DNA from: Rhodospirillales bacterium
GTDB lineage: Bacteria; Pseudomonadota; Alphaproteobacteria; Dongiales; Dongiaceae
NCBI GenBank assembly: GCA_009885795.1
Contig: VFKA01000006.1
Span: 1-47,376 of the forward strand
DNA: 47,376 nucleotides
Reading direction: 5' to 3'
The translations under genes were made by a program, and so were the position numbers. Shown one piece after another: positions 1 to 47,376 of this stretch. Under the pieces are notes generated by a model. It saw nothing but the letters and a program-made list of their open reading frames with translations. It was not told where the DNA came from and did not search any database. The number at the start of each line of letters is the position of its first letter. The first letter of the stretch is position 1.

Positions 1-16
1 GCATTCCGAAGAAGAC

Positions 17-1093
17 ATGCCCAGCCAATCCAAGCGGACGGCTCTCGCGGCTCTCGTCATTGCGCTGGCAACGGCGGTCGGGGTCGCTTGGTATCTCACC
101 CGTCCGCCGGAAGAGACGCCGGCTGGCGGTGGAGCCAAGGACGCCGCGATTCCAGTCGAGGCCGTCACCCTCGCGCCTGAGCGCCTGGAGCGGACCATCC
201 CCACCGTCGGCAGCCTGCGTTCGAACGAATCCGTGGTGGTTAGCACCGAGATCGCCGGGCGCATCGAGGCGATCCCGGTGGAAGAGGGCCAAAGCATCGC
301 CAAGGGCACGCTGATCGTCAGCCTCGACCAGGACGTCTACCGCGCCGAGCTGGCACAGATCGAGGCAAGGCTCGCGCTCAGCCAGACCAACCACAAGCGG
401 GCGACGGAGCTTCTGCAACGCGGCGCCGGCACGGAGCGGGCGCGCGACGAGGCGGTGGCAGCCTTGCGGGCCGACGAGGCGTCGGTGACGCTGGCGCGGG
501 CGCGGCTGGCCAAGACCCGCATCGTGGCCCCCTTCGAAGGCGTGCTCGGGCTGCGGCGGATGAGCGCCGGCCAGTACGTGGATGCCGGCGATCCCATCAT
601 CAATCTCGAATCGATCGACCCGCTGAAGGCGGATTTCCGCCTGCCGGAGATCGATTTTTCGAAGGTGGCCGTCGGCCGGAGCGTGGCCTTGACCATCGAC
701 GCCTTCGCCGGCGAGGTCTTCCACGGCGAAGTCTACGCCATCGATCCCTTGATCGACGTCGAGGGTCGCGCCATCGTCGTGCGCGCGCGCGTGCCCAACG
801 CCGACCGCCGCCTGCGCCCGGGCCTCTTCGCCCGCGTCGATCTCGTCTACGAAGTACGCGAGAACGCCATCCTGGTGCCCGAGCAGGCGCTGGTGCCGCG
901 GGGCGAGCGCAACTTCGTCTTTCGCGTCGTCGAGGGCAAGGCGATGCTGACCGAGGTCAAAACCGGCGAACGCAAGGGCGCGCGGGTCGAAATCGTCGAG
1001 GGGCTTACGCCCGGCGACCAGGTGGTGACCGCCGGGCAGATGAAACTGGAAGATGGCAAGGCCGTCACGGTACTGCCGCCCGGCGGAGGCTGA
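17..1093 (+). CDS. RND efflux periplasmic adaptor subunit (membrane fusion protein)
   Basis: The 358-residue product is a membrane-fusion protein of the HlyD/AcrA type, which links an inner-membrane RND pump to an outer-membrane channel. Residues 8-27 form one N-terminal membrane anchor or signal segment. A biotinyl-lipoyl-like half (about 72-105), an alpha-helical hairpin (105-165), the second lipoyl half with APFEGVLG (about 172-200) and a C-terminal beta-barrel region follow. It is 12 bases upstream of the RND permease and surely co-transcribed with it. No outer-membrane factor gene is visible; it may lie outside the window or be a shared TolC. The reading frame stays open to base 2, so a start further upstream cannot be excluded, but the ATG at 17 gives a normal N-terminus. 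The substrate is unknown. Confidence 0.93.
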   Translation: MPSQSKRTALAALVIALATAVGVAWYLTRPPEETPAGGGAKDAAIPVEAVTLAPERLERTIPTVGSLRSNESVVVSTEIAGRIEAIPVEEGQSIAKGTLIVSLDQDVYRAELAQIEARLALSQTNHKRATELLQRGAGTERARDEAVAALRADEASVTLARARLAKTRIVAPFEGVLGLRRMSAGQYVDAGDPIINLESIDPLKADFRLPEIDFSKVAVGRSVALTIDAFAGEVFHGEVYAIDPLIDVEGRAIVVRARVPNADRRLRPGLFARVDLVYEVRENAILVPEQALVPRGERNFVFRVVEGKAMLTEVKTGERKGARVEIVEGLTPGDQVVTAGQMKLEDGKAVTVLPPGGG

Positions 1094-1105
1094 GGCAGGA
1101 AGCCG

Positions 1106-4100
1106 ATGGTCGTATCCGAATTCTGCATCCGCCGGCCCGTCTTTGCCACCGTCATCAATCTGGCGGTGCTGCTGGTCGGGCTCATCGCTTACCAGCGCCT
1201 CACCGTGCGCGAATACCCGAACATCGACGAGCCCGTCGTCAACGTCCGCACCGATTATCGCGGCGCCAGCGCCGAGATCATCGAATCGCAGGTCACCAAA
1301 CCGCTCGAGGAGGTGCTGTCCGGCATCGAGGGCATCGAGCTCTTGACCTCTATCAGCCGCGCCGAGGAAAGCCAGATCACCCTGCGTTTTCGTCTCGACC
1401 GCGACGCCGACGCGGCGGCCAACGACGTGCGCGACCGCGTCGGGCGCTCGCTCGGGCGCCTGCCGAACGACATCGACACGCCGACCGTCGCCAAGGTCGA
1501 GGCCGACGCCCAGCCCATCATCTTTCTCGCCTTCTCGAGCGACCGCCACAGCCAGCTCGAGGTCACCGATTTCGCCGACCGGGTGGTGAAGGATCGCCTG
1601 CAGGTCCTCTCCGGCGTCGCCGACGTGCGCATCTTCGGCGAGCGGCGCTATGCCATGCGCATCTGGCTCGACCGCGCCCGCCTCTCGGCCTATCGCCTGA
1701 CGCCGCAGGACATCGAGGACGCGCTTCGCCGGCAGAATGTCGAGGTGCCGTCGGGGCGGATCGAAAGCACCGATCGCGAATTCACCGTGGTGACCGAGAC
1801 CGATCTCCAGACCCCCGAGCAGTTCGAGAACATCGTGTTGCGCGAATCCGACGGCTACATGGTGCGCCTCAAGGACATCGGCCGGGCCGAGATCGCCGCC
1901 GCCGACGATCGCGTCATCACCCGCTTCAACGGCCAGAGCGCGGTGTCGCTGGGCGTGGTGAAGCAATCGACCGCCAACCCGCTCGAGGTCTCGACCGCGG
2001 TCGGGGCCGCGCTGCCGGGAATCGAAGCCAGCCTGCCCGATGGCATGCGCGTCGAGATCGCCAACGACACCTCGATCTTCATCGAGCGGTCGATCGAGGA
2101 AGTTTTTCGCACTATCGCCGAGGCGGTCGCGCTGGTCGTCGCCGTCATTTTCGTGTTCTTGCGCTCGGCGCGGGCGACGCTCATTCCCCTGGTGACGATC
2201 CCGGTGTCGCTCATCGGCTGCGCCGCGCTCGTCTATGCCATGGGCTTCTCGATCAATACGCTGACGCTCTTGGCCGTCGTTCTTGCCATCGGCCTCGTGG
2301 TCGACGACGCCATCGTGGTGCTGGAGAACACCTTCCGTCATATCGAGGCGGGGATGCGCCCCGTCGCGGCCGCGGTGAAGAGCATCCGCGAGATTGGCTT
2401 CGCCGTCGTCGCCATGACCCTGACACTCGCCGCCGTCTTCGCGCCCATCGGGTTCGCCACCGGGCGCACCGGCCAGCTCTTCGCCGAGTTCGCCCTGACG
2501 CTCGCCGGCTCGGTCCTCATCTCCGGCTTCGTGGCGTTGACGCTCTCGCCCATGATGTGCTCGCGCATGTTGAAGCACAGCGCCCATCACAATGCCGTCT
2601 ACAATGCCATCGAGCGCCTGATCGATGCGATGGTCCTAGGATACCGGCGAAGCCTGGGCGGCGTTCTCGCGATCTGGCCGGCCGTGCTCATGCTGGTGCC
2701 GGTGGTGGCGCTCGCCGGCTACGCGCTTTTCGCCGATCTCGACCGCGAATTGGCGCCGCTCGAGGATCGCGGATTCATTACCGTCAGGGGGATCGCGCCG
2801 GACGGCGCGACCATCGGCTATAGCGACGAATATCTTCGCCAAGTCGAAGCCATCTTCGAAACGGTGCCGGAAAAGGCGCGCTATCTCATCGTCGCCGGTT
2901 CCCCCACCGTATCGGAATCGATCGGTTTCCTGCGCTTCGAGGATTGGGCGGAACGCGAGCGCAAATCCTATGACATCGCCGCCGCGCTCAAGCCTCGACT
3001 GTTCGGGGTAACGGGGCTGATGGTGTCCGCGCGCAATCCCCAATCGCTCGGGCAGAGCGTACGCGCGACGCCGGTGCAGATGGTCCTGCAAACCTCGGGG
3101 ACCTTCGAGGAGTTGGACGCGCTCGTCGCGCGCGTGATCGCCGAGGCGAAGTCCAACCCCGGCCTCGAGGCCTTCGATACCGATCTCAAGCTCAACCTGC
3201 CCGAGATCAAGGTCGACGTCGATCGCGACAAGGCGGCCGATCTCGGCGTTGGGATCGAGGCGATCGGCCGGACGCTCGAAACCATGTTGGGGGGGCGCCA
3301 GGTGACGCGCTTCAAGCAGCGCGGCGAGCAATATGACGTCATCGTGCGCGTTGCCGATGTCGAGCGGGCCAACCCGCGCGACGTAACGGCGATCTATGTT
3401 CGCGGTTCCGATGACACGATGGTCCCGCTCTCGAACTTGGTCAGTGTCGCCGAAGGCGTGGCGCCGAAGGAGCTCAACCACTTCAACAAGCTGCGCGCGG
3501 TGACGCTCGCCGCCAATCTGGCCGCCGGCTACACGCTTGGCGAGGCGCTCGACTATCTCGAGGAAACGGTCGGGCGCGTCGCCACCGACGCGGTCCAGAT
3601 CGATTACAACGGCGTCAGCCGGGAGTTCAAGCGTTCGAGCGCCACGCTCTATGTCACCTTCCTGTTGGCGCTCGCGTTCATCTACCTGGTCCTGGCGGCG
3701 CAGTTCGAGAGCTTCATCGATCCCTTCGCCATCATGCTCACGGTCCCGCTGGCCATGACCGGGGCGCTCGCCGCGCTCCTTCTCGCCGGCGGCACGCTCA
3801 ACGTCTACAGCCAGATCGGCCTCGTGACGCTGGTCGGGCTCATCACCAAGCACGGCATCCTGATCGTCGCCTTCGCCAACCAGCTTCGCGCCGATGGCCG
3901 ACACGCGCGCGACGCGGTGATGGAAGCGGCGGTCTTGCGCCTGCGCCCCATTCTCATGACCACGGGGGCGATGGTGCTGGGCGCCGTGCCGCTGGCGCTC
4001 GCGACCGGCGCCGGCGCCGAAAGCCGCCGGCAGATCGGCTGGGTCATCGTCGGCGGCATGCTGTTCGGCACGCTGCTGACGCTCTATGTCGTTCCGGCGG

Positions 4101-4159
4101 CCTATGTCCTCTTGGCCAAGTTCAAGCTATCGGAACCGGCGGTCGCTCCGGCGGCATAG
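1106..4159 (+). CDS. RND multidrug efflux permease (HAE1/AcrB family)
   Basis: The 1017-residue protein is an AcrB/MexB-type proton-driven inner-membrane transporter of normal family length. It starts with the characteristic cytoplasmic helix (FCIRRPVFATVINLAVLL), has two large periplasmic loops and twelve predicted membrane segments in two repeats. The proton-relay residues are present: paired Asp400-Asp401 in TM4 (VVDDAIVVLEN) and Lys915 in TM10 (TKHGILIVAFAN). A purine-rich ribosome-binding site (AGGCAGGAAG) precedes the ATG. It works with the adaptor encoded just upstream. It runs convergently into the protease gene, with only 11 bases between the two stop codons. The HAE1 assignment is secure; substrate specificity cannot be read from sequence. 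Confidence 0.96.
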   Translation: MVVSEFCIRRPVFATVINLAVLLVGLIAYQRLTVREYPNIDEPVVNVRTDYRGASAEIIESQVTKPLEEVLSGIEGIELLTSISRAEESQITLRFRLDRDADAAANDVRDRVGRSLGRLPNDIDTPTVAKVEADAQPIIFLAFSSDRHSQLEVTDFADRVVKDRLQVLSGVADVRIFGERRYAMRIWLDRARLSAYRLTPQDIEDALRRQNVEVPSGRIESTDREFTVVTETDLQTPEQFENIVLRESDGYMVRLKDIGRAEIAAADDRVITRFNGQSAVSLGVVKQSTANPLEVSTAVGAALPGIEASLPDGMRVEIANDTSIFIERSIEEVFRTIAEAVALVVAVIFVFLRSARATLIPLVTIPVSLIGCAALVYAMGFSINTLTLLAVVLAIGLVVDDAIVVLENTFRHIEAGMRPVAAAVKSIREIGFAVVAMTLTLAAVFAPIGFATGRTGQLFAEFALTLAGSVLISGFVALTLSPMMCSRMLKHSAHHNAVYNAIERLIDAMVLGYRRSLGGVLAIWPAVLMLVPVVALAGYALFADLDRELAPLEDRGFITVRGIAPDGATIGYSDEYLRQVEAIFETVPEKARYLIVAGSPTVSESIGFLRFEDWAERERKSYDIAAALKPRLFGVTGLMVSARNPQSLGQSVRATPVQMVLQTSGTFEELDALVARVIAEAKSNPGLEAFDTDLKLNLPEIKVDVDRDKAADLGVGIEAIGRTLETMLGGRQVTRFKQRGEQYDVIVRVADVERANPRDVTAIYVRGSDDTMVPLSNLVSVAEGVAPKELNHFNKLRAVTLAANLAAGYTLGEALDYLEETVGRVATDAVQIDYNGVSREFKRSSATLYVTFLLALAFIYLVLAAQFESFIDPFAIMLTVPLAMTGALAALLLAGGTLNVYSQIGLVTLVGLITKHGILIVAFANQLRADGRHARDAVMEAAVLRLRPILMTTGAMVLGAVPLALATGAGAESRRQIGWVIVGGMLFGTLLTLYVVPAAYVLLAKFKLSEPAVAPAA

Positions 4160-4170
4160 CGGAAGGCCGA

Positions 4171-5733
4171 TTATCCGGCCGGGTCGCAAGGGGCCTTCAT
4201 GCGAACGAGACCCCAGCCGAAGACCGGATCGCGGCCGGGTTCGCCGAGATCGACGGCCAATCCTCTCAGCCGCGCCTCGATTTGTTCGAGACCCGCGCCG
4301 GAATCGTCAAGCAGCGCCGAGGCCGCGGCCGCGGTGACAAAGGGCGCCGCGAACGAGCTGCCGGAATAGAACCCGCCGCCCTCGCCGGCCGCCGCCGCCC
4401 ATACGCTGACCCCCGGCGCCGCGAAATCGACATAGGCGCCCTGGTTGGACATCTCATAGGGATTCTTTTCCCGATCGATGGCGGTGACCGCGATCACGCC
4501 CTCATAGGCCGCCGGAAATGCCGGCGGCGCCTCCGGACCCTCGTTGCCCGCCGCCGCGATCAACACCATGCCGCGTTTGGTCGCGGTCGATATGGCAAGC
4601 CGCAGAAGCTTGTTGTCGCCGCCCGACAGGCTCAAATTGACGAGTCTGATATCGCGCGACAAAAGCCAATCGAGCGCCTCGGCGATCGAAACGACCGAGG
4701 CGATGGGCGCTCCGGTATCGTCGCGCTCGAAGATCGCGGCGGCGCTGAGCTCGGCCCCTGGCAACAGGCCGGTGGGGCCGCCCGAGAGCGCGCCAGGCGT
4801 GGCGCCGCCCACCAGGATGGTCGCGATCGCCGTGCCGTGGTCGCTCGCCGCCGTCTTGGCCCCGCCGGCCAGGAAGACCTTCTGGACGATGGCGGCATCG
4901 GCAAGGGCCGCGTTGGACTTGTCGATCCCGGAATCGATGATTCCCATGCGGACCCCGGCGCCGCACGCGCCGCCGACTTCTCCCCAACCGGTAAGACCGC
5001 GGGCATAATCCGGCGCCGGAATGGCGGCCATGCCTTGCGGCAGATAGGGCGCATAGACGCTGTGCACGTCGGTGACGATGTCGGGAAAGGCGGCGGCCAA
5101 CTGCGTGCGCGCCGTCGGCGCATCCGTGTTCTCGGGCAGCTGAAGCCGGGTGACGGTGATCCCGAGCGAGGGCAACACGCGTTCGGCAACGATCCGGTAG
5201 CCCATCTGGCGCACGGCCGCGGCAAACTGGTCATCGCCGTTGGCGACGACCATCTCGTTGGCGATGAAGCGGTCGTTGCTGGCGTTGGCCGATGCACTGG
5301 AACTCTCGGCCGACGCGGTCGTCACGGCCGGCGCGGGCGATGCTTCGCTGTCATCGGCATCCTCGTCGCTCGAATCGTCGGCGCTTTCGCCGCTCGAATC
5401 GTCGGCGCCTTCGCCGCTCGAATCATCGCTGCCTGAATCCGAACCGCTGCTGCCGTCGGAACCGCTGCCGCCATCGGAACCGCTGCCGCCATCATCGCCG
5501 CCACCGGTATCGCCGCCGCTATCATCGCCGCCGCCATCGGTGCCACCCTCGCTGGCCGAAGCCCAATCATCGTCGACGACGTACGACAGCATCGAATCCT
5601 CGGGAACATAAGGCGCCACCGCGATTCCCGCGGCGCCGAGCGCGATCGCGGCCACCGAGCCGCGCAGCAGGGCCGACAGCGACGGCTTCGCCAGGCCGGC
5701 CATCCGACGCTTCGGGCGCCGCGCCGGAGTCAT
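4171..5733 (-). CDS. Secreted/anchored S8 subtilisin-like serine protease
   Basis: The 520-residue protein has an N-terminal hydrophobic segment (about 21-42), a low-complexity Gly/Ser/Asp/Glu linker (about 60-132) and a conserved pro-region-like stretch. The subtilase domain spans about 255-505. The catalytic triad is visible: Asp267 (IIDSGID), His299 (DHGTAIA) and Ser460 (GSSFAAP), with oxyanion Asn397 (AAGNEGP). The start overlaps the anti-sigma stop in an ATGA, so it is the third gene of a sigma / anti-sigma / protease operon. The protease may cleave an envelope target or help control the sigma system, but that is inference. The extracytoplasmic position follows from the single N-terminal hydrophobic segment, which could be a signal peptide or an anchor. 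Confidence 0.9.
   Translation of the reverse strand: MTPARRPKRRMAGLAKPSLSALLRGSVAAIALGAAGIAVAPYVPEDSMLSYVVDDDWASASEGGTDGGGDDSGGDTGGGDDGGSGSDGGSGSDGSSGSDSGSDDSSGEGADDSSGESADDSSDEDADDSEASPAPAVTTASAESSSASANASNDRFIANEMVVANGDDQFAAAVRQMGYRIVAERVLPSLGITVTRLQLPENTDAPTARTQLAAAFPDIVTDVHSVYAPYLPQGMAAIPAPDYARGLTGWGEVGGACGAGVRMGIIDSGIDKSNAALADAAIVQKVFLAGGAKTAASDHGTAIATILVGGATPGALSGGPTGLLPGAELSAAAIFERDDTGAPIASVVSIAEALDWLLSRDIRLVNLSLSGGDNKLLRLAISTATKRGMVLIAAAGNEGPEAPPAFPAAYEGVIAVTAIDREKNPYEMSNQGAYVDFAAPGVSVWAAAAGEGGGFYSGSSFAAPFVTAAAASALLDDSGAGLEQIEARLRGLAVDLGEPGRDPVFGWGLVRMKAPCDPAG
5350..5560. repeat. Low-complexity tandem repeat inside the protease linker
   Basis: The DNA contains short imperfect tandem units, for example repeated TCGCCGCTCGAATC blocks near 5388-5425 and repeated CCGCTGCCGCCATC blocks near 5460-5495. 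They encode the acidic Gly/Ser/Asp linker of the subtilase on the minus strand. Such units can expand or contract by slippage, so linker length may vary among strains. Confidence 0.7.
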
Positions 5734-6410
5734 CGTCCCACCGGCAGAGTCAGGAGTTGCCAGCCGCCATCCGCCGAGCGGCAGGCAAGGCCGGTTTCAA
5801 CCGATGCATCCGTACCCTGTCGGGCTTCATGCCTGAACTCGCGGCACAGCCGCAGCGTCGCTGTCGCCACCTCGCCAAGGACAATCACCGTTCCCTCGGC
5901 GCCGCTCGCCTCATGCCGGTACTCGACGCGCGCGCCGGCCGCACCCTCCTCGAGAGCGCGCGACAGAGCGCCGAAATAGGCCGCTTCGGCCGCTCCGCCC
6001 ACGCTGGCGCCGGCCAGCCTCAGGCCATCATCCTCGCCCGGCCGGTTCAACAACTGGCCGCCGCCGACGCCGATAAGCAGGAAAACGAAACACGCGGCCG
6101 CCGACAACGCCAGGCGCCGCAAATCCGGACGCCACCCTTGCCGGGCGCGGCGTTGCAATGGCACCACATTGGCGCCCTCGCCGCCGGCCAGCAGCGCCGC
6201 GAGGCGCGCCGGCGCCGGGCCCAAGGCAACGTCGGAAAACGCCTCGCGCACATGGATGGCGCTGCGGCGCATCATGTCCGCCTTTGCCTGCAGATTGGAG
6301 TCGGCCGCGATCCGCGCCGCCACCGTCGCCGCGCGCATGGCATCGAGCTCGCCATCGACATAGGCAACCAGCAAGGCGTCATCGAAATCGCCGTTCGAAT
6401 TCGTTACCAT
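5730..6410 (-). CDS. Anti-sigma factor (transmembrane, ECF partner)
   Basis: The 226-residue product has an N-terminal acidic helical segment with the motif LLVAYVDGELD, typical of anti-sigma domains that mask ECF sigma factors. A single membrane segment follows at about 111-130 (LALSAAACFVFLLIGVGGGQLL), then a periplasmic C-terminal domain. No clear zinc-binding HxxxCxxC motif is visible, so it is not a classical ZAS protein. Its ATG overlaps the sigma-factor stop by 7 bases and its stop overlaps the protease start by 4 bases. Translational coupling and a one-to-one role with the sigma factor are therefore very likely. It probably holds the sigma factor inactive until an envelope signal arrives. 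Confidence 0.82.
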   Translation of the reverse strand: MVTNSNGDFDDALLVAYVDGELDAMRAATVAARIAADSNLQAKADMMRRSAIHVREAFSDVALGPAPARLAALLAGGEGANVVPLQRRARQGWRPDLRRLALSAAACFVFLLIGVGGGQLLNRPGEDDGLRLAGASVGGAAEAAYFGALSRALEEGAAGARVEYRHEASGAEGTVIVLGEVATATLRLCREFRHEARQGTDASVETGLACRSADGGWQLLTLPVGR

Positions 6411-6955
6411 GATCCTTCTCCTCTCGGGCCGGAGCCCGCCACACTCGTCACGCGCGATGAATCTTTTTCTTCGTTAAGAACCCTGCCGACGGCCAATCTC
6501 GCCCGCGCCAGGCGGCTCATGACCGTGCCGATCGGCACATCGAGTATCTTCGCGGCCTCCTTGTAGGAGGCTCCTTCCACCGTCACCAGCATCAGCACCG
6601 AGCGCTGGTCCTCGGGCAAATTCGCCACGATCCGGCGCACCGCCGCCAACGCCAGACGGTTTTCCACTTCGGCCGAAAGATCGCCGCCCGGCACCGCCGC
6701 CAGGACATTGTCGTCGACCGCCATCTCGCGATGCCGGCCGGCGCGGCAGTGATCGAACCATAGGTTTTGCACGATCCGGTACATCCAGCTATCGAGCTTC
6801 GTACCGGGTTGCCATTGGTGCGAGCGTGACAGTGCGCGCTCGCAGGCATGCTGGACCAGATCGTCGCCGTCATCCACCGATCCGGTCAGGCCATAGGCGA
6901 AACGGCGAAGCCGGGGCACCAGCGCTACCAGGTCTCTTTGAAAAGCTTCGTTCAA
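6404..6955 (-). CDS. ECF-type sigma-70 factor
   Basis: The product is a two-domain ECF sigma factor. Region 2 is seen in LVPRLRRFAYGLTG and DDLVQHACERAL; region 4 is seen in LPEDQRSVLMLVTVEGASYKEAAKILDVPIGTVMSRLARA (split here as overlapping motifs). I chose the TTG at 6955 (183 aa). It has GGGAGG eight bases upstream and gives the N-terminus NEAFQRDLVALVPRLRRFA, typical of this group. Alternatives are a GTG at 6997 and a TTG at 7054, both adding residues that do not resemble family members. It is followed by overlapping anti-sigma and protease genes. It likely transcribes its own operon and perhaps the neighbouring envelope genes. Confidence 0.88.
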   Translation of the reverse strand: MNEAFQRDLVALVPRLRRFAYGLTGSVDDGDDLVQHACERALSRSHQWQPGTKLDSWMYRIVQNLWFDHCRAGRHREMAVDDNVLAAVPGGDLSAEVENRLALAAVRRIVANLPEDQRSVLMLVTVEGASYKEAAKILDVPIGTVMSRLARARLAVGRVLNEEKDSSRVTSVAGSGPRGEGSW

Positions 6956-7108
6956 GCCGCCTGCCTCCCGACCCAACCTGATAACGAACTCGGACACCAA
7001 CTTATTCCCCGCCAATAGATCGCGGGTTGAATAAATTAAACCCAGTAAATACAAATAGTTAACGACGCAACCGCACGCTGGTCGGCGGTCATCCGGGTCG
7101 ATTACGCT

Positions 7109-7618
7109 CTAAATGGTGTCCGCGCGGCGGTAAATGAAGCCCTGGGCCTTGTAGGCGCCGCCGAAGGCGCCGGCGTCGCTGTTCCAGAACCGGATCTCGG
7201 TCCAGCGGTTGCCGGGCGATACGTCGATGGCCGTCATGTCGCGATAGACCCGGCGCCGGGTCTCCGGGTCGCTGCCCCAATTGGCGTGGGTGATACGAAT
7301 CCGGCGCGGGCCGTCGATGGCGGTAACCACGGCGAGATGGCCCAGCCTCAGCTTTTTGCTCCGGGCCAAGACCAGAACCGAACCCGGCAACGGGTGGCTG
7401 CCCCGCTGGTAGCGGCCGGCGGCGCTTGCCCACCAGGTCCAGGCATCGCCACGGATTTCGATGCCGGAAACTTCCCGCGCGTAGGGTACGCATTGTTGTG
7501 GAGCCGGTGAAACCAGGGCCGCCTGGTCCGGCGCGGGCTCCGGCTCCGGCAGGCTCGCCGCGCAGCCGCCGAGCCCGCCCAGGAAAATCGCCGCCAGAAC
7601 CGCCGTTCCCAGCCGCAT
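7109..7618 (-). CDS. CHAP-domain lipoprotein (putative peptidoglycan amidase/peptidase)
   Basis: The 169-residue protein begins with a lipoprotein signal peptide ending in a lipobox (LGGC, about residues 15-18). This favours the ATG at 7618 over an in-frame ATG at 7672. The rest is a CHAP domain: the nucleophile Cys lies in QQCVPYAR and the His in LRLGHLAVV, followed by ITHANWG. CHAP proteins are cysteine hydrolases that cut peptidoglycan cross-links, so this is probably an outer-membrane- or periplasm-anchored wall hydrolase. It lies between the sigma operon and a peptidoglycan-binding protein on the same strand, suggesting a cell-envelope gene cluster. The amidase versus endopeptidase choice cannot be made from sequence. 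Confidence 0.85.
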   Translation of the reverse strand: MRLGTAVLAAIFLGGLGGCAASLPEPEPAPDQAALVSPAPQQCVPYAREVSGIEIRGDAWTWWASAAGRYQRGSHPLPGSVLVLARSKKLRLGHLAVVTAIDGPRRIRITHANWGSDPETRRRVYRDMTAIDVSPGNRWTEIRFWNSDAGAFGGAYKAQGFIYRRADTI

Positions 7619-7676
7619 GAATACCCCGAATCGATGCGACTCTTGATGCCGCGCTTCGGCGGCCCCGGTCAAGGGG

Positions 7677-8720
7677 TCAGTTGGCGGCGATCAGGCGTAG
7701 GTGATTGACCAGGTCGAGCGACACCTCGCCATCGACGGCAAGGCCGGCATCCGATTGATAGCGCCGGATAGACCTACTGGTATGCGCGCCGGCGACGCCG
7801 TCGACGGAACCGACTTCATAGCCCCGCGCCGCCAGCTCCTCCTGTACGGCGATGGTGTAGGCGGCCATAAGATCCCCGGCCAAGGGGGCCTCGTCCGCTA
7901 TGTCTTCGCCGGCCGGCCAGGACAGCATCTCCGGCTCGTCCCCGAGGCCCGCCAAGGCCTCGGTCGACGGCTCCCAGTCCGGATCGCCGTTGCGCACGCT
8001 TGGCGCCGCGTACTGTAGATGGTCGAGCAGTTCGCGTGTTGGCTGGCCGTCGGCCGGCAAACCGGCATCCGCCTGATAGTCGCGGATGGCGGCGCGTGTG
8101 CCGGCGCCGGCCACGCCATCCGCCGGTCCCGGGTCATAGCCATGCACGGCAAGCTGCCATTGCAGGTCCATGATCGTGGCCCGGTCGAGCCGGCCGCTCG
8201 ACTGGGCGAGTCGGCCATGCGCGGGTTCGAATGGCGCGGGACCGGCCGGCGGTTCGAGAGTCGGCGGGCTCGCCGCTGCCGGCGGCACGCGACGGCCGGC
8301 CACGGGCATGGCGTCGTCGAGACCCTTTGCCTTGTCGATCTCGGCCGCGGTCATGCGCTCGGCCAGCGCTTCGCGCGCCACGGCCGATTCCGCGTCGCCG
8401 CCCGCGGCCGCGCGGTCGAACCAATGGTAGGCGCGGACGTTGTCTTGCGCCACGCCTTCTCCGTCACGGTACATCCGTCCAAGCAACGCCTGGGCCCGCC
8501 AGTCGCCCTGTTGGGCCAGCGGTTCGAGCTCCGCCAGCGCGGTCGGGTAGTCCCGCCAGTTGAAGGCCGTGGCGCCTTCCTCGTAGCCGGCAACGACGCG
8601 CTCGGTCAGCGCGACGCCAACCGCCGCTATCATCAGCGCGCCCGCCGCGACGCCGCCGGCGACAAGCCAGAAAGCGCGCGGCGGGGACACGACCGGGCGC
8701 TCATGCGCCGGCGCGCGCAT
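7677..8720 (-). CDS. Membrane-anchored Sel1-repeat protein with two peptidoglycan-binding domains
   Basis: The 347-residue product has an N-terminal membrane segment (about 17-38) and one or two Sel1-like repeats (about 58-112, with ALLGRMYRDGEGV). A Pro-rich linker leads to two PG_binding_1 domains (about 183-236 and 290-343), each with the pattern YDPGPADGVAGAGTRAAIRDYQ or YEVGSVDGVAG. The ATG at 8720 was chosen because GAGGCGGG precedes it and the upstream in-frame sequence is only the shadow of the preceding gene. Its start is eight bases after the glycine-zipper gene stop. It probably anchors to murein and recruits partners; no catalytic domain is visible. Confidence 0.87.
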   Translation of the reverse strand: MRAPAHERPVVSPPRAFWLVAGGVAAGALMIAAVGVALTERVVAGYEEGATAFNWRDYPTALAELEPLAQQGDWRAQALLGRMYRDGEGVAQDNVRAYHWFDRAAAGGDAESAVAREALAERMTAAEIDKAKGLDDAMPVAGRRVPPAAASPPTLEPPAGPAPFEPAHGRLAQSSGRLDRATIMDLQWQLAVHGYDPGPADGVAGAGTRAAIRDYQADAGLPADGQPTRELLDHLQYAAPSVRNGDPDWEPSTEALAGLGDEPEMLSWPAGEDIADEAPLAGDLMAAYTIAVQEELAARGYEVGSVDGVAGAHTSRSIRRYQSDAGLAVDGEVSLDLVNHLRLIAAN

Positions 8721-8728
8721 CGCCCGCC

Positions 8729-9226
8729 TCAACCGGCGATCTGCCAGCTGCCGTCCGGCTGGCGGCAGGCGGTGCCATAACCGGTCTGGGCCCGGCCGCC
8801 GACGACGATGGTCGTCTGGTATTCGCGGCAGTAGGTTTGCGGTTCCGGCTCGTAGGTGCGGGTCGGCGTGGTGTAGCCGCGATTGCCGTTGTTCGGATTC
8901 TCCCAACTGGACGGCTCGCCGTCGGGGTAACTCTCCAGCGCGTCCTGCTCGGCGCGCCTCGCATACTGCAGGTCCTGGCGGTCGAGCGAGCGCCCGATCT
9001 GATTGCCGACCAATCCGCCAAGAACCACCCCAACCGCCGTGGCGGCCAACCGCCCCTTGCCGTGGCCGAACTGCGAACCGGCCAATCCGCCGAGCGCCGC
9101 GCCGGCAAGCGTGCCCACCGTCTCCTTCGGTCCATAGTCGCTGTATCCGGATCCATAACGCCCGCCGCCGCATGCGGCGAGGGATAGCGCCAAGCCGGTC
9201 GCCAACAAGAGCTTCGCGATTTTCAT
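8729..9226 (-). CDS. Glycine-zipper surface lipoprotein (17 kDa antigen-like)
   Basis: The 165-residue protein starts with a lipoprotein signal (lipobox LAAC, about residues 16-19). A glycine-zipper 2TM region follows at about 36-80, with repeated small residues (TLAGAALGGLAGSQFG and VVLGGLVGNQIGR). The C-terminal domain has two Cys in CREYQTTIVVGG and GTACRQPDGSWQI. This architecture matches alphaproteobacterial RT0821/Lpp0805 or rickettsial 17 kDa antigen relatives, which are outer-membrane lipoproteins. It heads the minus-strand envelope cluster and is directly followed by the peptidoglycan-binding gene. Its exact role is unknown; glycine zippers commonly support membrane insertion or oligomerisation. 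Confidence 0.85.
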   Translation of the reverse strand: MKIAKLLLATGLALSLAACGGGRYGSGYSDYGPKETVGTLAGAALGGLAGSQFGHGKGRLAATAVGVVLGGLVGNQIGRSLDRQDLQYARRAEQDALESYPDGEPSSWENPNNGNRGYTTPTRTYEPEPQTYCREYQTTIVVGGRAQTGYGTACRQPDGSWQIAG

Positions 9227-9398
9227 GGCCGTCTCTCCTCGAATGTTGATCCCCCCGGGGAAACTCGCCGGGTCGTTCCCTCGCGCGCATTTCTAGGAGC
9301 GCCGCGCTGAACCAAGTCTGAGCGCGAAATTCATGCGCCGTTCATCTTCGCGGAACGGGGTTTCAGGAGAAGGAAACAAAGGTTATTGTTAAAGTGCG

Positions 9399-9878
9399 AT
9401 GAAGCGAAACCTGGCACGAGCCGATATCGAGTCGCCCTTGGTGCGGGAGCTCGACGGCTACTGGCACGGCAAGCTCGCCGGGCGGGCGTTCCCGGCCAAA
9501 TCGGATATCGACCCCGCCGAGATAAAGCGCCTGCTGCCGAACATCTTCATCGCCGAGATCGAGCAGCGGGAACCGCTCCGCGTGCGCTATCGTTTGACCG
9601 GAACCGAGCTCGTTCGCTTCAACGAGTTCGACTTGACCGGCAAGTTCTTGGACCAGTCGGTATTCGAGACGACCCTGTTCGGCGATCTGGTGGACCAGTA
9701 TCGGCGCCTGATCGAAACCGGACATCCCCTCTACGGTATCGGCGAATATGAATCGCGCGACAAATCGATCGTGCCTTACGACTGGGCCAAGTTTCCGCTT
9801 GGCGATGCCCAGGACCGGCTTGCCTATTGCATTGGCATCGAGGATCCGCGCATCAAGGAACGGCGAATCGGTCCCTGA
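9399..9878 (+). CDS. PAS_5-type PAS domain protein
   Basis: The 159-residue protein matches the small alphaproteobacterial PAS_5 family (formerly DUF-type). It has the typical opening ELDGYWHGKLAGRAFPAKSDIDP, seen here in parts, the core LPNIFIAEIE, VRYRLTGTELV and the closing PLGDAQDRL. It is a stand-alone PAS fold without an output domain and is probably cytoplasmic. It could sense a ligand or act as a protein-interaction module. No operon partner is evident: the glycine-zipper gene diverges on the left and the next gene starts 94 bases to the right. The ATG at 9399 is the only reasonable start and an AGGAGAAGGAAAC region lies upstream. Confidence 0.8.
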   Translation: MKRNLARADIESPLVRELDGYWHGKLAGRAFPAKSDIDPAEIKRLLPNIFIAEIEQREPLRVRYRLTGTELVRFNEFDLTGKFLDQSVFETTLFGDLVDQYRRLIETGHPLYGIGEYESRDKSIVPYDWAKFPLGDAQDRLAYCIGIEDPRIKERRIGP

Positions 9879-9972
9879 TCGGGCCGGCCGTGAGCGGCGC
9901 CCTTTCCTTTTGTCTCGATTTGGCGTACTATCAATTTAATAGGTTGCGCGCGGTGGGGACGAGCCAAGACCG

Positions 9973-10248
9973 ATGACGCCCGCCGAAGCACGACAACGCA
10001 TCGCGGCCCTGGCCGGCGATTCGGCGAACGTGGTGTTGTCCCTTCACGCCAAGTCGCGGATGCGCAAACGCAATATCACGCTGCTTGAGGTGCTGAACAC
10101 GTTGCGCAAGGGCGCCATTGCCGAAGGACCGGCGTTTGACTTGCAAGGCTGCTGGCGCTGCACGATGCGGCGCTTCGCGGCCGGCGAGGACGTGAGCGTA
10201 ACCGTGGCGATCCGCGATTCGACATTGGTCATCGTGACCGCGTACTGA
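9973..10248 (+). CDS. DUF4258-like small protein, candidate toxin
   Basis: The 91-residue product contains the motif HAKSRMRKRNIT near residues 26-37, typical of DUF4258 proteins, followed by a beta-rich half ending in STLVIVTAY. DUF4258 folds resemble RelE/MqsR-type RNases, and genes of this family often precede an HTH antitoxin. Here the next gene, 14 bases downstream, is an HTH protein of the MqsA/HigA type. A toxin role is inferred from this pairing and has not been shown. The start ATG is preceded by GGGGACGAGCC, an acceptable ribosome-binding region. Confidence 0.7.
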   Translation: MTPAEARQRIAALAGDSANVVLSLHAKSRMRKRNITLLEVLNTLRKGAIAEGPAFDLQGCWRCTMRRFAAGEDVSVTVAIRDSTLVIVTAY

Positions 10249-10262
10249 CAAGGGCAAGCGAC

Positions 10263-10700
10263 ATGTACCACTATACCGAATGCGGCCTGCGGAACGTGTG
10301 GCTGGTGAACGGTTACGGGATGCAGCGGACGCCCTATGGGGAGGGCGTCGCCATCCGGAACCTGGACGGTCTGCATCGAGTCATCGCTCGCCGGCTCGTT
10401 CGCCTGCCCCGAACGCTGGCGGGACGCGAATTTCGCTTCCTGCGCAAGGAACTCGAATTGTCGCAGGAGAATCTTGCCGACTACCTCGGTTGCAATGTTC
10501 AGGCCCTCGCCCGTTGGGAGAAGGGCAAGAGCCGCGTTGCGAAGCCGGCGGAGCGTCTGCTTCGGCTCCTGTATCGGGAAGCCGATGAAGGCGATACGGC
10601 GATCATGGCGCTGATTAAGCGGATCGGCAGTCGCGGCCCGGCCGAGCGCGCGCGAATGGAATTCGAGCGGACGCGCGGCCAATGGAAGGCGGCGGCGTAA
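10263..10700 (+). CDS. HTH regulator of MqsA type, candidate antitoxin
   Basis: The 145-residue product opens with YHYTECGLRNVWLVNGY, similar to the N-terminal segment of YgiT/MqsA-related regulators but with a single Cys in place of a zinc-binding CxxC pair. A helix-turn-helix domain follows (about 57-95: RFLRKELELSQENLADYLG and VQALARWEKGKSR). The C-terminal helices may bind the partner. It is encoded directly after the DUF4258-like gene, a common order for toxin-antitoxin pairs in which the second gene is the antitoxin and autoregulator. It could also be an ordinary transcription factor. The HTH assignment is firm; the antitoxin role is inferred. Confidence 0.78.
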   Translation: MYHYTECGLRNVWLVNGYGMQRTPYGEGVAIRNLDGLHRVIARRLVRLPRTLAGREFRFLRKELELSQENLADYLGCNVQALARWEKGKSRVAKPAERLLRLLYREADEGDTAIMALIKRIGSRGPAERARMEFERTRGQWKAAA

Positions 10701-10740
10701 CCTTCTCGACAAGAGGATCGGCGTTAACCTATTGATTTTA

Positions 10741-10815
10741 TGGTGCCGCCGGAGGGATTTGAACCCCCGACCCACGCATTACGAATGCGTTGCTCTACCC
10801 CTGAGCTACGGCGGC
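10741..10815 (-). tRNA. tRNA-Thr (anticodon CGT)
   Basis: The minus strand folds into a complete cloverleaf of 72 nt plus an encoded 3' CCA. The acceptor stem is GCCGCCG/CGGCGGC, with a D arm GCTC...GAGC. The anticodon stem is ACGCA/TGCGT with loop TTCGTAA (anticodon CGT, reading ACG), and the T arm is GGGGG TTCAAAT CCCTC. The mature body is 10744-10815; the CCA occupies 10741-10743. Confidence 0.97.
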
Positions 10816-10823
10816 GATGCTTG

Positions 10824-10890
10824 CTCATGTCTCGACAGGCTCGACATGAGGCCCTCATCCCGAGCCTCCTCATCCCGAGCCTGTCGAGGG
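10824..10890. repeat. Dispersed palindromic repeat, copy A
   Basis: The segment contains TCGACAGGCTCG and, 30-40 bases later, its inverse CGAGCCTGTCGA. It is flanked by CTCATG/CATGAG, and the element includes a partial internal duplication of CATCCCGAGCCT. A near-identical element is at 18833-18884. It is intergenic, next to tRNA-Thr, and looks like a REP-type element. Confidence 0.8.
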
Positions 10891-10948
10891 ACGAAGGACG
10901 AGGGCCGACTTGGCTACGCGCGATAGCAAATACGCGATCACGGCGAAG

Positions 10949-12406
10949 CTAATTGACGAGCCGGGCAGCGTCAACCGGCGCTCCGCCGGGGCTGTCGTCT
11001 GGCGACGCGACGGCCCGATTGGCCGCGACGGGCGGGGGCGGCGGCGGAGCGTCCTCGGGCTCTTTCAAGGGCGTCGGCGCGCTCTCCAATTTGAGTATCG
11101 GCAGCGCTTTCGCGGCCATGCGCGCCGGCTGGCGCCAAGTCAGGCTGTCGAACGCGCCGCAATTGCCGCACACCGCGCGCCACGGCGCCGACGGTGTTCC
11201 GCATTGTTCGCATAGCCAGGCCGCGTCGGGCGGGGCGTCGCCGGCTTCCCGCCACCAGCGCCGGGCGGCGGGCGAATCGCCGCGCTCGCCCTCTTCCAGC
11301 CGGGCCAGCAGCCGCGCCAGGCCGGCGGTCATCGGCGACTCATTGTCCGCGGCCGCGCGTTCGAGGTTGACGCGCGCCTCGCCCCACATCCGCGCATCGA
11401 GCGCGGCTTGTCCCAGCGCCAGCCAGCTCGCGCGCGAATCGGGGTTGCGCTGGGCCAATCTTTCGTACCGGCGCGCGCGCTCGATCGGCGTCTCGTTCGC
11501 AACCAGCCCGCCAAGGATATCGGCCAGATCCGGATGCGGCATCGAGGGCCAAAGCTGCTCGATCGCCTTTGCCGCCGCCTTGACGCGGCCGGAAGCGGCC
11601 ATGAGGCGCGCAATCGCGGCCCGGGCCGGAACGAGATCGGGAACAAGCCTCGCCGCCTCCTCGGCCAGCGGCAGCAAATCCTCGGGCACGCCTACGCCAT
11701 TGGCGCGCTCGGTCAGGATGCACGCGCGAATTCGCCTGGCGGCGCCGCCGTCCACGGCCTTCAGCTTGACCGCCTCCTTCAGGCTCGCCTCGGCGGCGAT
11801 CCAATCTCCCTTCTTGAGTTGCAGATCGAGCAGGGTCTTGACCGCCCAGGCCGTGCCGGGCCGGTGGTCGCTGGCGAGTCGGGCAAGCTCCAAGGCTCGG
11901 CTGTCATTGCCCGCGCGCAACGCCTGCATGAGCAGGCCGCGCATGCCCAGAAGCGCGCTGTCGGGCCGCTTCAGCATGGCCTCGAAATATTTCGCCGCCG
12001 CCATCTCGTCGCCGTTGAGCTGCGCGGCTTGCGCCGCCAGCAGCATCGTCAGCGCCGGCTCGTCCAACAGCCCGCGCGCGCGGGCCGCCATTCGCTTGGC
12101 GTCGGCGGCGTCCCCGGCCGCCACCGCGACCATGCCCTGGGCAAGCGCGCGATAGCCCTTGCGCCGGCGTCCCTCGCGCCGGGCGCGCGATACATCGAGC
12201 GGCGAGCGCGCCACCAGGCGCCAGACCCGGTAGAGGATCGCCGCCGCCACCGCGACGATCAGCACCGCCGCAAGCAGCACCCCGATCGCGGTGTCGATGC
12301 GATAGCCGAGCCATTCCAGGCTGACCGCCCCGGGCCGTTCGGCCACCCATACGGCCGCCGCCACGACGATGGCGAGCTTTACGAAGAAGAGCAGCGCTCG
12401 AAGCAT
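10949..12406 (-). CDS. HemY-like TPR membrane protein of the heme operon
   Basis: The 485-residue protein has two N-terminal membrane helices (about 5-20 and 38-62), as in the HemY_N family. A long TPR-like helical repeat region follows (about 80-390). The C-terminus carries a small zinc-ribbon-like motif CEQCG...CGNCGAFDS (about 408-435) and a Pro-rich tail. This layout is typical of alphaproteobacterial HemY-type proteins encoded after hemD or the mitofilin gene. It is not the protoporphyrinogen oxidase that is also called HemY in Gram-positives. It starts six bases after the HemD-mitofilin stop, so it is the last gene of that operon. A scaffold or assembly role in heme biosynthesis or membrane organisation is inferred. 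Confidence 0.85.
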   Translation of the reverse strand: MLRALLFFVKLAIVVAAAVWVAERPGAVSLEWLGYRIDTAIGVLLAAVLIVAVAAAILYRVWRLVARSPLDVSRARREGRRRKGYRALAQGMVAVAAGDAADAKRMAARARGLLDEPALTMLLAAQAAQLNGDEMAAAKYFEAMLKRPDSALLGMRGLLMQALRAGNDSRALELARLASDHRPGTAWAVKTLLDLQLKKGDWIAAEASLKEAVKLKAVDGGAARRIRACILTERANGVGVPEDLLPLAEEAARLVPDLVPARAAIARLMAASGRVKAAAKAIEQLWPSMPHPDLADILGGLVANETPIERARRYERLAQRNPDSRASWLALGQAALDARMWGEARVNLERAAADNESPMTAGLARLLARLEEGERGDSPAARRWWREAGDAPPDAAWLCEQCGTPSAPWRAVCGNCGAFDSLTWRQPARMAAKALPILKLESAPTPLKEPEDAPPPPPPVAANRAVASPDDSPGGAPVDAARLVN

Positions 12407-12412
12407 GGGGTG

Positions 12413-14260
12413 TCAGCCGCCGCCGGCCAGCGCGGATGAAGCCGCCGCGGCAAGCTCGGAGCCGGCCTCGTCCGCGGTCAAGCGGCCGCGCGCTTCCGCG
12501 ATCCATGCGGCGAGCGCCGGCGGCAGCGGGGCGGCGCCATCGAACTCCATGACCGCGCCGGAAAGGTCGCCCTCGCCCAGCTTCGCCTCGGCCCGTGCGA
12601 TGCGGGCGGCAATGTCCTCGCCCGGCACATCCGAACCGACGCGCCGCACGCTGACGAGGCCGGTCAGGCGCACCCACAGACGCCGATACCAATCGGCCGG
12701 GGGCGGCGCCGAGTCCGGGCCGGCCGCGGCGATCCCCGCCGGGAAACTTGCCTGCAGCTCGCCCGGCGTCCTGGCGCCGCGCTCCGCCCATGGCGCCAGG
12801 CGTTCCACGATCGCCCCCAGCGCCGCGTCGGAGCGCGCGAGATCGCGCACCGTGTCAAGCTCGCCGGCAAACGGGCGATCGGCCGCCAACGCCGCGCGCA
12901 ACTGTCCGACCGCCAGCACCAGGGCGGCCTTGACCGGGCTTTGGGCACGCAATCCGGCGACCGTCGATTGCAGGACGGTGAGGTCGCCCTGCAGCGCCGC
13001 CATCTCGGTCCGCAGCGTTTGGTTCTCGCGCTCCAGGCGTTCCATCAGCGCCGGGTCCACGTTCGGCATCGGCGGCGGCGAGTCGGGCGCTTCCGGCGCC
13101 GGCTCGGCCGGCCGGCGTTCGAGCGCGTTCAGCCGCGCCATGATGTCATCGGGCACCGTCGGCGGCGGCGCGGTGTATACCTCATTCACCTGTTCGCGCA
13201 GATTCTCGATCTCCTTCGCGGTCTCGTCGATGCGCGCGCCAAGCGCCGCGATCTCATCGCCGGCGGGCGTTTCCTTCGGCGCCGATTCGAGCGCCGCCAC
13301 GCGCTCGTCAAGCCCCCGCAGCTCGGCGCGCAGATCGTTGATCGCGACCTGCAAGGCCGGGTCGGCGGCGGGCGGCGGGCTTGCGAACCAATCGAGCTGG
13401 CTGGCCGCGATCGCCGCCACGACGCCGGCCAAGACAATCAGGGCCACGGCAAGGGCGGCCTTGAATCCGCCTCGCTTCGCCGGCGCCGCTTGCGCCCGCG
13501 CCGGCGCCTCGACGGGCCGCGCGGACCCCGCAAGCTCGCTGTCGATCAGCTCCAGCATGCCGGCGAGGTCGGGCCGCCCGGCGCCGCGAACCTCGCGCCA
13601 GGGCAGCGCGCCGGCGGCCTTGGCGACGGCGGGGCTGAGGCAAAGGGCGACCGCTTGCCGGCAGCCGTCGATCAGCGCGTCGGCGCTAGGTCCGGAATCC
13701 TCGATCCGCGCCAATTCGGCGAAGGTCGTCGCGGTGCGCGGCGAAAAGAACAGCACCGCGTCGAATCGCTTGGCCGCCAACCGCTCGCGCACGCCGGCGG
13801 CCAGCCGCTCGGCGGGCTTGGCCTCGTAGAGAACGGCGCGTTGCACGGTAAACCCGGCCTCGCCCAGCCGCCCGGCGAGATCGCCCGCGACGACGCTGCC
13901 CGCGACGTGCAGCAGCCCGCCGTCCGCGGGCTTCAATCGTTCGGCCGCCAGCCGCGCCAGATCCTCGACATTACCTTGCGCGCTTGTCACCTCGGTAAAG
14001 CCGGCGGCGCGAAGTGCCGCGGCACTTCCCTCCCCGACGGCCAAGGCGCGCAAATCGCGCCGCGCCGAAAGCTGCGCAAAGGCGCGCACGCCGTTCGCCG
14101 ACGTGAACAGGATCGCCTGCACGCCGGCAAGTTCGACGGCGGCGCCGGCGATGGGGCGCACGCTCAACAGCGGCTCGATCTCGACTTCGACGCCGCGCTG
14201 GCGCAACGCGTCGGCCAAGGGAGCGGCGTCCTCTTCCGGCCGGGTGACTAGGACACGCAT
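12413..14260 (-). CDS. hemD: Uroporphyrinogen-III synthase fused to mitofilin (Mic60-like) protein
   Basis: The 615-residue product joins two proteins in one uninterrupted frame. Residues 1-240 are uroporphyrinogen-III synthase (opening VLVTRPEEDAAPLADAL, with ILFTSANGVRAFA and VLFFSPRTATTF), which cyclises hydroxymethylbilane. Residues 265-288 form a membrane helix. Coiled-coil segments follow at about 300-360 and 405-440. The C-terminal domain (about 450-610, with LTGLVSVRRVG and ARAEAKLGEGDLSGAV) matches alphaproteobacterial mitofilin/Mic60-like proteins. In related genomes these are usually two adjacent genes. The ATG at 14260 has AGAGGA upstream; an ATG at 14275 is an alternative. It lies between hemC and the hemY-like gene. 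Confidence 0.88.
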   Translation of the reverse strand: MRVLVTRPEEDAAPLADALRQRGVEVEIEPLLSVRPIAGAAVELAGVQAILFTSANGVRAFAQLSARRDLRALAVGEGSAAALRAAGFTEVTSAQGNVEDLARLAAERLKPADGGLLHVAGSVVAGDLAGRLGEAGFTVQRAVLYEAKPAERLAAGVRERLAAKRFDAVLFFSPRTATTFAELARIEDSGPSADALIDGCRQAVALCLSPAVAKAAGALPWREVRGAGRPDLAGMLELIDSELAGSARPVEAPARAQAAPAKRGGFKAALAVALIVLAGVVAAIAASQLDWFASPPPAADPALQVAINDLRAELRGLDERVAALESAPKETPAGDEIAALGARIDETAKEIENLREQVNEVYTAPPPTVPDDIMARLNALERRPAEPAPEAPDSPPPMPNVDPALMERLERENQTLRTEMAALQGDLTVLQSTVAGLRAQSPVKAALVLAVGQLRAALAADRPFAGELDTVRDLARSDAALGAIVERLAPWAERGARTPGELQASFPAGIAAAGPDSAPPPADWYRRLWVRLTGLVSVRRVGSDVPGEDIAARIARAEAKLGEGDLSGAVMEFDGAAPLPPALAAWIAEARGRLTADEAGSELAAAASSALAGGG

Positions 14261-14285
14261 GGGATTCCTCTTCATCTTACGCGAT

Positions 14286-15224
14286 CTACGCCCCGGCCGC
14301 CGGCACGAAAAAGGCCGGCGGCGCGCGCCGTTTGAGGGCCGCGCCGGCGTCGCGCCCGATCGCGGCGGCGTCGGCCGCCTTCCCGCGTCGCTCCTCGCGT
14401 AAGACCGCGCTGCCGTCCGGCAGGGCGATGAGCGCGCGAAGCCTGAGGACATCGCCGTCGATCTCGGCCAAGGCGCCGATCGGCGTGCGGCACGAGCCGT
14501 CGAGCTCGGCCAGGCACGCGCGCTCGGCGCGCACGCGCAAGGCCGACGGTTCGTCGTTCATCGGCGCCAGCGCCGCGCGCATCGCCTCGTCTCCGGCGCG
14601 GATCGTCACCGCGATGGCGCCTTGCCCCGCCGCCGGCAGCATGTCCTCGGGATCGAGGATCGCCGTCGCGCGATGGCCAAGCCCGAGGCGCCGCAATCCC
14701 GCGAGCGCCAGCAACGTCGCATCGACCTCGCCCTCGGCCACCTTCCGCAGCCGCGTTTCCACATTGCCGCGCAGCGGCACGATCTTGAGATCGGGCCGCC
14801 GCGCCAGGGCCAAAGCCTGCCGGCGCAGCGAGGCGGTGCCGAGCACGGCGCCCGCGCGCAGCGTCGCTAGGCTGGTTCCCTCGCGCGCGATAAGGACGTC
14901 GCGCGGATCCTCGCGCGGCAGCACGCAAGCGATGGCGATGCCCTCGCGCAACCACGTCTCCATGTCCTTCATCGAATGAACCGCCATGTCGATGCGCCCG
15001 GCGATGAGTGCCTCATCCAGTTCCTTGGTGAACAACCCCTTGCCGCCGATGGTGGCAAGGGTGCGATCCTGCACGGTGTCGCCGGTCGTCTTGATGACAT
15101 GGCGGTCGATCTCGATTCCGGCATGGACGATTCGCAGTCGGCGCTCGACCTCGGCGGTTTGAACCAGCGCCAGCCGGCTGCCCCTCGTGCCGATGCGCAA
15201 CGCCTCCCTTGCCGCGGCCGCCAT
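14286..15224 (-). CDS. hemC: Hydroxymethylbilane synthase (porphobilinogen deaminase)
   Basis: The 312-residue enzyme polymerises four porphobilinogens into hydroxymethylbilane in the cytoplasm. Family motifs are clear: IGTRGSRLALVQ near the N-terminus, GKGLFTKELDEAL, AVHSMKDM and GTASLRRQA. The dipyrromethane-cofactor cysteine is Cys245 in LDGSCRTPIGA (usually GGC). Length is normal. It is the first gene of the hemC - hemD/mitofilin - hemY operon, 25 bases before hemD, and diverges from tsaD across 73 bases that must hold both promoters. Confidence 0.96.
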   Translation of the reverse strand: MAAAAREALRIGTRGSRLALVQTAEVERRLRIVHAGIEIDRHVIKTTGDTVQDRTLATIGGKGLFTKELDEALIAGRIDMAVHSMKDMETWLREGIAIACVLPREDPRDVLIAREGTSLATLRAGAVLGTASLRRQALALARRPDLKIVPLRGNVETRLRKVAEGEVDATLLALAGLRRLGLGHRATAILDPEDMLPAAGQGAIAVTIRAGDEAMRAALAPMNDEPSALRVRAERACLAELDGSCRTPIGALAEIDGDVLRLRALIALPDGSAVLREERRGKAADAAAIGRDAGAALKRRAPPAFFVPAAGA

Positions 15225-15297
15225 GGCAATTCTTTACGTCCTCGGCTCCGGCCGCGCAAGGCTGACTCCCTACCCTGGCCGACGTACACTCGCCGCC

Positions 15298-16353
15298 ATG
15301 CTGGTTTTGGGGCTGGAGACGAGTTGCGACGAAACCGCGGTGGCGATCGTCGATGGCGACCGGCGCATCCGCGCCGAACGGGTGCGCTCGCAAGAGGACG
15401 ACCATCGGCCCTATGGCGGCATCGTCCCGGAAATCGCCGCGCGCCGCCATATCGATCACTTGGACCGCCTCATCGCGGCGAGCTTGCGTGAAGCGGGGCT
15501 GGCCGTGACCGATCTGGACGGTATCGCCGCCACCGCCGGGCCCGGCCTCATCGGCGGGCTCGCGGTCGGCCTCACCATGGGCAAGGCGCTGGCCGCCGTC
15601 TCGCGCCGGCCATTCCTCGCCGTCAATCACCTCGAAGGCCATGCCTTGAGCGTCCGGCTGGTCGCCGATGTCCCCTTTCCCTATCTGCTGTTGCTCGTCT
15701 CCGGCGGCCACAGCCAACTGCTGATTGTCGCGGGCGTCGGCCGCTATCGCCGTCTCGGCACCACGTTGGACGACGCCGTGGGCGAAGCCTTCGACAAGGT
15801 CGCGAAGCTGATCGGCCTCGGCTATCCGGGAGGGCCCGCGATCGAGCGCCTGGCCGGGAGCGGCGACCCCGAGCGCTACAAGCTGCCGCGCCCGATGGCC
15901 GGCCGCCCTGGCTGCGATCTCTCTTTTTCGGGCCTGAAGACGGCCGTGCGCCACCTGGTGGCGGGGCTTGGCGCGAGTCTCGACGACCGCGTCCGGGCCG
16001 ACATCGCGGCCTCGTTTCAGGCGGCCGTCGCCGACAGCCTCGCCGACAGGACGCGGGCCGCGATCGCGGTGGCCCGCGCCGCCCATCCGGGGCTCGCCAC
16101 GCTGGTGGTCGCGGGCGGCGTCGCCGCGAATCTGGCGCTGCGCCGACGCCTCGCCCTGGTGGCCGATTCCGGCGGCCTCGCCCTCGTTGCCCCGCCGCAG
16201 GCCTTGTGCACGGACAATGGCGCCATGATCGCCTGGGCCGGTATCGAACGCCTGCGCTTGCGCCTCGTCGATGGCCTCGATTTCGCGCCCCGGCCGCGCT
16301 GGCCGCTCGACCCGCATGCGGCCCCGGCGGCCGGCGCCGGGGTGAAGGCGTGA
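15298..16353 (+). CDS. tsaD: tRNA N6-adenosine threonylcarbamoyltransferase
   Basis: The 351-residue protein is the TsaD/Kae1/Gcp ASKHA-fold enzyme, which transfers the threonylcarbamoyl group to A37 of ANN-decoding tRNAs together with TsaB and TsaE. Visible family motifs include LGLETSCDETAVAIV at the N-terminus, the metal-binding HxxxH in NHLEGHALS, LVSGGHSQL, GEAFDKVAKLIGLGYPGG and SFSGLKTAV. The ATG at 15298 gives the standard N-terminus. In-frame codons further upstream overlap the divergent hemC promoter and are not family-like. The gene is followed directly by YciI and EVE genes on the same strand. Confidence 0.96.
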   Translation: MLVLGLETSCDETAVAIVDGDRRIRAERVRSQEDDHRPYGGIVPEIAARRHIDHLDRLIAASLREAGLAVTDLDGIAATAGPGLIGGLAVGLTMGKALAAVSRRPFLAVNHLEGHALSVRLVADVPFPYLLLLVSGGHSQLLIVAGVGRYRRLGTTLDDAVGEAFDKVAKLIGLGYPGGPAIERLAGSGDPERYKLPRPMAGRPGCDLSFSGLKTAVRHLVAGLGASLDDRVRADIAASFQAAVADSLADRTRAAIAVARAAHPGLATLVVAGGVAANLALRRRLALVADSGGLALVAPPQALCTDNGAMIAWAGIERLRLRLVDGLDFAPRPRWPLDPHAAPAAGAGVKA

Positions 16354-16401
16354 CGCAAGGCGCGGCCCTGCGCTAGACTTGAAACTCGAATGGAAGGAAC
16401 G

Positions 16402-16686
16402 ATGCCGATGAAGTTCATGATCTATTGCCTCGACAAGCCGGGGGCCGCTTCCTTGCGCGCCGCCACCCGCGCGGCGCATCTCGACTACCTGAAGAATTTC
16501 GCCGGCCAGGTCGTCGCCGCCGGGCCGCTTCTGACCGAGGATGGCGCCGGCATGATCGGCAGCCTGCTGCTGATGGAATTTCCCGACCGCGCCGGCGCCG
16601 AGGCGTTCGCCAAGGGCGACCCTTACCGCAAGACCGGGTTGTTCGAGACGGTCGCGATGACGCCCTGGCGCCAGACGCTGCCGTGA
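16402..16686 (+). CDS. YciI-family protein
   Basis: This protein of 94 residues has the YciI ferredoxin-like fold signature: MKFMIYCLDKPGA, then RAAHLDYLKNFAGQVVAAGPLL with the conserved His and the following Asp. GSLLLMEFPDRAGAEAFAKGDPY and a closing TVAMTPWRQTLP strand complete it. The ATG at 16402 follows GGAAGGAAC at proper distance; ATGs at 16390 and 16408 are less well placed. It lies between tsaD and an EVE-domain gene, a common alphaproteobacterial neighbourhood. The biochemical role of most YciI proteins is not known. Confidence 0.88.
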   Translation: MPMKFMIYCLDKPGAASLRAATRAAHLDYLKNFAGQVVAAGPLLTEDGAGMIGSLLLMEFPDRAGAEAFAKGDPYRKTGLFETVAMTPWRQTLP

Positions 16687-16691
16687 CGATC

Positions 16692-17099
16692 ATGGCGTAC
16701 TGGCTGCTGAAATCCGAACCCGGCACTTATTCCTGGGATCGCCTGGTGAAGGAAGGGCGCACCGGCTGGAACGGCGTGCGCAACCATCAGGCGGCCAACA
16801 ATCTGAAGGCGATGAAGCGGGGCGACCACGCCTTCTTCTATCACTCCGGCGCCGCCCCGGCCGTCGTCGGCATCGTCGAAATCGTCAAGGCCGGCTACCC
16901 GGACCCGAGCGATCCGGCCGGGCGCTTCGTCATGGTCGATGTGAAGCCGGTGAAGGCGCTGGCGGCGCCGGTGCCGCTCGCCAAGATCAAGGCGAATGCG
17001 GCCCTGAAAGACTTGGCCCTGCTGCGCCAGGGGCGCCTCTCCGTCGTGCCGATCGACCCCGCCTCATGGGCCCTCATCGGCCGCATGGGCGGGGTCTAA
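16692..17099 (+). CDS. EVE-domain protein
   Basis: The 135-residue product is a single EVE domain, a PUA-like fold that binds modified bases. Typical features are YWLLKSEPGTYSWDRLVKEG at the N-terminus, WNGVRNHQAANNLKAM, GDHAFFYHSG and VVGIVEIVKAGYPDP. The ATG at 16692 is six bases after the YciI stop. A GTG at 16683, which would overlap that stop, is an alternative. The gene ends the short plus-strand operon tsaD-yciI-EVE. It converges with the permease gene 12 bases away. Stand-alone EVE proteins are linked to reading of modified cytosines or RNA modifications, but no target can be named here. Confidence 0.9.
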   Translation: MAYWLLKSEPGTYSWDRLVKEGRTGWNGVRNHQAANNLKAMKRGDHAFFYHSGAAPAVVGIVEIVKAGYPDPSDPAGRFVMVDVKPVKALAAPVPLAKIKANAALKDLALLRQGRLSVVPIDPASWALIGRMGGV

Positions 17100-17111
17100 A
17101 GTTCGGCTAGG

Positions 17112-18743
17112 CTACTCGATCGGTATTTCCTTGAACGCGAGGTTGATGTCGATGCCTTGGCTCGCGCGGTACGCCTTCATGGCGAAGAAGAAGATCGCCG
17201 CGACCACGAAGATGCCGACGACGATCGCGAGCTGATCCGGCGCGTGGCCGGCGGCCACGTCGTCGAAGAACAGGATCAACAGATAGGCGGTGCTGGCGAG
17301 GAACCCGAGCCCGCAAGCCACCGTCATCACCGGCAGGCCGAACAGCTTGCGGTCGGCCAGCGGCGACTTCTGATAGATGTGCGGCCTGTAGTACGGGAAG
17401 AAAACGCCGGCCAGCAGCGTCAGCACCCAGGCGAGAACTTGCGCCTCGATCAGGATGACGATCTTCGAGAAGTACGACCAGAAGCAGAAGAACGCCAGGA
17501 ACAAGACCTGGATCGCCAGGCTGACCAGGATCGCCGTCGTCGGCGTGTGGCGCGTCGTCGACACGGTGCCCAGTGCCGCCGGCGCCACCCGGTCGAAGGA
17601 CCACGCCACCATGGCCCTGACCGCGAAGGTCTGGATGCCCGGCAGCCACATCCACATCCACAACACCACGCCGAGCCCGATGATCGCGGTCCAGAAGGCG
17701 GAGCCGGTGAGCATGCCCGTCAACAGCGTGATCGACGGATCGACCGGCGTGGTCAGCCCGCCCTCGCCGCCCAACTGGAAGTAGTTGTAGACGGCGGTGC
17801 CGAGGAAATCGTAGCCGATGGTGCGGTTGGAAAGCCAGATCATGACGATCCACAGCACCGTCGGGACGATCACCGCGCCCAGCATGCCCCACACCTGCGA
17901 CTTCTCGACCGACTTGATCTCGCCGCCGAGGCAAAAGGAGTACGCGGCGCCGATCAGCGGCAGCCACGCCCAGTTGGAGACGCCGAGCGTGGTGCCGAAG
18001 GTGGCCCCCTCGGTGCTCCAGCCCAACGACTTGCCCGATTCGATGATGGCGTTATAGGCGTCGGGCACGCCCACCGCGGTCCCCATGAGAAGGTTGAATT
18101 GGGCGATGAACTCCGCGTTCGAATAGCTTGCCAGCACCACGATCATCGTCACCGTGCCGAGCATGGCCAGGATGAACACGAACTTGTGGACCAGCAGGAA
18201 AAGCCGCATCCCCGACGCCAGCAGCCAGGCGCAAAGGACGAGGATGACGGTGCCGATGATGAACAGCCACCAGGGCTGGGTGATGGTTCCCGCGAGGTTC
18301 GTGGCCCATTCGGCGCCGAACGCGATGCCGATCATGGAGAAGGTGGGGGCGATGCCGAGCAAGATGATCCAATAGGCGGCGATACCGGCATAGAACAGCG
18401 GCGGCACGATGTCGCCGACGCTGATCATGAACGCCAGCCACGGCGGCAAAATGCGCGAGGCGAAGACGTAGGTGCCGCCCGAACGCGGCAGCACCACCGA
18501 CCAGGTGATCATGCCCCAGGAAACGAGCGCCATGGCGACGGCGACGAGGATGCAGCCCAGGATCAGATTACCGCCGGGATAGAAGGCGGGCCCGTAGAAC
18601 ATCATGGTGGCGATGCCGAGACCGACGCTCACCAGCCCGATGTTGAAGACGAAGGTGTCGAACATCGAGGCAGTGCGGATGAGCCCCGATGCCTTCCTGA
18701 GGAAGATCCGCTTGTCGCCGCCCGTGTCAGCCGTGATGGTCAT
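17112..18743 (-). CDS. APC-superfamily amino-acid permease
   Basis: The 543-residue integral membrane protein has about 13-14 predicted helices and opens with LRKASGLIRTASMFDTFVFN, close to the first helix. APC-type features include PRSGGTYVFASRILPP after TM2-3 and a GG-rich segment in the middle. GGGGGG precedes the ATG at 18743. It is encoded downstream of the M24 peptidase-like gene and ureidoglycolate-lyase-like gene on the same strand, with a 177-base gap holding a palindromic repeat. The substrate may be an amino acid, peptide-derived or nitrogenous compound processed by those enzymes; this is inferred from proximity only. Confidence 0.88.
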   Translation of the reverse strand: MTITADTGGDKRIFLRKASGLIRTASMFDTFVFNIGLVSVGLGIATMMFYGPAFYPGGNLILGCILVAVAMALVSWGMITWSVVLPRSGGTYVFASRILPPWLAFMISVGDIVPPLFYAGIAAYWIILLGIAPTFSMIGIAFGAEWATNLAGTITQPWWLFIIGTVILVLCAWLLASGMRLFLLVHKFVFILAMLGTVTMIVVLASYSNAEFIAQFNLLMGTAVGVPDAYNAIIESGKSLGWSTEGATFGTTLGVSNWAWLPLIGAAYSFCLGGEIKSVEKSQVWGMLGAVIVPTVLWIVMIWLSNRTIGYDFLGTAVYNYFQLGGEGGLTTPVDPSITLLTGMLTGSAFWTAIIGLGVVLWMWMWLPGIQTFAVRAMVAWSFDRVAPAALGTVSTTRHTPTTAILVSLAIQVLFLAFFCFWSYFSKIVILIEAQVLAWVLTLLAGVFFPYYRPHIYQKSPLADRKLFGLPVMTVACGLGFLASTAYLLILFFDDVAAGHAPDQLAIVVGIFVVAAIFFFAMKAYRASQGIDINLAFKEIPIE

Positions 18744-18832
18744 TGTCGTGCCCCCCTAATTGGTTGGTTCCAGTCCGGTTCCGGCGGCGCTTGGTACCAG
18801 GAATCATCGAAGCGTGGTACGCGGCGCGAGCC

Positions 18833-18884
18833 CTCATGTTTCGACAGGCTCGACATGAGGGCCTCATCCCGAGCCTGTCGAAGG
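18833..18884. repeat. Dispersed palindromic repeat, copy B
   Basis: TTCGACAGGCTCG at 18840-18852 and its exact inverse CGAGCCTGTCGAA at 18870-18882 form a 13-bp perfect inverted repeat, with CTCATG/CATGAG inside. It is almost the same as the element at 10824-10890. It occupies most of the gap between the M24 and permease genes and could act as an mRNA-stabilising or terminator-like hairpin. Confidence 0.82.
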
Positions 18885-18920
18885 ATAGAGGCCCGGCTCA
18901 CGTCTTAACGCCCCCGGCGC

Positions 18921-20111
18921 CTACCACCACAGATGCGGAACCGGTGTGATTTCCTCGATCCCCTTCGAGGTAACGATGTAATTGGTCTCGAACGCCGCGG
19001 TGCCGACGCCCTTGGCGTCGAAGAACCCCTCGACGCTCGCCACCATGTTCGGTTCGAAGATCTCGTCGCCCTTTAAGAGCCGCGTCTCGATGTACGGGTG
19101 CTCCCACATGCAGCCGTTGGAGTGGCCGTAATAGGGCCAGTTGGTCTTGAGGACCTCCGAGCTGTAGCCCGACGCCGCCGACAGCTTGTCGCCCAGCCGG
19201 GCCACGTCGATAACCTTGACGCCGGGTTTGATGGCGGCCATCAGCTGATGCATCATGTCGACGAGCGACTCGATCAGTTTCTGTTGGCCTTTGTTGGGCT
19301 TGCGCCCGACCACCGCCGTGCGGCCGGGGTCGAGCCAATAGCCCTGGAAAATCGGGCCATAGATGAACCCGTGCACGATCTGGCCTTGCTTGGGCGTCAG
19401 CGTGCTGAACCCGACCAGCGGATCGCTTTCGAGATAGCGGCTGTACTTGCCGTGCGAGATGGCGATCCGGTGCCAGGCGCCGCCCTGCTTCAACAGAGAG
19501 CCGCCGCCCGCGGCCGCCGCCTCGGATTCCGACTTGCCCGATACCAGCGCCTTCATCAACGCGGTGTGGGCCTTGGTGACGATCTCGCCCGCTTCGCGGA
19601 AGCAGGCGATCTCGCGCTTGCTCTTGATGCGCCGCACCTCGCGCACCAGGTCGTCATCGGGAACGAACTGGATGCCCGGCGCCGCCTTTTCCAGCTGGCG
19701 CGCGTATTTCACCGGCACGAAATCGCTGCCGACGAAGGCGACCTTGCCGGTGAGCCCGCGCGCTTTCAGCGCGTCGGCGACGCCCTTGAAGGGATCGTAG
19801 AGGCCCTGGAAGCGGTCGGTGGCGATGATGTCGTAGCGCGCCTCGGCCTCGTCGGTGATGAGCTCGGGCGTTTGTCCCGGCTGCATGATGACGGCCGAAT
19901 AGCCGCGCCCGTTCCACAGCACGGTGTCCGGTTCCTGGCCCGAATGGGTCGAGAAGAAGTTGGTGAGGTAGATCATGTCGCCGGCGCGCTCGTAGACGCC
20001 CGACGTCTTGCCGAACACCACGGCCGCCTGGTGGCCGCGGCGCTTCATCGCGTCATGGACCTTTTGCCAGCGGGCTTCGTACTCGGCTATCGGAAAATAA
20101 CGAAATCCCAT
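18921..20111 (-). CDS. M24-family (creatinase/aminopeptidase P-like) protein lacking one metal ligand
   Basis: The 396-residue protein has a creatinase N-like domain (about 1-160) and a C-terminal pita-bread M24 domain. Likely retained metal-site residues are Asp in GYWLDPGRT, His in [13 protein letters not shown], Glu in VASVEGFFD and Glu in FETNYIVT. The first Asp of the usual DxG...GYxxD pattern is Ile here ([13 protein letters not shown]), 11 residues before the conserved Asp. It may therefore bind one metal, or none as in creatinase, and may not be a peptidase. The ATG at 20111 has GAGGGGG upstream. It lies between a permease and an AllA-like gene, suggesting nitrogen-compound breakdown. 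Confidence 0.8.
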
Positions 20112-20190
20112 GGTTTCCCCCTCGGTTCCCGCACGACGATCGATCACGCGATCAAGACTATGGAGTTTTGCCGTCCCTGTCGAGCGCGTA

Positions 20191-20856
20191 CTAAAGCGCC
20201 GTCGCCAGCGGCGCCGCGATATAGCAGCCGAACTCGGCCGGAAAATTGACGCTCACGCGGGCATGGACCTTGCCCTGGCGGTCGAGGAAGCGCCCCGAAT
20301 CGCCGACCGGATAAACGCCGTCATGCCAGATATTGGGATGGATATAGAGGCCCTTGCCGCCGTCGAACCAGAAGGCGGTGAAATCCTCCGGCTTCACATC
20401 ATCGCCCGGCGGCGCCAGCGGCACCACGAACGGCCCTTTGTCCATGGGATGGAACATCTGCCCGCCATCGGGATGGTAGTTGGCGCGCCACAGCAGCGCC
20501 TGGCGCCGCGGGGTCGTCGCCCGATCCTCGGCCGCGTCGGGCGGAAGCCGGCTCCACCCCAGCACGTAGTCGCCGCCCACCGCATGGTTCCGCGCCCGCA
20601 GCACGTCGCCGTGCCAGGTACAGGCGAAGATCCCCTCCGTCGTGCCGCCTTCGTCGCCGCTGTTCGAATCGACCGGACGCCGGCCCGGGGCGGGCCAGCG
20701 CACGATCTCGATCCGGTGGCTGCTGGGATCGTCGACGATCTCGCCATAACCCTCGAGCGAAGCCGCCGTTCCCTCGACCAGCTTCAATTCCCGCACCGGC
20801 AGGCGCGGCATGGTGGCGCCCTCCGGCCGCAGGTTCGGTACATCGATCTTGTTCAT
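20191..20856 (-). CDS. Ureidoglycolate lyase (AllA)-family protein
   Basis: The 221-residue product has a cupin-like fold with AllA-family features: the early [19 protein letters not shown] strand, [19 protein letters not shown] in the middle and the hallmark [16 protein letters not shown] near the C-terminus. AllA splits ureidoglycolate to glyoxylate and urea. This protein is longer than the classical 160-residue enzyme, mainly through a 60-residue insert around an FACTWHGD segment, so its substrate may differ. It is the first gene of a minus-strand group with the M24-like and permease genes. It diverges from acs across 81 bases. Confidence 0.72.
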
Positions 20857-20937
20857 GGCCGTTCCCGTTCTCTTGTCCGCCCTACGATTTTACGCCATGA
20901 ATCCGGCCGGCGGCGCAAAAAATTGGGGACACCGACG

Positions 20938-22878
<1,941 letters not shown>

Positions 22879-23000
22879 GACTGTCTCCCGTTATTCAATA
22901 GGCATGCGGTTGAATCGAGATTCGCTTTCGGCGATGGGAGATATCAATTTGCATGCACTCAGATAGCGGACAACCGAAACCTGGAAAGGAGGTTATTCCC

Positions 23001-23450
23001 ATGATGTGTAAACTCAGCAAAGCTGTGTCATGGTGGTTTGCCATGTTCTTCATCGTCGTGGTCTCGACGACGGCTCCGGTCTCTGCCGAGGACGCGCCGC
23101 TTCCGGATGAAAGTGTTGTGATCGCCTCGACCGACGGCGTCGATCCCTCGATCGGTTCCCTCTTCGGGGAGTGGCAGGGGAAGTGGGGTGGGCAACTTCA
23201 CTCCCGGTTCATCGTGACGAACATCGAATCGGGCGGCCGGGTGACCGGCTTCTATTGCTGGGCGGCCGGCTCAAACTTTAGTGCTGGGTGCTCGCCGTTG
23301 CCCGAAAACGCCGAGTTCAAGGACGACGAAATCAACTTTAGCTGGGGACAGGTGGTCTTCGTGTTCCAGCGGCGGGACAATGATAAGGTCATCGGCACAA
23401 GGACCGCGGGCGATCAGCTCGACTCCGTCCTGATGACCAAGGGTAACTGA
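23001..23450 (+). CDS. Small secreted protein of unknown function
   Basis: The 149-residue product has a clear Sec signal peptide (hydrophobic WWFAMFFIVVVSTTA, probable cleavage after VSA near residue 27). A compact beta-rich domain of about 110 residues follows, with repeated aromatic strands (LFGEWQGKWGGQLHSRFIV, TGFYCWAAG, NFSWGQVVFVFQRR). Two Cys (FYCWAAGSN and SAGCSPLP) may form a disulphide. A near-perfect ribosome-binding site, AAAGGAGGT, stands before the ATG at 23001, suggesting strong translation; a second ATG follows at 23004. I do not recognise a family. The strand pattern suggests a small lipocalin- or beta-sandwich-like fold. It is followed by a toxin gene on the opposite strand. 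Confidence 0.75.
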   Translation: MMCKLSKAVSWWFAMFFIVVVSTTAPVSAEDAPLPDESVVIASTDGVDPSIGSLFGEWQGKWGGQLHSRFIVTNIESGGRVTGFYCWAAGSNFSAGCSPLPENAEFKDDEINFSWGQVVFVFQRRDNDKVIGTRTAGDQLDSVLMTKGN

Positions 23451-23527
23451 CCGACTTTTCTGCTCTGGTGAGACGGACGAGCAATGTCAGCATTTGGTGG
23501 GGTCGGAGACGTTTTTTCGTGGCGGGC

Positions 23528-23959
23528 TTAATCCCCCCACGGATCGAACATGGCGGCGCCCGTGCGCGCCACGTCGCGAACGTTGCGCGTGACGAACACG
23601 AGGTCATACGCCAGCGCTGTCGCGGCCATGATGCCGTCCACAACCGGAACCGGGGCGCCCGCGCGCTCGGCGGCCGCGGAAATCGTACCCCATTGCTCGG
23701 CCACGTTCTCGTCGACCGGAATGATTCGGCCCGCGAAACGCGGGCGCAACTCGCCGTCGAGCCAGCGCCGGAGCCGTTCGCGCCGCCTCGCCTGTTCGTC
23801 CGCCAACAGAGCGATGCCCTTGGCGAGTTCGCCCAAGGTCAGCACGCTGAGAAAGGTGCCGTCCTCGTCGATGCCGCGCATCCATTCGACGACGCGGGGC
23901 TCCGGGCGAGGGCGAATAAACTCCGAGACGACGTTGGTGTCGAGCAGATAGCCGTTCAC
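23528..23959 (-). CDS. PIN-domain VapC-type toxin
   Basis: The 143-residue product is a PIN-domain ribonuclease. The first acidic residue is in YLLDTNVVSEF, the Glu in LTLGELAKGI and the later acidic cluster in VPVVDGIMAATA and FVTRNVRDV. VapC toxins cleave tRNA or rRNA. The GTG start at 23957-23959 overlaps the antitoxin stop in GTGA. A longer frame upstream runs over the antitoxin gene and is not real. Its partner is the Phd/YefM-like antitoxin encoded immediately upstream on the same strand. Confidence 0.9.
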   Translation of the reverse strand: MNGYLLDTNVVSEFIRPRPEPRVVEWMRGIDEDGTFLSVLTLGELAKGIALLADEQARRRERLRRWLDGELRPRFAGRIIPVDENVAEQWGTISAAAERAGAPVPVVDGIMAATALAYDLVFVTRNVRDVARTGAAMFDPWGD

Positions 23960-24273
23960 AACTCGACGTCCCGCCCGTAATCCTTGGCGCGGGTAAGGTC
24001 GAGCTTGACGCCCCGCAACGGCGAGCGGGCAAAGAACTCGACAAGGGAGCCGCGCTGGCGCGCGGCCAGCCGATCGTACTGCTCGGCCGACAAGACGACG
24101 ACCGCATCCTTGCCGTGCCGGGTGACGCGCTGCGGACCCTCGTCGCGGGCGCGACGAAAGAGCTGACTGAACCGGGCCTTGGCGTCCTGCAATTGCCACT
24201 CACCCAAGACCGTGGCGGAGGCCAGCGGGCGCGCGTCCCTTGCCGCGTTGCGTTCCCTGCTAGGCTTGTTCAT
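23956..24273 (-). CDS. Phd/YefM-type antitoxin
   Basis: The 105-residue protein has the Phd/YefM fold signature WQLQDAKARFSQLFRRA near residues 26-42, followed by VTRHGKDAVVVLSAEQYDRL. The N-terminal extension of about 25 residues is longer than usual, so an internal start is possible. It binds the PIN toxin encoded next and probably represses the operon from the GACTAGTC repeats upstream. The gene reads away from the neighbouring RelE-type module, with an 80-base shared upstream region. Confidence 0.85.
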   Translation of the reverse strand: MNKPSRERNAARDARPLASATVLGEWQLQDAKARFSQLFRRARDEGPQRVTRHGKDAVVVLSAEQYDRLAARQRGSLVEFFARSPLRGVKLDLTRAKDYGRDVEL

Positions 24274-24291
24274 CGCTGTTTCCTTGCTTTA

Positions 24292-24308
24292 GACTAGTCA
24301 GACTAGTC
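24292..24308. promoter_or_regulatory. Candidate operator between two divergent toxin-antitoxin modules
   Basis: Two direct copies of the self-complementary octamer GACTAGTC (24292-24299 and 24301-24308) stand one base apart, about 20 bases before the Phd-type antitoxin start. Together they also form a larger palindrome. Such paired palindromes are usual operators for antitoxin autorepression. Binding has not been shown. Confidence 0.55.
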
Positions 24309-24353
24309 GTGCTATAACATGGCACGGCCGGGCAGGCAAGCGCCGCCGTCCGC

Positions 24354-24648
24354 ATGGCGCCGGAGGCCATAATGGACCTCCACGCTTTCCGGGGCTGGAA
24401 TCCGGTCCATGGTGCGCGATTCGATCGAACGCTACTTGCGCCTTGCGCCGACGAGGACGAGCAAGAGCCGCATAAAGCGGCTGAGCGGAGTGTCTCGCCC
24501 GCAATATCGAATGCGTGTCGACGACCTGCGTGTGTTCTATGATGTTACGGCGGATACGGTAGAGATTCTCGCCATCGTATCGAAAGCCGAGGCCGCTTCG
24601 TGGCTGGCAAGATCAGGAGTATCCGATGAAGGAAGTGGCGCTGTCTGA
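24354..24648 (+). pseudogene. RelE/ParE-type toxin, frameshifted
   Basis: The C-terminal 79 codons (from 24409) read as a typical RelE/ParE toxin: VRDSIERYLRLAPTRTSKS, then SRPQYRMRVDDLRVFYDVT and LAIVSKAEAASWL. The missing N-terminus is present 5' in another frame from the ATG at 24354 (APEAIMDLHAFRGWN). Removing one C from the TCCGG at about 24401-24405 would restore a continuous RelE of about 98 residues. The toxin is thus either inactivated by a one-base insertion, translated only from the internal ATG at 24409, or affected by a sequencing error. It overlaps the following antitoxin gene by 23 bases. Confidence 0.72.
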
Positions 24649-24928
24649 GGTCAAGGACGATCTTTCGAAGTTCCTTCGGTTAGCCGCGCGGGAGACGATC
24701 ATGATCACGCGCCACGGCCGGCCGGCCGGCGTGCTGGTCGGGTTTGCCTCCGAGGATGACTGGTTCGATTACCGGATAGAGCATGATGCGCGCTTCCTGC
24801 GCCGCATCGATCAGGCGCGCGCGAGCATTCGCGCCGGCCGCGGCAATCGTATCGAGAAGTTGCCCCAGGACGTGCCGTCATCGCGCGTCCGGCGGCGAGG
24901 AGGGCGCCATGGTCCGAAAGTTCGATAG
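24626..24928 (+). CDS. Phd/YefM-type antitoxin of the RelE module
   Basis: The 100-residue protein opens with VALSEVKDDLSKFLRLAARE and continues ITRHGRPAGVLVGFASEDDW, the standard Phd/YefM DNA-binding fold followed by a toxin-binding helical tail. It overlaps the RelE-type toxin reading frame by 23 bases, as is usual when the toxin comes first. The partner toxin is frameshifted, so this antitoxin may be orphaned; it could still act as a repressor or as an anti-addiction factor. The last 20 residues are Arg-rich and may not be structured. Confidence 0.85.
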   Translation: MKEVALSEVKDDLSKFLRLAARETIMITRHGRPAGVLVGFASEDDWFDYRIEHDARFLRRIDQARASIRAGRGNRIEKLPQDVPSSRVRRRGGRHGPKVR

Positions 24929-25048
24929 CGTCGTCCTGACGACCGGGCTGCCGACGCCGGCGCCGAATTTCCGCATGGCGAAAGACGCACCCGGTTTGAT
25001 AGTATTCGCGCATCGGAACAATCGAACCAACGTCAAGGGAGGACAGCC

Positions 25049-26233
25049 ATGTCGCTGACGAAATCGCTTGCCCTGGCATCGGCTGCGATGCTGGCCGCCG
25101 CCGCGCCGGCCTCGGCCGAAATCCTCGCCCTCGTCAACTACGAGAGCAAATCGGCCGAAGCGCTCGCGGCCTACCCGAACCCGGTGCCGGGCATGACGCG
25201 CCAGGAAGGCTTCGCCGTCATCGACGTCGATCCGTCCTCGCCCGCTTTCGGCAAGGTCGTGCGCAACATCGAGCTGCCGCCCGATCTGGTGGCGCATCAC
25301 ATCTTCTACAACCGCGACCAGACCAAGGCCTATGTGACGGCGCTGGGCCGGGGCAACGAGCTCAGGATCATCGACATGACCGACCCGGCGCTGCCGGTCA
25401 CCGTGGTCAAGACCGATGGCTGCGTACTGGCCGAGGACGTCGTGTTCTCCGAGGACAACGGCACCTGGTACCTGACCTGCATGGGCTCGGGCAAGGTCAT
25501 CGTCGGCGACGCCGCGACCGGCGCCGTCATCCGCTCGATCGACCTGCCACTTCCCTATCCGCATGGCATCGCGCTGCACGAAGGCATCGACCGCCTGCTC
25601 ACGACCAACACCGTGCGAGGTTCCGACCTCGGCGACGCCGGCGAGGAGCTATCGGTCGTGAAGGCCTCGACCGGCGAAGTGCTCGGCACCCTCAAGGTGT
25701 CCGACAAGCCGTCGCCGGCGGGCGAGGCGCCGGTCGAGGTCGTGTTCATGCCGGGCAGCAATCCGCCGCTCGCCTTCGTCACCAACATGTATGGCGGCAC
25801 GCTGTGGGCGGTGACGTGGAACCCCGCCACGGGCGGCTTCGACGCGGCCAAGGCGTTCGATTTCGCCGAAATCGGCGCCGGCGTGCCGCTCGAAATCTAT
25901 TTCGACGATGCGGCGACGCGTCTCTATGTGACGACAGGCAAGCCGGGCCATGTCCACGTCTTCGACCTCACCGGCGAGCCGGGCAAGCCGCGCCTGCTCC
26001 AATCGATTCCAACCGCCGAGGGCGCGCACCACGTGGCCTTCACCAAGGACATGAAGCTGGGCTTCGTCCAGAACTCGCTCCTCAACCTGCCGGGCCTGAG
26101 CGACGGTTCGGTCACGGTCGTGGACTTCGAGAAGGGCGCCGCCATCGCCAGCATGGACACGCTCAAGAACGACGGCTTCAACCCCAACTGCATCGTCCTG
26201 CTGCCCCAATGGAACCACGCGGCCGGGCATTGA
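25049..26233 (+). CDS. Periplasmic YncE-like beta-propeller protein
   Basis: The 394-residue product has a Sec signal peptide (cleavage probably after ASA, about residue 23). A seven-bladed propeller-like series of repeats follows, with motifs such as AYVTALGRGNELRIIDMTDP, GSGKVIVGDAATGAVIRSID and RLYVTTGKPGHVHVFDLTG. Propellers of this type bind metals, cofactors or proteins; no enzymatic motif is visible. The ATG at 25049 follows AGGGAGGACAGCC, an excellent ribosome-binding site. It stands alone, with toxin-antitoxin genes upstream and a dehydrogenase on the opposite strand downstream. Confidence 0.8.
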   Translation: MSLTKSLALASAAMLAAAAPASAEILALVNYESKSAEALAAYPNPVPGMTRQEGFAVIDVDPSSPAFGKVVRNIELPPDLVAHHIFYNRDQTKAYVTALGRGNELRIIDMTDPALPVTVVKTDGCVLAEDVVFSEDNGTWYLTCMGSGKVIVGDAATGAVIRSIDLPLPYPHGIALHEGIDRLLTTNTVRGSDLGDAGEELSVVKASTGEVLGTLKVSDKPSPAGEAPVEVVFMPGSNPPLAFVTNMYGGTLWAVTWNPATGGFDAAKAFDFAEIGAGVPLEIYFDDAATRLYVTTGKPGHVHVFDLTGEPGKPRLLQSIPTAEGAHHVAFTKDMKLGFVQNSLLNLPGLSDGSVTVVDFEKGAAIASMDTLKNDGFNPNCIVLLPQWNHAAGH

Positions 26234-26507
26234 GGATAAATAGGGTCGGAGTCGATTACTTTCTCTTGACTTTTCCGGGCGCGTTCCTGTAATGTTCTTA
26301 ACCCCATCTCGGTGGGGCCGCCGTCGTTCTTTGACATCGTGAATAGGACTGCCAGAACGCTCATTCGCGCCCCGCGGGGGATGCGGTCCCGGTTCGATTC
26401 CAGCCCTTTGCCGACACCGGCGCGGAACCCGAATTGAACCTCCGAATATTACCCTGGGGTACCCTTTCCCAACCGACGACCGAGAACCGGCAACCGATAA
26501 CCGATAG
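26234..26507. other. 274-base intergenic region
   Basis: No gene is supported here. Near 26244-26259 lies AGGGTCGGAGTCGATTA, resembling a second site at 23499-23516. At 26302-26318 CCCCA...TGGGG could form a weak hairpin after the propeller gene. A GGTTCGATTCC at about 26391-26401 looks tRNA-like but has no supporting stems. Confidence 0.5.
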
Positions 26508-27269
26508 CTATTTCGGCCCCATGCGGAGGGCGCCGTCCAACCGCACCGTCTCCCCGTTCAACATCACGTTGCCGATCATGTGGAGCGCAAGCCTGGCATA
26601 CTCCTCGGCGTGGCCAAGCCGGCTCGGAAACGGCACCTGGTCGGTCAGGCTCTTCTGCACGTCGGCGGGCAGGGTCAGCATCATCGGCGTGGCGATGAGA
26701 CCCGGCGCGATGGTCAGCACCCTGATCCCAAGCCGCGCCAGGTCGCGCGCCGCCGCCAGGGTTAAGCCCGCGATGCCGGCCTTCGAGGCGGCATAGGCCA
26801 CCTGTCCGATCTGGCCTTCGTAAGCCGCGACGGACGACGTGTTGACGATGACGCCGCGCTCGCCGTCGGCCAGCGGCTCCAGCCCGGCCATGTCGGCGGC
26901 GGCGAGGCGCATCATGTTGAAGGTGCCGATGAGATTCACCTCGATGACACGGGCGAATTTTTCCAGCGGCAACGCCCCGTCGCGCCCCACGATCCGGCCG
27001 GGAATGAGGATGCCGGCGACGTTGACGAGAATTCGCGAAGGCCCGTGCGCGGCCCGCGCGGCGGCGACCGCGGTCTCGCCGCTCTTGGCGTCGCTCACGT
27101 CGCACTCGACACCGAGCCCGCCGATCTCCTTGGCGACGGCCAGGGCGGCCTCCCGGTTCAGGTCGAGCACCGCCACCCTCGCCCCGGCCCGCGCCAGCGC
27201 GCGTGCCGTCTCCGCGCCGATGCCCGACCCGGCGCCCGTCACCAGCGCCGCATGACCCTTCACGTCCAT
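26508..27269 (-). CDS. SDR-family NAD(P)-dependent dehydrogenase
   Basis: The 253-residue protein is a classical short-chain dehydrogenase. It has the cofactor motif TGAGSGIG (residues 11-18), NVAG in the second strand region, catalytic Ser145/146, and the YxxxK pair Tyr159-Lys163 (YAASK). Asp36 in AVLDLN suggests a preference for NAD. The sequence resembles type II 3-hydroxyacyl-CoA dehydrogenases (HSD10-like), including GERGVIVNTSSVAAYEGQIG and GLIATPMM, so beta-oxidation or ketone metabolism is possible. The ATG at 27269 has GGGCGGAAACC upstream. It is monocistronic and divergent from the YkvA gene. Confidence 0.85.
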   Translation of the reverse strand: MDVKGHAALVTGAGSGIGAETARALARAGARVAVLDLNREAALAVAKEIGGLGVECDVSDAKSGETAVAAARAAHGPSRILVNVAGILIPGRIVGRDGALPLEKFARVIEVNLIGTFNMMRLAAADMAGLEPLADGERGVIVNTSSVAAYEGQIGQVAYAASKAGIAGLTLAAARDLARLGIRVLTIAPGLIATPMMLTLPADVQKSLTDQVPFPSRLGHAEEYARLALHMIGNVMLNGETVRLDGALRMGPK

Positions 27270-27358
27270 GGTTTCCGCCCTTCTTGCTATTGGCGGGCGT
27301 TCATTAGCAGACAAGCCCGCCGCTTGCACCGGTCGTCCGGCGCCCCCATGTTTCCCCG

Positions 27359-27724
27359 ATGCCCGGCACCGATCTAGTCCTGCGCCAGGAGCGCAAATAC
27401 CGCCGCGACAGCCGGCGCGTCGGGCGCGGCTTCTGGGACAAGATTCGCCGCCATGGCCCGCGCATCCCCTTCTTGAAGGAGGCCGTCGCCGCCTATTACT
27501 GCGCCCTCGATCCGGCGACGCCCTGGCGGGTCAAGGCCGTGCTGATGGCGGCGCTCGCCTACTTCGTGGTTCCGGCCGACATGCTGCCCGACTTTCTCCC
27601 CATGCTCGGCTTCACCGACGATGCGGCGGTGCTGCTCGGGGCCTTCCGCGCCGTCGCCCCGCATGTGAAGGACAGCCACCGGAACCTCGCCGCCTCGACG
27701 ATTCAGCGACTCTCGGGCGTTTGA
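27359..27724 (+). CDS. YkvA-family (DUF1232) membrane protein
   Basis: The 121-residue product has the YkvA/DUF1232 core PWRVKAVLMAALAYFVVPAD followed by LPDFLPMLGFTDDAAVLLGAF. This is a short hydrophobic region with conserved Pro-Asp pairs and one or two membrane helices. The N-terminal 35 residues are basic and the C-terminal helix is soluble. The function of the family is not known. It converges with the EamA transporter gene; the two coding regions overlap tail to tail by 22 bases. Confidence 0.85.
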   Translation: MPGTDLVLRQERKYRRDSRRVGRGFWDKIRRHGPRIPFLKEAVAAYYCALDPATPWRVKAVLMAALAYFVVPADMLPDFLPMLGFTDDAAVLLGAFRAVAPHVKDSHRNLAASTIQRLSGV

Positions 27725-28617
27725 ACCGCCGATTGCCGCAAGACCGCCTCGCGCCGCGCGATGTAGACGGCGGCCCCGGCGATGATGGCGGCCCCCACCC
27801 AGGTCCATTCGTCGGGCACCTCGGCGAAGGCGAGATAGCCGATGGCGGCGGCGAAAATCATCCTGGTGTAGTCATAGGGCATCACCGCCGAGGCGTCGGC
27901 GAGCGCGAAGGACCTGAGGAAACACATATGCCCGAAGGACCCCATCGCCCCCATGGCGACCAGCCACGGCCATAGTGCCGGCTCCGGCCAGCTCCATACG
28001 AAGAGCGCCGGCACCAGCGACATCGGTGTCATCATCAGCACCATGTAGGTGGCGATGGCGTCGGGGTGCTCGGTGCGGGTCAGGTTCTTGACGATGAGGG
28101 TGGTTACCGCCATCAGCGCCGTCGAGGCGATGGCCAGCGCCGCGCCCCAATCGAGCGCCACCGATCCCGGCCGCAGGATCACGAGCACGCCCGCGAACCC
28201 GACCAGCGTCGCCGTCCAGCGCCGCGCCCGCACCCTCTCGCCCAGCACCAGCGCGGCGCCGATGGTGGCGAAGAGCGGCGTGGTGAAGCTCAACGCGACC
28301 GCCTCGGCGAAGGGGATCAAGGCGAGTGCCGCGAACCAGCACAGCATGGAGGTAAGCCCCAACGCCGACCGCCAGCCGTACAGCAGGATACGCCCCGTCC
28401 TCAGCGTGCCCAGCCCGGCGCGCGCCAGGAACGGCAGCATGAAGGCGAGGCCGAACAGGTTGCGAAAGAAGGCGGTCTCGAAGGGATGCATGCCTTCGTC
28501 CCGCCCGAGATAGCGGATAATGGCGCTGAGCGCGGCGAAGAAGAACGCCGCCCCCATCATCCACAGCGCGGCCTGCACGGACGGGGGAAGTGGGAGTCGG
28601 CGAAGGAACGCGGGCAT
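27703..28617 (-). CDS. EamA/DMT-family transporter
   Basis: The 304-residue protein has ten predicted membrane helices in two EamA repeats: about 15-140, with FRNLFGLAFMLPFLARAG, and 150-285, with YTRMIFAAAIGYLAFAEVPD. This is the architecture of drug/metabolite transporters. The first repeat ends with LGERVRARRW and LVGFAGVLVILRPG, a strong family pattern. The ATG at 28617 is chosen; a TTG at 28629 is less likely. The substrate is unknown. It is a single-gene unit, with a repeat-rich region upstream. Confidence 0.88.
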   Translation of the reverse strand: MPAFLRRLPLPPSVQAALWMMGAAFFFAALSAIIRYLGRDEGMHPFETAFFRNLFGLAFMLPFLARAGLGTLRTGRILLYGWRSALGLTSMLCWFAALALIPFAEAVALSFTTPLFATIGAALVLGERVRARRWTATLVGFAGVLVILRPGSVALDWGAALAIASTALMAVTTLIVKNLTRTEHPDAIATYMVLMMTPMSLVPALFVWSWPEPALWPWLVAMGAMGSFGHMCFLRSFALADASAVMPYDYTRMIFAAAIGYLAFAEVPDEWTWVGAAIIAGAAVYIARREAVLRQSAVQTPESR

Positions 28618-28660
28618 GGTCTCTACCAATACGAAGTCTCGGAAACTCTAACCCAGCCGC

Positions 28661-28810
28661 CATGCTTCGAGACGCCGCTTCCAGCCTTCGCAGCCGAAGC
28701 GGCTGCTTCGGCGGAGTAGGCTCGCGGCTCCCCGGCATGAGGTAACGCTTTGATATAGAGCGCCTACCTCATCCTGAGGAGCGTTCGAAGAACGCGTCTC
28801 GAAGGATGGG
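28661..28810. repeat. Long imperfect inverted repeat, intergenic (REP/MITE-like)
   Basis: CTTCGAGACGC at 28665-28675 and its exact inverse GCGTCTCGAAG at 28794-28804 bracket about 118 bases. Inside are AGCCGAAGCGGCTGCTTCGG-type GC hairpins (28693-28712), GCATGAGGTA at 28735-28744 and CCTCATCCTGAGGAGC at 28767-28782. The structure looks like a small non-coding palindromic repeat or a MITE-like element. It fills most of the 291-base gap between the EamA gene and the acetoacetyl-CoA synthetase gene. Confidence 0.65.
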
Positions 28811-28908
28811 CCATAGGACTCGGTTATCGAGATTCGGTATAAGCCCTTGCCTTGGTCGGCACCAATGCCAAAGATTCGGCGCCCCCGCGCATTACTCATG
28901 TGACCGTC

Positions 28909-30849
<1,941 letters not shown>

Positions 30850-31518
30850 TCAGAAATCGAGGTTGGTGTAGTGGGCGGCTGGCGGAATGCCGGGCACCTG
30901 GTCGAGCAGCAACGGCCGGAAGGTCGGGCGCGACTTGATGCTGGCGTACCAGTTCTTGGCGTCGGGATAGCCGTCCCAGGGCACGTCGCCCAGGTAGTCG
31001 ATGACCGAGAGATGCGCCGCGGCCGCGATGTCGGCCAGCGAAAACGAATCCCCGGCGAGCCAGCGCCGGTGGTTGACGAGATAGCCGATATGGTCGAGAT
31101 GCCGGCGCAAGCTCGCGAGGCTCTCGCGGATCGCCTGCGAATCGGGCGAGCCGCCGTGGCCGAGACGCTTGATGAGCCGCTCATGCAGCAAGGGGGCGGA
31201 GACTTCGCGCGCGAACTTGGTATCGAACCATCCGGCAAGGCGGCGCACCTCGGCCCGCGCCGTGGCGCCGTGGCCGATGAGAGGCGGGTGCGGGCACGTC
31301 TCTTCGATGAACTCGCAGATCGCATGCGAATCGGCGATGACGGCGCCATCCGGTTCGATCATGACCGGCAGATCGCCGGCCGGATTGAGATCGAGGACGG
31401 TTTGGGACAAGGCCCAGGGGTGCTCGTTCCGGGTCTCGAAACTCGCATCCTTCTCGCCGAGAAGCAGGCGCACCTTGCGGGAATCGGGTTGCAGGATGAA
31501 ATGGTGCAAGAGGCGCAT
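30850..31518 (-). CDS. Glutathione S-transferase family protein
   Basis: The 222-residue protein has an N-terminal thioredoxin-like GST domain (about 1-80) with the usual cis-Pro region (GDLPVMIEPDG) and a Glu/Ser-Asp-type ADSHAICEFIEE, followed by a helical C-terminal domain (WFDTKFAREVSAPLL and DSFSLADIAAAAHLSVIDYLG). It likely uses glutathione or acts in isomerisation/detoxification. The substrate cannot be told. It is monocistronic, converges with the acetoacetyl-CoA synthetase gene and diverges from the second sigma-factor operon. Confidence 0.88.
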   Translation of the reverse strand: MRLLHHFILQPDSRKVRLLLGEKDASFETRNEHPWALSQTVLDLNPAGDLPVMIEPDGAVIADSHAICEFIEETCPHPPLIGHGATARAEVRRLAGWFDTKFAREVSAPLLHERLIKRLGHGGSPDSQAIRESLASLRRHLDHIGYLVNHRRWLAGDSFSLADIAAAAHLSVIDYLGDVPWDGYPDAKNWYASIKSRPTFRPLLLDQVPGIPPAAHYTNLDF

Positions 31519-31604
31519 GATCGAGTTCCACTTTATCCGATCTCGTCCGCCCTTGACAGCAAGGGGATGACTGGCGTGCCATGCCGTTCATGGCCGGTCC
31601 AGGC

Positions 31605-32156
31605 ATGACGACGGATATCGCGGACGAGCGCGACCGCATGCTTCAGGCGGCGGCGCGCGGCGACCGCGCGGCGTTCGAGCGGCTCTATCGGCTGGCCGCG
31701 CCGCAACTGTTTGGCTTGGCCTGCCGTATCGTCATCAGGCGCGACGTGGCCGAGGACGTGCTGCAGGCGGCGATGGTCGCGGCCTGGCGCCATAAGTCGA
31801 GCTTCGATCCCGAGCGCGGGTCGGCGGCGGCATGGCTCGGGCGCATCGTCCGCAACCTGGCGATCGACCACCTGCGCCGCCGCGGCCGCGAGGCGCCATT
31901 GGATCCCGAGATGCTGGAAGCCATTCCCGATGGCGAACCCGATCCGGCGGCGGCGGCGGAGGCAACGGAGTCCGCCCGGCGCTTGCGGCGCTGCCTGGGC
32001 GAGATCGAGACGGCGCCGCGGCGCGCGGTCCTGCTGGTCTATTACACCGGCGCCACCTTCGAGGAGGCATCGGCGCGTCTGGCCGCGCCGATCGGCACGG
32101 TCAAGTCTTGGGTGCGCCGCAGCCTGATGCGGTTGAGGAGTTGCTTGGAGCGATGA
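31605..32156 (+). CDS. ECF-type sigma-70 factor (second locus)
   Basis: The roughly 183-residue product has region 2 (GDRAAFERLYRLAAPQLFGL, EDVLQAAMVAAWRH) and region 4 (RRAVLLVYYTGATFEEASAR, IGTVKSWVRRSL). The pattern resembles SigK/RpoE-type factors paired with RskA anti-sigma proteins. I use ATG 31605 (MTTDIADERDRM); ATGs at 31581 and 31590 are alternatives. Its stop overlaps the next gene start in ATGA, so it is translationally coupled to its anti-sigma factor. A role in oxidative or envelope stress is likely by family analogy, and the downstream metal-type proteins may be targets. Confidence 0.9.
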   Translation: MTTDIADERDRMLQAAARGDRAAFERLYRLAAPQLFGLACRIVIRRDVAEDVLQAAMVAAWRHKSSFDPERGSAAAWLGRIVRNLAIDHLRRRGREAPLDPEMLEAIPDGEPDPAAAAEATESARRLRRCLGEIETAPRRAVLLVYYTGATFEEASARLAAPIGTVKSWVRRSLMRLRSCLER

Positions 32157-32851
32157 AGTACCGCGATCCCGAATTGCGTCAGCATCTGGCCGCCGAATTT
32201 GCGCTCGGCGTCTTGGCCCCGCGCGCGCGCCGCAGGTTCGAGCGGCTGATGCAAGACGACGACGATCTTCGGCGCCTGGCCGAAGATTGGGAGTTGCGGT
32301 TGGCCGGATTGATCGAGGTCCTGCCCGGTTTGAGGCCGCCCGAGAGCGTGTGGCGGCGAATCGCCGGCGAGCTCGGTTGGATCGAAGACAGCGCCGAGGA
32401 ACGCCGGCCGTCCTTGTGGCGGAGCCTCGCCCTGTGGCGCGGTTTCGGGCTGGCGAGCGCCGCGACGGCCTTGGCGCTCATCCTCTATGTCGCGGTCCAG
32501 CCTTCGCCTTCGACCGCCCCGGCGCAGGTGGCGGTGTTGAGCGCCGAGGACGCAAAGCCGGTGCTGGTCGCCCGCGTCGAGCCGCAAGCCGGCCGCATCG
32601 TCCTCATCGGATTGACCGAGCCCGATGTCGCGCCCGGCTATTCGCAAGAACTGTGGCTCGTGCCCGAAGGCGGGGCGCCGGTTTCGCTCGGGCTCATCGG
32701 GGACTGGCCGGCGGTGCTGCCGATCAAGGGCGCGGACGTGCCGTTCGCCGGTGGTGCGCTCGCGGTCAGCCTGGAGCCCGAAGGCGGTTCGCCGACCGGC
32801 GCGCCGACCGGCCCGGTCCTCTATCAAGGCGTGCTGGTAGCCGAACCGTAA
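32153..32851 (+). CDS. RskA-type anti-sigma factor
   Basis: The 232-residue protein begins with the anti-sigma helical segment PELRQHLAAEFALGVLAPRARRRFE (here given in overlapping parts: LAAEFALGVLAPRARRRFE). A single membrane helix follows at about 99-120 (FGLASAATALALILYVAVQ). The periplasmic domain has the RskA-like signatures LVARVEPQAGRIVLIGL, YSQELWLVPEGGAPVSLGL and ALAVSLEPEGGSPTGAPTGP. The start overlaps the sigma stop (ATGA). It sequesters the upstream sigma factor until proteolysis is triggered, as in the family. A longer frame upstream overlaps the sigma gene and is not real. Confidence 0.9.
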   Translation: MKYRDPELRQHLAAEFALGVLAPRARRRFERLMQDDDDLRRLAEDWELRLAGLIEVLPGLRPPESVWRRIAGELGWIEDSAEERRPSLWRSLALWRGFGLASAATALALILYVAVQPSPSTAPAQVAVLSAEDAKPVLVARVEPQAGRIVLIGLTEPDVAPGYSQELWLVPEGGAPVSLGLIGDWPAVLPIKGADVPFAGGALAVSLEPEGGSPTGAPTGPVLYQGVLVAEP

Positions 32852-32878
32852 TCTCCGCCGCCGCATCCGCATAATTTC

Positions 32879-33121
32879 GTGACTCGATATCGCGAGTGTT
32901 CGACTCACGAAGAGTTGATGCGGCTCGACGCCCGCGTGTTGCGCGATGTCGGCCTGACCAGGGTCGAGATTCCCGCGCTGGCCTCGGAATCGCCGGACAT
33001 ATTCGACAACCGGATGCTGGGCGATATCGGATTCGTGCGCGGCGATCTCGACCGCGCGGCCGACAAGAATCCCGTTCACCCCCGCATCCGGCGCGATGGC
33101 GATTTCGTAAAGGCGGCATGA
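32879..33121 (+). CDS. DUF1127-like small protein with two related motifs
   Basis: The 80-residue product contains LMRLDARVLRDVGLTRVEI (residues 13-31), a clear DUF1127 signature, and a second, weaker copy DNRMLGDIGFVRGDL (about 43-57). DUF1127 proteins are small, basic, often RNA-binding in alphaproteobacteria. The GTG start at 32879 keeps the full N-terminal helix of the domain; an ATG at 32918 would remove part. It is cotranscribed with the sigma/anti-sigma pair (28 bases downstream). The apparent duplication of the motif is unusual. Confidence 0.68.
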   Translation: MTRYRECSTHEELMRLDARVLRDVGLTRVEIPALASESPDIFDNRMLGDIGFVRGDLDRAADKNPVHPRIRRDGDFVKAA

Positions 33122-33182
33122 CGGGCCGACGGTCCGTCTGCAAGACAGTTCCCATCGCAATCGCAAGAAGGAAGATTGAATC

Positions 33183-33860
33183 ATGAAGACGACACTTCTG
33201 AACGGCGTCGCCGCTGTTATCGTCTCGGCCGGCGCCTTCATCGGCTCGGCTGTCGCCGACCATGCCGCGACGCAAGCACCCGCGTCCTTGCAGTACGCGG
33301 CCGGACCTTCGGCCGACAATGGCGCCTCCGATCTCCGTTCGGCGCTCGACGGGCTCCTTGGCGAGCACGTGCAGCTCGCGGCCACCGCGACCGGCGCCGC
33401 GCTCAAGGGCCGCGACAGCGAATTCAAGGCGGCGGCAGGCGCGCTCGACGCCAATTCGGTCGACATCGCCAACGCCATCGGCTCGATCTATGGCAAGGAA
33501 GCCGGCGAGGCGTTCCTGCCGCTGTGGCGCTCGCACATCGGCATGGTGGTCGAGTACACGGCCGGCACCGCCGCCATGGACAAGATGAAGCAGGACAAGG
33601 CCGTCAACGACCTGATGGGATACACGCAGGATTTCGGCGCGTTCCTGAATTCGGCCAATCCGAACCTGCCGAAGGACGCCGTCGCCGACCTGGTGAAGCA
33701 CCACGCGGTGACGCTGAAGGCCGTGATCGACGCGCAAGCCACGCGCGACTACGTCAAGGCGCAAGAGGCGCTGCGCGTCGCTTACAGCCACATGGCGACG
33801 ATCGCCGAGGCGCTGGCCCAGGCCATCGTCGCCCAGTTCCCCGACAAGTTCGCGTCGTAG
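33183..33860 (+). CDS. Secreted helical-bundle protein with conserved histidines
   Basis: The 225-residue protein has a Sec signal (cleavage likely after SAVA near residue 25). It then forms two related helical halves. The first has LLGEHVQLAATATGAALKG and PLWRSHIGMVVEYTAGTAA. The second has LVKHHAVTLKAVIDAQATR, YVKAQEALRVAYSHMATIAE. His occurs at matching places in each half (EHVQ/SHIG and KHHA/SHMA), suggesting metal or heme binding, but no CxxCH is present. I do not recognise a certain family. It stands between a DUF1127-like gene and a cupredoxin gene, so a metal-linked periplasmic role is plausible. The ATG at 33183 follows AGAAGGAAG. Confidence 0.72.
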   Translation: MKTTLLNGVAAVIVSAGAFIGSAVADHAATQAPASLQYAAGPSADNGASDLRSALDGLLGEHVQLAATATGAALKGRDSEFKAAAGALDANSVDIANAIGSIYGKEAGEAFLPLWRSHIGMVVEYTAGTAAMDKMKQDKAVNDLMGYTQDFGAFLNSANPNLPKDAVADLVKHHAVTLKAVIDAQATRDYVKAQEALRVAYSHMATIAEALAQAIVAQFPDKFAS

Positions 33861-33879
33861 GAACTTATGCGATGCGACA

Positions 33880-33908
33880 CCGGCGGCGGGAGCAAGTCTC
33901 GCCGCCGG
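33880..33908 (+). terminator. Strong intercistronic hairpin
   Basis: CCGGCGGCG (33880-33888) pairs perfectly with CGCCGCCGG (33900-33908). Three further pairs including one G-U extend the stem to 12 bp around a 5-base loop. No T-run follows, so it may be an attenuator or an mRNA processing/stabilising stem between the helical-bundle and cupredoxin genes rather than a classical terminator. Confidence 0.6.
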
Positions 33909-33931
33909 TTCGCGGCGCGAGGAGACGAACC

Positions 33932-34243
33932 ATGAATCATGTAACGTTGTTCGGCCTTGCGACCTTGGGCTTGGCGCTCGCCGGCGCGGCGGCGGCCGAG
34001 CAGGTCGGCGCCGAGATCAAGACCTTCCGGTTCCAGCCGAAGGCCGTCGAGGTGAAGGCCGGCACGACGGTCACCTGGACCAATCGCGACGCTATCGAGC
34101 ATTCGGTGACGGCGGGCACGTTCGATTCCGGCTTCTTCACGCAAGGGCAGACATTCAGCATCGCCTTCGACAAGCCCGGCGAATACGCCTATTCCTGCGC
34201 CCGCCACAAATCCATGCGCGGCACGGTGAGGGTGGTGGAGTAA
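33932..34243 (+). CDS. Cupredoxin (plastocyanin/amicyanin-like) periplasmic protein
   Basis: The 103-residue protein has a signal peptide (cleavage near AAAAE, residue 22-23) and a single cupredoxin domain. The type 1 copper ligands are all visible: His57 (IEHSVTAG), then Cys89, His92 and Met95 in YSCARHKSM. The length and TFRFQPKAVEVKAGTTVTW opening match the small amicyanin/pseudoazurin-like electron carriers. The ATG follows GAGGAGACGAACC. It is the last gene of the second sigma-factor cluster, after the strong hairpin. It probably transfers electrons in the periplasm; the partner is unknown. Confidence 0.9.
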   Translation: MNHVTLFGLATLGLALAGAAAAEQVGAEIKTFRFQPKAVEVKAGTTVTWTNRDAIEHSVTAGTFDSGFFTQGQTFSIAFDKPGEYAYSCARHKSMRGTVRVVE

Positions 34244-34258
34244 GGCCGGCCGCGCGAT

Positions 34259-34642
34259 TCAGCGGATGAGCCGAATCTCCACGGGAATCTTGATCCGCCC
34301 CCAACTCCTGTCGGCGGTCAGCGCCACCACGTCGAGTTGCCCGGCCAGCGCAAGGCAGGCGCGGTCGCCGAGCGACAACCCGAAGGCCCGCGTGGCGGGA
34401 CGCAAGGCCGCGGCCCGATAGGCCAGGAGCGCATCGAAGGGGACCACGTCGAGCCCAAGCCCTTCGAGGAGCGCCCGTACCTCGACCGGATCGGCGCCAT
34501 GTTCCACGAGAACCGTGGCGGCTTCCGAAAGGTTGACGGCCGAAACCGCCGCCCGAGGCAGCGCCGCCTCGACCGTCGCCGAGCCCGGCTCGTCGTTCAG
34601 GAAGGCAAGCAGGGCCGAGGCGTCGAGGACGCTGTCAGCCAC
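34259..34642 (-). CDS. PIN-domain VapC-type toxin (second module)
   Basis: The 127-residue product is a PIN-domain RNase. Acidic residues are in SVLDASALLAFLNDEPG, NLSEAATVLVEHG, LSLGDRACLALAG and LTADRSWGRI. Length and order match VapC. It overlaps by 8 bases the AbrB-type antitoxin gene upstream. The module converges with the cupredoxin gene, 15 bases away. Confidence 0.9.
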   Translation of the reverse strand: MADSVLDASALLAFLNDEPGSATVEAALPRAAVSAVNLSEAATVLVEHGADPVEVRALLEGLGLDVVPFDALLAYRAAALRPATRAFGLSLGDRACLALAGQLDVVALTADRSWGRIKIPVEIRLIR

Positions 34643-34883
34643 GTCGGCGCTCTGCTCGGCGCATTGCGATCAATTCGTCGGACAAACTCGCGCCCTTGCC
34701 GACGATCTCGCGGACTCGTCGCTGGGCCCGGCGCAGCGCTTCGGTGCGGCTGACGATTCGAAGCGAGCCTTCCTCCAATCGAAGCAACACCTCGTCGCCC
34801 GGCTCGATGCCAAGCGCCCGGCGGTAACGGACGGGGATCACCAGCCGGCCATTCTGGCCGATACGTGCCAACTCATCGGACAT
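34635..34883 (-). CDS. AbrB/MazE-type (VapB) antitoxin
   Basis: The 82-residue protein opens with the swapped-hairpin AbrB signature LARIGQNGRLVIPVRYRRAL, followed by GIEPGDEVLLRLEEGSLRI, and a basic C-terminal helix (REIVGKGASLSDELIAMRR). It is the autorepressor and inhibitor partner of the PIN toxin encoded next, with an 8-base overlap. The ATG at 34883 is the only good start. Confidence 0.88.
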   Translation of the reverse strand: MSDELARIGQNGRLVIPVRYRRALGIEPGDEVLLRLEEGSLRIVSRTEALRRAQRRVREIVGKGASLSDELIAMRRAERRRG

Positions 34884-35092
34884 TTGTCAGAATCCGTTGT
34901 TTCGGGCAATAACCTACAAGATGCCAAGATTCCTGTCCACCGTTCAAGGGTTAACGAAGGCGGGCTTCTCGATCGCCTCGTAATGCGCCGAGCGGGCGTC
35001 GAAGCGCGGCAGCAACCGGCGACCCGGCGGGCGGCGATTTCGCACCAGAAGCGGCAGATCATGGGAACTCCCGTGGGTCGCGGGGCGCCGCC
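34884..35092. other. 209-base gap between VapB and the fkbM remnant
   Basis: On the minus strand a short frame ends at 34944 with RNRRPPGRRLLPRFDARSAHY and EAIEKPAFVNP. It looks coding-like but has no proper start or recognised family. It may be the tail of a degraded gene downstream of fkbM. Nothing else is seen. Confidence 0.4.
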
Positions 35093-35844
35093 TCACGCCT
35101 CGCCGCCGGCGGCCAGGAATCGCTTGTAATCCTCCTCCCAATCCGCTTCGGGGTCGTTGATCGTCGGCAGGCGCGGAAGCGTGGCGGGCACCTTCTCCGC
35201 TGGCACCGCCAGAGCGTCGATGTCGCCCATATTGGGGAACACGTTCTTGAGGTTCCCGCGCATGTTCCCGGAGTCGTAGAAGCGGGCGAAATGCCACCAC
35301 AGGCGATAGTCCTGATCGCACAGCAGCTTCAGGCATTCGACGGTGCCGCCGAGAACCTTTTTGGCCTCGAAATACACCGCCGGCCGAAACCGTCGCAACA
35401 ACGCGGCCGCTCCGCGCAGCACCGCGAGCTCCATCCCTTCGACGTCGATCTTGAGAAGCGCCGCGCGCTCGATACCGAGGCCATCCAATCGCACGAGTGG
35501 CACGGGCTCGGTACGCCCCTCCGTCTGCACCCGCACGGCGCCGAGGTTGCTATCGGTATCGATGGCCGGAACCGGAATCCGCGCCGTGCCCGGCGTCTCT
35601 CCCACCGCCCACGGCCAGGCGCGGACCTGCGTCAACCCGTTCATCGCCAGATTGGCGCACAAGGTCTGAAACACCAGGGCCTGCGGCTCGAAGGCGTGCA
35701 CCCTGCCTTTGGCGCCGACCGCCCGCGCCATGGCGAGCGTGCAGGTGCCGATGTTGGCGCCCACGTCGAGGGCGACGTCGCCGGGGCGCAGGAACTGGCT
35801 CATCAGGCGGTTCTCGCTCTCCGCGAACTCGCCATAGAGCTCTA
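35093..35844 (-). pseudogene. FkbM-family methyltransferase, 5'-truncated by an insertion sequence
   Basis: The frame encodes a SAM-dependent methyltransferase. The SAM motif is DVALDVGANIGTCTLAMA, with HAFEPQALVFQTL and the FkbM-specific LLKIDVEGMELAVLRGA. The remaining sequence ends in KRFLAAGGEA. Reading upstream, the conserved LELYGEFAESENRL comes just before the ATG at 35803. The frame is then cut at the TA flanking the IS630-family element at 35845. FkbM proteins normally have 30-50 more N-terminal residues, so the gene lost its start. On the other side of the IS (36895 on) the minus frame hits an in-frame TAG within about 50 bases and offers no start codon. The truncated product from 35803 is probably inactive. 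Confidence 0.85.
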
Positions 35845-35935
35845 GCGCGGTTTCCGGATAGGTAGAGTCGGAAGGGGATTCCCAAAGGACGGCGGATGTG
35901 ATTCAAGCTGGCCACTGGATAGGAGGCCAGCATGG

Positions 35936-36358
35936 ATGCCATCACCGGTTTCGGAGGATCTTCGCAAGCGGATCAAGCAGGCGGTTGAGGCTGGGTCGTC
36001 GTGCCGGGCCGCGGCGCGGCGGTTTTCGATCAGCGAGAGCTGCGCGATCAAGCTGATGCAGCGCTGGCGGAAGACAGGGACGCTGGCCCCGGGCCAGATG
36101 GGCGGTTGGAAGGATTATGCCTTGGCGCCGCACGAGGGGCGGGTGCGAGCGCTGGTGGCAGGTCAGGCCGACCTGACGCTCGACGAGCTTCGTGACCAGC
36201 TAGGGCGGGAGGGTATTCGTGTCGGACGCACGTCGATCTGGCGTTTCCTGGCTGCGCTGGGGCTGACACTTAAAAAAAGACACTCCATGCTGCCGAGCAG
36301 GGCCGGCCGGACGTCGCGGCGGCCCGCGAGGCCTGGCGCAGGTGGCAGGCGACCCTAA
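35936..36358 (+). CDS. IS630 transposase, first frame (HTH part)
   Basis: The 140-residue frame has the N-terminal helix-turn-helix region of IS630 transposases (AGSSCRAAARRFSISESCAI, VGRTSIWRFLAALGLTLKK). The homologous sequence leaves this frame at the A7 tract 36272-36278 and continues one base back. The residues after KK (RHSMLPSR...) are out of frame. A shift of -1 after AAA AAA gives KKKTLHAAEQGRPDVAA and then the catalytic part. Confidence 0.9.
   Translation: MPSPVSEDLRKRIKQAVEAGSSCRAAARRFSISESCAIKLMQRWRKTGTLAPGQMGGWKDYALAPHEGRVRALVAGQADLTLDELRDQLGREGIRVGRTSIWRFLAALGLTLKKRHSMLPSRAGRTSRRPARPGAGGRRP
36271..36280 (+). promoter_or_regulatory. Candidate programmed -1 frameshift site in the transposase
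   Basis: TAAAAAAAGA contains a run of seven A. The first frame reads AAA AAA AGA here; a -1 slip gives AAG and joins the HTH frame to the DDE frame. Ribosomal or polymerase slippage on A7 is common in IS elements with split transposase frames. Confidence 0.75.
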
Positions 36359-36894
36359 ACCCAGAGCAGCTGGTATTCATCGATGAAACATGGGCAACGA
36401 CCAACATGGCACGCCGCTTCGGTCGCTGTCGGCGGGGCGAGCGACTGATCGCGGCCGTTCCACACGGGCACTGGAAGACCTCGACGTTCGTCGCCGGCTT
36501 GCGCGCCAGCGCCCTCACCGCCCCGCTCGTCGTCGATGGCGCCATGAACGGCGAGATATTCCACGCTTATATCGAGCAGGTGCTGGCGCCAACCCTCGCG
36601 CCGGGCGACATCGTCATCATGGACAATCTGAGCTCTCACAAAGTCGCCGGTGTGCGCGAAGCGATTGTCGCGCGCGGCGCCGTTCTATTCTATCTGCCGC
36701 CTTATAGCCCCGATCTCAATCCCATCGAGCAGGCCTTCTCGAAACTCAAAGCTCTCCTCCGTAAAGCCTCGGCTCGATCTGTCGAGACACTGTGGAACAC
36801 GATCGGTGACCTCCTCCCGCGATTCCAACCCGACGAATGCGCCAATTACTTCGCCAGCGCCGGCTATAGTCTACCTAATCGGAAACCGCTCTAG
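36278..36894 (+). CDS. IS630 transposase, second frame (DDE catalytic part)
   Basis: The second frame carries the DDE catalytic core: first Asp in VFIDETWATTNM, second Asp in IVIMDNLSSHK and Glu in LNPIEQAFSKLK. These are the hallmarks of IS630/Tc1-mariner transposases. It has an internal ATG at 36406 but is expected to be made as a frameshift fusion with the first frame (about 318 residues). The stop TAG at 36892-36894 consists of the flanking TA and the next G, so it lies across the IS end and needs the CTAG target to exist. The last residues (SLPNRKPL) are encoded by the right inverted repeat. Confidence 0.88.
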
Positions 36895-36942
36895 GCGGCG
36901 GCATTTAGCCGGCCCCTCCAGTCCTCGGGAACGTTCGGCTTT

Positions 36943-37716
36943 CTATTGCACCAAAGGTGAATCGGCGCCTTTGAGGTCGAGGCCGTTGATCCGGGCCTGC
37001 CCCACCAGCAGCCGAAGGTACTGGCGGGTGGCGGTTTCCCGGGCGGCGACGCTTAGATTGTGGGCGATGGTCTCGCGCACGGCGTCGAACGGGAGTTCCC
37101 GGCCCTCGATGCGCCGCAATAACCGCAGGACGTGGAAGCCATAGCGGGTCTCGACCAGCGTGGCGCAGACTTCGCCTTCCCCCAGGCTGAACAGGTAAGT
37201 CTCGAACTCCGGCACGCTGGAGCCGCGCGCGATCTGCCCTAGATGACCGTCATTCGCCGCCGAGGGGCAATCCGAGTTCGCGCGCGCGAGCGCGCCGAAA
37301 GCCGCCGGGTCGCGCTCCACCGCCGAAAGCAATTCCTGTGCCTGAGCCCGCGCCGCCGCCCGCGCGGGCGCGTCGTCGGGCGGCGCCGCGATCAGGATAT
37401 GCTGCGCCTCGGCGAGATCGGAGGAGCGGAAGCGGCGGCGGTTGTTCTCGTAATAGCGCCGACACGTGGCTTCGTCGGCGGTAGGGACTCGCACCGCTGT
37501 TGATAGCAGACGATCGATGGCGGCGTCTTGCGTCTCCGGTTCGTCGGCGTCGCCGAGCAATCCTCCGGTCCGCGCTTCCCGCAGCAAGAGTTCGCGCAAG
37601 ACTAGCGCCGTCGCCGCTTCCCGCCGCGCCGCATCGAGATCGGGCGCCGGGTGATACTGCACCTCGGCGAGGATGGCGGCCTCGGCGATCTCCAGGCCGT
37701 TGACGCTGACGCTCAT
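36943..37716 (-). CDS. PpiC-type peptidyl-prolyl isomerase linked to nitrate reductase
   Basis: The 257-residue protein has an N-terminal helical SurA-like part, with a central parvulin domain (about 108-205: EAQHILIAAP, FGALARANSDCPSAANDGHL and LVETRYGFHVLRLL). No signal peptide is visible, so it is probably cytoplasmic, similar to NifM-like isomerases. It overlaps the narI stop by ATGA and so is the last gene of the nar operon. Genes of this type often follow narGHJI in proteobacteria and probably help fold NarG or its partners. Confidence 0.88.
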   Translation of the reverse strand: MSVSVNGLEIAEAAILAEVQYHPAPDLDAARREAATALVLRELLLREARTGGLLGDADEPETQDAAIDRLLSTAVRVPTADEATCRRYYENNRRRFRSSDLAEAQHILIAAPPDDAPARAAARAQAQELLSAVERDPAAFGALARANSDCPSAANDGHLGQIARGSSVPEFETYLFSLGEGEVCATLVETRYGFHVLRLLRRIEGRELPFDAVRETIAHNLSVAARETATRQYLRLLVGQARINGLDLKGADSPLVQ

Positions 37717-38414
37717 GGGAGCGCCTTCGACGCCCCGCCCCGGCGGCGAACGACCTGCGTGCGGCGGAATAGATACCCGACCGGCGCGCTCCAGATGTGA
37801 ACGAGGCGGCTGAACGGAAACAGCAGGAAGACGGTGAGCCCCAGCACGATGTGCGCCTTGTAGGGCCAGGCCACGGGGGCGACCAGCTCGGCGGCGCCGG
37901 CGCGGAACGTCACGATGCGCTGCGCCCACTCGGACAGCAGCAGCATCACGCTGCCGTCGGCATGCTGGAGCGAGTAGGGGATGGTGACGAGGCCGAGCAC
38001 CAGCTGGACCCACAGTAGAAGAAGGATCGCGATGTCCATGGCGCCGCTGGTCGCCCGGATGCGCGGGTCGGTCAGGCGCCGATGCACGAGCAGCGTCAAG
38101 CCGATGAAACACAAGATACCGGCCACGCCGCCCGACAAGATCGCCAGCATCTGCTTCGCGGGCGGGCCGATGAAGGGCTCATAGACCGCATGGGGTGTCA
38201 GCAGTCCGACGAAATGCCCGAAGAGCAGGAACAGGATCCCGACATGGAACAGGTTGCTGCCCCAGCGCAGCTGGCGCCGGCGCAGCAATTGGCTCGAGCC
38301 GCTGCGCCAGCCGTATTGCTCGCGGTCGAAGCGGATGAGGCTGCCGACCAGGAACACCGACAGGCAGAAATAGGGAAAGAATCCGAAGACCAACTGATTG
38401 AGATAGGCGTTCAT
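37713..38414 (-). CDS. narI: Respiratory nitrate reductase gamma subunit (cytochrome b)
   Basis: The 233-residue membrane protein has five predicted helices and carries two b-type hemes. The four ligand histidines are in family positions: His57 and His67 (SNLFHVGILFLLFGHFVG) and His188 and His206 (WPYKAHIVLG, SRLVHIWSAP). It takes electrons from quinol and anchors NarGH to the inner membrane. The ATG at 38414 gives the normal start NAYLNQLVFGFFPY. Its start overlaps the narJ stop and its stop overlaps the isomerase start. Confidence 0.95.
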   Translation of the reverse strand: MNAYLNQLVFGFFPYFCLSVFLVGSLIRFDREQYGWRSGSSQLLRRRQLRWGSNLFHVGILFLLFGHFVGLLTPHAVYEPFIGPPAKQMLAILSGGVAGILCFIGLTLLVHRRLTDPRIRATSGAMDIAILLLLWVQLVLGLVTIPYSLQHADGSVMLLLSEWAQRIVTFRAGAAELVAPVAWPYKAHIVLGLTVFLLFPFSRLVHIWSAPVGYLFRRTQVVRRRGGASKALP

Positions 38415-39094
38415 GGCACCATGTCCTTCGTGGCGTGCATGCGCGAGAGCATCGCCGCCGCCTTGGCGCAAGACCCGCCCTCATTGGGCGCTCCCTCGGG
38501 CCCGAAGCTGACGGGCGCCTCTTCCCAGGCGCGGTCGATAGCCTCGGGGCTGTCGTCATCGTTCTCGATAGCGTCAACGGCCCCGGTCTGTCGGCCCGCC
38601 AATGCCAGGAGCGCGGCGAAGAGACCGGCATAGGGGCTTTGGCGCTTGGCGAGGCGGCCGTGGATGGCGGCCAGTATCTCGGCGGAATCCACCAGATGCT
38701 CCCGCGCCTCGTCCTCCGGGATGAGCGCGAGGAATTCCAGGAACAGCGGCAGGTAATCGGGAAGCTCGTTGGCGGCGATCTCCAGCCCATGGCGCCGGTA
38801 GAGCGCGCCGAGATCGACCATGGCCTGGCCGCGGGCGCGCGAATCGCCGTGCACATGCTCGAAGAGATGCAGCGACAGCGAGCGCATGCGGTCGAAGAGG
38901 TCGACATAGCGCGCCTCCGCCTCCAACGGGTCCACGGTCAAGAGATCGCCGATGAACGCCTCGATCCCGGCGCGCATCGGCGGCCTCAGGGCATTCGACC
39001 GGCGGAGCGCATTGGCGGCCTCGGGCAGCATGCGGCGAACCTTCTCGTCCGGATAGGCGAGCAGCAGCGCCATCACCTTGAGCGCCGGTCTCAT
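38411..39094 (-). CDS. narJ: Nitrate reductase assembly chaperone NarJ
   Basis: The 227-residue product is a TorD-type all-helical chaperone. It has ALKVMALLLAYPDEKVRRML at the N-terminus, RYVDLFDRMRSLSLHLFEHVHGDSR in the core and GLEIAANELPDYLPLFLEFLAL. It binds apo-NarG and is required for molybdenum cofactor insertion before membrane attachment. The start overlaps the narH stop (ATGA). A longer frame upstream runs over narH and is not coding. Confidence 0.94.
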   Translation of the reverse strand: MRPALKVMALLLAYPDEKVRRMLPEAANALRRSNALRPPMRAGIEAFIGDLLTVDPLEAEARYVDLFDRMRSLSLHLFEHVHGDSRARGQAMVDLGALYRRHGLEIAANELPDYLPLFLEFLALIPEDEAREHLVDSAEILAAIHGRLAKRQSPYAGLFAALLALAGRQTGAVDAIENDDDSPEAIDRAWEEAPVSFGPEGAPNEGGSCAKAAAMLSRMHATKDMVP

Positions 39095-40623
39095 TGCCCA
39101 CCCGCCCGCGCCTTTTGCGCCGGGCTTGCGGCTCGTCCGAACAGGCTCGCCTTGCTCGCCCCGTCCGAACAGCCATTGCCGAAACTGAAGCCGCAGGCGC
39201 TCTTCAGGTCGAAGGCGTTCTCGGCATATTCGCGGTGGGTCGTCGGGATGACATAACGATCCTCGTAATTTGCGATCGCCATGGTGCGGTACATGTCCTC
39301 GACCTGCGCGCGGGTGAGCCCGACGCGCTCCAGCACCGCGGTCTCGACGCGGCCCTCGACGTGGCGGGCGCGCATGTGGATGCGCATCGCCATCATGCGC
39401 TCCAGCGCCCGCACGATCGGCGCTTCGTCGCCGGCGGTGAGAAGGTTCGCGAGATAGCGCACCGGAATGCGCAAGGAGCGCACATCGGGCAGCTCGCCGT
39501 CGAATCCGATGTGGCCGGCTTCCGCCGCCGCCTGGATAGGCGAGAGCGGCGGCACGTACCACACCATGGGCAGGGTCCGGTATTCCGGGTGCAGCGGGAA
39601 GGCCACCTTCCAGTCGATGGCGAGCTTGTAGGCGGGCGAGCGCTCGGCCGCCGTCAGCCAGGCCTCGGGCACGCCGTCGGCGCGCGCCTGGGCCTTCACC
39701 GCCGGGTCATGGGGGTCGAGGAAGATGTCGAGTTGGGCTCCGTAAAGGTCGTACTCGCGCTCGACGCTCGCCGCCTCTTCGATGCGGTCGGCGTCATAGA
39801 GCAGCACGCCCAGATAGCGGATGCGCCCGACGCAGGTCTCCGAGCACACGGTGGGCTCGCCGGCCTCGATGCGCGGGTAGCAGAAGATGCATTTCTCGGC
39901 CTTGCCCGACTGCCAGTTGAAATAGATCTTCTTGTACGGGCAGGCCGATACGCACATGCGCCAGCCGCGGCACTTGTCCTGGTCGACGAGGACGATCCCG
40001 TCCTCCTCGCGCTTGTAGATCGAGCCGGACGGGCAGGCGGCGACGCAAGACGGATTCAAGCAGTGCTCGCACAGCCGCGGCAGGTAGAACATGAAGGTGT
40101 TCTCGAACTGGCCGTAGATCTCCTTCTCGACCCGCTCGAAGTTCTTGTCCTTGGAGCGCTTGGCGAACTCGGTTCCCAGAAGTTCCTCCCAGTTTGGACC
40201 CCACTCGATTTTCTCCATGCGCTCGCCGGTGATGAGCGAAACCGGACGGGCCACGGGCGCGGCCCGCGATTCGCCGGCCGTGTGCAGGTGCTCGTAGTCG
40301 AAGGTGAAGGGCTCGTAATAGTCGTCGATTTCCGGCATGTCGGGATTGGCGAAGATCTTGGCCAGCACTCGCCATTTGGGCCCGATGCGGGGCTCGATGC
40401 GGCCATTCCCTTTGCGTACCCAGCCGCCCTTCCAACGGTCCTGGTTTTCCCATTCCTTCGGATAACCGATGCCGGGCTTGGTCTCGACATTGTTGAACCA
40501 CACGTATTCGACGCCCTCGCGGCTGGTCCACACGTTCTTGCAGGTGACCGAACAGGTGTGGCAGCCGATGCACTTGTCGAGGTTCAGCACCATCGCGATC
40601 TGGGCACGGACTTTCATGGGCAT
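39091..40623 (-). CDS. narH: Respiratory nitrate reductase beta subunit (iron-sulfur)
   Basis: The 510-residue subunit has four Cys clusters for one 3Fe-4S and three 4Fe-4S centres: CIGCHTCSVTC near the start, CEHCLNPSCVAACPSG, CRGWRMCVSACPYK (the Trp marks the 3Fe-4S site) and CIFCYPRIEAGEPTVCSETC. It relays electrons from NarI to NarG. The ATG at 40623 or 40617 starts it; narG stops five bases upstream. It is full length and standard. Confidence 0.96.
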   Translation of the reverse strand: MPMKVRAQIAMVLNLDKCIGCHTCSVTCKNVWTSREGVEYVWFNNVETKPGIGYPKEWENQDRWKGGWVRKGNGRIEPRIGPKWRVLAKIFANPDMPEIDDYYEPFTFDYEHLHTAGESRAAPVARPVSLITGERMEKIEWGPNWEELLGTEFAKRSKDKNFERVEKEIYGQFENTFMFYLPRLCEHCLNPSCVAACPSGSIYKREEDGIVLVDQDKCRGWRMCVSACPYKKIYFNWQSGKAEKCIFCYPRIEAGEPTVCSETCVGRIRYLGVLLYDADRIEEAASVEREYDLYGAQLDIFLDPHDPAVKAQARADGVPEAWLTAAERSPAYKLAIDWKVAFPLHPEYRTLPMVWYVPPLSPIQAAAEAGHIGFDGELPDVRSLRIPVRYLANLLTAGDEAPIVRALERMMAMRIHMRARHVEGRVETAVLERVGLTRAQVEDMYRTMAIANYEDRYVIPTTHREYAENAFDLKSACGFSFGNGCSDGASKASLFGRAASPAQKARAGGQ

Positions 40624-40628
40624 GGTCC

Positions 40629-43600
40629 CTATTCGGCCGCGGCGGCGGCCGCCGGCCCTTCGAGCCAGTCGACCTTTGCCATCTTGCGCACGATCACAAA
40701 CTCGTCGCGGTTCGTGCCGATGGTGCCGTGATAATTGAAACCCCAGCTCTGCTGCGCGTAGCCGCCGATCATGTGCGTGGGCTTCGGGCAGGTGCGGGTG
40801 ACGGAATTGTGAATGCCGCCCCTGGCGCCGGTGATCTCGCTGCCGGGCACGTTCACGATCTTCTCCTGCGCGTGGTACATGAGTACCATGCCCTCCTTCA
40901 CGCGCTGGCTCACGACCGCGCGGGCGACCAGCGCGCCGTTCACGTTGAAGGCCTCGATCCAGTCATTGTCCTCGACGCCGATCTTGGCGGCATCCTTCTC
41001 GCTCAGCCACACGATCGGTCCGCCGCGCGACATCGTCAGCATGATGAGATTGTCGGTGTAGGTGCTGTGGATGCCCCACTTTTGGTGCGGGGTGATGAAA
41101 TTGAGCGCGATCTCCGGCTCGCCATTGCTCCGCCGGTTCATCATCGGCTCGATCGTCTTGGTATCGACGGGCGGCTTGTAGAGGCAGAGCCCCTCGCCGA
41201 AGGCCAGCATCCAGGCATGGTCCTGGTAAAGCTGCTGGCGGCCCGTGAGCGTGCGCCAGGGGATAAACTCGTGCACGTTGGTGTAACCGGCGGTGTAACT
41301 CACTTTCTCCGATTCAATGCCGCTCCAAGTGGGCGAGGAGATGATCTTGCGCGGTTGGGCCTGCAGGTCACGGAAACGCAACTGTTCGTCCTCGCGCGCG
41401 CGGGCAAGGTGCGTGTGTTCGCGCCCCGTTGCCTTGCCCAGCGCCGCCCACGCCTTCACCGCCACATGGCCGTTGGTTTCGGGGGCGAGAGTGAGGATGA
41501 TTTCGGCGGCGTCGATATCGGTTTCGATGCGCGGGCATCCCTGGCTCGGGCCGGGCTCGGCGACGGTGCCGTTCAACTCGGCCAGGTGCTTGACCTCGGC
41601 TTCCGTGTTCCAGGCGATGCCCTTGCCGCCATTGCCGACCTTGACCATGAGCGGGCCCAAGGCCGTGAATTTCTTGTAGGTGTTGGGATAGTCGCGCTCG
41701 ACCACCGCGATCGCCGGCATGGTCTTGCCCGGCACCGGTTCGCATTCGCCCTTGCGCCAGTCGCGGGGGCCGAAGGGCTGGCCCAGCTCCGCCGGCGCGT
41801 CGTGCATTAGCGGCGTCAGCACAAGATCCTTCTCGACGCCGAGATGCCCCGGGCAAAGCTCGGAGAAACGCCGCGCAATGCCCTTGAAGATGTTCCAGTC
41901 GCTGCGCGATTCCCACACCGGATCGACCGCGGCCGACAGCGGGTGGATGAAGGGGTGCATGTCGGAGGTGTTGAGGTCGTGTTTTTCGTACCAGGTCGCG
42001 GTCGGCAGCACGATGTCGGAATAGAGACAGGTCGTCGACATGCGGAAGTCGATGGTGACGAGAAGGTCGAGCTTCCCCTCCGGCGCCGGATCATGCCAGG
42101 CGACCTCCTGGGGTTTCACGCCGCCTTCGGCGCCGAGATCCTTGCCCTGCACGCCATGCTGGGTGCCGAGAAGGTGCTTCAGGAAATACTCGTGGCCCTT
42201 GCCGCTCGAGCCCAGCAGATTGGAGCGCCATACGAAGAGATTGCGCGGGAAGTTGCGGGGGTTGTCGGGATCCTCGCAGGCGAGCTTGAGACGACCCGAT
42301 TTCAAGGCTTCGACGACATAGGCCGCCGGCTCCTTGCCCGCGGCGGCCGCGTCGCCCGCCACCTTCAGCGGGTTGATGTCGAACTGGGGCGCCGAGGGCA
42401 GCCAACCCATGCGCTCGGCACGGACGTTGAAATCGATGAGGCTGCCCTCGATCGACTTGTCGGCCAGCGGCGAGAGGATCTCCTTGATGCCAAGGCTTTC
42501 GTAGCGCCACTGGTCGGTGTGCGCATAGAAGAACGAGGTGGAATTCATCTGCCGCGGCGGCCGGTGCCAATCGAGCGCGAAGGCCAAGGGCGTCCACCCG
42601 GTCTGCGGGCGCAGCTTCTCCTGGCCGACATAATGCGCCCAGCCGCCGCCCGACTGGCCGACGCAACCGCACAGCGCCAGCATGTTGATGATGGCGCGAT
42701 AGATCATGTCGCCGTGGTACCAGTGATTGATCGCGGCCCCGAGAATGATCATGGACTTGCCGCGGGTCTTGTCGGCGTTCGTCGCGAACTCGCGCGCCGT
42801 GGCGATTACGTGCTGGCGCTTCACGCCGGTGATGCGCTCCTGCCAGGCGGGCGTGTAGGGCACGTCGTCGTCGTAGCTTCTGGCCGCCTCGCCGCCGAGC
42901 CCCCGATCGACGCCGTAATTGGCGGCCAGCAGATCGAACACGGTGGCGACCGGCGTCTCTCCGTCCTTGAGCGCGAGGCGCTTCACGGGGACGGTGCGCA
43001 TGAGCACGTCGGGGTGGGTCGTGCCCGCGAAATAGGGGTGCGTGCGGTTTCCGAAATAGGGGAATGCGACGGCCAAGGTGTCGTCATGCGCATCGACCAG
43101 CGTCAGCTTCGGGTGCACTTCGACGCCGGTGGCGGCGTTGCGCATTTCGAGGTTCCACTTGCCCTGTTCGCCCCAGCGGAACCCGACCGAGCCGGTGGGC
43201 ACCACTGCCCAGCCGGTCGCGTCGTCGATGACCAGCGGTTTCCAGTCGGGATTGTTGGTCTCGCCGCGATTGTCGGCGAAATCCGACGCGCGCACGAAGC
43301 GGTCGGGAACGTAGCGCCCGTCCTTCTCGATCAGGCGGACCAGGAAGGGCATGTCGGTGAAACGCCGGCAATAATCCTGGAAATAGTCGCTGCGCCCGGC
43401 GACGTGGAACTCCTTCAGGATGACGTGGCCCATGGCCATGGCCAGCGCCGCGTCGGTGCCCTGCTTGGGCGACAGCCACAGATCGGCGAATTTGGAGGCT
43501 TCGCTGTAATCGGGGGTGATGACCACCGACTTCGTGCCCTTGTAGCGGACCTCGGTGTAGAAATGCGCGTCCGGCGTGCGCGTTTGCGGAACGTTCGATC

Positions 43601-44360
43601 CCCAGATGATGAGGAAGGTCGAATTGTACCAGTCGGCGCTTTCGGGCACGTCGGTCTGCTCGCCCCAAGTCTGCGGCGATGACGGCGGCAGGTCGCAGTA
43701 CCAGTCGTAGAAGCTCATGGCGACCCCGCCGATGAGCGACAAATAGCGCGTGCCGGCGGCGTAGGAGACCATCGACATCGCCGGAATGGGCGAGAAGCCG
43801 ATGATGCGGTCGGGGCCGAAGGTCTTGGCGGTATAGACGTTGGCGGCGGCGACGATCTCCTCGGCTTCCGCCCAGTTCGCGCGCACGAAGCCGCCGAGGC
43901 CGCGTACCGAGCGGTAGGACTTCGCCTTCGCCGGGTCCTCGACGATCGATGCCCAGGCCGCGACCGGATCGCCCGCCTTGGCCTTGGCCTCGCGCCACAT
44001 CCGCAGCAGGCGGCCCCGCACCATCGGGTATTTCAGGCGGTTGGCGCTGTAGAGATACCAGGAGTAGCTGGCGCCGCGCGAACAGCCGCGCGGCTCGTGA
44101 TTCGGCATGTCGGGGCGCGTGCGCGGATAGTCGGTCTGCTGCGTTTCCCAGGTGACGATCCCGCCCTTGACGTAGATTTTCCATGAGCAAGAGCCAGTGC
44201 AGTTCGTGCCGTGGGTCGATCGCACCACGCGGTCATGCGCCCAGCGCTGCCGATAGGCGTCCTCCCAGTCGCGCGGTTCGTTGGTGACGACGCCGTGGCC
44301 GTCGGAGAAGGTTTCGACGTTGCGCTTGAAGAACATCAGGCGGTCGAGAAAATGGCTCAT
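40629..44360 (-). CDS. narG: Respiratory nitrate reductase alpha subunit (Mo-bisMGD)
   Basis: The 1243-residue catalytic subunit is full length. The 4Fe-4S site FS0 has His50, Cys54, Cys58 and Cys93 (HGTNCTGSCSW and RGCSRGAS), the His ligand being specific to NarG. Asp223 in WYCDLPPSSPQTWGEQTDV is the molybdenum ligand. The rest matches the NarG domains through the C-terminal KVDWLEG. No Tat RR signal is seen, so it is cytoplasmic-facing as in NarG types. It is encoded between narK2 and narH. Molybdopterin-biosynthesis genes are not in this window. Confidence 0.97.
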   Translation of the reverse strand: MSHFLDRLMFFKRNVETFSDGHGVVTNEPRDWEDAYRQRWAHDRVVRSTHGTNCTGSCSWKIYVKGGIVTWETQQTDYPRTRPDMPNHEPRGCSRGASYSWYLYSANRLKYPMVRGRLLRMWREAKAKAGDPVAAWASIVEDPAKAKSYRSVRGLGGFVRANWAEAEEIVAAANVYTAKTFGPDRIIGFSPIPAMSMVSYAAGTRYLSLIGGVAMSFYDWYCDLPPSSPQTWGEQTDVPESADWYNSTFLIIWGSNVPQTRTPDAHFYTEVRYKGTKSVVITPDYSEASKFADLWLSPKQGTDAALAMAMGHVILKEFHVAGRSDYFQDYCRRFTDMPFLVRLIEKDGRYVPDRFVRASDFADNRGETNNPDWKPLVIDDATGWAVVPTGSVGFRWGEQGKWNLEMRNAATGVEVHPKLTLVDAHDDTLAVAFPYFGNRTHPYFAGTTHPDVLMRTVPVKRLALKDGETPVATVFDLLAANYGVDRGLGGEAARSYDDDVPYTPAWQERITGVKRQHVIATAREFATNADKTRGKSMIILGAAINHWYHGDMIYRAIINMLALCGCVGQSGGGWAHYVGQEKLRPQTGWTPLAFALDWHRPPRQMNSTSFFYAHTDQWRYESLGIKEILSPLADKSIEGSLIDFNVRAERMGWLPSAPQFDINPLKVAGDAAAAGKEPAAYVVEALKSGRLKLACEDPDNPRNFPRNLFVWRSNLLGSSGKGHEYFLKHLLGTQHGVQGKDLGAEGGVKPQEVAWHDPAPEGKLDLLVTIDFRMSTTCLYSDIVLPTATWYEKHDLNTSDMHPFIHPLSAAVDPVWESRSDWNIFKGIARRFSELCPGHLGVEKDLVLTPLMHDAPAELGQPFGPRDWRKGECEPVPGKTMPAIAVVERDYPNTYKKFTALGPLMVKVGNGGKGIAWNTEAEVKHLAELNGTVAEPGPSQGCPRIETDIDAAEIILTLAPETNGHVAVKAWAALGKATGREHTHLARAREDEQLRFRDLQAQPRKIISSPTWSGIESEKVSYTAGYTNVHEFIPWRTLTGRQQLYQDHAWMLAFGEGLCLYKPPVDTKTIEPMMNRRSNGEPEIALNFITPHQKWGIHSTYTDNLIMLTMSRGGPIVWLSEKDAAKIGVEDNDWIEAFNVNGALVARAVVSQRVKEGMVLMYHAQEKIVNVPGSEITGARGGIHNSVTRTCPKPTHMIGGYAQQSWGFNYHGTIGTNRDEFVIVRKMAKVDWLEGPAAAAAAE

Positions 44361-44379
44361 GAGAATATTCCTCCGACCT

Positions 44380-45723
44380 TCAGCACGGTTTCTCGGCGCC
44401 GGCGCGCGCGTAGTACCACCAGTTGAGCGCTACGCAGGCCCCGTAGAAGAAGATCGCCCAGTAGAAGAACAAGTCCGGCGATCCGACCCAATCGAAGGAG
44501 TAACCGAGCATGACGCCGCAGGCGAAGGGCCCATAGGCGGCCATGGCGCCGGTCCAGCCGATGACGCCGGCCGCCTGGCGCGGCGGAAACAGCATCGGCA
44601 TTTGCTTGAAAGTGGAGGCGTTGCCGATTCCGGCGAACAGGAACAGGCCCAGCATGGCGAGCAGGAAATAGGGAAACTCGTCCACCGTCGCCGGGGACGT
44701 GAAGAACAGCACCGCGACCGCCGCGACAATGAGGCCGATCCCGGCGAATTGCGTCACCTTGGCCCCTCCCACACGGTCCGACACCGGTCCGGCGATGACC
44801 CGCGCCGTCGAGCCGACGAGCGGGCCGAGGAAGGCATAGGCCAAGGGATCCGGGGCGCCCTCGAAGCCGCCATAGATCTGCTTGATCAGCAGCGGGAACG
44901 TGGCCGAGAGACCGGAGAACGAACCGAAGGTCATGATGTAGAGCAGCGTCATGATCAGCCCGTGCTTCAGCTTCAAGATGTCGAGCTGCTCGGCGAACGC
45001 CGCCTTGACCGGCACGCGCCGCAGGAATGCCCAGGCGAGCGCCGTGCATACGAGGATGAACGGGATGTAGATGAGCGCCGCGTTCTGCAGCCAGATGTCC
45101 TTGACGATCTCCCCCTTGGTGAAGGTCTGCGGCGCCCCGGCGATCGAGCCCAGGAGCGCGAAGCCGATGATCCAGGGCGTCACGAACTGCACGACGCTGA
45201 CGCCGAAATTGCCGATCCCGGCCTGGATGGCGAGCGCCGTGCCCTGCAGGCGCTTGGGAAAGAACAGGCTTGTGCTCGGCATGAACGACGAGAAATTGCC
45301 GCCGCCCAGGCCGGCGAGAAAGGCGAGCGTCAGCAGAACCCAATAGGGCGTTCCGGGGTCCTGCACCACGATGACCCAGCCCACCGCCGGCACGAGTAGG
45401 CTCAACGTCGAGACCGTGACGACGTTGCGCGTGCCGTAGAGTGGGATGAGGAACGTATGCACGATCCGCAAGGACCCGCCGGCGAGCCCCGGCAACGCCG
45501 CGAGCCAGAAGATCTGGCCAGTCGAAAGCTGGAATCCGATATTGGGAAGGCGGACGACCAGCGCGCTCACCACGAACCAGACGATGAAGGCAAGCGTGAG
45601 ATTGGCCGTGGTGATCGCCAATGTACGCCAGGCGACGGCCCGTCCCACGTTCCGCCAGAACGTCTCGTCCTCGGGGTCCCAGCGCTCGAGAGCGGGGCCG
45701 GCAGGTTGCATCGATGGGCTCAT
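44380..45723 (-). CDS. NarK-type MFS nitrate/nitrite transporter (NarK2-like)
   Basis: The 447-residue protein has twelve predicted helices. It has the nitrate-signature motifs GLGGGNFSSFMPSTSLFFPK in TM5 and GIGNASTFKQMPMLFPP in TM11. The ATG at 45723 overlaps the stop of the preceding transporter in ATGA; an upstream in-frame extension is over the other gene and not coding. This half resembles the NarK2-type nitrate/nitrite antiporter of paired systems. It is 19 bases before narG in the same operon. Confidence 0.92.
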   Translation of the reverse strand: MSPSMQPAGPALERWDPEDETFWRNVGRAVAWRTLAITTANLTLAFIVWFVVSALVVRLPNIGFQLSTGQIFWLAALPGLAGGSLRIVHTFLIPLYGTRNVVTVSTLSLLVPAVGWVIVVQDPGTPYWVLLTLAFLAGLGGGNFSSFMPSTSLFFPKRLQGTALAIQAGIGNFGVSVVQFVTPWIIGFALLGSIAGAPQTFTKGEIVKDIWLQNAALIYIPFILVCTALAWAFLRRVPVKAAFAEQLDILKLKHGLIMTLLYIMTFGSFSGLSATFPLLIKQIYGGFEGAPDPLAYAFLGPLVGSTARVIAGPVSDRVGGAKVTQFAGIGLIVAAVAVLFFTSPATVDEFPYFLLAMLGLFLFAGIGNASTFKQMPMLFPPRQAAGVIGWTGAMAAYGPFACGVMLGYSFDWVGSPDLFFYWAIFFYGACVALNWWYYARAGAEKPC

Positions 45724-47066
45724 CGGGCGGCTCCCTTGGTTGGCATGGCGCCGGGCGGCGGCGCGCCGGCGAGTTCGGGCAGATCCTTGGGCCCACGGAA
45801 CGCCGGGATCTCGCGCCGCTCCAGGTGCCGGATCGTGAAGTGCATCCAGACAAGCGCGGTGGCCACCAGCGCGAACAGCAGCATGAAGCAACTAGTCCAC
45901 ACGCCGGTGAGATCGTTCATCGCCCCGAACGCGATCGGCAGCACGAAGCCGCCAAGCCCGCCGATGAGCCCGACAATGCCGCCGACCGAGCCGACGCGGT
46001 CGGGGTAGTAGACTGGGATATGCTTGTAGACGGCGGCCTTGCCCAGCGACATGAAGAACCCGAGAATAAAGGTGAGGACCGTGAAGGGCACGAAGCCGAG
46101 CGTGATGGTGAAGGCGATCGGCCCCTCGATTCCATGCACGACGTAATCGGTCGCGGGATAGGACAGGAAGAACGTGCAGATCACCGAGGCGATGAAGGTC
46201 CAGTACATGACCCGGCGGGCGCCGTATTTGTCGGAGAGGAATCCGCCGAGCGCGCGGAAGATGCTGCCGGGGATCGAATAGGCGGCGCCCAGCATGCCGG
46301 CCGACACGATGTCGAGGCCGTAAACGCCGACATAGTAGCGGGGCAGCCACAGCGCCAGCGCCACGAACGCCCCGAACACGAAGAAGTAGTAGATCGAGAA
46401 TCGCCAGACCTGAAGATGGCGCAGGGGCGAAAGTTGCGCCATCAGCGGCACCGGCGGCAGACGGCGCTGCCGGCGCGCGCGGACACTTGGATCCTCCTCC
46501 GTCAGCACGTAGAAGGCGACGGCCATGAGCAGGAGCGCCACGGCCCACAGGCGCGCCACTTCCTCCCAGCCGAAGGCGACCATGACGAAGGGCGCCAGGA
46601 ACTTGGTGACCGCGGCCCCCACGTTGCCCATGCCGAAAATGCCGAGCGCGGTGCCCTGTTTCTCCTTCGGGTACCAGCGCGAGACATAGGCGATGCCCAC
46701 CGCGAAGGACCCGCCGGCGATGCCGACCCCCAGCGCCGCCAGCAGGAAGGTTGCGTAGCTGTCGGCGTAGGACAGCAGCCAGGTGGCGATGGCGGCCGCC
46801 ACCATGACCGCCGTGAAGACGAACCGGCCGCCATACTGATCGGTCCAGATGCCCAGGATGAGGCGGATGAGCGATCCGGTGAGAATGGGTGTCCCCACCA
46901 GAAGTCCGAACTGGGTGTCGTTGAGGCCAAGGTCCTGTTTTATCTGGACGCCGATGATGGAAAAGATCGTCCACACGGCGAAACAAACCGTGAAAGATAG
47001 GGTACTCATGGTCAGGGCACGGTTACCCGTGCCGATCACGCCAGCTGCGGTTGATTCCGTGGTCAT
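45720..47066 (-). CDS. NarK-type MFS nitrate transporter (NarK1-like)
   Basis: The 448-residue protein is a twelve-helix MFS transporter of the nitrate/nitrite porter family. It has GGSFAVGIAYVSRWYPKEKQG in TM5 region and VGSVGGIVGLIGGLGGF in TM11. It differs from the following NarK2-like protein and probably is the nitrate/proton symporter half; in some alphaproteobacteria the two are fused in one NarK. It is the first gene of the nar operon, with an FNR-type box 64 bases upstream of its ATG. The four-base overlap with the next gene implies translational coupling. Confidence 0.92.
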   Translation of the reverse strand: MTTESTAAGVIGTGNRALTMSTLSFTVCFAVWTIFSIIGVQIKQDLGLNDTQFGLLVGTPILTGSLIRLILGIWTDQYGGRFVFTAVMVAAAIATWLLSYADSYATFLLAALGVGIAGGSFAVGIAYVSRWYPKEKQGTALGIFGMGNVGAAVTKFLAPFVMVAFGWEEVARLWAVALLLMAVAFYVLTEEDPSVRARRQRRLPPVPLMAQLSPLRHLQVWRFSIYYFFVFGAFVALALWLPRYYVGVYGLDIVSAGMLGAAYSIPGSIFRALGGFLSDKYGARRVMYWTFIASVICTFFLSYPATDYVVHGIEGPIAFTITLGFVPFTVLTFILGFFMSLGKAAVYKHIPVYYPDRVGSVGGIVGLIGGLGGFVLPIAFGAMNDLTGVWTSCFMLLFALVATALVWMHFTIRHLERREIPAFRGPKDLPELAGAPPPGAMPTKGAAR

Positions 47067-47129
47067 GCCCGTCGCCCCGTCGGCTTGCCCCTATGAAATG
47101 CACTGGATCACCGGCGTGATTGCTGGGTT

Positions 47130-47143
47130 TTGATCTGCATCAA
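47130..47143 (-). promoter_or_regulatory. FNR/NNR-type binding box for the nar operon
   Basis: TTGATCTGCATCAA matches the FNR/ANR consensus TTGAT-N4-ATCAA exactly and is palindromic. It lies 64 bases before the narK1-like ATG, a distance that suits anaerobic activation of the minus-strand operon. A defined -10 element is not obvious. It could be bound by FNR, FixK or DNR; which of these is present in the genome is not known. Confidence 0.85.
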
Positions 47144-47245
47144 GGGCGGAATCTGATTCCCCTTGGGTGGCGGCGCCCCCCGACGTCGCCCCGCCCGTGC
47201 TATGTTCGGTTTGGGTTGGTAGCTGCGCCCGGGTGGCGAATTTCG

Positions 47246-47297
47246 ATGGCTCGGCGGAAAATTCGGACCGCGCGTCGTGCCGGCCAAGTCCCGGTGC
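47246..47297 (+). other. Possible gene start interrupted by the second IS copy
   Basis: An ATG at 47246 opens MARRKIRTARRAGQVPVL, divergent from the nar operon, and is cut at the TA target of the second IS (47298-47299). No family is recognised, and the frame is too short to prove it codes. Confidence 0.3.
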
Positions 47298-47299
47298 TA

Positions 47300-47376
47300 G
47301 AGCGGTTTCCGGATAGGTAGAGTCGGAAGGGGATTCCCAAAGGACGGCGGATGTGATTCAAGCTGGCCACTGGATA
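47300..47376 (+). mobile_element. IS630-family insertion sequence, copy 2 (left end, truncated by window end)
   Basis: From the G after CTA at 47297-47299 the sequence is the same as 35845-35921 over 77 bases, except base 2 (A instead of C). It runs in the same orientation as copy 1 and lies just beyond the nar operon. The window ends inside it, before the transposase start. Confidence 0.93.

Follow-up and report, generated by a model that had tools for sequence, protein, structure and literature searches.

Uroporphyrinogen-III synthase (HemD) is normally a free protein. At the core of the mitochondrial cristae-organising complex stands Mic60, a protein of alphaproteobacterial origin. The alphaproteobacterial Mic60 (PF09731) combines one transmembrane helix, coiled coils and a C-terminal mitofilin domain, and its gene belongs to a hemC-hemD-mic60-hemY cluster. 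In the available portions of the literature, the bacterial protein is credited with membrane shaping (review PMC12136173), with membrane bending and with an influence on intracytoplasmic membranes (PMC12136173, PMC12631773). The gene order tsaD / hemC-hemD-HemX-or-mitofilin homologue-hemY has been reported independently, with the fourth protein called a diverged HemX homologue that is also homologous to mitofilin; the genes are given separately in the available part of that article, which does not mention a fusion (PMC7641849). One named family, the fused HemD/HemX (NCBIfam NF005411), joins HemD to a membrane protein. A HemD-Mic60 fusion was not found described in the literature searched; an earlier mention in the primary Mic60 papers is possible.

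The window, a 47,376-nucleotide stretch of a contig (VFKA01000006.1) from a Rhodospirillales bacterium of the family Dongiaceae, carries the reported gene order with hemD and mic60 fused into one gene (Table 1). The first-pass annotation had HemD running without a stop into a membrane helix, coiled coils and a C-terminal mitofilin domain, and placed Mic60 among heme genes; both statements hold. The frame is single and continuous, HEM4 and Mitofilin both score over their Pfam cut-offs within it, and the helix prediction and the AlphaFold2 model of the whole protein (mean pLDDT 78.5) agree with this architecture. At the locus, tsaD is divergent to hemC, hemD-mic60 and hemY, and the order with heme genes is retained at nearly all loci read. 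Starting at an alternative upstream ATG in the same frame (14275) would lengthen the protein by five residues, but the ATG at 14260 is favoured because a Shine-Dalgarno-like sequence precedes it. The neighbouring hemY-like protein carries a C-terminal CxxC...CxxC pattern that weakly resembles the LapB zinc ribbon (E 0.015, short of the cut-off).

Table 1. Features of the hemD-mic60 locus, with positions in the window.
Feature	Position	Strand	Basis
hemD-mic60 fusion gene, 615 aa, ATG at 14260, stop at 12413-12415	12413..14260	minus	frame, Pfam
HemD (uroporphyrinogen-III synthase) domain, residues 1-240	13541..14260	minus	Pfam, model, Foldseek
Linker, residues 241-267, without in-frame ATG, GTG or TTG	13460..13540	minus	sequence; model
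Single transmembrane helix, about residues 268-286	13403..13459	minus	hydrophobicity prediction
Coiled-coil region, predicted long helices within residues 301-440	12941..13360	minus	AlphaFold2 model
Mitofilin domain, residues 407-603	12452..13042	minus	Pfam PF09731; profile match to MIC60
Shine-Dalgarno-like AAGAGGA, 5 nt before ATG 14260	14266..14272	minus	read from sequence
hemC, hydroxymethylbilane synthase, upstream neighbour	14286..15224	minus	TIGR00212, 347.9 bits, cut-off 164
hemY-like gene (HemY_N, TPR), downstream neighbour	10949..12406	minus	PF07219, 93.5 bits, cut-off 31
tsaD, divergent neighbour	15295..16353	plus	TIGR03723, 405.6 bits, cut-off 296.1

The first half shares with HemD the whole domain and the predicted fold of the solved enzymes. 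Pfam HEM4 (PF02602) covers residues 15-237 (E 1.3e-38, 132.9 bits against a cut-off of 27.5), and the structure prediction proposed in the first-pass annotation returned a confident HemD fold: pLDDT is mostly above 90 in this region, and all 13 Foldseek matches under E 0.001 are HemDs, led by the solved structures 3re1 (E 2.7e-11) and 4es6 (E 3.4e-10). Many HemD positions are invariant across 17 fusions. Since the fusion protein reaches none of the NCBIfam HemD equivalog cut-offs, with a best score of 113.8 of 223 bits (NF006621), it is not filed under an equivalog, and its membership of the Pfam family rests on the HEM4 match and the fold. URO-D, which consumes the HemD product in the next step of the pathway, is present in the genome, so a need for HemD function is expected.

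The second half is assigned to Mic60 by profiles. The mitofilin match, whose failure under profile search the first-pass annotation had held against its own reading, survives (E 8.7e-8, 32.0 bits against a cut-off of 27.4). When a profile (A3) was built from nothing but the C-terminal part of 12 Dongia-family fusions, it recovered the solved MIC60 construct 7pv1 at E 2.9e-7, the others among the matches listed standing at E 0.007 or worse. A broader profile, from 24 Mic60 halves of fused as well as separate proteins, likewise hits 7pv1 (E 2.2e-10), together with many coiled-coil matches. Structural comparison of the Mic60-half model by Foldseek / VIA-align gave nothing below E 0.001 and no MIC60 among the matches listed, and helical proteins match middlingly by chance. 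As for Mic60, one transmembrane helix followed by coiled coil is predicted. The protein differs from the Mic60 described, which is more often separate, in that its predicted cytoplasmic N-terminus is a whole HemD enzyme. Against NF005411 it scores 26.1 of 414 bits, over residues 1-252 only, which is the HemD side, whereas its second half is mitofilin. HemX itself (PF04375) has no match in the window's genome and none in the fusion protein at E 1 or below, and a profile-profile comparison of the Mic60 half with HemX aligned only 20 columns, with a probability of 47%. Judged by the NF005411 score and the lack of a PF04375 match, the window's protein lies outside the fused HemD/HemX family.

The linker between the halves is the shortest within its family, and pLDDT is below 50 from residue 248 onward, through most of its length. 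By the positive-inside rule, the distribution of lysine and arginine around a membrane helix indicates the cytoplasmic side. Four of these residues stand in the 15 positions before the window's helix and none in the 15 after it; of the 50 fused proteins, 41 show such an excess ahead of the helix and nine do not. HemD is placed in the cytoplasm because of this excess, and the predicted topology has the Mic60 part in the periplasm. The tether proposed in the first-pass annotation, HemD held by a continuous frame to a predicted membrane anchor, is supported; unlike the free enzyme, this HemD would be bound to the membrane by fusion.

The genome (103 contigs, estimated to be 99.89% complete) has one HEM4 match and one Mitofilin match, both to the hemD-mic60 gene, and the searches with these two profiles found no second HemD or Mic60. 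Probably, the gene product is a single bifunctional inner-membrane protein born of stop loss, with both activities predicted. Its cytoplasmic HemD domain would take the hydroxymethylbilane made by the enzyme of the neighbouring hemC and turn it into uroporphyrinogen III; the single membrane helix would be attached to this domain through a short flexible linker, with the coiled coils and mitofilin domain working on the far side of the helix, in the periplasm, as Mic60. Since the linker lacks an in-frame start codon, all HemD of the window's species would be membrane-tethered and all Mic60 would carry HemD. We infer that both halves are active and that the chain stays uncleaved; post-translational cleavage inside the low-confidence linker is possible.

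The fusion is conserved in the window's family. The first set comprised 61 genomes (the window's and 60 relatives), of which 50 had a HEM4 match, and longer loci were read for 40 relatives. Counting the window's, 16 same-family loci were readable; every one is fused and has a predicted helix separating HemD from mitofilin. A seventeenth locus (G012) is a fragment and yielded no HemD. Among the fused are Dongia mobilis CGMCC 1.7660, a member of Dongiaceae according to NCBI, and Dongia deserti. An assembly or sequencing error that joined two genes by removing a stop and a start, the objection that the first-pass annotation had raised, is rejected with hardly any residual doubt, the 15 of 15 readable same-family relatives being fused as well.

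The domain pair, for which the first-pass annotation had suggested a search in other alphaproteobacteria, is widespread there. In the first set, 4 of the 33 genomes of the same class but outside the window's family that have a HEM4 match are fused, a count for which loci were read where frames were long, the remaining open frames being too short for a fusion. Pfam scans of five candidates from outside the Dongia family gave Mitofilin over the cut-off in three (G044, G056, G059), below it in G051 (21.7 bits) and no match in G036. A further 80 loci, one or a few per family, came from the best matches among the 315 of 387 genomes of the class that have HEM4. Altogether, 50 of 121 alphaproteobacterial loci are fused, 68 are not, one is of the G036 type and two are without a HemD found; the fused proportion is biased upward because the 80 added loci were chosen with some preference for long frames, and the two profiles used on the 121 loci were built from alignments that include some of them. 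In this sample, biased towards fused loci, a fusion occurs in 24 of 72 families, and 6 families are mixed. A separate collection, of 80 loci from titled records that are partly of the same genomes, holds 39 fused loci, 37 separate pairs and 4 loci without a mitofilin match; its fused records include Ferruginivarius sediminum, Oceanibaculum pacificum, Rhodovibrio sp. and Rhodospirillaceae bacterium LM-1. Where the loci are not fused, a separate mic60 usually comes right after hemD; the genes are separate in Skermanella aerolata and in all Azospirillum records read except that of A. isscasi, whose locus shows no mitofilin before the contig end.

Three loci are unusual in other ways. In G036 (L068, 4124-5584), HemD, a membrane helix and a long coiled-coil-like tail share one frame with no mitofilin match, and the mitofilin domain is possibly lost or too diverged. 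One open frame of a small genome (L066 of G039, 4750-6414) has HemC and then HemD matches, a possible hemC-hemD fusion. Towards the ends of G044:C1 (near 2-4 kb and 4.597 Mb), the hemD-mic60 locus occurs three times, apparently through an assembly duplication of the contig termini.

The fused state appears, from comparison of these loci, to have arisen repeatedly among relatives in Alphaproteobacteria. On a quick FastTree phylogeny of TsaD, HemC and HemY from 134 loci, in which some long branches meet, the fused/separate label changes 27 times, at least 16 of the changes being forced by starred branches; gains and losses are indistinguishable from these counts. The Dongia-family fusions form a deep starred clade on this tree, and the window's nearest relative is 62% identical in the neighbour genes. 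At unfused loci, hemD and mic60 lie on the same strand in 62 of the 62 separate pairs found within one locus, and in the same frame in 22 of the 62, close to the third expected by chance; mitofilin was not found in six further unfused loci. For separate pairs, programmed readthrough at the end of hemD finds no support, as about one third of them share a frame. One genus (g48 of family f42) holds a fused gene (G246) beside two separate pairs, one with an ATGA overlap in another frame (G166) and one with a TGA in the same frame (G057), and the codons around the old mic60 start are very similar in all three. Such similar junctions in congeners, fused and separate, point to stop loss between adjacent genes. 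The window's fusion would thus have come from the loss of a stop codon between neighbouring same-strand genes of the conserved hemC-hemD-mic60-hemY cluster, an event that would have happened many times in the class.

Many fused genes may still yield a free Mic60. An in-frame ATG is present in the linker of 39 of the 50 fused genes, and strong anti-Shine-Dalgarno matches (-6 kcal/mol or lower) precede 18 of 74 linker ATGs against 271 of 3382 other linker codons (Mann-Whitney p 1.1e-6, an optimistic value since the rows are related). The second residue after the best-scoring ATG is A, S or T in 31 of the 37 genes with an ATG in a narrower zone, and the fused gene of G246 retains the start context of its separate congeners. 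Because linker ATGs are enriched for strong ribosome-binding-site matches, such genes could be predicted to make a second product besides the fusion, namely a free Mic60 initiated at the former mic60 start, a prediction that is about evenly balanced between true and false. It is inapplicable to the window, whose fusion looks obligate because its linker has no in-frame ATG, GTG or TTG. Obligate fusion is not the rule, since most fused relatives keep a linker ATG. Fused loci L036, L040 and L073 are examples of genes that keep an in-frame linker ATG, which often comes with a ribosome-binding-site-like sequence, and a member of the window's own family (G014) has a linker without ATG but with three GTG/TTG codons.

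The fusion might also be neutral, if the stop is easily lost, the cytoplasmic N-terminus of Mic60 can accommodate extra sequence and holding HemD at the membrane makes no difference. The uniform strand of separate pairs and their chance-level share of common frames fit this reading, as do the coexistence of both states in six families and within one genus and the presence of other additions at the same place, such as a helix-turn-helix (HTH) domain. Part of the recurrence could be neutral because stop loss is easy between adjacent same-strand genes. Neutrality sits less well with the Dongia family, in which every locus read stays fused across a deep clade, with the window's linker, which has lost every in-frame start codon and with it the return to a free Mic60, and with the named family that already joins HemD to the membrane protein HemX. 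On balance, a neutral fusion falls slightly short of an even chance.

Functional coupling, in which Mic60 serves as an anchor or scaffold that holds HemD beside HemY, other membrane-linked steps or heme- or pigment-rich membrane sites, is a more tentative proposal, and we lean against it. It draws on the order with heme genes kept at nearly all loci and, in the available part of PMC7641849, reported independently, on the recurrence of the fusion and on the existence of the fused HemD/HemX family. The separate forms, which are commoner outside Dongiaceae in the first set, speak against it. A putative coupling of tetrapyrrole synthesis to membrane shape, as first proposed for this gene, is plausible. 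It seems unlikely, at present, that the window's lineage, with no free HemD or Mic60 and the two fixed at 1:1 on one polypeptide, uses Mic60 partly as an anchor for heme synthesis; if it does, positioning tetrapyrrole synthesis may have been part of what the cristae organiser did ancestrally. The single bifunctional protein born of stop loss is the reading preferred here, and the recurrent fusions, the congeneric fused and unfused pairs and the seemingly obligate fusion of the window make the link between mic60 and heme genes directly testable.

In 20 of 112 Mic60 segments (13 separate, 7 fused), the cytoplasmic stretch ahead of the membrane helix carries a strongly conserved HTH-like domain; it is absent from the window's protein. 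The domain is Cro/YdaS-like and, by eye, far more conserved than the rest of Mic60. Four of four segments scanned passed the cut-off of NCBIfam NF046037 (carph-isopro). Examples are L048 (residues 318-377, fused) and L054, L065 and L070 (separate), and Azospirillum is among the carriers. Ten matches over this cut-off occur among the 61 genomes; by position, eight stand beside the hemD match of their genome, three of these eight being repeat copies in G044. The remaining two are a 90-aa frame (G031:C5) and a 481-aa frame far from hemD in G042, a genome with no mitofilin beside its hemD; the latter match (G042:C1:786498-786659) possibly marks a relocated mic60.
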